A stretch of DNA of 64,000 nt, from assembly GCA_031281485.1 (NCBI GenBank), contig JAITFI010000033.1, positions 1 through 64,000 on the forward strand. The letters are read 5' to 3'. Position numbers and translations under genes: made by a program. Source of the stretch: Chitinispirillales bacterium. GTDB lineage: Bacteria > Fibrobacterota > Chitinivibrionia > Chitinivibrionales > Chitinispirillaceae. Shown here one piece after another: positions 1 to 64,000 of this stretch. The notes under the pieces are model-generated. The model saw only the letters and a list, made by a program, of their open reading frames with translations. It was not told where the DNA came from and made no database searches. Numbering within the stretch: the stretch's first letter is position 1; each line of letters begins with the position of its first letter.

Positions 1-3
1 GCC

Positions 4-396
4 GTGGAGACCGCCCCCACCCCCACCCCCGCCGCGCTATTTGAACAACGCCGGCGCTGGGGCTCGGTCACCGTCCACTACGGGGCGCGGCAAATAGCGC
101 TGCTCTCCGCCGTGTTCGCGTTCTACTTGACAATCGCGGCGACCGCCGCCGCCTCGATATTCTCCCCCGCCCGATGGCTACCGCTCTTCTTATCGTTGAT
201 GCTTGTGAAACTGACAGGGGAACTCGCGCTTATGATTCCCGGTACGCGCATCTTCCGCAAAGAACACTTGCGCAAATACATAGTCCCCGCGTCTATAATA
301 CAACTGCCGATGGTGCTAGCCGCTGTGCTCTTTGGGGTGTTTGGGAAATTTGAGTGGAAAGGACTGAGGACGCGGGGGAAAATCAAGGTCAAATAA
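4..396 (+). CDS. C-terminal part of a membrane protein, possibly a family 2 glycosyltransferase (5' end probably outside window)
   Basis: Two hydrophobic segments and basic C-terminus (FRKEHLRKYIVPASIIQLP...); open frame reaches the window edge. Confidence 0.4.
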   Translation: METAPTPTPAALFEQRRRWGSVTVHYGARQIALLSAVFAFYLTIAATAAASIFSPARWLPLFLSLMLVKLTGELALMIPGTRIFRKEHLRKYIVPASIIQLPMVLAAVLFGVFGKFEWKGLRTRGKIKVK

Positions 397-484
397 CGAA
401 TGTATATTTATCCTGACTGGCCATTAAGGGCGGCCTCCGTCGAGACCGCCCGTCAACTCCCCCGTTCCCCCAAACGCCGGACGC

Positions 485-1150
485 CTAACTCGCCACCTTG
501 GCCCCGGACGTCCAACTGTCGAACTCTTTCATCACAGCCGAGTACGTGTCCTTAGAAACCTGCGGCAAATTGTCGAACCCGCCGTACATCTTAGACACAG
601 CGTCGAACCCCGCCTGGACGCCTTTACGCAGGTTTTCTATCGTCTTCTCCGACGCCCCGCTGCCAGCCAGCGCCTTAGCGAACTCCATGATACGGTCAGT
701 CGTCCGCTTCACCCCGTAGTAGCCGTCGTCCGCTATCAACTCCTTAGCCTTAGCCCGCGCCTCGTCGCTCACCATGAAGTCCTTGACGTTGACGCCCCCG
801 CCGCTCGTAACCTTGCCCCCCGCCGACATAGCCCAGAACGCCTGACCCTGCGGACCGCTACTTCCGCCGATAAAGCCCTCCACCGCCCCTTTCATCGAGG
901 CGTAGTGCGCGTTGGCCATGCTCTGAGCCTTCTGCATGCCCGCCTCTTTCGTGTAGGCAGCCCCGCCGGCCCCGGCTTTCCCCTCGGCCTTAGACCCCGC
1001 CGTAAACTGATCCACGACGGCCGCCGCCGCGCTGCTAGACGACCCCGCCTTGCTGACGCTAACGGACGCCGTCTTGATCTTCAAACTCTGGTAATAGGCC
1101 TGCGTAGCCCCCGAACCGGTCGAACCGGTAACTCCTGTGGGTGTACTCAT
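485..1150 (-). CDS. hypothetical Ala/Gly/Ser-rich protein
   Basis: ORF starting MSTPTGVTGSTGSG preceded by AAGGAG RBS (rev-comp of 1151-1166); longer ORF start at 1246 lacks support. Confidence 0.6.
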   Translation of the reverse strand: MSTPTGVTGSTGSGATQAYYQSLKIKTASVSVSKAGSSSSAAAAVVDQFTAGSKAEGKAGAGGAAYTKEAGMQKAQSMANAHYASMKGAVEGFIGGSSGPQGQAFWAMSAGGKVTSGGGVNVKDFMVSDEARAKAKELIADDGYYGVKRTTDRIMEFAKALAGSGASEKTIENLRKGVQAGFDAVSKMYGGFDNLPQVSKDTYSAVMKEFDSWTSGAKVAS

Positions 1151-1367
1151 AAATAAACTCCTTGCGTGTGATTGGTGATACTGCCAAACAGCCGAAAAAC
1201 GTGACGTAGGCGCAAAAACAAGCCGCCATATCATATTTATCGGCATTTCGGTAGGGTATCTTAACCGATTTTTTTAAAAAAAACGCTACCGACCGGTAGT
1301 CTAAACTTTTTCGGGCTAACCTCCCCCCGCCCGTAATATACCGGAACATCGAAACCGTTTCGAGGAG

Positions 1368-2132
1368 TCAATAAAAAATCCACAGCAATACCGGTTTTTC
1401 AGCGCTTTGCAGTTTAGCGTCCAGCCAAGCCATCGTCTTATCGTCTGTAACTGGGCAGCCCTGACTCCAGCCCATAGGCAAATGAAAAGGATATATTTCA
1501 AACGAAGGAACGGGCGTATAGGAATGAAGCACGACAATACGCTCAAAGGCGTTGCTGTTGCCAGCTTCCAAACCGTGCAGTTTATAATGCACGTTGATGC
1601 CCCAGTTACTGTAATCGCGCTCGCCTATTTTATATTTTCCGAGCGAAGTCAGCAAACTCCCTTTTTCGTTGCCGAAAAGAGGCTTGTCCTCCGTGCTTCT
1701 CTTATCGCCCTTTCCGGAACCGTGAGCAACCAAAGCCGCTCTTTCCACCTCCATGTTCTTAAAGTCATAAACGAACATACGATGTTTCCCCGAATGGATT
1801 TTCATGTCGATGAGGACGCAAAAGTCCGTGTTGTAACCATTGGCCTCGCAAAAAGCCAGCGCTTCTTGCGCTCTTTCATCAATTTGCGCGTCACGCGCTT
1901 CCACAAGCATTTCCGCAAATTTTAAACTTCCGTCCGGCCTGGGCCGCGACTCCGTCTTTGCCTGCCGTTTTACCGTTACTTCTTTACCCAAAACAAACGC
2001 GAAATCGCTCAATATATCGTCATAGTTTATTTTATATTTGTTTTCCAACAGAAAAACCGCGGCTATCATCAAAAAAATAAACGCTCTTCTAAGCATATAA
2101 TATAACCCTCGCATATCCGCCAAATTCCTCAT
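1368..2132 (-). CDS. murein L,D-transpeptidase catalytic domain family protein (YkuD_2-like)
   Basis: N-terminal TM; HGSG...NWGINVHYKLHGLEAGNSNAFERIVVLHS...GWSQGCP motif typical of YkuD_2. Confidence 0.75.
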   Translation of the reverse strand: MRNLADMRGLYYMLRRAFIFLMIAAVFLLENKYKINYDDILSDFAFVLGKEVTVKRQAKTESRPRPDGSLKFAEMLVEARDAQIDERAQEALAFCEANGYNTDFCVLIDMKIHSGKHRMFVYDFKNMEVERAALVAHGSGKGDKRSTEDKPLFGNEKGSLLTSLGKYKIGERDYSNWGINVHYKLHGLEAGNSNAFERIVVLHSYTPVPSFEIYPFHLPMGWSQGCPVTDDKTMAWLDAKLQSAEKPVLLWIFY

Positions 2133-2137
2133 GAAAC

Positions 2138-2557
2138 TTACGCCGTGGCTAAAACCGGCGCCACCTTTTTCCGCAGCGTCAAAACATTCTTTTCCCCAAC
2201 GCGCCTATACTCCACGCTATCCATGAGTTTCTTGACCATAAAGACCCCCAGCCCGCCGATCTCGCGCTTATCCGCGTCGGCCGTGATATCCGGGTCTTTT
2301 TTGTCTATGGGGTTGTATGGCTTACCGCAATCCTCAAACTCAACCACAATCTCGTCGCCGACCGTCACGCGCACCGTGGCGCCGCCGCCCATTTGACCGT
2401 AGGCGTAGCGCGAGATGTTGACGAACACTTCTTCCGCCGCAATCGTCATCTGCGCCTGCTGCTTCATAGTGCAACCGGCCGCCTCCAACCTCTCGGATAT
2501 GAAACGTATAACCATGTTGAGGTTGCCCACCCGCGCGTCAATAGTCAGCTCGTCCAT
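2138..2557 (-). CDS. ATP-binding anti-sigma regulatory factor (RsbW-like HATPase_c_2)
   Basis: AAEEVFVNISRYAYG ... EFEDCGKPYNP ... GGLGVFMVKKLMDSVEY. Confidence 0.85.
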   Translation of the reverse strand: MDELTIDARVGNLNMVIRFISERLEAAGCTMKQQAQMTIAAEEVFVNISRYAYGQMGGGATVRVTVGDEIVVEFEDCGKPYNPIDKKDPDITADADKREIGGLGVFMVKKLMDSVEYRRVGEKNVLTLRKKVAPVLATA

Positions 2558-2631
2558 GGCGATACCCCCTTCCTTTAGTAAGAATACGGCTAACTACCAT
2601 GCCAAAGTCAAAATCTTTTAAAATCTTTTTT

Positions 2632-2808
2632 TTAGACGAAGCCTTCGGCTTCATAGGATATGCGGGGCTAAACCCCGCATATAAAATCAAAATCAAAAGA
2701 TAAAAACGCTGATTTTGACTTTGACTTTGACGTTGACTTTATATGCGGGGTTTAGCCCCGCATATCCTATGAAAGGGCGCGATTTATCGCGCCCTTTCGT
2801 CTAAAAAA
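2632..2808. repeat. composite palindromic intergenic element, copy 1
   Basis: Inverted arms tagacga..ataggatatgcggggctaaaccccgcatataaa / tttatatgcggggtttagccccgcatatcctat..tcgtcta, each containing a different internal hairpin. Confidence 0.85.
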
Positions 2809-2853
2809 GATTTTTATTTTAAAGATTTTGATTTAATGGGTTTAATTCCCAAA

Positions 2854-4992
2854 CTATCTATACTTTAACACTAGCATAGTAATATCGTCCGCCTGTTCCG
2901 CCCCGTCGGCGAATTTTTCTATCTCTTGCTTTATGGCGTCCGTGAACTCCTTTAACGGCAGGCCATTGTATACGTTTACGGCCTCAATTAAGCGCTTCTC
3001 GCCGAATAGGGCGTCTTGGCCGTTTACAGCCTCCGTTATGCCGTCGGTGTAGAGGAAGAGCTCGTCGCCGCTCCGCATCAGCAGTTCGCCCTCCGTGTAG
3101 CGTATGCCCTCCAAGCCGGCCAGCACGAAACCGGGCTTTACGCCGACCTTCGCGCACTTGCCGCCCTTGATCAATATCGGCGGGGTGTGGCCGGCGTTGA
3201 CGTATTGGAATATTCCTATGTCCAAATGCAAGTAACCCATAAACGCGGTGACGAACATCCCGGCTTCATTGCCCTCGCACAATATGCCGTTCACCTGCTC
3301 AAAGACCTCGCCGGGGCCCTTGCCTGACTGCGCGTTGTTCTTGATGAGCGTCTTGGCTATGACCATGAACAACGCCGCCGGAACGCCTTTGCCGGATACG
3401 TCGGCCACTATCACGGCAATGGTATTGTCGTTCACAAAGAAGAAATCGTAGAAGTCGCCGCCGACCTCTTTTGCCGGCTGCATGGAGGCGTAGATATCAA
3501 ACTCTCTGCGATTTGGGAAAGGCGGGAATTTGTTGGGCAACATGCTTGCTTGTATCTTAGTGGCCACGTTTAACTCAGCGCCTATACGCTCCTTCTCGGC
3601 GGTAACCAACTGCAAGTTGCTTATGTAATTCTTGAGCTCACGCGCCATAGTGTTTACGCTGTCGCCCAATTGCTCTATCTCGTCGCCGGTCTTGAGACTG
3701 ATCTGCGTGTCAAGCTCGCCGCTCGCTATACGGGCCAAACCGGCCTCAAGCGTTATTATGGGACGGCTGATCTTCGCCGAGAGCATCCTAGCAAGGTAGA
3801 TAACGGCTGCCGCTACCAACGCGAAACCGGCTATAACCGCGATAATAACGGACACTATGGCGGTGTTCACGGCGTTCAGCGAGTGCCTCGTCATACTCTC
3901 TATGGCGTCGCTGTTCTCCGTGACCGGCCCCATGATGTCCGAGATCGGGCGCATCAGCGCCACGCTCCAACCCGTCACCGGAATAGGCGCGTAGGCCATA
4001 TATAGATCTTTACCGTCGGCATTGACCCTGTCAAAACCGCTCTCCCCGGCAATCATCCTCTTTATCACACTGTTGTACTTGAGGTTGCCCTCCACGTAAG
4101 CGCTCTTCGCCTCAAAGACGCCGTCCGCGCCCTTCTTCATGTCGCTAAGCGCTATGACCATCCCATCCGCGCTCACTACTATAGCTTGGCCGTGCTGACT
4201 TGAGTCTGAGTTGACAATCTTGTTTAAGTCTTCTATAAATACGTCAATCCCGACTACGCCCTTAAAAACGCCGTCAGCCCCCATGAACGGGTGCGAGCAG
4301 GTGACGAGCAACTTGCCGTTTGAGGAGGAGTCGTTGTACGGATCGGTCCAGTAAGTCCTGCAGCTATCCCTGTTTTTTCTGCAAACATCGGCGACCCCCT
4401 TGTACCACTGTTTATCACGCGGTTCAAAGACTTGATTTTGGTCGTCGGAAAAGCGATCGTAGGAGATGATGAAGCCAGATTCCGTGCCGAGATACAAGGA
4501 CTTGGTCAGCGTCACCATGTCGTCGGCGTTGCTCACGAAAGCCGGTTTCACATTGCCGAGAAGCCCCGCCTCGCTCTTGATGCGCGGGTAGTCGGCCGTG
4601 CCGTTCGCGCTCGCCAGCCATATCGCGAGCTTTCCGTTATTCTCAGACTTCGCGTACGGAATGTACAGCGGCGACAGTTTTCCGGCGCTCTTGTATATCT
4701 CGGATACATGCTCGGCGAAATAAACCGCGTCCTTCGCTATGCTGGAAAGGCGCTCGTTTATGAAACGCGACTGCCCCTGCGCCCGATCCAAAAGCCTGCC
4801 GACCGCCTCCTGTTCAAGGACGCGGCTGCTGTTGGCGGTGGCAAACTCGCCCAACTGAGCGCTGGACAGGAGCACGTGGGCGCGCACGCTGTAGAGCCCC
4901 CGGAACGCGACCGCGCAAAACGCGGTGAGAGAGACGATGGATATGCCCACCGCCACGGATAGGATCTTGCGCTCGATGCTTTTCTTCTTCAC
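2854..4992 (-). CDS. SpoIIE-type PP2C phosphatase with extracellular sensor (Cache-like) and HAMP domains
   Basis: Cache-like region, TM, HAMP (ISRPIITLEAGLARIASGELD), PP2C core (GGDFYDFF...VADVSGKGVPAALFM...LYTDGITEA...DDITMLVLKYR). Confidence 0.9.
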   Translation of the reverse strand: MKKKSIERKILSVAVGISIVSLTAFCAVAFRGLYSVRAHVLLSSAQLGEFATANSSRVLEQEAVGRLLDRAQGQSRFINERLSSIAKDAVYFAEHVSEIYKSAGKLSPLYIPYAKSENNGKLAIWLASANGTADYPRIKSEAGLLGNVKPAFVSNADDMVTLTKSLYLGTESGFIISYDRFSDDQNQVFEPRDKQWYKGVADVCRKNRDSCRTYWTDPYNDSSSNGKLLVTCSHPFMGADGVFKGVVGIDVFIEDLNKIVNSDSSQHGQAIVVSADGMVIALSDMKKGADGVFEAKSAYVEGNLKYNSVIKRMIAGESGFDRVNADGKDLYMAYAPIPVTGWSVALMRPISDIMGPVTENSDAIESMTRHSLNAVNTAIVSVIIAVIAGFALVAAAVIYLARMLSAKISRPIITLEAGLARIASGELDTQISLKTGDEIEQLGDSVNTMARELKNYISNLQLVTAEKERIGAELNVATKIQASMLPNKFPPFPNRREFDIYASMQPAKEVGGDFYDFFFVNDNTIAVIVADVSGKGVPAALFMVIAKTLIKNNAQSGKGPGEVFEQVNGILCEGNEAGMFVTAFMGYLHLDIGIFQYVNAGHTPPILIKGGKCAKVGVKPGFVLAGLEGIRYTEGELLMRSGDELFLYTDGITEAVNGQDALFGEKRLIEAVNVYNGLPLKEFTDAIKQEIEKFADGAEQADDITMLVLKYR

Positions 4993-4997
4993 AACGC

Positions 4998-5297
4998 CTA
5001 CACGATGTTGAGGATATCCGAAAATCCGGTCATGTCGAAGACCTCCTTTATGTCCTGCGACACATTGCGGAGGGACATGGCCGAGCCTTTCGACTTGGCG
5101 GTTTTCTCCCCAAGGAGCAACACGCGCAAACCGGCCGAAGAGATGTAGGTCAGGGCGGCTAAGTCAAGCTCGACAAGGCTCGCCTCGTCGAAGGCCGGTA
5201 TGAACTCCGCCTGAAACTGCGGCGCGGCGTTGGCGTCAAGCCTGCCGGAGACGACAAACGTCACTTTGCCGCCGCATTGCGATTTTGTGACTTCCAT
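4998..5297 (-). CDS. STAS-domain anti-anti-sigma factor
   Basis: VSGRLDANAAPQF...LDLAALTYISSAGLRVLL. Confidence 0.9.
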   Translation of the reverse strand: MEVTKSQCGGKVTFVVSGRLDANAAPQFQAEFIPAFDEASLVELDLAALTYISSAGLRVLLLGEKTAKSKGSAMSLRNVSQDIKEVFDMTGFSDILNIV

Positions 5298-5343
5298 TTG
5301 ATGCCTCCCACATTTGCGGTTTATTGTGTTGACTAATGATTTT

Positions 5344-5934
5344 TCAACGCACGTCGCCTATCTTCAGCCCGCTCTCCTTCATCCGGCGCTTATCGTCGTA
5401 CATCCGCTTGTCGGCGAACTTCATCACCTCGGCAAGCGCGTACTCCCCCACCCCAAAAGCGGTGCCGTGGGCGATTGTGCAGCGTATAGAGCCTCCGCCG
5501 GAGGCGTTAAGTCCGGCAAGCGCCTCCTGCCACTTGGCGACCACGGCGTTCATGCCGTCCTCCGTGCACCCCGGCATCACGGCTACGAACTCGTCCCCGC
5601 CGGTACGGAAGATCCGCACCCCGTCCCCTGTAACGGCGTGGAAACTCTCCGCCGCCCTCTGCAAAAGCAGGTCGCCGGCGTGATGCCCTATGGTGTCGTT
5701 GTGGTGCTTCAGATCGTTCACGTCAAACACGATAAAGCCGATGCTCCCCGGAGGGTGCGCGGTAAGCTCCGCTATTAACTCATGGTACTTGTTGCTCCCC
5801 GGCAACCCGGTGAGCGAGTCGAGCTCCAACTTCTTGAGCAGGCGGCGATAGTAATCCGACATCTCTCGCATCAAAAGCAACGCGCTCTTGCCCTCATCCG
5901 AGAGTTCGCTCAACAGCTCGTCTACTGCGGCCAT
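5344..5934 (-). CDS. GGDEF-domain protein (diguanylate cyclase)
   Basis: DSLTGLPGSNKYHELI...HHAGDLLLQRAAESFHAV...IFRTGGDEFVAVMPG; start MAAVDELL with AGGAA upstream. Confidence 0.85.
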   Translation of the reverse strand: MAAVDELLSELSDEGKSALLLMREMSDYYRRLLKKLELDSLTGLPGSNKYHELIAELTAHPPGSIGFIVFDVNDLKHHNDTIGHHAGDLLLQRAAESFHAVTGDGVRIFRTGGDEFVAVMPGCTEDGMNAVVAKWQEALAGLNASGGGSIRCTIAHGTAFGVGEYALAEVMKFADKRMYDDKRRMKESGLKIGDVR

Positions 5935-5938
5935 GTTC

Positions 5939-6247
5939 CTACCCCTTCTTCTTCTTGGCAAGCGCCTGATTAACCCGCTTCTTCAACTGCAGCGCGGGCT
6001 CGAATATCGGCTTAATCCCGGCCTTAACCTCGATGATCTCATTCGTCCGCGGATTACGCGCGGTACGCGGTTTTTTCTCCCTTATCTTGAAGCGCCCGAA
6101 ACCGCGAATCTCTATGCCGTTACCCTGCACCAGAGAATCGGAGAGCGCCTCCAAAAAACGGTCCAAAACGATCTTCGTGTCCACCTGAGTCAGACCGGTT
6201 CGGATCGCCACCTTTTCCACCAAATTTCTTTTTGTAACGTTGCTCAT
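5939..6247 (-). CDS. HU/IHF family DNA-binding protein
   Basis: MSNVTKRNLVEKVAIRTGLT...GIEIRGFGRFKIREKKPRTARNPRTNEIIEVKAGIKPIFEPA. Confidence 0.93.
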   Translation of the reverse strand: MSNVTKRNLVEKVAIRTGLTQVDTKIVLDRFLEALSDSLVQGNGIEIRGFGRFKIREKKPRTARNPRTNEIIEVKAGIKPIFEPALQLKKRVNQALAKKKKG

Positions 6248-6340
6248 ATTTTCCCCCCGAAAAGAGCTTTTTTACAAACGAATCCCCCATTTGTTATAGG
6301 ATAGTATTGCGCACACGCCGAAATCAAGTTATTCTGATAA

Positions 6341-7156
6341 CTAATTTTTCCCCGCCATCCGCGCCGACTGCGCCGCGGACTCCGCAACCGCCGACATTAC
6401 CGTGCTCTTAAAAGCGGCGCGTTCCAGCGCCTCGAGCCCCTTGACCGTCGTCCCCCCCGGCGACATCACCCTCGAACGCAATACCGAGGGATGATCAGCC
6501 GTAGCCTGCACCATACGAGCCGCGCCGACCACCGTCTGAACCGCCATATCCATAGCCAGTTTGTAAGGCAGCCCCGCGCTGACCCCGCCCTCCGCGAGCG
6601 CCTCAATGAAGCTGTAAGCGAAAGCCGGCCCGCTGCCGGAAAGCCCCGTCACCGCGTCCATCAGCCCCTCGTAAACGTTTACAATCTTCCCGCAGGCGCT
6701 GAATACGTATTCGACAAGTTTAGCGTCGTCAGGCGAACAGTTCTCGCATAGCGAGTACGCGCTCATCCCCTCGCCTATCATCGCCGGGGTATTGGGCATA
6801 ACGCGGCAAACACGGGCTGTGTTCCCCAAGGACACCCGTATCGACTGTATCGATACCCCCGCGGCCACAGAAACAGTGAGAAAATCCAACCCACGCCCCT
6901 TTACCAACGGAGCGACAATATCGCTGAGCAATCCCGAAACATCGGCAGGCTTTACGGAGACAATCAACACATCAGGAGTAAAATTCGCGGACTTCCAATC
7001 GGATGGAGCGACAACCTCCACCCCGTCCCCAAGCCCGCCGAGCGCCCCGGCGGCTTTATCCCAAGCAACAACCCGCACATCACCGCCATAGGCCTTCTTA
7101 AGCCCGCCGATGATGGCCCTACCCATATTACCCGTACCCAAAATCGCTATATTCAT
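6341..7156 (-). CDS. proC: pyrroline-5-carboxylate reductase
   Basis: MNIAILGTGNMGRAIIGGL; RVMPNTPAMIGEGMSAY; GLSGSGPAFAYSFIEALAEGGVSAGLP; SPGGTTVKGLEALE. Confidence 0.95.
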   Translation of the reverse strand: MNIAILGTGNMGRAIIGGLKKAYGGDVRVVAWDKAAGALGGLGDGVEVVAPSDWKSANFTPDVLIVSVKPADVSGLLSDIVAPLVKGRGLDFLTVSVAAGVSIQSIRVSLGNTARVCRVMPNTPAMIGEGMSAYSLCENCSPDDAKLVEYVFSACGKIVNVYEGLMDAVTGLSGSGPAFAYSFIEALAEGGVSAGLPYKLAMDMAVQTVVGAARMVQATADHPSVLRSRVMSPGGTTVKGLEALERAAFKSTVMSAVAESAAQSARMAGKN

Positions 7157-7173
7157 ACCGCACCCCCCGAATC

Positions 7174-8421
7174 CTAACTCTTCATAATATCCAAAAACTC
7201 CTTATTATTCTTGGTAACGCCCATCTTCTCGTTCATAAACTCCATAGCCTCAATGGGCGACATGGAGGCCATGAACTTCCTGAGTATCCACATCCTGTTA
7301 AGCTCCTCCTGGCTAAGAAGCATCTCCTCCTTCCGCGTTCCGCTCTTAAACGGATCAATGGCCGGAAAGACGCGCCGCTCGGCAATCTTCCTATCCAGCA
7401 CCAACTCCATATTGCCGGTACCCTTGAACTCCTCGAAGATCACCTCGTCCATACGGCTACCGGTCTCTATGAGCGCCGTGGCGATAATGGTGAGGGATCC
7501 GCCGTTATCAATGTTGCGGGCCGCGCCGAAGAAGCGCTTGGGCTTGTAGAGCGCCTGCGAGTCCACACCGCCCGACAAGACGCGCCCCGAGTGCGGCGCC
7601 ACCGTATTGTGGGCGCGGGCCAGACGCGTGATGCTGTCTAAAAGGATCACCACGTCGCGGTTGTGCTCGACCAAGCGCTTCGCCCGCTCAATCGCCATCT
7701 CCGCCACGACCACGTGCCGGTCGGCGGGTTCGTCGAAAGTCGAACTTATGATCTCGGCGTTGACGCTGCGCTGCATATCGGTGACCTCCTCCGGACGCTC
7801 GTCTATGAGCAGTACTATGAGGTGCACCTCCTTGTGGTTAGCCAAAATGGCGTTCGCCAGATTTTTGAGCAAAACGGTCTTGCCGGTACGCGGCGGCGCC
7901 ACTATGAGGCCGCGCTGCCCCTTGCCGATGGGGGCCATCAGGTTGATGATGCGGGTGGCGGTCTCCTTCGGGTTGTACTCGAGATCGAACTTTTTGTCTG
8001 GGAAGAGCGGGGTAAGGTCGTCGAAATTTATCTTGCGCTTGCACTCCTCCGGGTCTTCGTAGTTGATCATCTCGACCCTGAGCAACGCGAAGTAGCGCTC
8101 CGAGTCCTTGGGCGGCCTGACCTGCCCGGAGACCGTGTCCCCGGTCTTCAGGTAGAACCTCTTGATCTGCGACGGCGAGACGTATATGTCGTCGGGACCG
8201 CTGAGGTAGCTGTTTGACGGCGAACGGAGGAACCCAAAGCCGTCCGGCATGATTTCTAGCACGCCCTCCGCGAACATCTGCCCGTTCTGCGTGGCCTGAG
8301 ACTGCAGTATCTTAAAAATAAGCTCCTGCCGGCGCAAACTGCGGCTCTCGCCCACGCCCTGTGTTTCGGCCAACGCGTAAAGGTCGGCCATCGACATCGA
8401 CTTCAAATCTACAACATTCAT
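7174..8421 (-). CDS. rho: transcription termination factor Rho
   Basis: IAPPRTGKT-like Walker A ([19 protein letters not shown]), [38 protein letters not shown]. Confidence 0.97.
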
Positions 8422-8783
8422 TAATACACCCCAGACAAAAAGGTTTTATGGTATTATGGACAACAACGAATCAACGTCAAAATTGGGCGAGGGGTTCGCT
8501 ACCCTGCCGAAAAAGCTCTAAACTACCCGGGTTTTGGTACATTCTACTCCGGAATAGGCGCCAAGCAAAGCAACTCCGCGCCGTGAGACCCAATAAAGGT
8601 GGCCATAAATGGCAGTTATGATGGCTCGTAACGACTTTCAATATAAAAAATACGTTAATGGCAAGCGCGTGTCAAGATTTTTGTTATTTTTTTTTATTTT
8701 GATTTCAACGACGGGGATAAAGTATATTTATAATCGCTATGCGACACTGAATGACGTAACTCTTAGCACAGAGGTGATTAACA

Positions 8784-9134
8784 ATGAAATTCAGCGACAT
8801 TGTAGACGTCTTAGACGCCCGCGTGGTGGCCAAGTCCACGGCATTCGACAAATGCACGGCGGACAGCGTGATCGTGTCCGACCTCATGAGCGACGTCCTC
8901 ATGATGGAGAAGACCTCGCCGCTCATCGTCAGCTCGCTCTCCTCCGACCAGACCATCCGCACCGCCTCCATGGTAGACGCCGTCGGCGTGGTCATCGCCC
9001 AGAACAAGCCTTTACCCGACAAAATGGCGAGCTTGGCGGTGGAACTCGACGTCACGTTGCTCCACACGCAACTCGAAAAGTTCGAGTGCTGCGTGCGCCT
9101 CGGGAAGCTATTGAAAGAGGACGGTGCCGCTTGA
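8784..9134 (+). CDS. DRTGG-domain-like small protein
   Basis: VSDLMSDVLMMEKTSPLIVSSLSSDQTIRTASMVDAVGVVIAQNK, resembling DRTGG proteins next to HATPase genes. Confidence 0.6.
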   Translation: MKFSDIVDVLDARVVAKSTAFDKCTADSVIVSDLMSDVLMMEKTSPLIVSSLSSDQTIRTASMVDAVGVVIAQNKPLPDKMASLAVELDVTLLHTQLEKFECCVRLGKLLKEDGAA

Positions 9135-10111
9135 CCGCGAAAACCGCGCCCCTTGTCGAAACATCGCACTCGTCGCTCCTCACCCTAGAGATCGTCTTCA
9201 AACTGAAGGTGCGGGACGTTATGACGACCAACGTCATCACAGCCGCGCGCTCGGATACGCTGCGCCACGTGCAAAAACTCATGCAGGAGCGCCACATCTC
9301 CGGCGTGCCCGTCGTCGAGGACGGACGCTTGTTCGGGCTCGTAAGCGTCGATAACATACTGCGCGCGCTCGATTTCGGCTACATCGAAGACTCCGTCGAG
9401 GGGCGGATGACGCGCAACCTCGTGGTGCTCGACGCCGACATGCCGCTCACCTTCGCCCTATCATGGTTCGAGCGCTACGACTTCAGCCGCTTCCCGGTAC
9501 TTGACAAAGAAGAAAAGATGGTGGGCATCGTAACCGCCGGCGACATCATATCCAAGATACTCGTTGAGATGAACAAAGAGGTCAACAAGATGGAAAGCGA
9601 CAACGTGCTCACGCCGCCGACCACCGCCACAAGTATCCCGGGTGGACGCTACTATAGGGAATTCCCCATAAAAAAATTCGACTTCGAACGCGGCGGCAGC
9701 GCCTCAAACGAAATCAGACGGGTGCTGAAGGAGAGAAACCTGAGCCCCAAAATCATACGCCGCGTGGCCATAGCGAGCTACGAACTGGAGATAAACTTAG
9801 TGGCGCACTCCGACGGCGGCAAACTGTCGTGCTACATCGGCGACGACAAAATCGAGATCATAGCCAAAGACACCGGCCCCGGAATCCCCGACGTCGAATT
9901 AGCCATGCAAGCCGGATTCTCCACCGCCACAGACTGGATAAGAAGCCTCGGCTTCGGAGCCGGACTGGGCCTGCCCAACGTCAAAAAAGCCTCTGACAGC
10001 TTCGACATAAGTTCGCAAATGGGACTTGGTACCATAGTAAAATCAACGGTATACCTAGACGAAACGGCGCTCAAGGAAGCTGTCGGGCAGAATGCTATGG
10101 AGAGGCGGTAG
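9131..10111 (+). CDS. tandem CBS domains fused to an RsbW-like HATPase domain
   Basis: CBS: VRDVMTTNVITAARSDTLRHVQKLMQERHISGVPVVEDGRLFGLVS; HATPase: IAKDTGPGIPDVELAMQ...GFGAGLGLPNVKKASDSF. Probable TTG start overlapping the upstream stop; the supplied ORF from 8609 reads the previous gene out of frame. Confidence 0.8.
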   Translation: MTAKTAPLVETSHSSLLTLEIVFKLKVRDVMTTNVITAARSDTLRHVQKLMQERHISGVPVVEDGRLFGLVSVDNILRALDFGYIEDSVEGRMTRNLVVLDADMPLTFALSWFERYDFSRFPVLDKEEKMVGIVTAGDIISKILVEMNKEVNKMESDNVLTPPTTATSIPGGRYYREFPIKKFDFERGGSASNEIRRVLKERNLSPKIIRRVAIASYELEINLVAHSDGGKLSCYIGDDKIEIIAKDTGPGIPDVELAMQAGFSTATDWIRSLGFGAGLGLPNVKKASDSFDISSQMGLGTIVKSTVYLDETALKEAVGQNAMERR

Positions 10112-10191
10112 CGCGTCAGATATACAATAAACTTTAAAAATATCGCAAATGTCTTAACACATTTATTTATACTATGTTAGGAGGAAAGACA

Positions 10192-10446
10192 ATGTCTGTA
10201 ACCGCAAGTAAACCAATGGCAAAAAAACGCAGAGCGTCTGCCAAGGAAGACGGCTTTGGGTGCCCGGAGTTTTCCGAAGTCGAGTACAAGGAGTACCTAA
10301 AGAACCGATCGAAGATTCACAATGAAGTAGCGCGTAAAAACCGCAACATATCTATCTTCGACGCAATGGGGGCCGTAGACGGCGAGTTCAAAAAGAAAAT
10401 CTACGGCGGCATGAGTATAAATGATATGTTCTACAGCCTGAAATAG
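10192..10446 (+). CDS. hypothetical small basic protein, first gene of a two-gene cassette
   Basis: MSVTASKPMAKKRRASAKEDGFG..., strong GGAGGAAAG RBS. Confidence 0.65.
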   Translation: MSVTASKPMAKKRRASAKEDGFGCPEFSEVEYKEYLKNRSKIHNEVARKNRNISIFDAMGAVDGEFKKKIYGGMSINDMFYSLK

Positions 10447-10458
10447 GCGGGTACATCT

Positions 10459-11070
10459 ATGGCTAGAAAAATGTACAAAGACATAATCGAAAAAGAACTA
10501 GACAACGTCCTTGCAAAATATGTTGTCTACGAGGATATGCCCCCAACTCACGCTCAGTATCTTTACGATAAGTTTATCGAGCGGGCTAAAAGCGCATACT
10601 TGGTTCGTGTGTCCAAGAACTACCCTAAGGGATCGCAACTTTGTTCCCGTAGCAAAGATGTGTACACACTCGTTGAACAAGTTTGGAAACGCAAGGTCTA
10701 CTTCCGCGTTTTTCACAAGGACGTAGACGGTATGAACGAACTAAAGGAAACAGCCCTTTATTGTTTTTGGGTACTCAAACTGCAACCGTTCTATATATAC
10801 GGCAACAGCAACTCTATGAATAAACTAAATGCTCAAATGGCCTTAAATATTTTAATTGCCGGAGCACTTGCCTATATTAATGATATGAACGATAAGCACA
10901 AAGAAAGGGCGCGTTTAGCCAAACACGCTAAGACGCAAAAATTAAGTCTAAATATTAACAAATCTATTTTTGATGATCTATTCTACTCTTTTCAGTTCAG
11001 AGATTGGAGCAAAGAGGCACTAATGGACTTGTGCGCAGGGTTAATCATTGCCAAAGACGAGGAAATTTAG
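10459..11070 (+). CDS. hypothetical protein, second gene of the cassette
   Basis: 203-aa ORF 12 bp downstream of the preceding gene; no family recognised. Confidence 0.65.
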   Translation: MARKMYKDIIEKELDNVLAKYVVYEDMPPTHAQYLYDKFIERAKSAYLVRVSKNYPKGSQLCSRSKDVYTLVEQVWKRKVYFRVFHKDVDGMNELKETALYCFWVLKLQPFYIYGNSNSMNKLNAQMALNILIAGALAYINDMNDKHKERARLAKHAKTQKLSLNINKSIFDDLFYSFQFRDWSKEALMDLCAGLIIAKDEEI

Positions 11071-11210
11071 GTCAACAAATGGCGCACTCAGATATATCGT
11101 CGTCCGTTGGAAATTGCGACGGGCTGATTCAGCCGTGATTTATAGCATCGTCGGGAGTTCCAACCGGAGAGGATTTCGGCGGGGTTAGGACTTTTAACCT
11201 AATCTTGGAG

Positions 11211-11990
11211 TCAAGAAATATTAAACATCTCACACAACTCGGGCAACTCGGACAGCGCCGCCGCAATCGCCTCAAGCATAAACTCTATGAACGCCGTAGA
11301 ATCCGCCGTCTTCTCCGCCTCGCCCAATACGCGGTAGTACTCCGCCTGATTCTTATAGACCACCGTTTCCGTAGGCACCCAAGCGAACAACTCATGCCAC
11401 GCCGCCAAGATGAGCGTCTGCCAAAGCCGCCCTATTCTTCCGTTTCCGTCCGCGAACGGGTGGATGAACTCTATCTCGAAGTGCACGACCGAACTCTTTA
11501 TCAGCGGGTGGGCGTCCGAACTCTTTGCCCAATCGAACAAATCTTCCACCAATCCGCGGACAAGGTTGGGTTTCGCGCCGATGTGCACAACCTCTTTGCC
11601 GGAAAAAACGCCCACGTCCCCGGAGCGGAACTGTCCGGCGCTCTCGATCAAATCGGCGGTCAAAATCTTATGCGCCGCTAAAAAATCCTCAACTTTAAAC
11701 GGGTCGAATTTCAGCATATTCTCATACGCGGCGTAGGCGTTTTTGACCTCGGTTATCTCGCTTGGACTACCGAGCACCGTCTTGCCGTCAACAGCCGCCG
11801 TAACCTGCGCAAGCGTCAGCGTATTCCCCTCAATCGCCGTAGACGATTGAACGGTGCGCAACCGGTTCACTTTACGCAAATGGAGATTGCGGCTATACTC
11901 GCCCGAACCTTGAATCTTGCCGACCCGTTCCGCGATCTCCGCAACGAGGTTGGTTATCTTGTGCGTTATTGTAAACGGAGGCTTTTCCAT
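11211..11990 (-). CDS. Fic family protein
   Basis: Fic motif HFEIEFIHPFADGNGRIGRLWQTLIL; inhibitory-helix-like STAIEGNTLT. Confidence 0.93.
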   Translation of the reverse strand: MEKPPFTITHKITNLVAEIAERVGKIQGSGEYSRNLHLRKVNRLRTVQSSTAIEGNTLTLAQVTAAVDGKTVLGSPSEITEVKNAYAAYENMLKFDPFKVEDFLAAHKILTADLIESAGQFRSGDVGVFSGKEVVHIGAKPNLVRGLVEDLFDWAKSSDAHPLIKSSVVHFEIEFIHPFADGNGRIGRLWQTLILAAWHELFAWVPTETVVYKNQAEYYRVLGEAEKTADSTAFIEFMLEAIAAALSELPELCEMFNIS

Positions 11991-12010
11991 GATTAATTCC
12001 CAATTGAGAT

Positions 12011-13780
12011 TTACACGTTAATCAATTCAACGCACTTATCCATCACCTCTTTGAGATCGCTGTACGGCAGGATAGCCCGCGTCTCCTCCACGCTTGCCCA
12101 CTGCGGCTCCCTATTCGGCTCGCCCTCGTTGTCTTTGGAGATATATTTCGCCGCGTAGTACCTCACGCGGTATTTCTTATTGTTGTAGATAAACTCCCGC
12201 AACCCGCAATAGCCGCCGATCTCGCCGACCATGCCGCCCTCCTCGAGAAGCTCGCGAGCCGCGGTCTGCTCCGGGGTCTCGCCGGCCTCCATGTGGCCTT
12301 TAGGGAAGATGCGCTGTTCCGGAAATGTCTTGGAGCGGACGGTAAGTATCTCCACCCGTCCGTCAACTATACGATACAACACCGTACCGGCCTGTTCGAC
12401 TATACGAAGAGCGGGCTGTAACGTCTTCTCCGCCATCCTAATCTGCCCCTCCACGCTATCCAAACTCGTCCCCCCCTTGACCGTACGGGAATTGACGGCC
12501 CGTTCCCATGAGTACAAATCAGTAACGTCGTCCCCGAACATCTCCGAAAACTCCCTGAGCTTCCCTATCGACACATCCGTCAGCGCAACGCCGGACTCCG
12601 CGCAATACCCGACAAGCCGACCGACGACCTTATGCGCTTGACGGAACGGCATTCCTTTGCGGACTAAGTAATCAGCCATATCCGTGGCTAATAAGAACGG
12701 GTCCAAACCCTGCCTAATCCTATCTTCTTTGACCTTAAGCGTGGCTATAACATTTGTGAATACCTTCATTACCATACATATCGTATTAACACTGTCAAAA
12801 AGCGGCTCCTTGTCCTCCTGAAGATCTTTATAATAGGCCAATCCCAGACCTTTTAGCGTGGCGGCCCCGCGCACATAGTTGCCGATAAGCCGGCCGCTCT
12901 TGCCCCTGATCAATTCCAATGAGTCGGGATTCTTCTTCTGCGGCATCATGCTTGATCCGGTCGACCAAGCATCGTCAAGCTCTACGAAGCCGAACTCCTT
13001 AGACGACCAGATGATCATATCCTCGGCATAGCGGCTCAGGTGTATGCCGATAGAGGCGAAAGACGAGAGCGCCTCTATGACGAAATCGCGCGAAGCCACC
13101 ATGTCTATGCTGTTGGTTGACACCGATGAAAAACCAAGTTCGGCGGCGATAGCGTCCCTGTCCACGCAAAAGCCGCTCCCGGCAATCGCGCCCGAACCGA
13201 GCGGCAGGATGTCGGAAGACTCGCGAGCGTGTTTGACGCGGCTCTTTTCCCGTTCAAGGATTGAAAAGAGCGACATCCAATAGTGCGAGAGCAGCACCGG
13301 CTGCGCTTGCTGCAAATGTGTGTAACCGGGGATGATCACGCTCAAATCGGATTTGGCGCGGCCTACGACCGCCCGCTGAAGTTCAAGCAGACACTCCCCT
13401 GTCTCGTCAAGCGCCCTCTTAGTGTAGAGGCGCGTATCGGTAATGACCTGATCGTTGCGTGACCTGCCGGTATGGAGCTTCTTGCCGACCTCGCCTATAC
13501 GCTCCACAAGCAGACGCTCGACGGCCATGTGGATATCTTCATCGGAAGAGACGAAAGACACCCGGCCGTAATTATAATCGTCAAATATGGATTTCAACCC
13601 GTCGACGGTCTGATCGCGTTCGGCAACCGTAAGAACGCCCGCTCTCTGCAGCGCGTTAGCCCAAGCGATACTGCCTACGATATCCTCTTTGATAAGCGCC
13701 TTATCAACGGGCAACGAGTTATTGAACGCCTCCATCAGCGCGTCCGTATCTTTGGAAAAACGTCCGTCCCACATTTTCAT
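12011..13780 (-). CDS. argH: argininosuccinate lyase with C-terminal Nudix hydrolase domain
   Basis: ArgH signature GSSMMPQKKNPDSLELIRGKSGR; C-terminal Nudix box GHMEAGETPEQTAARELLEEGGMV in the same frame. Confidence 0.93.
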   Translation of the reverse strand: MKMWDGRFSKDTDALMEAFNNSLPVDKALIKEDIVGSIAWANALQRAGVLTVAERDQTVDGLKSIFDDYNYGRVSFVSSDEDIHMAVERLLVERIGEVGKKLHTGRSRNDQVITDTRLYTKRALDETGECLLELQRAVVGRAKSDLSVIIPGYTHLQQAQPVLLSHYWMSLFSILEREKSRVKHARESSDILPLGSGAIAGSGFCVDRDAIAAELGFSSVSTNSIDMVASRDFVIEALSSFASIGIHLSRYAEDMIIWSSKEFGFVELDDAWSTGSSMMPQKKNPDSLELIRGKSGRLIGNYVRGAATLKGLGLAYYKDLQEDKEPLFDSVNTICMVMKVFTNVIATLKVKEDRIRQGLDPFLLATDMADYLVRKGMPFRQAHKVVGRLVGYCAESGVALTDVSIGKLREFSEMFGDDVTDLYSWERAVNSRTVKGGTSLDSVEGQIRMAEKTLQPALRIVEQAGTVLYRIVDGRVEILTVRSKTFPEQRIFPKGHMEAGETPEQTAARELLEEGGMVGEIGGYCGLREFIYNNKKYRVRYYAAKYISKDNEGEPNREPQWASVEETRAILPYSDLKEVMDKCVELINV

Positions 13781-14970
13781 ATCAATTCCGCCCCCAATAT
13801 ATCAAACGCGAACACAACATGCGCCGCTATTCCTGTTTCTATCGCTCCCTCATCGGGTAAGAATCTGGGGCTGTGTATCTCCTCTATCTTTTTCTTATTC
13901 TGCGGGACTACGCCCAAATAAACATACAGACCCGGCACAATCTGCTGATACCGCGCGAAATCCTCCGCGTACATGGTCGGCGCGGTTCTGTCAATCACGC
14001 ACCCGTTGCCCAAAAACGATTTCATCCTCTCCCTAAATTTATCCGTCAATTCCGGGGAGTTGTAACCCGACGGATACGATTTATTGAAAGCGACTCGCGC
14101 GCTCGCGCCGAACGACTTGGCCGCCGCCGCCGTCTGCTCCTTAATGCGCCGCGCCAGCATATCCTGCAATTCATCCGAATATGTCCGCAGCGTCCCCTGC
14201 AAAACCGCGGTATCGGGGATAATGTTGCGCATATTTCCGGCGCGAACGCACCCTATGGTCAGCACCCCCGGTTCGGTTGACGGCTTCTCGCGGCTTATCA
14301 GCGTTTGCAGCTGGGTGATTATTGACGCGGCGCAGATTATAGGGTCTACCGCCTTTTCGGGGGTGGCGCCGTGACCGCCGCGCCCCGTTATCGTAACGTC
14401 GAAGTTTAGCGCCCCCGCGTAATCGCTGCCAGGCTTTATCCCGATGTGCCCGCACTTGTGGTCGGCGCAGACGTGCAGACCGAAGACCGCCGCCGCTTTG
14501 GCGGGGAAGACGCCGGCCTTGATGAGCCTAAACGCGCCGCCCGGTTCCGCCTCCTCCGACGGCTGGAAGAGGCACAAGACCGTCCCCTTCCAAAGGTCTT
14601 TAGACCCGTGGAGTATCTTGGCCGCCCCAAGGAGTATGGCGGTGTGCATGTCGTGCCCGCAGGCGTGCATGACGCCATTATTTTCGGAGGCGAACGGGAT
14701 GTTGTTCTCCTCCTGAATCGGGAGCGCGTCCATGTCGGCGCGCAAAACTACGGTAGGCCCCCTGCCACTGACAATTTTTGCGCTAACAGCGGTCTTGTCG
14801 AGATGGTACTGCGCCGGTATGTCCCAAGCGTCGAGCGCCTCGCGGACAAGGCGCGCCGTCCCGAACTCCCTGCCGGAGAGCTCCGGCCTCCTGTGTATGG
14901 CGCGGCGAAGCCCGATTATCTCCGGGACGATCTCGGCTATACGGTTTTTTAACGTATGTTTGTCCATCAT
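13777..14970 (-). CDS. M20 family amidohydrolase/peptidase
   Basis: [57 protein letters not shown]. Confidence 0.9.
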
Positions 14971-15434
14971 TTTGACACCATCCCCTCGTCTTTAGGCAAC
15001 CCCGACCCCGCCGACGCCGCCACCGCCAGCTTGTCGCACCGCTCGTTCTCAACATGCCCGTTATGCCCGCGGATCCACACGAACCTCACATTATGACGCT
15101 CCGCCGCCCGCAACAGCCTCTCCCAAAGGTCGGGGTTGAGCGCCGGCTCCTTCTTGTTGCGCATCCACCCCATAGCCCTCCACTTCTTCGCCCAACCCTT
15201 CTCTATGGCGTTGACCACGTACTGCGAGTCGGTGGTGACCGTCACCTCGCACGGCTCCTTCAGCGTCTCCAAGGCGACGATAGCCCCCAAAAGCTCCATC
15301 CGGTTGTTCGTCGTCTCGGCGTAACCGCCGGAGAGCTCCTTCTCGTGGCTCCCGTACTTCATAATGACTCCGTAGCCGCCGGGCCCCGGGTTGCCGGAGC
15401 AGGCGCCGTCGGTGAATATCTCGACTTTCTTCAT
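14967..15434 (-). CDS. rnhA: ribonuclease HI
   Basis: [69 protein letters not shown]. Confidence 0.96.
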
Positions 15435-15590
15435 CGGATGCCCATATCTTCCTACAAGTTATTGGCTGCGCTAACCTACATAATATAGTAAATTACGCCG
15501 TCTTTTTGCAATATTTTACAATGAAGACTTTTAAAATCTTTTTAAGACTAAACCTAAAAAAAGCCTTAAAATCAAATTCTTTTTTAGACG

Positions 15591-15735
15591 AAGCCTTCGG
15601 CTTCATAGGATATGCGGGGCTAACTTGTTTATCTCGGCGAAGCCAACCGACCTGACGTTGACGTTGACTTTATATGCGGGGTTTACGCATATACTATGGA
15701 AGGGCGCGATAAATCGCGCCCTTCCGTCTAAAAAA
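15591..15735. repeat. composite palindromic intergenic element, copy 2 (centre partly degraded)
   Basis: Same arms as copy 1: tagacgaagccttcggcttcataggatatgcggggctaa ... gactttatatgcggggttt..agggcgcgataaatcgcgcccttccgtcta. Confidence 0.8.
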
Positions 15736-16024
15736 GAATTTGATTTTAAAGATTTTAAAAGACTTTGATTTAAAAAATTTTGATTTTTTTTCTTGCTTTA
15801 TTGGTATGGTATCTATTATTTTTATATCCAAATACTTATAACAGATCGTCCGGAGAGCAAAAGCGGCTACGGTCTGGGCGGAACGGCGGATGCAACGCGT
15901 AAGTTTTGGGGAAGAGCGTGTATGAGTACGAAGACAGAAGTATACCGGAGCATAGGTAGTAGGGTTCAAGCCGTTACGGCCGTTATAAGCGCTTTCTATG
16001 CGCACGGCGTTGCTATAGGCGCAA

Positions 16025-16037
16025 CCCCCCCCCCCCC
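16025..16037. repeat. C13 homopolymer tract
   Basis: Direct read: gcaa(C13)attatc. Confidence 0.9.
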
Positions 16038-16215
16038 ATTATCACCGTCCAAAAAATGCGGGTCGGTTAATATACGGCTTTCAACAAGCCACACGGCGGC
16101 AAAACGCGGTGAACATCCTACTCATTTCATATATTATCCCACAAATTTTTTACACCGCTCAACTTTACAATTATTACGCAGATATTTATACTTTTTTCAA
16201 AACATGTGTCAACGG

Positions 16216-16243
16216 GCCTATAGACTCTCGGAGAGGTATAGGC
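16216..16243 (+). promoter_or_regulatory. hairpin-forming inverted repeat upstream of the CsgG-like cluster
   Basis: GCCTATA-gaCTCTCgGAGAGg-TATAGGC; no T-run, so not an obvious terminator. Confidence 0.4.
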
Positions 16244-16418
16244 ATGGGTATTTGCTATGGTTTTCATCAAATTCCGCGCACCCGGTCGGCGGATGGCGCA
16301 ACCTTTTTCGCAAAATGGGAATTATTGAGAAAACGGCTCTTTTGGAGCTGTTGTAACAATTGTCATAATAAAAATAATCAACAAAATCCACTTATTGGGT
16401 AAGGGAAGGGGGATGTAA

Positions 16419-16976
16419 ATGAGTAAAAAGATTACGTTTCTTCTATTGGCGTTTTGCTGCTCGGCTCTCTTCGCGCAGGGCGTACAGCCTATACAGAAAG
16501 CGCAACCCGGACAGCCGGCGCCGACAGGGCAACCCGTTACGCCCGCGCCGACCTCACCGACCGCACAGGCCAAGCGGTTCTTATCGGTTTACGTAGTAGG
16601 CGTTACCGGCGAGAAAGAGAGAAAGGTCTTAGGTAACGAGATAATGTACGCCCTCGTCAAAAGCGGGCGGTGCGTGCCGGCGGAGCGTTCAAACGACTTT
16701 TTGGACGCGCTGGCCCAAGAGCAAAAGGTTACGCCGCGGGTCAGTGATTTGCGGATTCGTGAAATTGCCAAGCAGTTCGGCGTCAAGTTTGTGTGCGTGG
16801 CGGAGCTGACGGAGGTGATGAATACCTTTCAGTTGGCGGCGCGCATAGTAAACATTGAGGCGGCGGAGGTGGAGGTGGTCGGCATAGCGTGTAACGATTT
16901 GAAGAGTGTGGATGATTTTTCGGCTGTTACGAACAAAATTATGGAATCTATGTTTGCCAAGAAGAAGGGGATGTAA
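16419..16976 (+). CDS. CsgG-like/LpoB-like N-module secreted protein
   Basis: Signal peptide; RFLSVYVVGVTGEKERKVLGNEIMYALVKSGRCVPAERSNDFLDALAQEQ shared with paralogs in the window. Confidence 0.65.
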   Translation: MSKKITFLLLAFCCSALFAQGVQPIQKAQPGQPAPTGQPVTPAPTSPTAQAKRFLSVYVVGVTGEKERKVLGNEIMYALVKSGRCVPAERSNDFLDALAQEQKVTPRVSDLRIREIAKQFGVKFVCVAELTEVMNTFQLAARIVNIEAAEVEVVGIACNDLKSVDDFSAVTNKIMESMFAKKKGM

Positions 16977-18605
16977 ATGAAAAAAGAGATAGCCGTTTGT
17001 TTTGCGGCGCTCTGCTGCGCGGCGGTTTTTACCTCCGCCGCCGCCGAGCCTAAGCCCGGCCTTGCCGTTTACGTGACCGGCGACAAGACGGAAAACGAGA
17101 AGAAAACGCTGGCCAACGACATTACGAACTCGTTCGTCAAGAGCGGACAGTACACGGTCGCGGAGCGCTCCGACGAATTTCTCGCGGCGCTTGCCAAGGA
17201 GCGGGGTACGCAGCGCGTGCCGATACCAATAAGCGACGCGCGGATTATTGAGGCCGCCAAAGAGTACGGCGTCGAGCAACTCTGCATGACGGATATAGCG
17301 GGGGTGCTGGGTACCTTTTACGTGTCGCTCCGCGTAATCGACATCGAAACGGGCGAGGTGGGCGCCGTCGGCAGCGCCTACAGCAACTTGCAGCGCCCGG
17401 AAGACTTCGCGAGCGTCAGCGACAACGCGGTGGGGGCTGTATTTACGATCGCGCTGCCTGTCGCGCCTAAAAAGCCGGCGCCGGCTCCCGCGATCGAGGA
17501 GGTCACTCCCGTCCCGCCGCCCGCAGAACCGCCCGTACCGGCACCCGCGCCTATACCGGCGCCTATACCCGCGCCGGACTTGCCGGAGGTAACGCCCGCG
17601 GTCGACGCCTCTTTCTACTATAATCAGGGCAACGCCAATGTCCAAAGCAATGACCATGACGGCGCGATCGCCAACTATACCGAGGCGCTCAAACTCGACC
17701 CTAGGTTGATCTACGCGCTCATTGCCAGAGGCGCGGCCTACTACTCCAAAGGCGATTACCAAAGCGCGGTGGACGACTACTCAAGAACCTTGGAACTCGA
17801 ACCCAACGACGCCGGAGTCTTCAACAGCCGCGGTAACGCCTACCGGCAAATGGGAAATTACGAAATGGCCATCGCGGACTACGAGGCCGCCCTGCGTATA
17901 GACCCGAATAACGCCGAGGCGAGAGAGAGCCTTGAGCTTATCAAATTGGACAAATCCGGAGAGGAAAAACCTGAGCACACCATCACGTTCTCCGGCTTGC
18001 TTGCCGACATGCTCAACATGCCCAAAGGCGAGGTACGGTACGGAGTCATAGTCTCTATAGCGCCGCAATTGCTGAAGGTAAGCGGCAACGCGTACGACAA
18101 TCACCTCAGCCACAGCGATTACTCCGGCGTGAGCGTCCCTTTCGGCCTCGCGCTGTCGATTCCGATTACCGGTTGGCTGACGGCGGAGACGGAGTTTAAA
18201 TATACCTACAGATCCCTAGATACTTACTGGGGTTCTTTTCACTCAAAAACCTATATAGACGAATCAGCGATAAACGTTCCGTTCTTGGCTCGGGTTACGG
18301 TGCCTTGGCGTAATTTGGGTTTCTATATTGAGAGCGGGTTTCAGCTGGAATTTCCCTTCGGTACCGAGTTTAGCGTAGAAAATTCCGATTCCAAGCCCGT
18401 GAGCATAAACGACAGGGGTATCGAATTGCAGTACGTTTTGGGATGGGGAGTCTCTTTTGAGTATAAGGCGAAGTGGAATGTGGGTTATAGAGTGGTGCCA
18501 TCGTGTTCTGATTTCGGAGGGAATTACGGATGGCTTTTTCAGCAGGAGCTATATTGCAGTCTGACGTTTCCCGGCGTCTTGCCGTCGTTTCTGACGCAGC
18601 GCTAA
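16977..18605 (+). CDS. CsgG-like module + Pro-rich linker + TPR repeats + outer-membrane-barrel-like C-terminus
   Basis: GLAVYVTGDKTENEKKTLANDITNSFVKSGQYTVAERSDEFL; APAPIPAPIPAPD linker; three TPRs; C-terminal alternating aromatic beta-like segment. Confidence 0.75.
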   Translation: MKKEIAVCFAALCCAAVFTSAAAEPKPGLAVYVTGDKTENEKKTLANDITNSFVKSGQYTVAERSDEFLAALAKERGTQRVPIPISDARIIEAAKEYGVEQLCMTDIAGVLGTFYVSLRVIDIETGEVGAVGSAYSNLQRPEDFASVSDNAVGAVFTIALPVAPKKPAPAPAIEEVTPVPPPAEPPVPAPAPIPAPIPAPDLPEVTPAVDASFYYNQGNANVQSNDHDGAIANYTEALKLDPRLIYALIARGAAYYSKGDYQSAVDDYSRTLELEPNDAGVFNSRGNAYRQMGNYEMAIADYEAALRIDPNNAEARESLELIKLDKSGEEKPEHTITFSGLLADMLNMPKGEVRYGVIVSIAPQLLKVSGNAYDNHLSHSDYSGVSVPFGLALSIPITGWLTAETEFKYTYRSLDTYWGSFHSKTYIDESAINVPFLARVTVPWRNLGFYIESGFQLEFPFGTEFSVENSDSKPVSINDRGIELQYVLGWGVSFEYKAKWNVGYRVVPSCSDFGGNYGWLFQQELYCSLTFPGVLPSFLTQR

Positions 18606-18660
18606 TTCAAGAAATTCAACGGCCCGTCGCGAGGCGCGGCCAATATAGGAGAAATTATCA

Positions 18661-19839
18661 ATGAAAAAAATTCTGACAATCTTGCTCACTCTGTCGCTGT
18701 GCTCCATAGCGTTCGCGCAGGAGAACCGGGCAAAACCGACCGTGGCGGTATATATGGCCGGTCAGGAACCGAGAGGCGCCCTCGGCGTACACAAGGTCAT
18801 GGGCGGCGAGCTTGTAAAAGCCATAAGCCGAAGCGAGAAATACACGGCCGTAAACCGCACGGACGCGATCCTCGCGCAGCTAAGCAAGGAACACGTCTAT
18901 CAGCGCAGCGGCGCGGTGAACGACGACCAGATAAAGGCCATAGGGCAGCAACTTGGCGTCCAGTACCTCTGCATAGTGGAAATCAGCGACGTCAAAGGCG
19001 GCACTTTCTACATAGAAGTGCAGTTGGTGGACGTGGTAACCGCCGAGGCCGTAGCCTCCGCCACGGCCTCCAGCGACCTGCGGACCAACCAAGACATGAT
19101 GATCGCGGCGCAGTACGTGGCGCGTGATCTCGTGGGCGGCGGCGCGCCGCAGTCTAAACGCGGCAATGTCGAAATAGAGATGGTGTTCGTGCAAGGCGGA
19201 ACGTTTATGATGGGTTGCTCCGGCAGAAACGCCGGCAACTGCGAAAAAGACGAAAAACCGGCGCACAAAGTAACGCTCGGCGATTTCCAAATCGGTAAAT
19301 ACGAGGTGACCCAAAAACAGTGGTCGCAGGTGATGGGCAGCAACCCCTCCCATTTCAAAGGCGATAACCTGCCGGTAGGCAAGGTCAGCTGGTACGACGT
19401 CCAAGAGTTCATTGAGAAGCTGAACGCCCTAACCGGCAAGAAATACCGCTTGCCAACGGAAGCCGAGTGGGAGTTCGCCGCCCGCGGCGGCGTCAAGAGC
19501 ACCGGTTTCGCGTTTGCCGGAGGCAATAACGCCGGAGACGTGGCCTGGTACAAAAGCAACAGCGGCGGTAAGTGCCACGCCGTGGGCAGCCGGGGTTCCA
19601 ACGAACTCGGCATATACGACATGAGCGGCAACGTGTGGGAGTGGGTGAACGACTGGAGCGCCAATTACAACTCCGCCGACAGTAAAGACCCGTCCGGACC
19701 CGCTACCGGCAACAACCGCGTGCTTCGCGGCGGCAGTTGGCCCTACGACGCGAGCTATTGCCGCGTCTCGTACCGCAACGGCAGCGCGCCGGGCAACCGC
19801 GGCGCCGACGTGGGCTTTAGATTGGCCATATCGCCGTAA
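18661..19839 (+). CDS. CsgG-like module fused to a formylglycine-generating-enzyme/SUMF1-type (C-type lectin fold) domain
   Basis: TVAVYMAGQEPRGALGVHKVMGGELVKAISRSEKYTAVNRTDAILAQL; then EMVFVQGGTFMMGC...RLPTEAEWEFAARGG...RVLRGGSW...GFRLA. Confidence 0.85.
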   Translation: MKKILTILLTLSLCSIAFAQENRAKPTVAVYMAGQEPRGALGVHKVMGGELVKAISRSEKYTAVNRTDAILAQLSKEHVYQRSGAVNDDQIKAIGQQLGVQYLCIVEISDVKGGTFYIEVQLVDVVTAEAVASATASSDLRTNQDMMIAAQYVARDLVGGGAPQSKRGNVEIEMVFVQGGTFMMGCSGRNAGNCEKDEKPAHKVTLGDFQIGKYEVTQKQWSQVMGSNPSHFKGDNLPVGKVSWYDVQEFIEKLNALTGKKYRLPTEAEWEFAARGGVKSTGFAFAGGNNAGDVAWYKSNSGGKCHAVGSRGSNELGIYDMSGNVWEWVNDWSANYNSADSKDPSGPATGNNRVLRGGSWPYDASYCRVSYRNGSAPGNRGADVGFRLAISP

Positions 19840-19910
19840 CACGGCCGGGATGTTAAATTTACGATCAATATTGAACATTAACCATAAAGATAAGTAATAG
19901 GAGCATTATT

Positions 19911-21431
19911 ATGATGAAAGAGCACATTGTTGCAAATCCGGCGCCCCGCCGTAGACAACGCGTCCTTTTCGACGCCGCGGCGTCGCTGTCGATCGCTTTT
20001 TGCCTGATATTCGCCGCGTGCGACAGCAACCCGACAAGCGAGAGCTTCGATAGCGTGGCCAACGGGCATGTCATAACGTTCAACAAGAACGGCGGCGACG
20101 GCGACGCGCCGAATACCATAGTAGTGATGCACGAGGGTGTGTTAAGGCTTCCGGGCAATGGGAATTTGACAAAAAACGGGTATACTTTCGGCGGTTGGTC
20201 GTCGACGCCGTCAAACTCCGGAAACCTCTACTCCGCCGGCGAAACTTATAGGGCGTACGGAGACATCATCCTATACGCCAGATGGAACGCCCCAGCCTAT
20301 ACCATAACGTTCAACGCCAACGGCGGTACAGTCTCCCCCACAAGCGCCGCCACAAACTCAAGCGGCTATCTCAACATAGACTTGCCCACGCCCACAAGAA
20401 GCGGCTATACGTTCGACGGATGGTATACATCCTCTTCCGGAGGAACACGGGTGACGACAGGGTATGCATTTACCGGGAATACCACCATATACGCCCAGTG
20501 GACGACAACCTCTCCGGGGACTTCCTACACGATAACGCTCAACGCCAACGGCGGAACGCTCGCCGGCGGATCGACCGTAACTACCGGTACAAACGGGAAA
20601 CTATCGAGTTTGCCGTCCAATCCCACAAGAAGCGGTTATACGTTCAACGGATGGTACACATCCGCTACAGGCGGCTCAATGATAACAACAGATCACACGT
20701 TCACATCAAATAGCACCATATACGCACAGTGGACATCCGCCATCACATATACCATAACGTTCAATGCCAACGGCGGGAGTGTATCGCCCACGTCCGGTAC
20801 AACAAATACAAACGGTAATCTCACAAGTTTGCCCACGCCCGCAAGAGGCGGTTATACGTTCAACGGATGGTACTCATCCGCTACCGGCGGTTCGAGGATA
20901 ACAACAGACTACCAATTCACGGGAAATACCACGGTATACGCTCAATGGGCGCAAATTATCATAACGTTCAGTCCCAATGGCGGGACAGTCGACCGAACAA
21001 GCGCACCGGTAGGCGAAGACGGCACACTCGCAGATCTGCCCACGCCCACAAGACTGGGTTATACGTTCATAGGGTGGACTGACCCGAATGGCGAGGAGGT
21101 GTCGCTAACCACAGTATTCCTAGCGAGTGTCACCATACGCGCTCAGTGGGAGCAAAATTCCTACTATACAATAACATTTGACGCCAATGGAGGTATATTC
21201 TATCTACCCGATGGACCGACGTCCACAGACCCGCGAAATACAGGCGATACTTTCAAATTACCGGGTTCGCCGACTATTCCCGTATGGCCCGGTTATACGT
21301 TTGCGGGATGGTATGATGCCCCTACGGACGGCAATAGAATAATGGCGGAAAATTATGAAACGCAAGTATATCCAAGGTCTATGACCGTATACGCTCATTG
21401 GACGCCGATAGAGGAGGATGTCGAGGAATGA
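19911..21431 (+). CDS. lipoprotein with about six Listeria-Bacteroides (InlB B / Flg_new type) repeats
   Basis: Lipobox-like IFAAC; repeats YTITFNANGGTVSPTS...RSGYTFDGWYTSSSGG...TTIYAQW. Confidence 0.85.
   Translation: MMKEHIVANPAPRRRQRVLFDAAASLSIAFCLIFAACDSNPTSESFDSVANGHVITFNKNGGDGDAPNTIVVMHEGVLRLPGNGNLTKNGYTFGGWSSTPSNSGNLYSAGETYRAYGDIILYARWNAPAYTITFNANGGTVSPTSAATNSSGYLNIDLPTPTRSGYTFDGWYTSSSGGTRVTTGYAFTGNTTIYAQWTTTSPGTSYTITLNANGGTLAGGSTVTTGTNGKLSSLPSNPTRSGYTFNGWYTSATGGSMITTDHTFTSNSTIYAQWTSAITYTITFNANGGSVSPTSGTTNTNGNLTSLPTPARGGYTFNGWYSSATGGSRITTDYQFTGNTTVYAQWAQIIITFSPNGGTVDRTSAPVGEDGTLADLPTPTRLGYTFIGWTDPNGEEVSLTTVFLASVTIRAQWEQNSYYTITFDANGGIFYLPDGPTSTDPRNTGDTFKLPGSPTIPVWPGYTFAGWYDAPTDGNRIMAENYETQVYPRSMTVYAHWTPIEEDVEE
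20071..21402 (+). repeat. tandem coding repeats (InlB B-type), about 200-230 bp per unit
   Basis: Recurring ataacgttcaa(c/t)gccaacggcgg ... aagcggttatacgttcaacggatggta units. Confidence 0.8.
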
Positions 21432-21560
21432 AACATGACACGTTAGTAATTTGCCGGAAAAGATAAGCCGTACAAACGGGAACGCCGCAAACAGCGTTCC
21501 CGCAATACTAAAAATATAAACCCAAAAAACGAACTCTCATCAGAGAAAGAGGAGATTAAA

Positions 21561-23105
21561 ATGAAAATGAGTAAAAGCCTGTCCACCTATCTCGTAGTCG
21601 CGCTCTTCTACGCGTGCGCCGCCCTCCTAACTCCGGTTTTCGCCGCGGCCCAAAAACCGCACATAGCCGTCTACGTCACCGGCGACAAGACCGAGAACGA
21701 GAAGAAGGCGCTCGCCAACGAAATCCTGAACACGCTTGTCAAAAGCGGCAAGTACGCCCCCGCCGTGCGCATAAACGACTTTCTCGCGGCGATTGCCGTG
21801 GAGCAGAAGAAACAGCGCGTAAGCGACGCCCAGTTCCGGGATATCGCCCAGCAGCATGGGATAGAGTATATCTGCGTAACTGATATTACCGATTTATTCA
21901 ATACCTCTTACCTATCGCTCCGCATAGTGAACGCCGCAACCGGCGAGTCGGAGGTTATCAGCAGTATCTACAGCGACCTGAAGCGTTTTGAGGATTTCAC
22001 AAGCGTCCATGACAAGGTCGTCGGCGCCATGTTTACGATAGCCAATGCCAAAAAGCCGGCGACGCCGGAGCCGGAGCAGGTACCGGCAATCGCTCTTGAT
22101 GAGGAGGGCGGAGCGCCCGCCTCCGGTACGGACGCCTCTTACTATTACAAACAGGGGCACGCCTTTAGCCAAAGCAACGACCACGACGGCGCCATAGCCA
22201 ATTACACCGAGGCGCTGAAACTCGATCCGAGATTGGTCTACGCCCTCATTGCCCGCGGTTCCGCCTACTACTCCAAGGGCGACTACCAAAGCGCCGTAGA
22301 GGACTATTCGCGAAGCATAGAATTGGAACCCAACGACGCCGGAGTATTCAACAACCGCGGTAACGCCTACCGCCAGATGGGAAACTACGACATGGCGAGA
22401 GCGGACTATCAGGCTGCTCTGCGCATAGACCCGAATAACGCCGAGGCTCGGCAAAGCTTGGAGCTTATCAGTTTGGACAAATCCGGGGAAGAACAGTCGG
22501 GGCAATACACGAGAGAGAAATATGGGATGCATTACGGTGTTACGGGGGGGCTGCATTTGGATTGGCTGGAGTTCGCCGGAGATCACGACTACAACGGCTA
22601 TCCGACGATTTATAATAGATACGGCGGATACGACTATTGGGGCTATGGCGTTTCCGGCGGAATAGCGCTCTCTTATCAGATTAACGATTGGCTGGCGTAT
22701 GTGGCGGAGCTGAACGGTACCTACAGGGAATTGTGGGGCGGTGATAAATACTTTGATGGAAAGTTTAAAGAGCTTATAGTAAGCGTTCCGGTTTTGGCCC
22801 GGGTTAACACAACGCAGTGGCAAAATTTCGGATTATACGCCGAGAGCGGTATTCAAATTGAGATTCCCTACGAATCGAAACACAGATATGACCATGACTA
22901 CTATTACGGTTACGGTTACGACCGCTCCTACCACAGCACAGAAAACAGAAACAACGATCTCCAAATTGTCATAGGCGGCGGGCTGTACGCTCATCTCGGA
23001 ATTACATGGTACTTAGGCGTCAGGGGGACCGTCTCGCTCGTGAATTTCGCGGGCGGCGAAGGCCGGCTCTTTCAAAGCCAGGCCGTTCTCAGCATGATGT
23101 ATTAA
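21561..23105 (+). CDS. CsgG-like module + TPR + outer-membrane-barrel-like protein (paralog of 16977..18605)
   Basis: HIAVYVTGDKTENEKKALANEILNTLVKSGKYAPAVRINDFLAAIA; TPRs nearly identical to the paralog; divergent Tyr/Gly-rich C-terminus. Confidence 0.75.
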   Translation: MKMSKSLSTYLVVALFYACAALLTPVFAAAQKPHIAVYVTGDKTENEKKALANEILNTLVKSGKYAPAVRINDFLAAIAVEQKKQRVSDAQFRDIAQQHGIEYICVTDITDLFNTSYLSLRIVNAATGESEVISSIYSDLKRFEDFTSVHDKVVGAMFTIANAKKPATPEPEQVPAIALDEEGGAPASGTDASYYYKQGHAFSQSNDHDGAIANYTEALKLDPRLVYALIARGSAYYSKGDYQSAVEDYSRSIELEPNDAGVFNNRGNAYRQMGNYDMARADYQAALRIDPNNAEARQSLELISLDKSGEEQSGQYTREKYGMHYGVTGGLHLDWLEFAGDHDYNGYPTIYNRYGGYDYWGYGVSGGIALSYQINDWLAYVAELNGTYRELWGGDKYFDGKFKELIVSVPVLARVNTTQWQNFGLYAESGIQIEIPYESKHRYDHDYYYGYGYDRSYHSTENRNNDLQIVIGGGLYAHLGITWYLGVRGTVSLVNFAGGEGRLFQSQAVLSMMY

Positions 23106-23269
23106 ACGTATAATACATGGGCGGTCGCGGGGCCGACTTTTCGTGAAAAATATTTCATAGGGGCTAATTTTGCCTTCGGGGGCTGTAAAATGTTATATTA
23201 TCCATAATTAATGACGGACAACCGAACAGCCGGCATCAACCCCAAACCCCGTACGGGCGGCCTGCCATC

Positions 23270-24928
23270 ATGGGCAACAAGAGCAAAACCTACGACTTTC
23301 TGGTGATCGGCAGCGGCATCGCCGGAGTCTCTTTCGCCATCAGCGCGGCACAGCACGGGTCTGTGGCGATGATCACCAAGAAGCGCGACAGCGACGCCAA
23401 CACGAACTACGCGCAAGGCGGGGTCGCCTGCGTTCTGGGCGGGGACGACAGTTTCGAGAGCCACATAGCCGACACGCTCACGGCGGGGGCGGGGCTCTGC
23501 GACGAGGGGGCGGTGCGGATACTCGTCGAAGAGGGGCCCGCGCGGATACGGGAGCTGCTCGATTACGGGGCGCGGTTTTCCACGGACAGCGCCGCCGTCG
23601 GCAATCCGTACAGCCTGCATCTCGGGCGCGAGGGGGGGCACAGCGTCAACAGGATCGTCCACGCCAAGGACTTCACCGGACGTGAATTGGAGGCGACGCT
23701 GCTCAAAAAACTGCGCGGGCTGAGCAATGTCGCCATCCTTGAAAATCACTGCGCGATCGAACTCATCACCGGTCATCATATAAAGAGCGTGCCGAACCAA
23801 TACGAGTGCTTCGGGGCGTACGCGCTCGACTCCGTCCGCAAGAAGATTTTTCCGGTTGGCGCGAAGGTGACCTGCCTCGCGAGCGGCGGGGCGGGGCGCG
23901 TCTACCTGCACTCCACCAATCCGGCGATAGCCACCGGCGACGGCGTGGCGATGGCCTACCGCGCGGGAGCGAGCACCGCCAATATGGAATTCATACAGTT
24001 CCACCCCACCACCCTGTTTCACGAGAAGGGCGAATCGTTTTTAATATCCGAGGCGCTGCGCGGCCACGGCGCGGTACTGCGCAACGCGGCCGGTGAAGAC
24101 TTCATGCCGAGATACCATCCCCAAGGGTCGCTCGCCCCTCGCGACATCGTGGCGAGGGCGATAGACAACGAGATGAAAGTCTCCGGCCTGCCGTGCGTTT
24201 ATCTCGACATCAGGCACAAGGACGCGCGGGCGACCATCGAACACTTTCCGCAAATATATAATAAGTGCCTGAGTTTCGGGATAGACATCACGAAGGATTT
24301 GATCCCGGTAGTGCCTGCCGCCCACTATATGTGCGGCGGCGTGCTGGTTGATTATAATGGTAATACAGATATAACGAACCTCTACGCCTGCGGCGAAACG
24401 GCCTGCACCGGCGTTCACGGCGCGAACAGGCTCGCGTCGAACTCGCTCTTAGAGGCGCTCGTATTCTCCTACCGAGCGGCGGCGGACGCGGCGACGCGTC
24501 TAAGCAAGTGCCGCGTCATAAAGTCAGACGATATACCGGAATGGGACGATAAAGGAACGGTCGATGTGGAGGAGTGGATACTGCTCTCGCACAACATGCA
24601 AGAGATACAGAGCGTGATGTGGGATTATGTAGGAATTGTCCGCTCCGGTCTGCGGCTCAACAGGGCGCTACGCCGGATAAACCTTTTGGAGCGGGAGATC
24701 GAGGATTTCTACAAACGGGCCAAGATTTCGCCGCAACTTCTTGAATTACGGAATGTGGTGACAACGGCCAAACTCATCATATCGTCGGCGCTGAAACGCA
24801 AAGAGAGCCGCGGATTGCATTATACGACCGACTACCCGAAGCAGAACGATAAAAGTTTCAGGAAGAACACCGTAATCTCCAACCGCCGCAAATCGCCGTA
24901 CACTACCGGATTGATGAGGTGCGAATGA
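23270..24928 (+). CDS. nadB: L-aspartate oxidase
   Basis: DFLVIGSGIAGVSFAI; NTNYAQGGVACVL; EFIQFHPTTLF; ARDIVARAID-like; GVHGANRLASNSLLEALVFS. Confidence 0.95.
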   Translation: MGNKSKTYDFLVIGSGIAGVSFAISAAQHGSVAMITKKRDSDANTNYAQGGVACVLGGDDSFESHIADTLTAGAGLCDEGAVRILVEEGPARIRELLDYGARFSTDSAAVGNPYSLHLGREGGHSVNRIVHAKDFTGRELEATLLKKLRGLSNVAILENHCAIELITGHHIKSVPNQYECFGAYALDSVRKKIFPVGAKVTCLASGGAGRVYLHSTNPAIATGDGVAMAYRAGASTANMEFIQFHPTTLFHEKGESFLISEALRGHGAVLRNAAGEDFMPRYHPQGSLAPRDIVARAIDNEMKVSGLPCVYLDIRHKDARATIEHFPQIYNKCLSFGIDITKDLIPVVPAAHYMCGGVLVDYNGNTDITNLYACGETACTGVHGANRLASNSLLEALVFSYRAAADAATRLSKCRVIKSDDIPEWDDKGTVDVEEWILLSHNMQEIQSVMWDYVGIVRSGLRLNRALRRINLLEREIEDFYKRAKISPQLLELRNVVTTAKLIISSALKRKESRGLHYTTDYPKQNDKSFRKNTVISNRRKSPYTTGLMRCE

Positions 24929-26928
24929 ACCTGTGGCGGATAGCGATAATCATTCTGTTGGCTCTCGGACTGTTGCTCTCGACCGTCCGCTACAGCCGCA
25001 GCCGCCTTACATTATCCACGAAAATCTTGCTGATTTTACTACGGGCCGGATGGATCGTCGCCATAGCGCTCGCGTTCATAGAACCCGTTATCCGCTTTGA
25101 ACGCTTTGAGTCGAGCCGTATGAAAATCCCCGTGTTAGTTGACGTCTCGGCAAGTATGCAGAACTTTTCGCCGGAGGCAAGCGTCGTTTCGTTCTTGGAT
25201 ACGCTTTCGTCGTTACAATCTAAAACGAACAAGCGCGTTAGCTTCGAGTATTTTCTATTCGGCGATTCGACCCGCATACGCCAATCAAATCAATCCGCGC
25301 CGATGTTATTCAATGATACGAAGAGCTTTTTCCCATCAGTGCTTGACGAAACCGGAGGTAAACTATCGAGCGATATGATACTGATAACCGACGGTCATTG
25401 GACGAGGCCGCGACGAAGCGGCGAGGTATTTCCGCGCAGTTCCATACGCTATCTGACGCTGCCGGAAGCTAAGCCGAACCCGTTCATCACGGTATCAAGC
25501 GACGCGCCGGAGACGGCCCCGGCTGACTCATCATTTAATGTACGCATTGCCGCAAACGGTTACGCCAAGGAAAAATGCACGTTGTCAATATCGCTTAAAG
25601 AAAACGGGAAGACGATAAAATCCGGAAATATAGACGTTGATATAGGCTACTTTACGCAGATAACCACCTTCAAGACAAGCAACTCGCGCCCCGGACGTAA
25701 GCTCTATACCGTCGAGGCAAGCGTCGGAGGCGGCATACCGCCGTCCGTGTCGAGCTTCGTCCACCAGACCGTCCCCCGCTTCTTCACATACTCCACCTAC
25801 GCGGCAAAACCGACGCTTGACAGGCGTTACGTAACACAAGCTTTGCAATCAAGCGATGTCTTCAAAGAAAAAGCATCGTCCCCCGATATACTGTTCTTGT
25901 TTGATTGGGACAGTACCGCCGTAAAATTGATCCGAAGCCTGCCGCGCCACGCCGTAGCCGTATTCTCCGGCGCCGTACCATGCAGTTCAAGCCGTATGTC
26001 CGAACCGCATGTCGCCGTCAAGGCCGTGGATAGAGACATACTGATAAATTCACGCTTAGACCTGCGCTCAATGCCGCCGCCGCAGGAAATTATCATCTGC
26101 AAACAACCTCCCGTAGCCGCTATGAAACGTATGCTTACCGCGTCCGTCAATACCGTAAGCGGACGTGCCAACAGCGGTAATGCCGCCGGTAATGTCAATA
26201 CAAATAATAACAAACCCGCCGACATACCGATACTCTTCAGCGGACGCTTCATGGGAACGCAATCACTATTCTGCACGGTCAGAGGCATTTGGCGTTGGGA
26301 TTTCTGGCCTATGGCCTCCGACCGCGCGGAGAACGAACTATTCAGCTTCTCCAACACGCTGCTATCGGTCGCCAAGGATTTATTGCTCGACAACATCTCC
26401 GACCAATTGATACTCTATCCCGCAAACACGCTGACGGAAACCGATTCGGCGAGATTCTTCATGTCGCTCCCGTCCGCCGTTGCGATATTCGAGCCGGTCA
26501 ACCTATCATTACAAATAAAGAATGACAGAATAACCATCGACACAGCAATAACCTACCGCCCCAATGGATTGAACAAGCAACCGCTATCCCTACCGATCCT
26601 GCCGTCCGGCAGATACGCCATAGCCGCAAAGCTAGCCGCCCCCGGCGTCAAGGCGGCCTTCAGCGACAGCTTCACAGTAAACGTAGACATGAGCGAACTC
26701 TCAGTACTGTCCCAAAACACGCAGTACCTGCAAGAGTTCGCCCAACCGCTCGACATGGCCGACAGCATAGCGGCCAACGCCGTCTTCGACTCGTGGGAAC
26801 GGAGAAGCGCGGAGAAGAACACCGTCACGGAAACGGTGCGGATTAATAGGTCGTGGTTGCTATTGTGGATTATATTGACACTGCTCGCGGCGGAACTGGT
26901 TTTACGGAGGATGCGGGGGGTTGATTAA
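24925..26928 (+). CDS. membrane protein with degenerate VWA-like segment
   Basis: Two N-terminal TMs, IPVLVDVSASMQNF (MIDAS-like DxSxS), C-terminal TM; start overlaps nadB stop (ATGA). Confidence 0.65.
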   Translation: MNLWRIAIIILLALGLLLSTVRYSRSRLTLSTKILLILLRAGWIVAIALAFIEPVIRFERFESSRMKIPVLVDVSASMQNFSPEASVVSFLDTLSSLQSKTNKRVSFEYFLFGDSTRIRQSNQSAPMLFNDTKSFFPSVLDETGGKLSSDMILITDGHWTRPRRSGEVFPRSSIRYLTLPEAKPNPFITVSSDAPETAPADSSFNVRIAANGYAKEKCTLSISLKENGKTIKSGNIDVDIGYFTQITTFKTSNSRPGRKLYTVEASVGGGIPPSVSSFVHQTVPRFFTYSTYAAKPTLDRRYVTQALQSSDVFKEKASSPDILFLFDWDSTAVKLIRSLPRHAVAVFSGAVPCSSSRMSEPHVAVKAVDRDILINSRLDLRSMPPPQEIIICKQPPVAAMKRMLTASVNTVSGRANSGNAAGNVNTNNNKPADIPILFSGRFMGTQSLFCTVRGIWRWDFWPMASDRAENELFSFSNTLLSVAKDLLLDNISDQLILYPANTLTETDSARFFMSLPSAVAIFEPVNLSLQIKNDRITIDTAITYRPNGLNKQPLSLPILPSGRYAIAAKLAAPGVKAAFSDSFTVNVDMSELSVLSQNTQYLQEFAQPLDMADSIAANAVFDSWERRSAEKNTVTETVRINRSWLLLWIILTLLAAELVLRRMRGVD

Positions 26929-27402
26929 TCTTGTGAGATATGTCAGCGTCGAAAACCGCCGTCATCGCGGGGTTGCCTTACAACGAGATAATCATGTTAA
27001 CCCGCGATTTCCTTGAATTTTGTGGGATGGAACCAGTATTTTAATTTTTTTTATTTTTTTCTTGACTCTCAAAAACCCATATACTATTTTATTAGGTATA
27101 AATTGGCGGCGCTGCGCCTGAGTCTGTTTGGGGACTCGGGCGAAAACATATTTTTGAGAGGGACGGGATTATGGTGTTGGTGGCTTTGGCTTTACCGACA
27201 GCAGTATTGTTGTTTTTGTCGGCAGCGTTCCATTGGGACGGGCGTCTCGGCGGTGCGTCTGCCTCGCGCATTGGTTTTAACACGCTAACAATAACAGAAC
27301 ATGTAAATATATTTAATAATTATTTTAAATATTTTAGTTACATATGTAACTATGTGTTTGCTTGTATAACATTGGATACTCCCACTACGTGTAAAACCAA
27401 TA

Positions 27403-27414
27403 CCCCCCCCCCCC
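27403..27414. repeat. C12 tract followed by (AC)n
   Basis: Direct read: aata(C12)acacacacacac. Confidence 0.9.
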
Positions 27415-27788
27415 ACACACACACCTACTAAACACACATACACACGAACGGATAGCCGTATATCCTTTCGCGCCAAGCGGGAGGAAATCCTTGCTTGACG
27501 CTATTTTCAACACCTCGCGCATATCAGGCGTCACAACGCCCGTGTTCCGTTTTGCCTTTAATTCGCGCGAAAGCGCCTCCTACAAGTATATCTCTTTTCT
27601 AAAAATTATCGCAAACACACCAAAATTTACGCGTTATTGGGTTAGATTTATAAATTATGACCAACATAACGCAACCACTATTTACTCTATGCCACGTATA
27701 GGAGGAACCGGCTATAGAACATGACAAATAACGTTCAGTGTGTATTTATCTATCTTATCATGCGGTAAACCCGCAAAGGAGGGTCTTT

Positions 27789-28166
27789 ATGAAGATGTCA
27801 AAAGTTGTTTCGTTTGCAGTAACACTGGCGTACCTTTTAGCACTTTGTTTAGTGCTTACGTCTTGCTCGGATGAAGAAAAAACAAAAGACGGCACTGTTG
27901 TACTCTCTAACACCTCGTCTTATTCGGAAGACGATCCTGTGACGGCAGAACTTTATGAAAGTGGCGAGATTCTTGCCACGAACAGCGTTGGTAAAGGTAA
28001 GCGTGTAACTTGGACAGATGTCCCTCCGGAGGTGTCTCTAAGCATTAAGGTGACAGATAAAAGGGGCCGTTCTACGTCAACATACTCGTTTCGTCTTGAC
28101 CTGAATGAAACTCGAAAATACAAATATGACGGGAGTAGCATATCTCAGATATATGATGATAATTAA
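27789..28166 (+). CDS. small lipoprotein
   Basis: MKMSKVVSFAVTLAYLLALCLVLTSCSDEE lipobox; AAAGGAGG RBS. Confidence 0.75.
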   Translation: MKMSKVVSFAVTLAYLLALCLVLTSCSDEEKTKDGTVVLSNTSSYSEDDPVTAELYESGEILATNSVGKGKRVTWTDVPPEVSLSIKVTDKRGRSTSTYSFRLDLNETRKYKYDGSSISQIYDDN

Positions 28167-28172
28167 CATTCA

Positions 28173-28208
28173 GCGCCATGACATAAAAATGTCATGGCGC
28201 GTTTTTTT
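28173..28208 (+). terminator. Rho-independent terminator
   Basis: gcgccatgaca-taaaaa-tgtcatggcgc followed by gTTTTTTT. Confidence 0.9.
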
Positions 28209-28276
28209 GCATTGTAAAAATTTACGTTATCATTCTTTTCGTTTTTTTTACAAAACACACTAACAACGGAGGTTAT

Positions 28277-29536
28277 ATGAAAAAGTTTGTGACGTATGCA
28301 GTAATGTTGGCGTACTTGACTGTAACCCTTTATCCGCATCAGGTTCAGGCGCAGCAGTATGAAGGCGAGTATGAGGAGACGGTGCCTCAGCAACCGTATC
28401 AACAGCCAGTCCCTGTTCAGCAAGCTCCGCAGCAGCAGTACCAACCGACCGGAAAACCAAAGGTCGCCATTTACGTGTCGGAGTACAGTAACTATTCGGA
28501 AGAAGAAAAATCCGCGTTGAGGTCGGCTACGATGAGAGCGCTTGTCGGTAGTGGACAGTTTAACGTGATAGAACGCTCAAACATTATTGAAGAAGAACTG
28601 AAGAAACAAGCCAGCGGAGAGGTTGACGACGACCAATTAACCGCGTTCGGTAGACAATTGGGAGCACAGTTAGTTTGTGTGTCAGACATAATATATCTCT
28701 ATACCCATTATGAGCCAAAGTACTGTTCAGGCTCGGATGGAAAGTCATATCAATGTGGTTCTACCCCTTACAAGATTCACCAAATTTCCGCCCGTTTGAT
28801 TGACGTTGAGACTGCTGAGATTGTGGGGTTCGGTCTAGGAACCGGAGCTATTAGTGGCGGCGCTCAGATGATAGGTGCAATTTCCTCCATGGTAACGAAA
28901 ATGCTTGGAACGATGCAACCTAGTGCGGGCGCAAATATGCCAAAGATGGCGGTTTATGTCGCGGACGCATCTAGGAGATCAAATAAAGAAAGCGGCGCGC
29001 TGTATTCATACACACTTGAAGCCCTCTTTACGAGAAGCAGGAACTTGGGAAATTTTAGGGTGGTAGAACGCTCGGACGCGTTTACAAGGCAAATAGAAAG
29101 AGAACATAAAACACAGCGCGGCGGACACGTAGATGACGGTCAAATCGCGCGCTTGGGAAAGCAATACGGTATCGGAAAGATCGTGATTGCCAGTATAGAA
29201 CGTTTTCAGAATGATCAAAACGTCTCCGCCCGAATAGTCGATGTGGAGTCTGCAAGCGTGGAAAAAATGGCCGGTCCGTTTCCACTAGGTTCGGAATTGA
29301 AAGGTCTTGGCAAGATTTCCGTGTTAATGGTAGAACAAATGATGGGGCTGACAGCGGCGGAAACGAATCAGAGAGCGATAGAAGCGGCAGAACGGGCGGA
29401 AAGGGAAAGAATATCAAGAAGAAATACTACCATTTGGGGTGTTATAGGCGCAATAGCACTGGTTGGACTTCTTATTTGGGCTAACGCCGCTGACAAGAAA
29501 AATAACGAAACGACATCGGTAAAAGGTAGAAACTGA
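28277..29536 (+). CDS. protein with two tandem CsgG-like modules and a C-terminal TM
   Basis: KVAIYVSEYSNYSEEEKSALRSATMRALVGSGQFNVIERSNIIEEEL and MAVYVADASRRSNKESGALYSYTLEALFTRSRNLGNFRVVERSDAFTRQIE; GVIGAIALVGLLIWA. Confidence 0.75.
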   Translation: MKKFVTYAVMLAYLTVTLYPHQVQAQQYEGEYEETVPQQPYQQPVPVQQAPQQQYQPTGKPKVAIYVSEYSNYSEEEKSALRSATMRALVGSGQFNVIERSNIIEEELKKQASGEVDDDQLTAFGRQLGAQLVCVSDIIYLYTHYEPKYCSGSDGKSYQCGSTPYKIHQISARLIDVETAEIVGFGLGTGAISGGAQMIGAISSMVTKMLGTMQPSAGANMPKMAVYVADASRRSNKESGALYSYTLEALFTRSRNLGNFRVVERSDAFTRQIEREHKTQRGGHVDDGQIARLGKQYGIGKIVIASIERFQNDQNVSARIVDVESASVEKMAGPFPLGSELKGLGKISVLMVEQMMGLTAAETNQRAIEAAERAERERISRRNTTIWGVIGAIALVGLLIWANAADKKNNETTSVKGRN

Positions 29537-29629
29537 TGCACATAGACAGCAAAGATAACAATGTACTGCCATTCCGAAATCTGTGGCAGTGGCCTTGTAG
29601 TGTTAATCTATACTAATCCTATTATAACC

Positions 29630-29652
29630 AAGGGCGGCATAAGGCCGCCCTT
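29630..29652. terminator. hairpin between convergent genes (possible terminator)
   Basis: aagggcggc-ataag-gccgccctt; weak T-run. Confidence 0.4.
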
Positions 29653-29656
29653 AATT

Positions 29657-30298
29657 CTAATTAGAAACTATTCCAGTCCCGCCGTCATCCATAACCGCAT
29701 ACAGCCCCCTCAACGCCGCCCCCCTATGGCTTATACAATTTTTCTCTTCCGGCGTTAGTTGCGCCATCGTCCTATCATAACCTTTGGGGACGAACAGCGG
29801 ATCATAACCAAATCCGTTGCTACCGATAATCTCGTTAATAATCCGACCTTCACAGACACCTTCCGCTGATAAATATGTATTGATTCCCGTCTTCAAAACC
29901 AAAACGCATTTGAAGCGAGCGGTACGCTTTTCATCAGGAACATCACTGAGAGCGTTCAGCAATTTCTCATTATTTTTGACGGAATTCGCCCCCTCGCCGC
30001 TATACCGCGCGCTCAATACGCCCGGAGCGCCGCCGAGCGCGTCTACCTCAAGCCCGGAATCGTCGGCAAGCGTCCACACGCCGCCGCCGTCCGCGCCGCG
30101 TGTCTGTTGCATATATTGATAGACCCAGTCGGCCTTGATCTTCGCGTTCTCGTAGAACGTGGCTCCGGTCTCGGCAATGTCCGGTATAGGGCTGACGTGG
30201 TCGGCAAGGCTCGTCACGGAGACGCCGAGACCGGCGAACATCTCCTTGAACTCTTTGACCTTACCGGCATTACCGGTGGCGATTACTATGTTTTTCAT
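29657..30298 (-). CDS. rdgB: XTP/dITP diphosphatase (RdgB/HAM1)
   Basis: NIVIATGNAGKVKEFKEMF; LADDSGLEVDALGGAPGVLSARYSG; NGFGYDPLFVPKGYDRTMAQLTPEEKNCISHRGAAL. Confidence 0.95.
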   Translation of the reverse strand: MKNIVIATGNAGKVKEFKEMFAGLGVSVTSLADHVSPIPDIAETGATFYENAKIKADWVYQYMQQTRGADGGGVWTLADDSGLEVDALGGAPGVLSARYSGEGANSVKNNEKLLNALSDVPDEKRTARFKCVLVLKTGINTYLSAEGVCEGRIINEIIGSNGFGYDPLFVPKGYDRTMAQLTPEEKNCISHRGAALRGLYAVMDDGGTGIVSN

Positions 30299-30643
30299 GG
30301 CCGCGCTCCGTCCGTTTTTATATGTTGACTATAATAAAAATACATATAACCGACCGATAACGCAAGAAAATATGAAGAAAACTCCGCCGGAAAATATATA
30401 AAATATCCTTTGACACCCGCAACCCGCCCTTTTCAGAGTCAAAATCCCGCCTTCTTGACCCCAATTTGCCCCGATTTCACCCCGTTTTGGTCAAAAATCC
30501 TCTTGATTGACCCGCCCGTCGCGTCGTCGTCTTGTCCCCGTCGGTCGTCCCATCCGTACGGAGCGAGTCCAAGTCGTCAGCGTCGGCAGGGTTCATCTCT
30601 CCGAGGCGGGGGGGTTGGGGGGGGAGGTCTATCGCCACCCCCC

Positions 30644-30901
30644 CTATTTTTTCATCGGTCGTCCTGCGTTATCGATAACGCCCTGCTCAATTTCATCTTG
30701 GAGTTTGAGCACATCAGCAACAACGTCGTCAATAGGGCGTTCCGGTTGTTCGCTCCGCCATTTAGTATAGTCTCGTCCCGGTGTTCCGTAGTTTTCATTC
30801 AAGAAAGCGTGCGCGTTTTCGTATCCGAGCACGTCGATTAGCGCCTTGACCCCTGCTTTACGCAATTCTATCGGGTTTTTGATTTCCGCGACGGCAGTCA
30901 T
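30644..30901 (-). CDS. small protein paired with a PIN-domain gene (possible antitoxin)
   Basis: 85-aa ORF overlapping the stop of the PIN gene by 4 bp. Confidence 0.55.
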   Translation of the reverse strand: MTAVAEIKNPIELRKAGVKALIDVLGYENAHAFLNENYGTPGRDYTKWRSEQPERPIDDVVADVLKLQDEIEQGVIDNAGRPMKK

Positions 30902-31350
30902 ATTAGACCTCCCATATTGAGTTTTAGCGGATTTATAACTTTTACTGCGCTTAGTTTCTTGTTTGTGCTTATACGTTCAAAATCTTTATCAACGGTCAAC
31001 AGTAAGTCAACGTCGGCGGCTTCGGCAATCGCGAGGTGCAGGCTATCCATATTCTTCAACCCTTTCGCGCGAAATTCGTTCATTCGCTGGATTGTGTTTT
31101 TTGTTATTTTTGCGTGTATATTTATGGTGTTTTTGTAAAAAGTTAACGTATCTTCCCGCAAGTCCGTTTCCGGGATGCCTTGCAATTCGGCTAATACGGC
31201 CGCACTGCCCACAATGCCGTGCCCCGCAACTTGACACATATCGATAATGGACATGAGGGCTACAGCCTCCGCCTTGATATCTTTGTTGGTCAAGTCGTCA
31301 TGCCGTCGATCCCAACAGCATGCGTCCACGTATATTTTCATTTTTTTCAC
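30898..31350 (-). CDS. PIN-domain protein (VapC-like)
   Basis: KIYVDACCWDRR...LAELQGIPE...LKNMDSLHLAIAEAADVDLLLTVDKDFER. Confidence 0.75.
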   Translation of the reverse strand: MKKMKIYVDACCWDRRHDDLTNKDIKAEAVALMSIIDMCQVAGHGIVGSAAVLAELQGIPETDLREDTLTFYKNTINIHAKITKNTIQRMNEFRAKGLKNMDSLHLAIAEAADVDLLLTVDKDFERISTNKKLSAVKVINPLKLNMGGLI

Positions 31351-31451
31351 ACCGTTCCCAATCTCCTATTAATATAAGTTTGCGGTATTCAAAAAGTCAA
31401 TACCTATCGCCAAAACCCGCCACGTTTCGCTTCAATCCGGACGCTCCGCGC

Positions 31452-34016
31452 CTACCCGACGACAATGTTAACCAGCCTCCCCTGAACGACTACGACCTTT
31501 CTCACCGTCTTTCCGTCGATAAACGGCTTGATCTTATCCAACGCCATCGCCGCCGCTTTCAACTCTTCCTCCCCGGCGTCGTGCGCCGCTTGGAACTCTC
31601 CGCGCAGTTTTCCGTTGACCTGCACCACCACGGTGACCACGCTGTCAAGCGTCATAGCCTCGTCCCACTTCGGCCACTCGGCGTTGACCGCGAATCCTTT
31701 TCCGCCGAGCTTCTCCCACAACTCGTCGCCGAGATGAGGGGCGTATGGGCTTACCAGCTTGACAAACGCGATTAAATCCTCTTTGGAGGCGCCGTTTGAG
31801 GTGAGGACATTGACAAATTCCATCATCGCCGCGATTGCGGTGTTGAACTTCATGGCTTCAAGGTCGCCCGTCACCTTTTTGACGGTCTTGTGGCGGACAC
31901 GGGCGTTGACGTCGTCCCCTACCCCGCCCTTTTCGATAAATTCATCAACCAATTTACACAACCTGCGCAAGAATCGGTTGCAACCCTCAATCGCCCTCGG
32001 ATCCCACGGCTTGGGCAGTTCGAACTCGCCCATGAACATCTCGTAGAGGCGCAGAACGTCGGCGCCGTACTTTGCAACGACCTCGTCGGGGTTGACGCCG
32101 TTGAGTTTTGATTTCGCCATCTTCTCTATCTCGGCTGTCAATTTCTCGCCCGTGGATTTGAGGTAAGCGTTACCTTCAGAGAAATCGACCTCCGAAAATT
32201 CGTGATACTTGCCGGCGGCGTCGCGGTACGTCGCGGCCAAGACTATCCCCTGATGGCGCAGTTTCTTGAACGGCTCTTTTGTAGACACATATCCCAAATC
32301 ATACAACACTTTGTGCCAAAAACGAGCGTATAAGAGGTGGAGGACGGCGTGTTCGGCGCCGCCTACGTAGAGGTCTACGTTCATCCACTGCTTCTCGGCC
32401 TCTTTGCTCCACGGCTCGGCACTGTTCTTCGGGTCGAGATAACGCAAATAGTACCAACATGACCCGGCCCACTGCGGCATAGTGTTTGTCTCACGCTTCG
32501 CGTCGGCTCCGCATTTCGGGCATTTTGTGTTGACCCACTCGCTTATATTGGCGAGCGGCGACTCGCCGGTACCAGAGGGTTCGTATTTGTCAACTTCGGG
32601 AAGCATAACCGGCAGCGCGTCCTCAGGTACTGGAACCGCGCCGCAGTGCGGGCAGTGGACAATAGGTATCGGTTCGCCCCAATAGCGTTGACGGGAGAAG
32701 ATCCAATCGCGCAACTTGTAGCTCACAGTGGCTTTGCCGTGATGATGTTCATCAAGCCACGCGTTCATTTTACGCTTGGCGTCGTTTGTCGATAATCCGG
32801 TGATGAAGCCTGAATTGACGCTTACACCTTTGGCGGTAAAAGCGACGCCCTGCGGTATTTCGCTTTTGTCAACCGGAGCGACGACTTGTTTGATGGGAAG
32901 GCTGAACTTCACCGCAAATTCGTAGTCCCTGTCGTCGTGCGCCGGAACCGCCATGATCGCGCCTGTGCCGTAACCGGCCAAGACGTAATCCGCGATCCAT
33001 ATAGGTATCAATTCATCATTAACCGGATTTTTGGCCATCGCGCCGGTGAAGACGCCGCTCTTCTCTTTTGACAGCTCGGCGCGTTCAAGGTCGCTCTTCA
33101 TCTTTGCGGCATCCTTATACTGCTTTACAGCGGCGGCTTGACCGTCCGTGGTAATCTCGGCGACAAGCGGATGCTCCGGCGCGAGAACCATGTAGGTCGC
33201 CCCGAAGAGCGTGTCCGGCCTCGTCGTAAAAACTTTTATCTCCTTGCCGTCACCGGCGCCGCCGGACACAGTGAACACCACCTCCGCGCCCTCCGAGCGG
33301 CCTATCCAATTGCGCTGCATCAAAAGCGTGGACTCCGGCCAGTCTACCTCGGCCAAATCCTCAAGCAGCCTGTCGGCGTAGGCGGTGATCTTGAGTATCC
33401 ACTGGCGCAAATCCTTACGCTCTACCGCAGTCCCGCAACGCTCGCACTTGCCGCCGCCCACCACCTCCTCGTTCGCCAAACCTGTCTTGCAGGCGGGACA
33501 CCAATTTATAGGCATCTTGCCCTCGTAGGCGAGCCCCTTTTTGAACAGCTGCAAAAATATCCACTGCGTCCACTTGTAGTACGCCGGGTCGGTGGTGTTG
33601 ATCTCCCTATCCCAATCGTAGGCGAATCCTACCGAGTTGATCTGCTTCGTAAAGTTCGACACGGCCTTCTCGGTGGTAACACGCGGGTGGATGCCGGTCT
33701 TGATGGCGTAGTTCTCCGCCGGCAGCCCGAAAGCGTCCCACCCCATAGGGTGCAGGACATTGTAGCCGTTCATACGTTTATAGCGGCTGATGATGTCGGT
33801 GGCCGTATACCCCTCGCAGTGCCCCACGTGGAGACCGGAACCCGACGGGTAAGGGAACATGTCGAGCGCGTAAAACTTGGGCTTCGCCGGATCGTAGACA
33901 GTCTTGTAGAGGTTGGCCTCACGCCAACGGGCCTGCCACTTTTGCTCAATGTCGGTCGGCGCGTAGGCGTGGGCCGGATTTTTACTTCGGTCTTGATTTT
34001 GATTATCGGCTGACAC
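31452..34016 (-). CDS. leuS: leucyl-tRNA synthetase
   Basis: [23 protein letters not shown] (HIGH region); [15 protein letters not shown] (KMSKS region); GTG start. Confidence 0.97.
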
Positions 34017-34160
34017 AAAGGCTCCTTTTGGGGCGTTTATCGATTGTCCCGGCGAATTGAATCCTGCCGGCCTATATATGTGGGTATAATATACATCGGG
34101 GGGCGGAAAAAAGTCAATTTTCTTGGGGGGTTGACCATCCTAAATCAACACCGCAAGACG

Positions 34161-34239
34161 CCAAAAGTTTTTGGAAAAAACTGCAAAAACTTGCACAATT
34201 TAAAAGTTTTTGGAAAAAATTACAAAAACTTTTGGATTT
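34161..34239. repeat. two tandem about 41-bp AT-rich imperfect palindromes upstream of the ATPase gene
   Basis: ccaaaagtttttggaaaaaactgcaaaaactt and aaaagtttttggaaaaaattacaaaaacttttgg. Confidence 0.85.
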
Positions 34240-34302
34240 TGGCTGACCATGAATTATATTATAGTAGGGTACGCACAGACCCCCAAAAAAAGGAGTTTCG
34301 CC

Positions 34303-35535
34303 ATGTCCGAAAAAAAAGGCGATGTCATAATCAGGCAAAGATACCTAGAAACATTGCTTGATTATAAAGACAAGAAAGTAATAAAAGTAATCACCGGCAT
34401 CAGACGCTGCGGAAAGTCCACTATGATGTCCATATTCGCCGATGAACTGGCCAAAATGGGCGTTCCGCCGAAACAAATCATAGAGATGAATTTCGAATCC
34501 ATGAAATTCAATCACGTAACCGGATACGAAGAGCTGTACGCGTACGTGGCAAAGCTAATCCAGCCGAGAAGAAAAACGTACCTCTTCTTTGATGAAATAC
34601 AAATGGTCAAAAACTGGGAGAAGGCCGTGAACTCCTTCTTGGTAGATTTTAACGTGGACATCTACATAACCGGCTCCAACGCCTACCTGCTCTCCTCCGA
34701 ACTCTCCACCCTACTCTCCGGTAGATACGTTGAGATTAAAATGCTCCCCCTTTCGTTCAAGGAATTTTTGGACTTCAACCGCTTCAACCGTGGCTCCTCT
34801 ATGGAGGATAAATTCCTGCTGTTCGCAAAATACGGCGGAATGCCGGCGGTCGCGGAATATAACTTCAACGAAAAGATGATCTATGAAATGCTGGAGGGCG
34901 TCTACAACACCGTCATCGTAAAAGACATCGCACAAAGAAACAAAATTACCGATCACACCCTACTCAAAAAACTGACCGATTTCTTGGCGCACAGCATCGG
35001 ATCAGTAAATTCCGTAAACAGCATAAGCAACTACTTGGTGAGCAACAAAGAGACGACACATAAATCCGCGCCCAACAAAATAGTCCCAAACTATATCGCC
35101 GCGTTGCAAAACGCCTTCATCTTCTACGAACTGAAAAGGTACGACATAAAAGGAAAAGCCCTGCTCAGAACCCTCGGCAAAAACTATATCGTCGATATCG
35201 GCCTGAGAAATATGCTCTTAGGCTACAGAGACGCCGAAAAAGGGCATATCTTAGAAAACATCGTCTTTCTGGAACTGCTGCGGCGCGGCTACAAAATACA
35301 TATCGGAAAGTATTTGAACTTTGAAATAGACTTCATAGCCGAAACGCCGAAAGAAAAAATATACTTCCAAGTATGCGAAAGCCTGAGCGACAAAAACGTA
35401 CTGGAAAGGGAAATCGCGCCGCTCAGACTCATAAAAGACAACCATGAAAAGGTGATACTGTCGCAAGATAAAGACTTCATCGCCTCGTACGACGGGATAA
35501 AGGTTCGAAACGTTTTGGAGTTTCTGTTGGAGTAA
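34303..35535 (+). CDS. AAA-type ATPase, DUF4143-like C-terminus
   Basis: KVITGIRRCGKSTMMSIFADEL Walker A; YLFFDEIQMVKNWEKAVNSF; ITGSNAYLLSSELSTLLSGRYVEIKMLPLSFKEFL. Confidence 0.92.
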   Translation: MSEKKGDVIIRQRYLETLLDYKDKKVIKVITGIRRCGKSTMMSIFADELAKMGVPPKQIIEMNFESMKFNHVTGYEELYAYVAKLIQPRRKTYLFFDEIQMVKNWEKAVNSFLVDFNVDIYITGSNAYLLSSELSTLLSGRYVEIKMLPLSFKEFLDFNRFNRGSSMEDKFLLFAKYGGMPAVAEYNFNEKMIYEMLEGVYNTVIVKDIAQRNKITDHTLLKKLTDFLAHSIGSVNSVNSISNYLVSNKETTHKSAPNKIVPNYIAALQNAFIFYELKRYDIKGKALLRTLGKNYIVDIGLRNMLLGYRDAEKGHILENIVFLELLRRGYKIHIGKYLNFEIDFIAETPKEKIYFQVCESLSDKNVLEREIAPLRLIKDNHEKVILSQDKDFIASYDGIKVRNVLEFLLE

Positions 35536-35575
35536 GTATCGTTCACCACGTGCCTACTTTACCCGGCGCTTTTAA
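35536..35575 (-). pseudogene. 3' tail remnant of a gene homologous to the DUF3782-like gene at 37519..38133
   Basis: Reverse strand reads KAPGKVGTW* versus KAPDEVGTW* of the intact gene, with matching 3' flank. Confidence 0.65.
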
Positions 35576-35596
35576 AGTCAAATTATTTTAAAATCT

Positions 35597-35666
35597 TTTT
35601 TAGACGAAGCCTTCGGCTTCATAGGATATGCGGGGCTAAACCCCGCATATAAAATCAAAATCAAAA
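35597..35666. repeat. composite palindromic element, copy 3 (left arm only)
   Basis: tagacgaagccttcggcttcataggatatgcggggctaaaccccgcatataaaatcaaaatcaaaa as in copy 1. Confidence 0.85.
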
Positions 35667-35772
35667 CAATGTAGGGGCGGCCCCGCGTGGCCGCCCATGG
35701 TTTTGACGTCGTCGGACGGCGTGTATGCGTGGGGCGAGTTTTGACTCTGGTTTTGATTATTGTAAGTAAGTT

Positions 35773-36309
35773 TCATAGTTTATCTTCAAACTTTTCGACA
35801 ATATCCAACATCTCTTTTATCTTGGCTTCAAATATCCTCTCTATTTTGTTGCCTTTGCCTTCAACAAAATCCCTTAAATCCTTAAAAAACTCTTTGTTCC
35901 ACGTTTCATATATATCCATCAATTTGAATATCCACAACCCTCCGTTCCTTCTATCGACATTTTTTCGTACCCCTTCCCTTTCGTGTTCTTTCTTGGCGAT
36001 TGAAAAATTGTTATCGATTTCTTTGGCCCAATTTTCAGCCCCCCGCTCCCAATGTCCCCAATAACCGCAGCCGTATTGTCGTACACCCTTATCAATTACA
36101 AAGTAGATATAACAGCAATTCCACTTATGTCTTTTGAGGAAAATGTTCCCCTTCGGTTCTCTAATCTCTTGATCTCCATCCGGTTTTTTCGGCGTTTTAT
36201 AGAAATCCAAATCGTTATTACTCGCGAGTTTGCGCATCATTTCAAAGAAATCATTTTCCACCAAATCTCGTTCTTTTGGGGAAAGGTCCGACAAATTTCC
36301 ATTGCTCAT
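35773..36309 (-). CDS. hypothetical protein
   Basis: MSNGNLSDLSPKERDLVENDFFEMMRKLAS..., AAAGGAG RBS before 36309. Confidence 0.6.
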   Translation of the reverse strand: MSNGNLSDLSPKERDLVENDFFEMMRKLASNNDLDFYKTPKKPDGDQEIREPKGNIFLKRHKWNCCYIYFVIDKGVRQYGCGYWGHWERGAENWAKEIDNNFSIAKKEHEREGVRKNVDRRNGGLWIFKLMDIYETWNKEFFKDLRDFVEGKGNKIERIFEAKIKEMLDIVEKFEDKL

Positions 36310-36381
36310 GGTATGCTCCTTTAAATCACGGCATCGCCGCGTGTGGTGATTTATTATCAATATTACCGTACATTCGGCTTC

Positions 36382-36497
36382 TCACAACTCCAAATCCCCC
36401 CTAAAATACTCAATAGTCTTAACAAGCCCCTCCTTCAACCTTACTTTTGGCTCCCACCCTAATCTCTCCTTGGCCAGCGTGATATCCAGCTGCCTTT
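36382..36497 (-). pseudogene. 3' tail fragment (B) of the SDR/UDP-glucuronate-decarboxylase-like gene at 41452
   Basis: Nearly the same sequence as 41452-41563 (ctcacaactccaaatcccccctaaaatactcaatagtcttaacaagccc...), interrupted by a 34-bp repeat. Confidence 0.92.
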
Positions 36498-36531
36498 GTT
36501 TTTGGAAAAAATTACAAAAACTTTTGGATTT
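36498..36531. repeat. exact 34-bp copy of the palindrome upstream of the ATPase gene
   Basis: gtttttggaaaaaattacaaaaacttttggattt, same as 34206..34239. Confidence 0.93.
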
Positions 36532-36536
36532 ATTTA

Positions 36537-37490
36537 TCACGAATCGACGATCCCGTATGTTCTCGCCAAAAAATCATTATAACCGTTTGGTTTGTCATGG
36601 TTTATTTTTGACGCTGCAAACATATCCTTAAGCGCATGCATCTTGTCCCCGCTAAATTCGTATGCCATCGCGCGCTCATAGTAGAGATCGGCATTCTTCC
36701 TGCCGCTCAATATGATCGCGTTTGTCAGGTCTTTGATCGCCGCGTCGTAATTTTTGCTTTCGCGATTGGCTTTCCCGCGCCATGTGTAAGCGTAGAGTTT
36801 CTCATTATCGCCTATCTCAATTGTTTTCGTAAAATCGTTCACCGCCTCGCCGTAATTTTCGTTTTTGTAATGGGCCACCCCGCGAGACATATAATTTGTG
36901 GCAGCTCCGGCATCAGACAGCTCAATCGCCTTTGTCAGATCGCCGATGGCGTTTTCGAAATCCTGATTTCCGAGGTAGGCTGTTCCGCGCCTTGAGTAAT
37001 ATTCGGCATCTTTTCCGCCCTCCAATTCGATCGCCTTTGTTAGATCGCTAATCGCCTCGTCAAACTTCATGAGCGTGAGATAGACCGTACCGCGCCAAAA
37101 ATAACCGGCGTACGCTTTCCCGTCATCCAATTCAATCACCCTCGTCAAATCGCTAATCGCCTTGTTAACGTTTTTGGTCTCAAAATAAGCCCTGCCGCGC
37201 CAGACGTAATCGTCCCCTATTTCGGTATTCCGCAATTCAATCAGTTTTGTCAAATCCTTTATAGCGCAGGGGAAGTTTTTGTCACAAAAGTAAGCCCCGC
37301 TACGTAAGAAATAGTCTTCGAGACGGTCATGCCCCCTAAGCTCAATCGCCTTCGTCAGAGCGACAATCGCGTTCTTATGATTTCCGCTCCGAACATAAGA
37401 CTCTCCGCGACGAAGATATTCATCCGCTTCTATTTCATTTAATTTTCTCATAATAAGATCACTTTCTTTTGACCAACTATTCGACAACAT
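36537..37490 (-). CDS. TPR-repeat protein
   Basis: About seven repeats of the type [27 protein letters not shown]. Confidence 0.85.
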
Positions 37491-37518
37491 CCGTTGAAGG
37501 ACGGTTATAGATAATCGT

Positions 37519-38133
37519 TTACCACGTACCTACCTCATCCGGCGCTTTTACATCGATTTTTTCGGTATCTTCGTTGATGTCTATCAAGTACATACCGCTC
37601 TTGGCGGCGAGTTCGCGAGCCTCTTCATCGAAACCTATGCCGGCTACGGCGGCGTACATGGTTTTGCCGGTCATACCCGTTATACGCTCTTTTTTGCGCA
37701 ATATTTCTAAGCGTTTCAGGTGCCTCTCCACCCATTTTTTTGAAACCTGTGTCTTTACCTCTACCACCATAACCTCGTCGCAATTTTCAAGCAGCAGGTC
37801 TACTTCCGTCAATGTGCTACCGTCGGTGTCGGAGTATTCTTTTCCGGACGAGGCCATCGTGAAAGTGTGCCTAAAGGCATTCATCTTTTCCTTTACTCCC
37901 GGAATGACAATCATTTCCACAATCTCGCCGATGCTGTTGTTCAGCCCGCCCATATTCTTTTCCAGACGCTGCATCAAACGCTCTGTTTCTTTATGGGTTT
38001 CTGCCAGCTCTTTCCGGGTCGCCTCCCACTCTCTCTGACTTTCCGCACGGCTTTCCTCCCACTTTTTTTGGCTTTCCACCATTGTCACGCCAAGTTGGGC
38101 TACAATGTCTTCTAATGTTGTCATGCTTGTCAT
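37519..38133 (-). CDS. coiled-coil + PD-(D/E)XK-nuclease-like protein (DUF3782-like)
   Basis: Coiled coil ESQKKWEESRAESQREWEATRKELAETHKETERLMQ; LTEVDLLLENCDEVMVVEVKTQV. Confidence 0.7.
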   Translation of the reverse strand: MTSMTTLEDIVAQLGVTMVESQKKWEESRAESQREWEATRKELAETHKETERLMQRLEKNMGGLNNSIGEIVEMIVIPGVKEKMNAFRHTFTMASSGKEYSDTDGSTLTEVDLLLENCDEVMVVEVKTQVSKKWVERHLKRLEILRKKERITGMTGKTMYAAVAGIGFDEEARELAAKSGMYLIDINEDTEKIDVKAPDEVGTW

Positions 38134-38316
38134 TTTGACACTCCCCCTTAATTAGGTTAATACGCCGAATACAGCCGCCTGCCGCGACGGACTGCCCCGC
38201 ATATATACTTAAATATAATAAATTTTAGGCGCGGTTGCAAATTTTTTAATTGGAGATAGGATTTGTGGGGAAATAATAACACGAGATTCAGCGTCCAAAA
38301 AATGCCATAAAACGCT

Positions 38317-39342
38317 TCAAAAAGGCTGTTTTGGCGGCATGGACACGGCGGTTATGTTTTTAAAAGTTTTCCAACCGGCGGCTTGACGATAGGCGTCAAT
38401 GCTGTTTTGAGGCACATTTACGACGCAAGACATATATTTTACGCCGTCAAACGCCGCTAACTCCAGCCGGGGCGGGACAGGATTTCTGCATGTTACGGCG
38501 GCAAGGCGGCCGCAATTCGAAAACGCGCTGTTTCCTATAGACGCCACGCTGTTGGGAATGGTTAAGGCGCTTAGGTTATTGCTGCCTGAAAACGCGGATT
38601 TTCCTATAGACATTACTCCATCCTCAACAACTATATTGGTAATGGCGCTTTTGTTTTTGCTCCAAAGGTACATGGCGTTGTCTTTCATATTCCCGTTGCC
38701 GCGAACGATAAACGTCCCATCGGCCAATAAATCGGCGGCGACGGTTCCGACCGCCGCGCCGCAATCCCACGTCGCAACGATCTTGGGCGGTTCGGACGAC
38801 GAATAGGCGGACTGAAGCGCGCCGTTTGAGGCTATCGGACGGACAGGCTTAGACTCCTTAAACATCTTCCTCACCACTTCGTCCGACACTTGTTCGAGAT
38901 CGTCCATCGATTTCAACGGACTGTTGGCGTCGCCGATAAACGCGACCACCGCCGTCTCCACGTCTATTATGCGGGCAGAAACCTGAAATCCCCCGAAAGC
39001 CGGCGTTATGTCGGCCGCGCACACATATCTGACGCCGTATTGTTTGCCCAGCGCGCTGATTTGGCTGTCGTCTATCGCGCCGCTGCGTTGTTTCGCCTGC
39101 TCCTTGTCTATTTCGGCCAAAAATACATCGGAACGCTCTATGGCGATGAAATGGCCCCTTTCAACGAGAGCGGAGAGAATCCGCGTGCCGAGCGCTTTCT
39201 TCTCGTCTTTATGAACGCCGACGCCGCCGGTTACGTAAACGGCGATCTTCGGCAGGCTTTGCGTATATGCCGTTACGCTCACGAACATGATTATAAAAAG
39301 AAATACCGAACTTCTCACGTTTTTACGCTTTGCGGCGGCCAT
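38317..39342 (-). CDS. CsgG-like module fused to BspA-type leucine-rich repeats (LRR_5)
   Basis: KIAVYVTGGVGVHKDEKKALGTRILSALVERGHFIAIERSDVFLAEI; VMSIGKSAFSGSNNLSALTIPNSVASIGNSAFSNCGRLAAVTCRN. Confidence 0.82.
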   Translation of the reverse strand: MAAAKRKNVRSSVFLFIIMFVSVTAYTQSLPKIAVYVTGGVGVHKDEKKALGTRILSALVERGHFIAIERSDVFLAEIDKEQAKQRSGAIDDSQISALGKQYGVRYVCAADITPAFGGFQVSARIIDVETAVVAFIGDANSPLKSMDDLEQVSDEVVRKMFKESKPVRPIASNGALQSAYSSSEPPKIVATWDCGAAVGTVAADLLADGTFIVRGNGNMKDNAMYLWSKNKSAITNIVVEDGVMSIGKSAFSGSNNLSALTIPNSVASIGNSAFSNCGRLAAVTCRNPVPPRLELAAFDGVKYMSCVVNVPQNSIDAYRQAAGWKTFKNITAVSMPPKQPF

Positions 39343-39447
39343 TATCTCTATCCTTTATGATTTTTTGACGACGGTAGCGGTTGAATTTATCAACCGCTAC
39401 AATTTTTACGCGAACTCAGACAAAACGTATTCTGGAACGATTAAACA

Positions 39448-39936
39448 TCAGTAGCCGGAAAGCCCCCGTAAATCCTGCTTAATCGTCTCCAATACTCTCG
39501 TGTCACAGCCTAAAATCCAGCTTCCGTTTATCATTTTCTCAGCCTCCGAGTTCACCTCTATCTTACTTCTTTGCGGCGACAGTTTTATAGTGATTTTGGA
39601 ACGATAGTCTTCCGTAACTTGGATTTGACCGGTAGTCGTAACTGTGCGGTTAGTCCACTTCGTACGTATGTAGCCGGATTCTTTCGAAAGCATCTCTATC
39701 TCGTACTTTCTGGATACGAGGCTAACAACATCGTCATATAGCACGTTGTAATCAACCCTGTCCGAAATAGGGATGCTCGCCCAGCCCGCCTCGGCGCAAG
39801 AAGTCTCCCAGCCTAATTTGGGTCCGCTGTTGGATTGTTGATTGTTTGAACCCTCCAACAATTCCATACATGACGTTAATGCGCCAGCGACAACCGCCGC
39901 CGCAACCGCCGCCAACAAAAAACGTACTGTTTTCAT
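39448..39936 (-). CDS. putative lipoprotein
   Basis: MKTVRFLLAAVAAAVVAGALTSCMELLEG lipobox; GGAGGAGT RBS. Confidence 0.7.
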   Translation of the reverse strand: MKTVRFLLAAVAAAVVAGALTSCMELLEGSNNQQSNSGPKLGWETSCAEAGWASIPISDRVDYNVLYDDVVSLVSRKYEIEMLSKESGYIRTKWTNRTVTTTGQIQVTEDYRSKITIKLSPQRSKIEVNSEAEKMINGSWILGCDTRVLETIKQDLRGLSGY

Positions 39937-40198
39937 AACAGACTCCTCCTAAAAATTAAAATGTTTATGGGTGTATTTATTGATTTCACGCGAGCAATGC
40001 CGAATGTAAGACATAAATTGACTAATATAATATTGAAATATATGCACGTTGACGCACGGTATGTCAACACAATATGCCATGCCATAGGCATAGTCCGGCA
40101 TATTATGCAATCTCCGTAACTTATTGATTTTTCTAGGATTACATTGATACTGCGAAAGAATGAATGTGTTTTGACTTTTGTGATTGTATGTATATATT

Positions 40199-40215
40199 GG
40201 GGGGGGGGGGGGGGG
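40199..40215. repeat. G17 homopolymer tract (C17 on the strand of the downstream genes)
   Basis: Direct read: tatatt(G17)attcgc. Confidence 0.92.
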
Positions 40216-40531
40216 ATTCGCCGGTTGGCATACGCCTAGCAAAAACTGCGCCGCCGCCCACGGCGCACACAGAACACGCCGCCATTGACGTCGCAAATGA
40301 CGCTGACGCAACCAAAAGTCCAAAAACGACCGGCGTAGCTACCATACTATCTACCCTTACCCATCCACCCGCAAAAAAGCTTCCGAAGCTATTCATACGT
40401 CACATACGTACATACTATAATATATATCGGCGGCAGAAAAAAATCAAGTTTTTTTTAAAAAATGTTAAAAATCGAAAAATACCCCCGTATATGGTTAATT
40501 CTTTATCAATCCTACCCATGTACTAGTCTCC

Positions 40532-40692
40532 TCACAGTTCCAAATCCCCCTTAAAATACTCAATCGTCTTAACCAATCCGTCTTTCAACCCGATTTTCGT
40601 CTCCCACCCTAACCGTTCTTTGGCCAGCGTTATGTCCGGCTGCCGCTGTTTCGGATCGTCGGACGGCAAACGGTTGATAAACGATTTTCGAC
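40532..40692 (-). pseudogene. 3' tail fragment (C) of an SDR/UDP-glucuronate-decarboxylase-like gene
   Basis: Reverse strand reads [44 protein letters not shown], nearly identical in protein to the end of 41452..42393 but with many synonymous differences. Confidence 0.93.
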
Positions 40693-40697
40693 AGAAT

Positions 40698-41108
40698 TCA
40701 GCCGCCCGCGACGTCCAAGTAGTCCCGAGCGTTCACGATTTTGATCCCGCCGTACTCTTTGAGGTCCAACAGGTCGCGGTCGCCTGATATGATGTAGCCG
40801 GCTCCGGCGGCGAGGGCGCATTCTATGTACTTGTCGTCACGGCGGTCCCTACAGACACCCATGACCCTATGTTCGGGGGAGATAGTAACGATTTTTCCGA
40901 TTTTTTTTATGTATGCCACAAAAGAAACGACATGATCCTCGCTGCGACCGAACTTCGGTTTTCTGAACGTCCGATCGATTTCATCCAAAATAGCGTCCGA
41001 TATGAATAACGTATCCGATCTGTCGGCAACCCTATTAACGACTGTTTCGGGAATCCCGTCCCAGATAAGCGCGGAAATAAACATATTAGCGTCAATAACG
41101 ATTTTCAT
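40698..41108 (-). CDS. PIN-domain toxin (COG1569-like)
   Basis: [27 protein letters not shown]...[12 protein letters not shown]...[26 protein letters not shown]. Confidence 0.88.
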
Positions 41109-41341
41109 TTTCTTCGCGTGGCTTCCTCTTCGCGGCATTTCTTGATTTCCTCTCTGACATCCTCTTCGGTAATACCCGTAGCCGCTAGTTCCCGTCCCCA
41201 CTGACGCATACGCTCCCACTCTTTTTTGAGCAGATAGACCTCAATTGCCCGATCAACGATCTCTTCGCGGCTGCGCTCCTCTTTTTTAGCGAACTCATCT
41301 ACTTCCAGCAACCGATCATCAGCTACCGTTAACGTCGCCAT
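41105..41341 (-). CDS. antitoxin-like protein upstream of the PIN toxin
   Basis: RHH-like MATLTVADDRLLEVDEFAKKEERSREEIVDRAIEVYLLKKEWERM; 4-bp overlap with toxin. Confidence 0.82.
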   Translation of the reverse strand: MATLTVADDRLLEVDEFAKKEERSREEIVDRAIEVYLLKKEWERMRQWGRELAATGITEEDVREEIKKCREEEATRRK

Positions 41342-41451
41342 AACGCCTCCTTTTAATATGGGTTATAGACCGAAGCACATTAATAATATAAATCGCGGCA
41401 TGACCCGTCGCAGGTAATTTTTTATCAATATCCTGCCGCGCGCTCGGCTTC

Positions 41452-42393
41452 TCACAACTCCAAATCCCCCCTAAAATACTCAATAGTCTTAACAAGCCCG
41501 TCCTTCAACCCGACTTTCGGCTCCCACCCCAACCTCTCCTTGGCCAGCGTGATATCCGGCTGCCGCTGTTTCGGGTCGTCGGACGGCAGCGGTTGATAAA
41601 CGATTTTCGACTTGCTACCGGTCAGGCTTATCACCTCTTCCGCCAATTGCTTTATCGTAAACTCGCCGGGATTACCGATATTGACCGGCCCTACGGTGTC
41701 GTCCGCGTTCATCAGGCTTATCATTCCGTCAATCAGATCGTCCACGTAGCAGAACGACCGCGTCTGCGAGCCGTCGCCATAGATCGTTATATCGTTCCCT
41801 TTAAGCGCTTGCACGATGAAGTTCGACACCACGCGGCCGTCGTTCGGGTGCATACGCGGGCCGTAGGTATTGAAGATGCGCATAACCCTTATGTCAACCT
41901 TGTTCATACGGTGGTAATCGAAAAACAGCGTTTCCGCCACCCTCTTCCCCTCGTCGTAGCACGACCGTACGCCTATGGGGTTGACGTTGCCCCAATAGCT
42001 CTCCTTTTGCGGGTGTTCGTGGGGGTCGCCGTAGACTTCCGACGTCGACGCCTGCAGCACGCGCGCCCTTACGCGCTTCGCCAGACCCAGTACGTTGATC
42101 GCGCCCATAACGGAGGTCTTGATCGTCTTCACGGCGTTGTACTGGTAGTGGACGGGGGAAGCGGGGCACGCTAAGTTGTAGATTTGGTCGACTTCCACGT
42201 AGACGGGGAAGGTCACGTCGTGGCGCAGGAGTTCGAAATTGTGACGGTCGAATAGGCGCTCCACGTTCTTCTTGCGTCCTGTGAAGTAGTTATCCAGGCA
42301 TATCACGTCGTGCCCCTGCCCCACTAACTTCTCGCACAAATGCGAGCCCAGGAAACCGGCGCCGCCGGTCACCAAAATTCGTTTTGTTTTCAT
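41452..42393 (-). CDS. NAD-dependent SDR epimerase/dehydratase, UDP-glucuronate decarboxylase-like
   Basis: [96 protein letters not shown]. Confidence 0.92.
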
Positions 42394-42410
42394 TACCGTT
42401 CCGCCTTTCA

Positions 42411-43343
42411 TCATATACCCCTGATCTCAACACCCTCCATCAACTGCCAGACCTCATCCAGCGTGACGATCCCCGGCCCCTCGTGCAGGCTTTTCGACGA
42501 CCCGCACGCTACCGCCATCCTGCACATCTCCGCGAAGGCGAAGCTGCGTTTTTGCGCCACCAGCACTCCGGCGGCGAAGGCGTCGCCGCACCCTACCGTG
42601 TCGACCGTCTTTATATCCGGCGGGGAGCAGAGGAGGCACTGTTCCTCGTGTATCGCTATCACCCCGTCTTGGCCCAGGGTTATGAAGACATACTCCACGC
42701 CCATGTCTATGAAACGCTTGCCGCACAACGCTATGTGGTGCACGCCCTTGATCTCTTCCTGATGGAAGAACTCTTGGAGCTCCGTCAGGTTCGGCGTGAT
42801 GACCCGCGGGGCGGCTCGCGCGCCGGTTTTGAGCGCCATGCCGCGTGTGTCTAAGAGGCAGCTCACGCCGATCTCTTTGAAGTCGCGTATCAGACGGGCG
42901 TAAACGTCGTCGTCAAAGCCACTGGGCAGGCTCCCGCTGAAGCACCAGTCAGCGCCGGCCTCCGCGTGCCCGGCCAGAAAGCGCAGGAAGTCCTCCTGAA
43001 GGCTGACCGGCAGCGCCGACGACGCGCTGTTTATGTGGGTGACGCAATCCGTCTGAGCGTCGTGCAGCGTGACGTTTACCCGCGTAACGCCCGGAGCCTC
43101 GTAGAGGAGCGACTTTATACCGTAATCGGCCAAGAAAGCCTCAAAACGGCGCATATCGTTCTTTGGAATAAGCCCGGCGACCGCCACCTCCTCGCCGAGC
43201 GTCTTGACCACCCGCGCCACGTTCAGCCCCTTGCCGGCCGGCACGGTGCGCGACTCGACGTCTAAGCGGGTTGCGCCCAACTCAAAGCCGTCCACGCGAT
43301 AGAAGGCGTCTATCACGGGGTTCAAAAGCGTGCATACTATCAT
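42411..43343 (-). CDS. PfkB-family hexose kinase (1-phosphofructokinase-like)
   Basis: [65 protein letters not shown]. Confidence 0.88.
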
Positions 43344-43581
43344 GCGGCCCCTGTCTTTGCCCTTGTAATCCGTTGATATCAACCTATTTAAAACCAACTC
43401 CATTAAAATAATATTTGCCGGACAAAAAGGGTTGGAAAATACGGCGCGCCTAAAATCAAAAGTCGAAAGAATAAATTTCCATCATCGCCCCGCCATAAAT
43501 TATATTAATAATTTGAACGAACGTTTGCTTATACCGACACGAATCGTCATACCATCGTAACATAAAAAAGGAGGGGCGACC

Positions 43582-43890
43582 TTGGCCATAGTAACCCCGG
43601 CAAAATTCAAAGGCAAAGAGGCGTTCTACGAAAAGATGCTGCGGATCTTCGTCAAAGACCCGTTGCCGCAGCAGTGGTTAAGTTTCGACCAGGCGGCGGC
43701 GGACGTCGAAAACACGAAAAAACTGGTCCACACTATCAAGGGAACCGCCGGAAACCTCGACATTGCCGATGTCTATCAGGCCGCGCTGCGGTTCGAGACG
43801 TCGCTGCGTGAAGGCGCGCCCGATAAGGAGTTGTACCAAGCTCTAATCGACGCGTGCGACGCCGTCAAAAAATCATTGCCGCCCGCATAA
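43582..43890 (+). CDS. Hpt (histidine phosphotransfer) domain protein
   Basis: TKKLVHTIKGTAGNLDIADVYQAALRFE; TTG start after AGGAGGGGCG. Confidence 0.8.
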   Translation: MAIVTPAKFKGKEAFYEKMLRIFVKDPLPQQWLSFDQAAADVENTKKLVHTIKGTAGNLDIADVYQAALRFETSLREGAPDKELYQALIDACDAVKKSLPPA

Positions 43891-43909
43891 CGGAGACGAC
43901 GACGACGCT

Positions 43910-45787
43910 ATGGACGCCACAAACAACGACGCTCCTTTCACCCTGCGGGTGCTCATTGTCGGCGAAGCCGGCGACGGGGTGCTTAGCGCCGGCGACACTT
44001 TTATGCGGACCGCCGCCGCTTCTGGCTTCCACTCGTCGGTGCACAATTGCTTCCCGCCCACCATACGCGGCGGGATATGCAGCGTGCTCGTCACCGTCTC
44101 GGACGACGATTCCGCGGCCCCCTTAAGCACATCCGCCGACTTCGTCTTCGCGCTCAGCAGGGCGTCGCTCGTCGTGCTCGGCGGCACCGACTGCGCCGGC
44201 GGCGTCGACCGCGTCAACGACGCGATCAACCGCGGTACAGATATAAGCGCGATAAACACCGGCGGCGACGGCTCGGACGACACGCAATCCTTCAAGTTGG
44301 ATTTCGGCCTCTGCCCCCATATCAATACCCACCCGCAACTGAAATCCAGTTTTGTAATTGGGGTATTATCGGCGATATTGGGCATCCCCGAAAACCTTGC
44401 CCTGGGCATGATCACCGAAAAACTCAAGTCGAAAAATTTGACGGCGCAAAACGAGGAATCATTCAAGACCGGCTTCGGGTCCGCGTCGTCCGACATACTG
44501 CCGGCGCTACGCGCGGCCAATAGGCACGCCCTGCGCCTCGCCTCGGGACGCCCGGTCTCGGAGGATCAAGTCATTTTAGACGGGAACCGGGCGATAGCGC
44601 TTGGCGCGATAAGCGCCGGCTGCCGTATATACGCCTCATACCCAATCTCCCCGGCAACGCCGATAGGCACCTTCATGGCGACGTACCTACCCGCCTTCGG
44701 GGGATTCGCGTATCAGGCCGAAGACGAAATATCGGCGATAGGGGCTGTGGCGGGGGCGTGGTTTTTCGACATTCCGGCAATGACCGCGACAAGCGGCCCC
44801 GGATTGTCGCTGATGCAGGAGTTCTTGGGTTACTGCTCTATGACGGAAACTCCGGCTGTAATTGTCGACGTACAGCGGGCCGGGCCGTCTACGGGCATGC
44901 CCACCAAACACAGCCAAGACGACCTTATGGCGGTTATATTCGGCGGCCACGGGGAGGGCCAGCGGATCGTTCTGGCCGCCTCCACCATAGACGAGTGCTT
45001 CCACCTGACGATAGAGGCGTTCTACATGGCACGGCACTTCCGCTGCCCGGTGATCCTGCTGACGGACGGCGCGCTGGGAAATCTACAGATGTCATGCAAG
45101 AGACCCGATCCGTCTTTTAACATAAACGGATACCATATAACCCAGCCTCAAAACGAAGACGCGGCGGTTTCCACCGCAACGCCGCAAACCGCGCCGACGC
45201 ATATCGAGGCCCGCCGCGTAACAGGGCTCGAACACGACCCTAAAGGAATGCCGAACGACACTTCGAATAACCGCGTCCGGCAACAGTACAAACGCTTCAG
45301 CAAGATGGACAAGATTGACGGGAACTGCAGTTATTTGCAAACGTTGGACATCGGCGATCTCAAACCCCCGTTGCCTAAGTCGCGATTTTCCGCCAGATTG
45401 CAGGAATCGCTTCCCAAAGCCGACCTATGCGTAATCTCATGGGGCTTCGACGCGGCAATGACGCGCGTAGCGGTGTCCGAAATGCGCAAGCGCGGCATTA
45501 AAATCGCCTGCCTCTACCCGCGCCTCCTCTTCCCGTTCGTCAACGGGCATTACATGGAGCTGCTCAACTTTTGCCCGCGCATAGCCGTGGTGGAGTCAAA
45601 CTACACCGGACAATTAGCCGCTCTGATACGTATGAATACCGAAATCAACCCGATCTCCGTGAAAAAATACAACGGCGAGCCGTTTACTCCGGAAGAGATA
45701 GAGGCGGAGCTATGCGGCATTATCAATATGGAAAAATTCATATCGGATATGAGCGAAACTAATAACGACGGAGCTGCGAAAACATGA
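43910..45787 (+). CDS. 2-oxoacid:acceptor oxidoreductase, fused gamma-alpha subunit
   Basis: N-terminal POR-gamma (VLIVGEAGDGVLSAGDTFMRTAA) and alpha (YPISPATPIGTFMATYLP...QAEDEISAIGAVAGAWF...SGPGLSLMQEFLGY). Confidence 0.9.
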   Translation: MDATNNDAPFTLRVLIVGEAGDGVLSAGDTFMRTAAASGFHSSVHNCFPPTIRGGICSVLVTVSDDDSAAPLSTSADFVFALSRASLVVLGGTDCAGGVDRVNDAINRGTDISAINTGGDGSDDTQSFKLDFGLCPHINTHPQLKSSFVIGVLSAILGIPENLALGMITEKLKSKNLTAQNEESFKTGFGSASSDILPALRAANRHALRLASGRPVSEDQVILDGNRAIALGAISAGCRIYASYPISPATPIGTFMATYLPAFGGFAYQAEDEISAIGAVAGAWFFDIPAMTATSGPGLSLMQEFLGYCSMTETPAVIVDVQRAGPSTGMPTKHSQDDLMAVIFGGHGEGQRIVLAASTIDECFHLTIEAFYMARHFRCPVILLTDGALGNLQMSCKRPDPSFNINGYHITQPQNEDAAVSTATPQTAPTHIEARRVTGLEHDPKGMPNDTSNNRVRQQYKRFSKMDKIDGNCSYLQTLDIGDLKPPLPKSRFSARLQESLPKADLCVISWGFDAAMTRVAVSEMRKRGIKIACLYPRLLFPFVNGHYMELLNFCPRIAVVESNYTGQLAALIRMNTEINPISVKKYNGEPFTPEEIEAELCGIINMEKFISDMSETNNDGAAKT

Positions 45788-46677
45788 GCGACACACAGCA
45801 AAATCGTTACATGAACGGGAACAGCCCATCATGGTGCCCCGGATGCAGTTACTTCACCGTGCTCTCCGCCCTCACGGAGTGCTTCGACGAACGCGGTATC
45901 GATCCGAACGAAATATGCGTGATCTCCGGAATAGGCTGCTCGTCGCGCCTGCCCCTATTCCTGAACACGCACGGTATGCACACCCTGCACGGCAGGCCGC
46001 TGCCGGTCGCCATAGGTTCAAGGCTGGCGCGCCCCGACATCCCGGTAATCGTGGCGACGGGTGACGGCGACCTGCTCTCCATAGGCGCGGCGCACTTCGT
46101 CCACGCCGCGAGGAAAAATTTTGACATCACAGTAATATGCTTGGACAACCGCCTGTACGCCATGACCAAAAACCAAACGTCCCCCACTTCGCCGATAGGA
46201 TACAAAGGATCGCTTACCCCCTACGGCAAACTAAGCGCGCCGCTCAACACCACCGAACTCGCCATCAGCAGCGGGGCCTCCATGGTTTGCAGAAGCTGCG
46301 CCTACGACAAAGCGCACTTGAAAAAGATGATCGACGCCGCAATGAACCACCGCGGCTTTTCGCTGGTGGATGTGATAGCGCCATGCCGTACCTTCGGCGA
46401 TCATGAGAAAGAGATCACCAAGCGGCTGTACGACCTGCAAACAAAGGATCATAAATTCGATGATCGGGAAAGCGCTATGCGCGCGGCGGCGCGGGTGTAC
46501 GACTCGGATAGCGACGAAAACGCCGGAATTCCGGTCGGGGTGGTTTGGAAGAGGGACGATATGCTTTGCTTTGACGACCAAGTTAAGCTGGTTTTGACGG
46601 AAAATGAGGGGAAGTACTCATCAATTAACGATATTCTCGATGAATTCAGGCCCGGCCGCGGCAACGTCACCCAATAA
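45784..46677 (+). CDS. 2-oxoacid:acceptor oxidoreductase beta subunit (TPP-binding)
   Basis: WCPGCSYFTVLSALTE; SGIGCSSRLPLFLNTHGMHTLHGRPLPVAIGSRLA; TGDGDLLSIGAAHF; TKNQTSPTS. Confidence 0.93.
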   Translation: MSDTQQNRYMNGNSPSWCPGCSYFTVLSALTECFDERGIDPNEICVISGIGCSSRLPLFLNTHGMHTLHGRPLPVAIGSRLARPDIPVIVATGDGDLLSIGAAHFVHAARKNFDITVICLDNRLYAMTKNQTSPTSPIGYKGSLTPYGKLSAPLNTTELAISSGASMVCRSCAYDKAHLKKMIDAAMNHRGFSLVDVIAPCRTFGDHEKEITKRLYDLQTKDHKFDDRESAMRAAARVYDSDSDENAGIPVGVVWKRDDMLCFDDQVKLVLTENEGKYSSINDILDEFRPGRGNVTQ

Positions 46678-47269
46678 TCCGAATAATCCGTGTAAGCCGA
46701 GACCAATCAAACAACGGACCGGGGTCGACTTTCGGCTCTTTGCGCAGTCCTAAAGATACAGCCCGCTCCCCCGCTACCATGTCGTGGCCCGCGTAAACCA
46801 TCTTTTTGCGGCGGCGCCCCTCAATATCCGCGCATAAGCCGTTAAGCGCCTCATATTGGGCGTCGGTGAATCCGGAGGATTCTGTGGCTACCAACTCAAT
46901 ACCTATTGAAAATTCGTTTACGCCGGTACGATTATCCGGCTCGGGCATGATGCTCGGTCCGGCGTGCCACGCCTTCATCTCCTCGGGAACCAAACGATAG
47001 ACTTCTCCGTCACGGGCGATCAGATAGTGGGCGCTTACGCCGTAGTCGCAGAATATTTTCAGGAGGCGGGACAGACCGTACGGGTCTTCGGGTGATACGG
47101 CTGAAGCGCTCATATAGTGGATTACTATGGTATCGATAGTATTAAGGCCGGCGTCGGCGCGTTCGGCCCATAGATGTTTTTGACCGGACGACGCGATCAA
47201 AGAACCTATTGTCGCTGTGTCGACAGGGTAATCATTTTCATCGTCCAGAAGACATTCTTTGATATTCAC
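46667..47269 (-). CDS. N-acetylmuramoyl-L-alanine amidase (AmpD-like Amidase_2)
   Basis: IDTIVIHYMSASA; GVSAHYLIARDGEVYRLVPEEMKAWHAG; NEFSIGIELVATE; GHDMVAGERA. Confidence 0.9.
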   Translation of the reverse strand: MNIKECLLDDENDYPVDTATIGSLIASSGQKHLWAERADAGLNTIDTIVIHYMSASAVSPEDPYGLSRLLKIFCDYGVSAHYLIARDGEVYRLVPEEMKAWHAGPSIMPEPDNRTGVNEFSIGIELVATESSGFTDAQYEALNGLCADIEGRRRKKMVYAGHDMVAGERAVSLGLRKEPKVDPGPLFDWSRLTRIIRIIG

Positions 47270-47411
47270 GAATTACCTCCGTTTATAATTCATAAAAGAA
47301 CCGTCCGTACCCGATCGGTCATCTCTTAAAAATACATATTATTGAGCAATAACGCAAGTAACATGAATTTTGGTCGATAGACCGTTGTAAAAAAAGATTT
47401 GCGTTGACAGA

Positions 47412-48146
47412 TTGAAATTATCTAATTTTCAATCTATGGGCTTAAATCTAAATCAACGCCAAAGGACGGTCGTGATAACCGGCGCGTCGGATAGAATAGG
47501 CTTGGAATTAGCCAAAGAGTGCCTCGATCTGGGGTATCACGCCGTAATACACTATAGAACGTCTCCGGAGCCGGCGGCGTCCTCTTTCAACGGCGACGGG
47601 CGCGTCGCGTTTATTCAGGCCGATTTAACGGAATCCCCGGAAAAGTTCATAACCGACGTCCAAAAATTGCGGGTTCCGCCCCTTGCCGGGCTAATCAATA
47701 ACGCTTCTGTATTTGAGACGGGCGATATGTCCGCCCCGGATCATTTTGACCGCGTATTGACCGTCAACACATTGGTCCCGCTCAAACTGTCCGCCGCGTT
47801 CGCAAAATCCGTTAAGAATGGCTGGATAATCAACATCACCGACGCGTATATCCATAATAAGAGCAAAAAATATCAAAATTACAGGGTGTCGAAGCTGTTC
47901 TTGGAGGAGATCACCCGCCAGCAGGCCTATCTGTACGCGCCGGCAATACGGGTGAACGCGATAGCCCCGGGAGCGATCCTGCCGGCCGCGGGCGAGGCTC
48001 GGGAATCGTTTGACAGTCTGAAAAAAAATATCCCTATGAACAGAACCGGCGATCCCGCCCACATCCGTCAGGCATTGAGGTTTTTAATCGAGAACGATTA
48101 CATGACCGGCAACGTCATTCAGGTCGACGGCGGATTTGGGCTATAG
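47412..48146 (+). CDS. SDR family oxidoreductase (pteridine-reductase/FolM-like; start may be 47436)
   Basis: TVVITGASDRIGLELAKECLDLGYHAVIHYR; LINNASVFE; APAIRVNAIAPGAILPA; GNVIQVDGGFGL. Confidence 0.85.
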   Translation: MKLSNFQSMGLNLNQRQRTVVITGASDRIGLELAKECLDLGYHAVIHYRTSPEPAASSFNGDGRVAFIQADLTESPEKFITDVQKLRVPPLAGLINNASVFETGDMSAPDHFDRVLTVNTLVPLKLSAAFAKSVKNGWIINITDAYIHNKSKKYQNYRVSKLFLEEITRQQAYLYAPAIRVNAIAPGAILPAAGEARESFDSLKKNIPMNRTGDPAHIRQALRFLIENDYMTGNVIQVDGGFGL

Positions 48147-48154
48147 TATAACTA

Positions 48155-49153
48155 TCAAACCTCAAAACTCGACTTTTCAGGCAAAATACTCTCAAAAGCG
48201 TCTTTTATGTTCCCCATAACACGCTCGTAATTGCGAATGTACACGTTGTCGTTTAGGCAGACGAGTTTGTAGGTTTGATTTCTTACTGCGGTAACCGCTT
48301 GCCTTGATTTCAGGATCAATGGAAACATCTTCGTATCGTTGTAGGTGTTGTAGGGCTCAAAATTGCCTTTACATACCTGCCATGTTCTAAAAAGTTCCGG
48401 CGTCAGGTCCTTTGACGAGCGGAATCTGTGCGCGGACGCTTCGGTCAATTCGTCTTTTGCGGTTATCCAAAGCTCTTCAAAAGTACTCTTCAGAAATGGT
48501 TGCGCGTTGTGATGCGTTCGCAGCAACATAAACTTTTTACATGGTTTAAAGAGATAGTTCAGGTATCCCTTTTTTCCATAATCTTTGTTGTACCATTTAT
48601 CGGCGAATTTGGTCATTACCTCTTTTTTGTCAAAGTGTTTATTTATAATCCTCAAATTGTTTTTCAGCATTTGAGACCATTGCGACATATCCGAATTGAA
48701 GCGAAAAGCGGCGATATCGCACGGCAAGCCGTTTTTGAAAAAACGCTCTTGGCCCACCGTATTGGTAATGAAGAAATCATCGTTAAAATAAACAAAATGT
48801 TCCGACAATCCCGGTATCTTATGCAAATAATACTCAAGCACGTTGGAATTGAAGCACGGTAAAAATTGTTCCGGTATATAATCTTTGTGGTTGACCGGAT
48901 ATAGTTTTGGATTGGAGAGATTGAGCCACTCCGGCTTTTGTCCGCAAGTGACAAAATGTATCTTGCGCACCCACGGCGCGAACTTTTCCACGCCGCGGAA
49001 CCAATATTTCAGGAAGCCGTAATCCCTGAAACGCGCCTCAGACACTTCATTTTTGGAGTTGTTGATTTTACCGGCATACTTGGTAAACTCAATTTTCCAC
49101 GCAGGATCGTTCATGTCGACCCATGTGACCACTATGTCCACTTCCGTATCCAT
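48155..49153 (-). CDS. Stealth-type capsule polysaccharide phosphotransferase
   Basis: DIVVTWVDMNDPAW; FLKYWFRGVEKFAPWVRKIHFVTCGQKPEWL; LSEHFVYFNDDFFI (Stealth CR1/CR2 motifs). Confidence 0.9.
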   Translation of the reverse strand: MDTEVDIVVTWVDMNDPAWKIEFTKYAGKINNSKNEVSEARFRDYGFLKYWFRGVEKFAPWVRKIHFVTCGQKPEWLNLSNPKLYPVNHKDYIPEQFLPCFNSNVLEYYLHKIPGLSEHFVYFNDDFFITNTVGQERFFKNGLPCDIAAFRFNSDMSQWSQMLKNNLRIINKHFDKKEVMTKFADKWYNKDYGKKGYLNYLFKPCKKFMLLRTHHNAQPFLKSTFEELWITAKDELTEASAHRFRSSKDLTPELFRTWQVCKGNFEPYNTYNDTKMFPLILKSRQAVTAVRNQTYKLVCLNDNVYIRNYERVMGNIKDAFESILPEKSSFEV

Positions 49154-49175
49154 AGGTATCCCTTCCGTTTAAGAT

Positions 49176-50642
49176 TCAATCTTTCGCCTCATCCGTTGGG
49201 ATTTTCAATTTGCCCAACAAACGCATTTGCGTCAATACCCTTAATAACTCCCGCAAAACTTTAGATTTCGTCTCAGAAATTTTCATCGGTTTACGGCTTT
49301 CACTTCTGTCGTACATAACGTAGAAACCGTATTTTACGGCGTCTGTTTTGTCTTGTGCCGGCAACGCATCCGCCGCGATCAACGAAAACGCCTCGTCGGC
49401 GGTTTTCGGTTTGTAGCAAACGTTTAAATAATTATAAAACGCGGCGCACAGCAGTATTGTCGGTTTTCCCCAATAGCAAGCTTCAAGCCCGATAGTAGAA
49501 CCGAAAACCAGTACCTTTTCTACGTTTTCCATGAGCGAATATGAACTTATTTCATCATTGGCCTTAATAATAGTCACATTTTTATACATATCGCCCAATT
49601 CCAAAAGAGACGTATGGTATTTGTACTTTACATCTTTGAGATTTGGGTGTACCCTTAGATAGAAATGAAAATTGGCGTCATTTTTAAAACGCTCTAAAAT
49701 TTCGGCAATACCGCGCGGCTGCGAATCGAATAGTTGGTCGTCGTCATACTCCGGGCCAATAGAGGCAAATTCGTCTTCCGAACTTGTAAAAATAGCCATA
49801 TTCCTCTTTGACTTATCAAATCCGTCCGGTAACGCGCCGTATTTTTGTGCCCGCGTATATATTCTATCGCCAGCGTAAATTGATGCTTTTCTATTCGCGA
49901 AAAATGACTCGCCTATAGCCAATTTCTTATCATCGGTCAATTTTGAGTCGTCCCATACTCTCTTTATTGAATCGCAAAGATATTTTATATCATGCGGAAG
50001 TACGTTTTCAAAAAACATATAACTGAAAAGTCGATTTTTCTTGTCTCTTCTTACATTTTCATACGTTCTTACGGGATATCCAAGACTTTTAGGCAAATCG
50101 AAAAAAGGTCTGGTATCAAAATGGCGTCCGTTGAATAGATGTACCATATCCGGGCGTACTTTTTCCAATATGTTGCTCAACACTTCCGCCGCGATACATT
50201 CTGCTTTAAGGTAACGGTTAAAATAATCTCTGAACTCATTGTTCATATTCGGGTACAAATTCCGTGTCCACGTAACGTATGTGGAAAAAGCCCCATAGCC
50301 TATTTTAACGTTTTTGTAGGTTAATTTTTTTATTTCTTTAACGGAATTATACTCAAACGTCAGCGATTCTACCGCCGATTTACTCTCAGGCGAATAAAAA
50401 TCGGAGTAATACAGTACTTCAGTATTTTTGGGTAACTGACGGAAGAGGGTTTTTCTGTAACTCTTGCACCACGCGCAAATAAGCCATGACTCCCTTAGAT
50501 TTGAGTTGCAAATCTTTATGGTAGAGTCACATACCACTATCTTTACGGTATCACCGCGTGCGACGACAAGATCGGCAACATCCAACAAGGCGTGGTTATA
50601 CCACATTCCCAGCGGATCACATAATTGTATAAGATGCGTCAT
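49176..50642 (-). CDS. capsule/polysaccharide glycosyltransferase-like protein, paralog 1
   Basis: C-terminal SSYSLMENVEKVLVFGSTIGLEACYWGKPTILL typical of KpsS-like/GT-B transferases. Confidence 0.65.
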   Translation of the reverse strand: MTHLIQLCDPLGMWYNHALLDVADLVVARGDTVKIVVCDSTIKICNSNLRESWLICAWCKSYRKTLFRQLPKNTEVLYYSDFYSPESKSAVESLTFEYNSVKEIKKLTYKNVKIGYGAFSTYVTWTRNLYPNMNNEFRDYFNRYLKAECIAAEVLSNILEKVRPDMVHLFNGRHFDTRPFFDLPKSLGYPVRTYENVRRDKKNRLFSYMFFENVLPHDIKYLCDSIKRVWDDSKLTDDKKLAIGESFFANRKASIYAGDRIYTRAQKYGALPDGFDKSKRNMAIFTSSEDEFASIGPEYDDDQLFDSQPRGIAEILERFKNDANFHFYLRVHPNLKDVKYKYHTSLLELGDMYKNVTIIKANDEISSYSLMENVEKVLVFGSTIGLEACYWGKPTILLCAAFYNYLNVCYKPKTADEAFSLIAADALPAQDKTDAVKYGFYVMYDRSESRKPMKISETKSKVLRELLRVLTQMRLLGKLKIPTDEAKD

Positions 50643-50706
50643 ATTGCTCCTCTTTCTGTAAAGTTAATTTTTACCAAAAAAATGAACAACTCAAACCATA
50701 GACGCC

Positions 50707-52164
50707 TCATCGGCATATCTCTTCTTTTACCGGTATTTTTATACCGTTGAGTAAACGCGCATGATTCAGAGCTATCAAGACTTCCCTAAAAAAGTCAAAC
50801 CGGCTAACTTTGTATTTAAAATCCTGATTCCGATCGTACATACTATAGAATCCGTACTTCAAGGCGTCGGCCCTGCCCTTTGCCGGCAAGCCGTTTGCCA
50901 TTATTAACGAAAATGCCTCTTCGGCGTCTTTAGGTTTGTAGCATATATCCAGATAATTATAAAACGCCGCACATAGAAGTATAACCGGTTTACCCCAATA
51001 AGATGCCTCTACCCCTATTGTCGAACCGAAAACAATCACTTTTTCCACATTCTCCATTAACGAATACGAACTTATTTCATCATTGGCCTGAATCACCGTC
51101 ACATTTGGGTATACATCGCAATATCCGAGCAATGATAGGTGGTACCGATACTTTATCTTTTTAAGATTGGGATGTATTCTTACATAAAAATGAATGTTCG
51201 TATCGTTCTTAAAATGTTCAAGAATCTCGGCGATGCCGCGCTGTTGCGAGGCGAATATTTGGTCATCGTCGTATTCGTTGTCAATAGAGGCAAACTCATC
51301 TTCCGAACTTGTGAAGATGGCGATATTTCTCTTAGATTCGTCAAACCCTTCCGGCATCATGCCGTATCTTTGGTTCCGCGTATAAACCTTATCCCCGGCG
51401 AAAAGCGACGCTTTCCTATTGTTGAAAAATGATTCGCCGATAGTCTTTTTCTCATCCTCGGTTAGGTTTGCGTCGTTCCACGTTCCTCTTATTATGTCGC
51501 AAATAGACTTTATGTTATGAGGGAGGGCATTTTCAAAAAAGATAAAGTTTTTACGTTTGCTTTTGCCTATTTTAAGATTTTCATAGCATTTCGTCGAATA
51601 TCCCAAACTCCTTGAAAACTCAAAGACAGGCCTCGTCTCAAAGTGGCGTCCGTTATAGAGTGATACCAATTCCGGGTGAACCTTATCGAGTACACCGGCC
51701 AAAACCTCTATCAATACACATTCGGCTTTAAGATATCTATCGAAATAGCTCCTAAACTCATCGTTTATGTCCGGATACAAATTGCGGGTAAGCGTGACAT
51801 ACGACGAGAACGCGCCGTAACCTATTTTTACATTTTTGTAGAGTAGTTTCTTGATCGCCGCAACGGAATCGTAATCGAATTTGAGCGATTCAACGACTGA
51901 TTTTTTCTCCGGCGTATAGAAATCTCCGTAGTGTAATATTTCAGTGTTTTTCGGCAGACGGCTAAACTGATTTTTTCTGTAGCGTCCGCACCACGCGCAT
52001 ACAATTTGTTCAGCCTTTGGATTGGATTTGCAGATATTTACCGTAGAATCGCACACCAATATTTTGACCGTATCGCCGCGCGAACACGATTGTTCGGCCA
52101 AACTCAGCATAAAGGCGTTGTCTCGCATATAATACGGGTGAGAAAAGTGTATAAGATGCGTCAT
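50707..52164 (-). CDS. capsule/polysaccharide glycosyltransferase-like protein, paralog 2
   Basis: Clearly homologous to 49176..50642 over its full length. Confidence 0.65.
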   Translation of the reverse strand: MTHLIHFSHPYYMRDNAFMLSLAEQSCSRGDTVKILVCDSTVNICKSNPKAEQIVCAWCGRYRKNQFSRLPKNTEILHYGDFYTPEKKSVVESLKFDYDSVAAIKKLLYKNVKIGYGAFSSYVTLTRNLYPDINDEFRSYFDRYLKAECVLIEVLAGVLDKVHPELVSLYNGRHFETRPVFEFSRSLGYSTKCYENLKIGKSKRKNFIFFENALPHNIKSICDIIRGTWNDANLTEDEKKTIGESFFNNRKASLFAGDKVYTRNQRYGMMPEGFDESKRNIAIFTSSEDEFASIDNEYDDDQIFASQQRGIAEILEHFKNDTNIHFYVRIHPNLKKIKYRYHLSLLGYCDVYPNVTVIQANDEISSYSLMENVEKVIVFGSTIGVEASYWGKPVILLCAAFYNYLDICYKPKDAEEAFSLIMANGLPAKGRADALKYGFYSMYDRNQDFKYKVSRFDFFREVLIALNHARLLNGIKIPVKEEICR

Positions 52165-52168
52165 AATA

Positions 52169-53203
52169 TTATCCTTTCGTAATCATTTCTTCAATTAACG
52201 GTACGCCTCCCAAAATATCATAGGCGGCCTTTTTGCCCAAAACGTCCTCATACCTCTTTGTCGAAAGCCCGCCTGACGGACGGATCGATTTTATATTGTC
52301 AGGGGTAAACAACTCCCCCTTTTTCATACTTTTCACCACATATAGCGAACGCCGAAACCTCAGCGACGGAATCTCGGCCTCGGTAGATCCATAAAATACA
52401 TTACCGCGAGACCGATACGCAATATTTATTTCAAAAATTAGTTTTTTCATCTCATCCGGTTCCACAGAAAACACGCTGTCCACCCCGCCGTCAGCCCTCG
52501 AAATCGTGAAGTGCTTTTCAATAACCATAGCCCCCAACGCCACGGCGGCCACCGACACAGACGTTCCGAGCGTATGGTCGGATAGCCCGATAACACATTC
52601 CGGGAACCGCATTTGCATATCGCTGATCGTAAGCAAATTGGTGTTTTCAGGCGCGGCCGGGTAGGTACTGGTACATTTCAGAAGAACAACTTCCGGACAA
52701 CCGTTGCAATGCAACACATCCACGCTCTCTTTTAACTCTTCAAAACCTATCATTCCGGTAGACATTATGACAGGCTTCCCTGTTTTGGCGACATACTTCA
52801 AAAGCGGCAGGTCGTAGTTCTCAAAACTCGCGATTTTATAGACAGAGACACCCAAATCCTCCAGAAAATCAACCGCTGAAAAATCAAACGGCGTGCTGAA
52901 CCCCATAATCCCAGACTCGGCGCATTTATCAAAGATCGGCTTGCTCCAATCCCACGGGGTATACGCTTTTTTGTATAACGAGTACAATGTATCGCCTTTC
53001 CAAAGGCTGTCTTTGTCCTTAATCAAAAATTCGTCCCTGTCGGAATCTATCGTTATGGTATCCGGCGTATACGTCTGTATTTTAAGCGCGTCAACGCCGG
53101 TCTTAGCGGCTTCATCGACAAGCGATAATGCGCGCCCAAGGCTTTGGTTATGATTGCCGCTCATCTCGGCAATGACAAAGGGTTTTGACAGTTCTTTAAA
53201 CAT
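52169..53203 (-). CDS. pseI: pseudaminic acid synthase
   Basis: PFVIAEMSGNHNQSLGRALSLVDEAAKTGVDALKIQTY; C-terminal SAF/antifreeze-like LYVVKSMKKGELFTPDNIKSIRPSGGL. Confidence 0.9.
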   Translation of the reverse strand: MFKELSKPFVIAEMSGNHNQSLGRALSLVDEAAKTGVDALKIQTYTPDTITIDSDRDEFLIKDKDSLWKGDTLYSLYKKAYTPWDWSKPIFDKCAESGIMGFSTPFDFSAVDFLEDLGVSVYKIASFENYDLPLLKYVAKTGKPVIMSTGMIGFEELKESVDVLHCNGCPEVVLLKCTSTYPAAPENTNLLTISDMQMRFPECVIGLSDHTLGTSVSVAAVALGAMVIEKHFTISRADGGVDSVFSVEPDEMKKLIFEINIAYRSRGNVFYGSTEAEIPSLRFRRSLYVVKSMKKGELFTPDNIKSIRPSGGLSTKRYEDVLGKKAAYDILGGVPLIEEMITKG

Positions 53204-53820
53204 TACACGCCGTCCTTGCCGTCAATAGTATCACATTCGCCATTGATTCTTTTTATGGGATGAATCGTAATGTCATTCCTGATATTTATCCTTCCTTTAC
53301 CTTTTTGCCACTCGTTTTTCAATAAACCAAACAAGCGCAAGCCTATTCTCTTCTCTCCATTCACGATATGCGAACGCAAAAAGCCCTCTTCGGTAAACAA
53401 CAACATTTTATGTATATTCAGGCTTTTGAGATTGCCGTCAAAAACCTCGGTATAAATCTTCTCAAGCCCGAGAGTATCAAAAGAATAGTCTATCAAAGCG
53501 GCCAAACTTTTAGCCATAAGCCCTTTTTCGTTGATGTTTCGCGTTTTATAGAATCCAAGTTCCGCGCTTTTGTGCCTTTTGTCTATTTTTTTCAGATTCA
53601 CGGCCCCGAACGGACAAGTATGCTCATCGACAATTACGAGGCAAATCTGGCTTTGATCGGCTTTCAGCCGCTCAATCCACGCAAGATGCTCCGCCTCGCT
53701 TATTACGCCTTCCGTAAACATCCATTCGCGAATAAATTCCTCATTACGGATATTCAGCACCCGTAATTGCGCGGTTCTATCCAAATCGGTTAACGGGATA
53801 AGCTCATATATTTTCGACAT
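53203..53820 (-). CDS. pseH: GNAT acetyltransferase (PseH-like)
   Basis: LRVLNIRNEEFIREWMFTEGVISEAEHLAWIERLKAD; GFYKTRNINEKGLMAKSLAALIDYSFDTLGLEKIYTEV. Confidence 0.82.
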   Translation of the reverse strand: MSKIYELIPLTDLDRTAQLRVLNIRNEEFIREWMFTEGVISEAEHLAWIERLKADQSQICLVIVDEHTCPFGAVNLKKIDKRHKSAELGFYKTRNINEKGLMAKSLAALIDYSFDTLGLEKIYTEVFDGNLKSLNIHKMLLFTEEGFLRSHIVNGEKRIGLRLFGLLKNEWQKGKGRINIRNDITIHPIKRINGECDTIDGKDGV

Positions 53821-54550
53821 AAAGAAAATCCTTCTTATAATCATTCAAATCGACAGCCGAATCATGCTTCGCCTCATTGGTTATCATGGCGCCGTCCGGA
53901 ACCGTTTTCAATAACTCTTTGAGCGGAAAAGTCCCGTCGCCGTAGTGTAAATGCATATCACACTCGCTCGCGAAATCGCCGTCCGTCAGATGGTATATAC
54001 GCGGATTCAGCGCCGAGAACTCCCTGATATACCCTAACGGCTCCTTTTTCATCGAATTCGCGGCGCATATCGCGTGGCCGAAATCGAGACAAAAGCCGGC
54101 TCGCAGCTCGCTCATTATATATCCGACATCTTCAGGCGTAAAACCCAAACACCGCTCCCCGTTCAACCCTTTCATCGGCTTATTTTCAATCAAACATCTG
54201 GCATCGGCAAAAGGGCGGAGCTGGCTTATCGTTTCCTCAATTTTGCCGTTGACTCCGGAATGAAAAATTATGCGCTCGGCCTTGAGCGCGTCGGCAAACC
54301 TTAACGTCTCACGCAGCTTCACCTTATTATTCTCACGCTCTTCCGGCAGAGAAAGATTCATGCCGGCGAACGAGTGCGGCGCGTGTATGACCATTGGAAT
54401 CGAAAAGCGCTTCCAATACTCAATAGTATCATCAAAACTGCCTAACAGTACAAATAACTCTATGTACTGAAAATACCCGTCGTTGTAAAAAGAGAGGATA
54501 TCTTCGGTATAATTAATATTTATACTGCCGAGCTTCAGGCCGAACCGCAT
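53804..54550 (-). CDS. TIM-barrel sugar-phosphate isomerase/epimerase-like (AP-endonuclease-2 fold)
   Basis: PMVIHAPHSFAGMNLS; CLIENKPMKGLNGERCLGFTPEDV; AGFCLDFGHAICAA. Confidence 0.75.
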   Translation of the reverse strand: MRFGLKLGSININYTEDILSFYNDGYFQYIELFVLLGSFDDTIEYWKRFSIPMVIHAPHSFAGMNLSLPEERENNKVKLRETLRFADALKAERIIFHSGVNGKIEETISQLRPFADARCLIENKPMKGLNGERCLGFTPEDVGYIMSELRAGFCLDFGHAICAANSMKKEPLGYIREFSALNPRIYHLTDGDFASECDMHLHYGDGTFPLKELLKTVPDGAMITNEAKHDSAVDLNDYKKDFLYVENI

Positions 54551-54552
54551 AG

Positions 54553-55863
54553 TCAATTAAGCCTCTTGAACCCGCTTTGGCAAACCGGGCCTTTCAGCAA
54601 CTTCGCGCTTGTATTCTCATCTATTGATTTCTTAATCAGCGAAAACACCTCTTCAACAACGCCAAGATACTGCCGTACGACATCCTCTGTGTGGGCGAAA
54701 CAGCAATAGAAAGAGTTCGTAGCAAGATACCCGCGCCCGAGCATCTCTTGAATAAACAAGGTTTTGAGAACAAGCGGGTCTTTGTCCTGAAAATCAAAGT
54801 GGCTCAACGGGTAGATAGACCCGATATGGATGGACAGCCCGGTCTTCTTCGCTATGGTATTCCAACCGTCCTGAACTATCTTTCCGATCTTTACAAGATG
54901 TTCCTGAACTTTATCCCGTTCCATTTTATCTATTGTGGCCAACGCCGCCGCCGGGCCGATGCGTTCGGTCCAGTACGTGCTGCTGATAAACGAATCCTGC
55001 GCGGCGTCCATGTACTTCTTCTTTCCGATAACGGCCGCCATCGGGTACCCGTTGCTCATGCCTTTGGCGAAGACGGCGATATCCGGTTTGATATTGTACA
55101 AAAGGTGCGCGCCCCCGAGGTTGAGGCGCCATCCGGCGGTAACCTCGTCAATGATAAGGGCTATCCCGTTTTTGCCGGTTTCGGTATGAACGCACTCCCA
55201 GAAACCCTCTTCCGGCTCGATATTTCTAATAGGCTCCATCACAACCGCGGCAATCTTATCTTTGTATTTAAGCAGCAAATCCTGAAATTCGGCCTTGTTG
55301 TTAAAATTGAACGGGAACGACGTATCTTTCAGATGCCGCGGCACCCCGGCCGGCTTAAGCCCGGGGAGCAACTGCCCGTCCAACGCCGAGTCGCTGGAAA
55401 GGTTCGCCGCTATGTACCAGTCGTGCCACCCGTGATAGCCGCAGAAAAGGACGACGTCCCTGCCGGTGGCCGCGCGGGCAATTCGCACGGCGACCATCAT
55501 CGCCTCCCCCCCACTGCGGGCAAAACGCGCCATATCCGCCCACGGATGGATGGCGATCAGCCTCTCGGCGAGCGCGACCTCTTCCGGCGTGTTCAGGGTC
55601 GTCATGCTGCCGGCGTCTATAACCGCTTTAACGGCGCCGTCAATCTCATCATCGGCGTAACCTATCGTGTTCGCGCCGATACCCATGTAGCTCGCGTCAA
55701 CATACTCCTTGTCGTCCAAATCCCAAACACGGCACCCCTTGGCCTTTTTATAGTACGCCGGCCAGTAATCCGGCAAAAACTGCTCCGGCCGCTTGCTTAA
55801 AAGCTGAGTCCCGCCGGGAATAATCTTCTTAGCCCGTACGTACAATTCCTGAGATTTACCCAT
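54553..55863 (-). CDS. class III aminotransferase (glutamate-1-semialdehyde aminotransferase-like)
   Basis: FARSGGEAMMVAVRIARAATGRDVVLFCGYHGWHDWYIA; LIIDEVTAGWRLNLGGAH; VFAKGMSNGYPMAAVIG. Confidence 0.9.
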   Translation of the reverse strand: MGKSQELYVRAKKIIPGGTQLLSKRPEQFLPDYWPAYYKKAKGCRVWDLDDKEYVDASYMGIGANTIGYADDEIDGAVKAVIDAGSMTTLNTPEEVALAERLIAIHPWADMARFARSGGEAMMVAVRIARAATGRDVVLFCGYHGWHDWYIAANLSSDSALDGQLLPGLKPAGVPRHLKDTSFPFNFNNKAEFQDLLLKYKDKIAAVVMEPIRNIEPEEGFWECVHTETGKNGIALIIDEVTAGWRLNLGGAHLLYNIKPDIAVFAKGMSNGYPMAAVIGKKKYMDAAQDSFISSTYWTERIGPAAALATIDKMERDKVQEHLVKIGKIVQDGWNTIAKKTGLSIHIGSIYPLSHFDFQDKDPLVLKTLFIQEMLGRGYLATNSFYCCFAHTEDVVRQYLGVVEEVFSLIKKSIDENTSAKLLKGPVCQSGFKRLN

Positions 55864-55865
55864 TT

Positions 55866-56558
55866 TTACGCCCCTTTGATCAATTTATATTTCAATTCGG
55901 CCATCTCCCAATCGTCTACGGTATCAATATCCTGAACCTCACGCTCATCCATAATATACGCCATTGTCTTGGCGGGAACAAGCGTCTTTTCCGTAATAAG
56001 CGCGGCCGTCTTTATAATATAAAACATTCCCGCGTCAAAATATTTCGGTACGAGATCCTGAGAGCGGATCTGCTGGGCCGCCCTATCATTGGGGATAAGG
56101 ATGCCGTTTTCTATCTTCATTGCCCACTCAACCGGAACCGGAAACCTGCACACCGGCTGCAACGCGTCGTTATCCGAGGCGGCCAATTGATTATACGCGT
56201 TTTGCAACGTTTGCCCCGACAGGAACGGGACGCACGGATATACGCAACATACGGTATCGAACTCCCGTCCGGTCTTTTGGTAGTTGGCAACCACCTCCTC
56301 CAAAACATCAAATGTGGAGGCGAAGTCGTCCGCCGTCTTTTCGGAACGCATAAACGGTACGCAAGCGCCACCGTCTTTGGCGACTTTCGCGATCTCATCG
56401 CTGTCCGTCGATACCATAATCTCCGAAAAAATCCCGGCGTTCTGACACGCGCCTATCGCGTAGTGCAACATGGGTTTACCGAAAAACTCCTTAATATTTT
56501 TTTTCGGTATCCGCTTGGAACCGCCCCTGGCGGTGATAATAGCTATGGCGTTTTTCAT
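55866..56558 (-). CDS. pseF: pseudaminic acid cytidylyltransferase
   Basis: AIITARGGSKRIPKKNIKEFFGKPMLHYAIGACQNAGIFSEIMVSTDSDEIA. Confidence 0.9.
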   Translation of the reverse strand: MKNAIAIITARGGSKRIPKKNIKEFFGKPMLHYAIGACQNAGIFSEIMVSTDSDEIAKVAKDGGACVPFMRSEKTADDFASTFDVLEEVVANYQKTGREFDTVCCVYPCVPFLSGQTLQNAYNQLAASDNDALQPVCRFPVPVEWAMKIENGILIPNDRAAQQIRSQDLVPKYFDAGMFYIIKTAALITEKTLVPAKTMAYIMDEREVQDIDTVDDWEMAELKYKLIKGA

Positions 56559-56567
56559 AAAAACCCC

Positions 56568-57428
56568 CTATCTTCGCCAATTAAACGGCAATATAATATT
56601 TTCATCGCCAACCGCAAACCCTTCAAAAACATCATACGGAATATCTACCGTCTTAATCATTTCGCAACTATCAACATTGCTTTTCAAATTATCAAGCGAA
56701 TCAACGCCTATAACTATATACGAAATATCAGGATTATGATGGGCAAACGCCAAACACAACGCGGCGATATTTATTGAATGAGCCTCGGCAAGCCGGTTTA
56801 TTTCCGTCAATTTGCTTTTTACGGAATCAAAACCGGCGTCAAGTTTTTCCGGAGCCATAAAAAACAACCCCTGCAAGAAAATAGACCGGACGTGGATGTC
56901 AATTCCGCGGGCTTTTAATTCCGGAAATAGGTAGGCAAACCGCTGATCGAATATACTGTACGGAATCTGAACGATATCGCACGGAACGCTATTTTTCAGG
57001 ATATATTCGGCCTCGGAGGGATAATACAGCGAAAAACCGATACGCTCTGACTTGCCGGACTCCTTAATTTTTACGAAATCGTCGATATAGTCGCGGCGCT
57101 CGCAAAAAATGGAATAGTTATGGAATAAATATCCGTATATACGCTCGATTTTTAACTGCGACAGCGAAGCGTCTATACGTTGCAACGGACGGATTTCCGT
57201 GTTTGCCGGATATTTTGTTATTATCCGAAATTCTTCGCCGATTTTCGCCATAGCCTCGCCCAACACCGACTCGCTGTCGCCGTAAGCGCCGGCTGTATCA
57301 AGCATATCGATGCCGCTGTCGCCGGCGAATTTCAGTATCCGAGAGACTTCGTCTGCCGGTACTTTTCCGCGCGCGTTATTTATGCCGTAATCCAGTCCAA
57401 ACTGGACGGTGCCTAAACATAGTTTCAT
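56568..57428 (-). CDS. aldo/keto reductase
   Basis: LCLGTVQFGLDYGINNARGKVPADEVSRILKFAGDSGIDMLDTAGAYGDSESVLGEAM. Confidence 0.88.
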   Translation of the reverse strand: MKLCLGTVQFGLDYGINNARGKVPADEVSRILKFAGDSGIDMLDTAGAYGDSESVLGEAMAKIGEEFRIITKYPANTEIRPLQRIDASLSQLKIERIYGYLFHNYSIFCERRDYIDDFVKIKESGKSERIGFSLYYPSEAEYILKNSVPCDIVQIPYSIFDQRFAYLFPELKARGIDIHVRSIFLQGLFFMAPEKLDAGFDSVKSKLTEINRLAEAHSINIAALCLAFAHHNPDISYIVIGVDSLDNLKSNVDSCEMIKTVDIPYDVFEGFAVGDENIILPFNWRR

Positions 57429-57487
57429 AGGTTTTCAAATCCATTCAAAAAAATATCTTTCATGTTCACGCCGCCGTATCCATATAT

Positions 57488-58648
57488 TTATGTTATTGCG
57501 GAAATAATAGTCTTTTCAACATACTCCACATCCTCGTCCGACATCATCGGAAATAACGGAATACTCAAACAATTACGGTAATACGATTCTGTCACTGGAT
57601 ACTCTTTCGGGCGATACTCTCCGTACTTACCGACATAATAGGGTTGGCTGTTCACCGGAATATAGTGCACCTGCGTGCCGATCCCCTTTTGCCTCAACTC
57701 TTCCATAACCTGTTTTCTGGATTTCCCGATCTTATCGAAATCCAACTGCAACACATAGAGATGAAAGCAACTGTCAACGCCGTTTTTTTCATACGGAACA
57801 GTAATATTAGGTTTATCAGAAAAAGCGTCATTGTACATACTTACTATCTCTCTGCGCCGTTTTTTGAACGAATCCAGCTTAGACATCTGGCTACTGCCCA
57901 AAGCCGCCTGAATATCGGTCATGCGGTTGTTGCCGCCAAGCATTTGCACCTCATAGTACCACGGCCCCGGATTTTTGCTTAACTCTTGTTCGTCTTTAGT
58001 AATGCCGATTGTGCGCAATTTTAAGAGTCTTTTGTACAAGACGTCATTATTGGTCGTGATAGCGCCGCCTTCTCCGGATGTAATTGTCTTTACCGGATGA
58101 AATGAAAATATCGTCATGTCCGACTTGTGACAGCAACCCACCGCTTTACCGTCGGCATATTTTGAACCTATGGCATGGGCTGCGTCTTCAATAATAAACA
58201 GCTTGTGTCTTTCGGCGATTTCCTTTATCGCGTCAATATCAACCGCCTGTCCGGCAAAATCGACCGGTATGATCACTCTTGTTCTCGGCGTTATCCCTTT
58301 CTCTATCTCATGCGGCGAGATATTATACGTTTGAGCGTCTATATCGGCGAATACCGGAACCAACCCGTTGGTGATCAGGCAATTCGCGGACGCGACAAAC
58401 GTAATAGGCGTTGTAATGCCTTCCGATCCTTCGCCGATTTCAAGCGCCGACACGGCTATGTGCAACGCCTGCGTGGCGTTTGACACGACGACGCAGTGCT
58501 TCGCCCCAACGGCTGATTTTATCGAATTTTCAAATCCCTCAATCCGGGGCCCCTGCGTCAGGTAACCGGAGCGCAACACGCTTTCAACCGCTTTTATATC
58601 GGCCTCGTCAATCCATTGCCTGCCGTATGGAATAAATTCGGCCATCAA
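57488..58648 (-). CDS. pseC: UDP-4-amino-4,6-dideoxy-N-acetyl-beta-L-altrosamine transaminase
   Basis: IPYGRQWIDEADIKAVESVLRSGYLTQGPRIEGFE; EDAAHAIGSKYADGKAVG; SFHPVKTITSGEGGAITTNN. Confidence 0.92.
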   Translation of the reverse strand: MMAEFIPYGRQWIDEADIKAVESVLRSGYLTQGPRIEGFENSIKSAVGAKHCVVVSNATQALHIAVSALEIGEGSEGITTPITFVASANCLITNGLVPVFADIDAQTYNISPHEIEKGITPRTRVIIPVDFAGQAVDIDAIKEIAERHKLFIIEDAAHAIGSKYADGKAVGCCHKSDMTIFSFHPVKTITSGEGGAITTNNDVLYKRLLKLRTIGITKDEQELSKNPGPWYYEVQMLGGNNRMTDIQAALGSSQMSKLDSFKKRRREIVSMYNDAFSDKPNITVPYEKNGVDSCFHLYVLQLDFDKIGKSRKQVMEELRQKGIGTQVHYIPVNSQPYYVGKYGEYRPKEYPVTESYYRNCLSIPLFPMMSDEDVEYVEKTIISAIT

Positions 58649-59643
58649 ATGTTCCCTACTTTTTCTTTATTTTGTTCTATCCACCGACGCAACTCATCAA
58701 CTGTCATCCATTCCGTATTGTTGTCGGATGAGTATGAAAATCCTTCCGGAACAAGCGTGCCTTGTTTTATTCTGTTCATGTCATTGCTCCACCCATGAAT
58801 TTGCGGCAGTATCTTGAAATGTTCCTCATATTCATAAGTATACGGGGCGTCCTCGACGCCTATCATCTGTTCGTGCAGCTTCTCCCCCGGGCGTATGCCA
58901 ACAATCTTTTGTTTCGCGGTCTCCGATACGGCGCGGGCTATGTCGGTTATGTTCATCGACGGTATCTTTTTCACATATATCTCACCGCCTTCGGTGTCGT
59001 CGAAAGTGTGCCAGACGAGTTCGACCGCTTGTTCCAAAGAGATCATGAACCGCGTCATGCGCTCGTCGGTCACGGTAAGTTCGCCGCTCTTCGCTTGTTC
59101 TATGAAAAACGGTATGACCGAGCCTCTGGACCCCATCACATTCCCGTACCGCACTATCGCGAAGCGCGTATCCTTGCCTCCGGCGTAAGAATTACCGGCG
59201 ATAAAGAGTTTATCGCTGCATAGTTTAGTAGCGCCGTAGAGGTTTACGGGCTGGCTGGCCTTGTCAGTGCTGAGGGCCACGCACCGCTTGACGCCCTTGT
59301 CGATACAAGCGTCAATCACGTTAACGGCGCCGTTTACGTTGGTCTTGACGCATTCGAACGGATTGTATTCGGCGGTCGGGACGATTTTTGTGGCGGCGGC
59401 GTGAACCACATAGTCAACGCCGTCAAGGGCGCGGTAGAGGCGCTCCCTATCGCGGACGTCTCCGATGAAAAACCTGATTCTGTCGTCGTCCTGAAATTTT
59501 TTGGCCATCTCCCATTGCTTCATCTCATCGCGGGAATAGATGATCAACTTCTTCGGGTTGTACTTTTCCAGGGTCATGGGCGCGAAAGTATTTCCAAACG
59601 ACCCCGTCCCGCCGGTAATTAATATTGTTGAGCCGGATAGCAT
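58645..59643 (-). CDS. pseB: UDP-N-acetylglucosamine 4,6-dehydratase (inverting)
   Basis: STILITGGTGSFGNTFAPMTLEKYNPKKLIIYSRDEMKQWEM; VALSTDKASQPVNLYGATKLCSDKLF. Confidence 0.95.
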   Translation of the reverse strand: MLSGSTILITGGTGSFGNTFAPMTLEKYNPKKLIIYSRDEMKQWEMAKKFQDDDRIRFFIGDVRDRERLYRALDGVDYVVHAAATKIVPTAEYNPFECVKTNVNGAVNVIDACIDKGVKRCVALSTDKASQPVNLYGATKLCSDKLFIAGNSYAGGKDTRFAIVRYGNVMGSRGSVIPFFIEQAKSGELTVTDERMTRFMISLEQAVELVWHTFDDTEGGEIYVKKIPSMNITDIARAVSETAKQKIVGIRPGEKLHEQMIGVEDAPYTYEYEEHFKILPQIHGWSNDMNRIKQGTLVPEGFSYSSDNNTEWMTVDELRRWIEQNKEKVGNI

Positions 59644-59734
59644 TTTGATCCCCTACTATTGTGTGTTTATTATACGACACGTCACTGAAATATAATTCAT
59701 ACCGCCCCACGGAACCGTATCGGCCGCGCGCCTG

Positions 59735-60253
59735 TCACTGCGTAATCTTGGCGCCTACGACCCAAGCGTCCTTGTACCCAAATTTTCTGACCCCCGGCAG
59801 CGCCGCTTCCGCCTCGGCCCTGGTCTTGAAATCGCCCACGTAGAGCTTGTACAGCGACTGGTCGGACGCCATGAAGACCTGCTGCTTCATCACATTCTCG
59901 GCGTTCACCTTCTCACGGCGCGCCATATCTACCTGGCTTGACGCCAGTATTTGGATGCGGAAGCGCGGTTCGGAGGCGGCGCCGCCCCTCTCCGGCGCTG
60001 GGCTTACCGCCGGCACCACCTCGAGGACCGGCAGGTCGTTTGCCGAGAGGGCGATCTCCCGCCCGCGGTTCAGCGTGTCCAGAAAGGTCTGGCCGTCGCT
60101 AACCGTGTAACGCTCGCGCGGGTCGACGGCGTCGGGACGCGGCTCGGCAGCGGACGGCCCCGACCTCGCGGCTTTGTTGGTGCAACCCGCGGACAAAAGC
60201 AAGATTTGGGCCGCTATGGCCGATAATAACAGCGCGAACAGACTTTTTTTCAT
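59735..60253 (-). CDS. SPOR-domain lipoprotein
   Basis: LLSAGCTNK lipobox; FRIQILASSQVDMARREKVNAENVMKQQVFMASDQSLYKLYVGDFKTRAEAEAAL. Confidence 0.85.
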   Translation of the reverse strand: MKKSLFALLLSAIAAQILLLSAGCTNKAARSGPSAAEPRPDAVDPRERYTVSDGQTFLDTLNRGREIALSANDLPVLEVVPAVSPAPERGGAASEPRFRIQILASSQVDMARREKVNAENVMKQQVFMASDQSLYKLYVGDFKTRAEAEAALPGVRKFGYKDAWVVGAKITQ

Positions 60254-60419
60254 GATTTTGTTCCTGTGCATACGGTATATTTATTGATATTGGTACGGAT
60301 TTTGCCGCCTTTTCGGCTAACCCGTACCTCACTGTAATATAAATATACACAATCTACATGGGCAGAGTCAATGGATTTAACGGCAAAATATCAATTCAAC
60401 GTTTTAAAGGGGTAATAAC

Positions 60420-61109
60420 ATCTTACGTAAAGAGCGTTATGAACGTACAAGGCGCTTTCGCGGGCGGCGGGCTTTTGAGGTCAGCGGCAATAGGCGGTTT
60501 GGGCTGGGATATGTTATCCGCGTCGTTTTGCTCATTGCCGCCGCGGTGCTTCTGACCTGGTACGCCAAGCTAGGCGTCAACAATCCCTTTGCGGTCGTCA
60601 GGTCTATCCGCGTATACGGGGACGGGGGCGGCTGCGCGGTCGCCGCCGTCGCCGCCGAGTTCCGGAAGGACACGGTCGTCGTCAGCAAGATCTCGGTTTC
60701 GGACACCTCGCTTAGCGCCCTGCCGGCCGCCGACTCCTCCGGGGCCGCGGTCTGGAAGGAGGTCCGCCCCTTCGCCGACAGCGTCAGGGCTATACTGCTG
60801 ACCTACGGCAGGATGACCGCCCTGATATGCGACACCGCGCTCTTCGCCCCGATACGCGGCGGCAGCAACGGCGTTTCGGCGCAATTCTACGAAAAGCTGG
60901 ATATATTGGTCGTCCCACCCCTGAACGACGAGGAGCTTTTGGGGACGCGCAACCGCTTCCGCCCGCGCTTCGTGGTCGCGGCGCCGCCCTGCGCAAACGC
61001 GCCGGCTAAGAATATTCTATGCGCCCCGGCCCCGTCGGGCAAAACCGGGCGGTGGCGCTACGATTTCACCATAAAAAGCGGAAAACTAGAGGTTAAAAGC
61101 AATCATTAA
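60420..61109 (+). CDS. hypothetical membrane-anchored protein (start uncertain: ATC 60420 or TTG 60528)
   Basis: Continuous frame from 60408; basic N-terminus then TM (VIRVVLLIAAAVLLTWYAKLGV); AAAGGGG 7-8 nt before ATC at 60420. Confidence 0.5.
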   Translation: MLRKERYERTRRFRGRRAFEVSGNRRFGLGYVIRVVLLIAAAVLLTWYAKLGVNNPFAVVRSIRVYGDGGGCAVAAVAAEFRKDTVVVSKISVSDTSLSALPAADSSGAAVWKEVRPFADSVRAILLTYGRMTALICDTALFAPIRGGSNGVSAQFYEKLDILVVPPLNDEELLGTRNRFRPRFVVAAPPCANAPAKNILCAPAPSGKTGRWRYDFTIKSGKLEVKSNH

Positions 61110-61245
61110 ACATTGACTTTATCTATCCTATACTGTATAATCATTATTAATTGAACGTCCGGCCGCAATAATCTTTGCAAGCGCGAGCGGCGGATATTAT
61201 ATATATTTATGGTGTTGATGGGGACTAAAACAAAGGACTATAGCC

Positions 61246-62304
61246 ATGATGAACATCCAAGAGTTGCTGAAAAAGATGATCGACATGCGGGCCTCCGACC
61301 TGCATCTCACGAACAACTCCCCCCCGCTCTACCGGGTCGACGGCCGTTTGGTTCCGTTCTCCGCGGAGAGGCTGACGCCGGACGAGGTTCAAAAACTGTC
61401 GTACAGCATCATGAACGAGGTTCAAAGGAAGTCTTTTGAAAATAACAAAGAGGTGGACTTCTCCTTCGGCATTCAAAATCTTGCCCGTTTTCGCGCCAAC
61501 GTCTTCTTGCAGAGAGGGTGCTGCACGGCGGCGATCCGCCAGATCCCATTCCTCATCAAGTCGATTGACGAACTCGGCATGCCGCCTGTGGTCAAGTACC
61601 TCACCGAACGCCCGAACGGCTTGGTGCTGGTTACCGGCCCCACCGGCAGCGGCAAGAGCACGACGCTCGCCGCTATGGTCGACAAGATCAACTCCGAACA
61701 CGAGGGGCACATCCTGACAGTGGAGGACCCGATAGAGTTCGTGCACCAGCACAAGAAGTGCATCATAAACCAACGCGAGGTGAATCAAGACACAAAGAGC
61801 TTCGCGTCGGCCCTGCGGGTGGCGCTGAGGCAAGACCCCGACGTGGTGCTCATCGGCGAAATGCGCGACCTTGAGACGATTCAAGCCGCCCTGAGCATAG
61901 CCGAGACGGGCCACCTGACGCTGGCCACCCTGCACACAAACTCGGCCGCCCAAACGATCAACCGAATCATCGACGTCTTCCCCGCCGACATGAAAGAAAC
62001 GGTGCGGGCGCAGCTCTCCATGGTGCTCGAAGGCATCATAAGCCAAGCGCTCCTCCCCAGAGTAGGCGGAGGCCGCGTAATGGCCTGCGAGATCATGGTA
62101 GCCACAATGGCCGTCCGCTCAATGATCCGCGAAGACAAAGTGCACCAACTCCAAGGCATAATAGAAATCGGCCAGCAATACGGCATGCAAACCATGAACA
62201 GCCAATTAGCCATGCTGTTCAACAGGCGCCTGATATCCAAAAAAGACGCCTTCGGAAGAAGCCCCGACCCGGACAGTTTGAAGAAGCTGATAGGGGAACC
62301 GTGA
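61246..62304 (+). CDS. pilT: type IV pilus twitching motility ATPase
   Basis: MRASDLHLTNNSPPLYRVDGRLVPF; VTGPTGSGKSTTLAAMVDKIN; EDPIEFVHQHKKCIINQREV; LTLATLHTNSAAQTINRIIDVFP. Confidence 0.95.
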   Translation: MMNIQELLKKMIDMRASDLHLTNNSPPLYRVDGRLVPFSAERLTPDEVQKLSYSIMNEVQRKSFENNKEVDFSFGIQNLARFRANVFLQRGCCTAAIRQIPFLIKSIDELGMPPVVKYLTERPNGLVLVTGPTGSGKSTTLAAMVDKINSEHEGHILTVEDPIEFVHQHKKCIINQREVNQDTKSFASALRVALRQDPDVVLIGEMRDLETIQAALSIAETGHLTLATLHTNSAAQTINRIIDVFPADMKETVRAQLSMVLEGIISQALLPRVGGGRVMACEIMVATMAVRSMIREDKVHQLQGIIEIGQQYGMQTMNSQLAMLFNRRLISKKDAFGRSPDPDSLKKLIGEP

Positions 62305-62399
62305 TGTCGTAATATGTACTACGAGAATGTTGACCATACACTCCGACCACCCCGCCGCGAAACAATCGGCGGGAATCCATTTATCCGCAATGCCGGTCT

Positions 62400-62654
62400 T
62401 CAATCATACACATAAACACACCTTAATTTGAGCGTTTTTTGCCAAGACGCGCTCCTTACTGTAACAATGTACATACCTTGCGGTAAACCACCAAGCGGTA
62501 TGTAATGATTTCCGGGAGTAAATTTCAGCGAACGGATCACGTTGCCTTTAATATTAAATACCTCAACCGACGCGTTATCAATAGTGTTCAATTTTATTAC
62601 GTTTTTAACCGCCCATAGCGCGTTACCGCTACGTTGCGCGTAGGAGTTTGGCAA
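62400..62654 (-). pseudogene. orphan C-terminal sorting-domain-like fragment (Fib_succ/Por-type)
   Basis: ASVEVFNIKGNVIRSLKFTPGNHYIPLGGLPQGMYIVTVRSASWQKTLKL; no upstream catalytic domain in its own frame except the out-of-frame end of the GH5 gene. Confidence 0.55.
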
Positions 62655-62725
62655 GACGTTGGTCGATGGGCATGATACGGTGCCACCGGTGCCAATACCC
62701 TGAATTTTAACAAGTTCTCTTACGT

Positions 62726-64000
62726 CTATCTCAACGTAATCGCGGACATCGCTTTGCGACCGTCTTTAATCGTTTCTACAAGATAAGCGCCCGTCGGAAT
62801 TTTGCGCAGAGAGAAACTCGCGCCGCCGGTTGATTTGAAAGCGGCCACTGTTTTACCGGTCAGATTGACCATCCTTATCTGTACCTTAGTTTCGGGCGGC
62901 GCGTTCACGTTCAGCGTCTTGCCGGTTATAGTAAGCGTCGGCGTCGACTTCGGCCTTGCTTTCGACGCGCCGGTCATATCACAAATCTTGGTTGAGTGGC
63001 CTCCTAACTCTTGGATTCCGGCTACGAACTGTGGGTCGGAAAAGGCGGGAGGGTTGCTTTTACGGTCATAATAATAAATCCTCTCGCCAATAGAAGGATT
63101 CCACTGAATATCCCACAGCACTGGACACATATCGCGCGTGTATATCGCGTCCGCCACCGCAAGCGTATATTTGCGGATCTCTTCGGCGCCTCTATCTACC
63201 TTGCTCGCAAAACCGTATTCGCCCACAATAACAGGAATACCTTTGTTCACAAAATTCGTCTTCAATTTGTCCATATTACGCCTCAATTCATCGCGATCCG
63301 CCGCAGTTCCCCAAGTCGTGAGCATTGTAGCCCAATTTTCGTCATGCTCCAAGTGGGTAAACCCGAACGGGTCATAGTAGTGTACGGACACCGCGCAACG
63401 GCTTTTGGGATCGGTAGGCAATTTGAACATTTGATCGCTAGTGCGGTCAATGTTTGTGTCATATCCGGCGATAAGCAGATGGCGATCCCCGTTGTTACCG
63501 CCGGAGGCGCGAACGATATCGACAAATTTCTGATTTATCGCGTTCAACAACCCATACGCCCTTGCCTTGCCGGTTGTCCCGTTTTGGTACATATCTGTCC
63601 ATACATCCAACCAAACGCCTTCCTCATTCATAGATTCAAGTATGAGATAGTCGCTCTTGTCTTTAAACTTGGCGCTTACTTGTTCCCAAATGCGAGTGTA
63701 TTTTCTCATGCACTCCGCTGAATCGGCGGGGAATCTTTCTTTTATCCAATTTTGATGGTGTATGTTGACAATAGCATACATACCGTCCTCTAGTACCCAA
63801 TTAACCACCTCTTCAACGCGGTCAAGCAGCACTGTGCTTATTGTGTACGTTCCGCCGTTGTTATTACCGGTCATCAAATTCGTCCATCTCACGGGAATGC
63901 GAACCGTTTTAAAACCGGCGCTTGCGTAGCCGTCTATCATGGCTTTAGTGATTTTAGGGCTACCCCACGCGGTTTCGTAATTACTTTCGCTCGAGCCTTC
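62726..64000 (-). CDS. GH5-family cellulase with C-terminal sorting-like domain (5' end beyond window)
   Basis: GFKTVRIPVRWTNLM; AIVNIHHQNWI; LILESMNEEG; IPVIVGEYGF; C-terminal VQIRMVNLTGKTVAAFKSTGG...IPTGAYLVETIKDG. Confidence 0.88.
   Translation of the reverse strand, partial: EGSSESNYETAWGSPKITKAMIDGYASAGFKTVRIPVRWTNLMTGNNNGGTYTISTVLLDRVEEVVNWVLEDGMYAIVNIHHQNWIKERFPADSAECMRKYTRIWEQVSAKFKDKSDYLILESMNEEGVWLDVWTDMYQNGTTGKARAYGLLNAINQKFVDIVRASGGNNGDRHLLIAGYDTNIDRTSDQMFKLPTDPKSRCAVSVHYYDPFGFTHLEHDENWATMLTTWGTAADRDELRRNMDKLKTNFVNKGIPVIVGEYGFASKVDRGAEEIRKYTLAVADAIYTRDMCPVLWDIQWNPSIGERIYYYDRKSNPPAFSDPQFVAGIQELGGHSTKICDMTGASKARPKSTPTLTITGKTLNVNAPPETKVQIRMVNLTGKTVAAFKSTGGASFSLRKIPTGAYLVETIKDGRKAMSAITLR

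Follow-up and report, generated by a model that had tools for sequence, protein, structure and literature searches.

In diversity-generating retroelements (DGRs), a reverse transcriptase (RT) copies a template RNA while misreading its adenines, and the mutated cDNA replaces the variable region (VR) of a target gene. Isolates of Treponema denticola that have neither the RT nor the template repeat (TR) keep leftover targets with a formylglycine-generating enzyme (FGE) domain, whose differences from TRs fall mostly at adenines (PMC4891356). Targets can also be diversified in trans, as in Thiohalocapsa PB-PSB1 (PMC10907252), and in the BPP-1 system efficient homing requires both the IMH and a hairpin (PMC3240598). 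A global DGR survey pools Fibrobacteres with other phyla (PMC8144416), and our literature search, incomplete in its coverage, found no paper on DGRs of the Chitinispirillia/Chitinivibrionia group. The orphan-target case already described in T. denticola probably recurs here in a further lineage, in a gene on a 64,000-nucleotide stretch of a Chitinispirillales genome (hereafter, the window).

The gene encodes a protein with an N-terminal hydrophobic, signal-like helix, a CsgG/LpoB-like domain and a C-terminal FGE-type C-type-lectin domain that ends in RVLRGGSWPYDASYCRVSYRNGSAPGNRGADVGFRLAISP (Table 1). An earlier note, made from the letters alone, had assigned the C-terminus to the FGE family, and the Pfam match confirms this (PF03781, E=4e-49); its 'CsgG' label for the N-terminal domain was weaker, the best Pfam matches being DUF3280 (7.5e-4) and then CsgG (0.0011), both below their cut-offs. 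The AlphaFold model (pLDDT 83.8) finds its best PDB match by Foldseek in 2Y3C, the T. denticola DGR variable protein TvpA (E=5.8e-22, 36% identity), followed among solved structures by human FGE (27% identity), such that Pfam and structure both place the VR at the C-terminus on a C-type-lectin (FGE) fold. FGE paralogues are numerous in the window's own assembly (14 matches). In the FGE-domain tree, no gene exceeds about 64% identity to the target's FGE domain, and homologues in phage records reach at most 48.5%. We dropped the placement of the window gene among IMH-bearing genes by this tree, as its backbone was unresolved, with IMH-bearing and IMH-less genes both lying near the window gene. 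Five window ORFs (16419-16976, 16977-18605, 18661-19839, 21561-23105 and 38317-39342) appear to have one N-terminal CsgG/LpoB-like domain in common, followed in that order by no further module, TPR plus an outer-membrane barrel, FGE, TPR plus a barrel, and leucine-rich-like repeats. Directly 3' of the target gene (19911-21431) is a lipoprotein-like protein with six Listeria-Bacteroides (InlB B-type) repeats.

Table 1. Coordinates of features of the target-type gene in the window
Feature	Position	Strand	Basis
Target-type protein gene, 392 aa	18661..19839	+	ORF; Pfam; AlphaFold model
N-terminal CsgG/LpoB/FlgT-like domain, weakly classified	18718..19170	+	Pfam below cut-offs; family common to other window ORFs
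FGE-sulfatase domain (C-type-lectin fold)	19177..19827	+	PF03781 E=4.1e-49, residues 173-389
Probable variable region (VR); its 40 codons align to TRs of congeners	19711..19830	+	Adenine-confined differences; 0/36 core codons non-derivable
Stretch with codons at adenine-bearing template positions	19741..19815	+	Template protein NNDARNCRVSNRNNNTPDNRNNNI in G001/G002
Drifted VR 3' end, place of the IMH in congener VRs	19813..19847	+	TCGCCGTAACACGGCC instead of TCCCYYTrAGTTCA
5-bp inverted repeat at stop codon, probably chance	19833..19845	+	Sequence; background 11-25%

Relatives, which include MAGs titled Chitinispirillia and Chitinivibrionia, carry DGRs of a corresponding kind. HRDC-RT-TR cassettes are present within the same genus in G003 and G007 (G001 and G002 are also congeners) and outside it in G010, G029 and G038; their RT is an RVT_1 protein (55 bits) preceded by a gene with an HRDC domain. 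RTs adjoin FGE genes in several relatives, and FGE-fold target genes often lie far from the cassettes. A repeat scan allowing adenine-only mismatches returned TR/VR pairs in G029:C3 and G038:C58, and in these as well as in a pair in G029:C49 the mismatches fall almost only at adenines. Reading frames with GFR[VLC] revealed TRs directly 3' of the RT in G003, G007 and G010, and a 40-residue profile search added TRs in G001 and G002 and a second TR in G029, together with many VR-bearing genes on contigs other than that of the TR or RT. Solo TRs with IMH* were found in G001 (C61, locus L223, 2527-2646) and G002 (C266:24438-24557, locus L224; C162:304-399, locus L239). No RT or HRDC gene stands beside the TRs of G001 and G002, neither assembly (about 90% complete; G002, 92%) yielded an RT homologue at any other place, and a search for RT or HRDC remnants around the G001 solo TR and in loci L190, L224 and L225 gave nothing significant. 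The VRs of G002 look recently diversified to judge from their alignment: across five of them, 79 of 85 non-adenine sites are invariant and 30 of 35 adenine sites variable. Elsewhere in these genomes, an HNH-like ORF separates VR from TR in G001, and the cis-target VR beside the HRDC-RT-TR cassette of G010 (L186, C19:87537-87661) is split across two frames, so that this target appears frameshifted or misassembled.

Since the window's own assembly holds no detected TR, its VR can only be compared with templates of congeners. The G001/G002 template encodes SNRVIRGGSWNNDARNCRVSNRNNNTPDNRNNNIGFRLA, where the window segment reads NNRVLRGGSWPYDASYCRVSYRNGSAPGNRGADVGFRLA. Against the TR of G001:C61, over codons 3-34 and codon positions 1 and 2, 17 of 29 template adenines differ but none of 35 other bases (Fisher p=4e-8, only a guide because the TR is from another species and was the best match among several, and because the sites are not independent). 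The 36 core codons divide into 14 identical to the template, 8 synonymous and 14 changed, and adenine mutation can account for every one of the latter when synonymous template codons are admitted, leaving 0/36 violations. Among congener FGE genes, the only others that score 0/35 are two known VRs with an IMH, G001:C59 and G002:C173. IMH-less FGE genes of the genome group show 1-20 non-adenine differences in 35, mostly at least 5, and the three other aligned FGE genes of the window's own assembly show 10-12; counted as violating codons against the G001 TR, the group's IMH-less FGE genes (37) have 2-18 and the window none. From the column frequencies of IMH-less genes, the chance of no violation at 16 adenine sites is 3e-4. 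A scan of public genomes gave 70 homologous segments with at least 3 violations even against the best of eight TRs, though nearly all are from other phyla and some are perhaps DGR targets themselves. Because its scores of 0/35 and 0/36 are equalled only by known congener VRs, we consider the window segment very probably a DGR variable region, as the earlier note had proposed, and the TRs of congeneric FGE-type DGRs indeed predict which of its codons differ. Two IMH-less genes, G003:C139 and G002:C108, nevertheless come close (1/35 each), and the boundary between former VRs and ordinary genes may thus be gradual.

The codons at adenine sites are CCC TAC GAC, TAT, TAC, AAC GGC AGC GCG, GGC AAC and GGC GCC GAC GTG. 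The earlier list of variable codons was accurate in what it cited, all NNC or NNT, and NNY codons indeed occupy 11 of 11 core positions with Asn in congeneric TRs (about 0.001 by chance, as 54% of the other codons of the ORF are NNY). It missed GCG and GTG, however, which break the AAY rule and for which the G001/G002 TR has fitting codons, ACN (Thr) and ATN (Ile) respectively. The accompanying statement that framework codons use other third bases does not hold, as 13 of 20 framework codons likewise end in C or T; and the peptide quoted for the region, though present, spans 19717-19827, so that the start given for it, 19735, falls inside it.

At its 3' end the window VR departs from this pattern. 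The most template-like congener VRs mostly end, as does the G010 cis target, in TCCCYYTrAGTTC, where TRs have AGCTC (IMH and IMH*, respectively). No recognisable IMH is present in the window VR, which has TCGCCGTAACACGG where congeners have TCCCYYTrAGTTCA. Its last six codons contain 8 mismatches to the G001 TR at 18 non-adenine sites, compared with 8 at 65 sites upstream, all of these at third positions (Fisher p=0.005); TR 3' ends do vary between genera. Absence of the IMH together with a drifted 3' end speaks for the loss of a docking site that this target once had. The hairpin GCCGT-AAC-ACGGC noted at the stop codon exists, but is no rarer than expected by chance: across the window, a stem of at least 5 bp occurs in 11% of stretches of 30 nt and in 25% of those of 60 nt. 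The hairpin of most G002 VRs is another one, with a 7-bp stem and a distance of about 34 nt downstream of the VR.

The window's own assembly (G000; 2.28 Mb in 107 contigs, 68% complete) yielded no RVT_1 domain, no match to a congeneric DGR RT used as query and no asparagine-rich template. The search for an HRDC accessory gene gave nothing convincing (best E 0.09), the TR-downstream element was missing (best E 0.13), and DNA and profile searches turned up no TR that agrees with the VR at all but its adenines. The IMH pattern TCCCYYTrAGTTCA occurs nowhere in it. A second copy of the VR was found neither in the window nor in the assembly, nor was another VR of the same framework found in the assembly, and the framework pattern had no match in IMG/VR. 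The lack of an RT ORF and template repeat first remarked on in the window is thus borne out across this 68% complete assembly, where the suggested search for both came back empty. Two biased repeat pairs in the window surfaced in the TR scan and were rejected as TR/VR pairs. One, at 2759-2829 and 15686-15756, is a 71-bp repeat with a GC-rich palindrome (GGGCGCGAT..ATCGCGCCC), terminator- or REP-like. The other is a 114-bp direct repeat with 6 mismatches (36374-36487 and 41444-41557); an epimerase-like ORF (41452-42414) has its 3' end in the second copy, and the first resembles a stray fragment of that ORF.

We put at about 0.58 the probability that this gene is an orphan target of a TvpA-type DGR, probably a retired one, orphan in that its IMH is decayed and no cassette was found. 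Its C-terminal 40 codons would have been written by a TvpA/FGE-type HRDC-RT-TR DGR, of a type that circulates in the genus and its relatives and often has targets distant from the RT, and the IMH docking site would then have decayed in the window lineage, leaving the gene behind. We infer that mutagenic retrohoming made the differences and has since stopped, in which case the present binding face would be a frozen product of past diversification and may bind a ligand.

The earlier note had instead suggested a current target served by an RT in trans, and this would require that the RT, TR and accessory gene reside in that third of the genome which is missing from the assembly, or on an element that escaped binning, and that the VR use a diverged IMH of its own. 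There is no sign of such a system in G000: with none of RT, HRDC gene, TR, TR-downstream element or IMH motif found in the 68% complete assembly, no other VR of its framework there, and a 3' end without the docking site seen in most well-matching VRs of the genus and in the G010 targets, the suggestion is unsupported and we think it unlikely, if still worth serious consideration. Missing machinery in a MAG is weak evidence, since the G002 VRs look diversified yet that 92% complete assembly has no RT, and relatives commonly have VRs and TR on different contigs. It is conceivable, at considerably longer odds, that DGRs of this genus are scattered in pieces: TRs would stand alone, RTs would be rare or would come from a different contig, element or cell, and a large family of surface proteins with the FGE fold, that of the window among them, would be diversified from these in trans. 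If that were true, scans that start from the RT would miss most targets, and the incompleteness of MAGs would hide the remaining ones.

About as improbable as such a scattered system is an ordinary FGE-family C-type-lectin protein that no DGR has ever touched, its match to the templates reflecting a conserved fold and surface positions that are variable in general. Paralogues are common, the frame RGGSW...CR.S.R...P......GFR is family-wide and the tree does not separate the window gene from IMH-less ones; all the same, such genes, including the three others aligned from its own assembly, do not reach its zero counts of non-adenine differences and violating codons. We give very little credence to the segment having been recombined in from a DGR-diversified gene of another strain without ever being diversified in place. 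Acquisition of a lone target has been offered as an alternative for one leftover gene in T. denticola (PMC4891356), and the modest identity of the FGE domain to every gene in the tree would suit such an origin, but neither the genome itself nor viral contigs yielded a donor of the same framework.

On the reading of an orphan target, the gene illustrates that congeneric templates may suffice to recognise a DGR variable region whose own RT and template are missing, and it brings in a lineage rich in FGE-fold targets. The formylglycine-generating enzymes or sulfatase-modifying factors (PF03781) belong to the same domain family and fold; the catalytic pair of human FGE, Cys336/Cys341, presumably corresponds by eye to Tyr and Cys in the window protein (only Cys341 being kept), and a catalytic role for this domain appears unlikely from its sequence. 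With BPP-1 (Mtd; PMC3240598), the locus has in common the overall scheme of a TR, a VR, IMH/IMH* and mutagenesis at adenines, but BPP-1 targets need an IMH and a downstream 8-bp hairpin, whereas the window VR offers only the 5-bp repeat. Thiohalocapsa PB-PSB1 (PMC10907252) resembles it in having target loci with no RT or TR of their own, components located elsewhere, and C-lectin domains of the FGE subtype; there, however, VRs match a remote TR perfectly at non-adenine sites and diversification was observed, while in G000 no TR was found and the VR 3' end has drifted. Closest is the TvpA DGR of T. denticola (PMC4891356; PDB 2Y3C), similar in its C-terminal VR on an FGE fold, its adenine-confined differences, an HRDC accessory gene with the RT (here in relatives), targets remote from the core and targets that persist in genomes without RT and TR. 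It differs in that the window protein has an N-terminal CsgG/LpoB-like domain and comes from a different phylum, and in that the window's relatives have their own IMH sequence and, in G001 and G002, TRs with no RT nearby.
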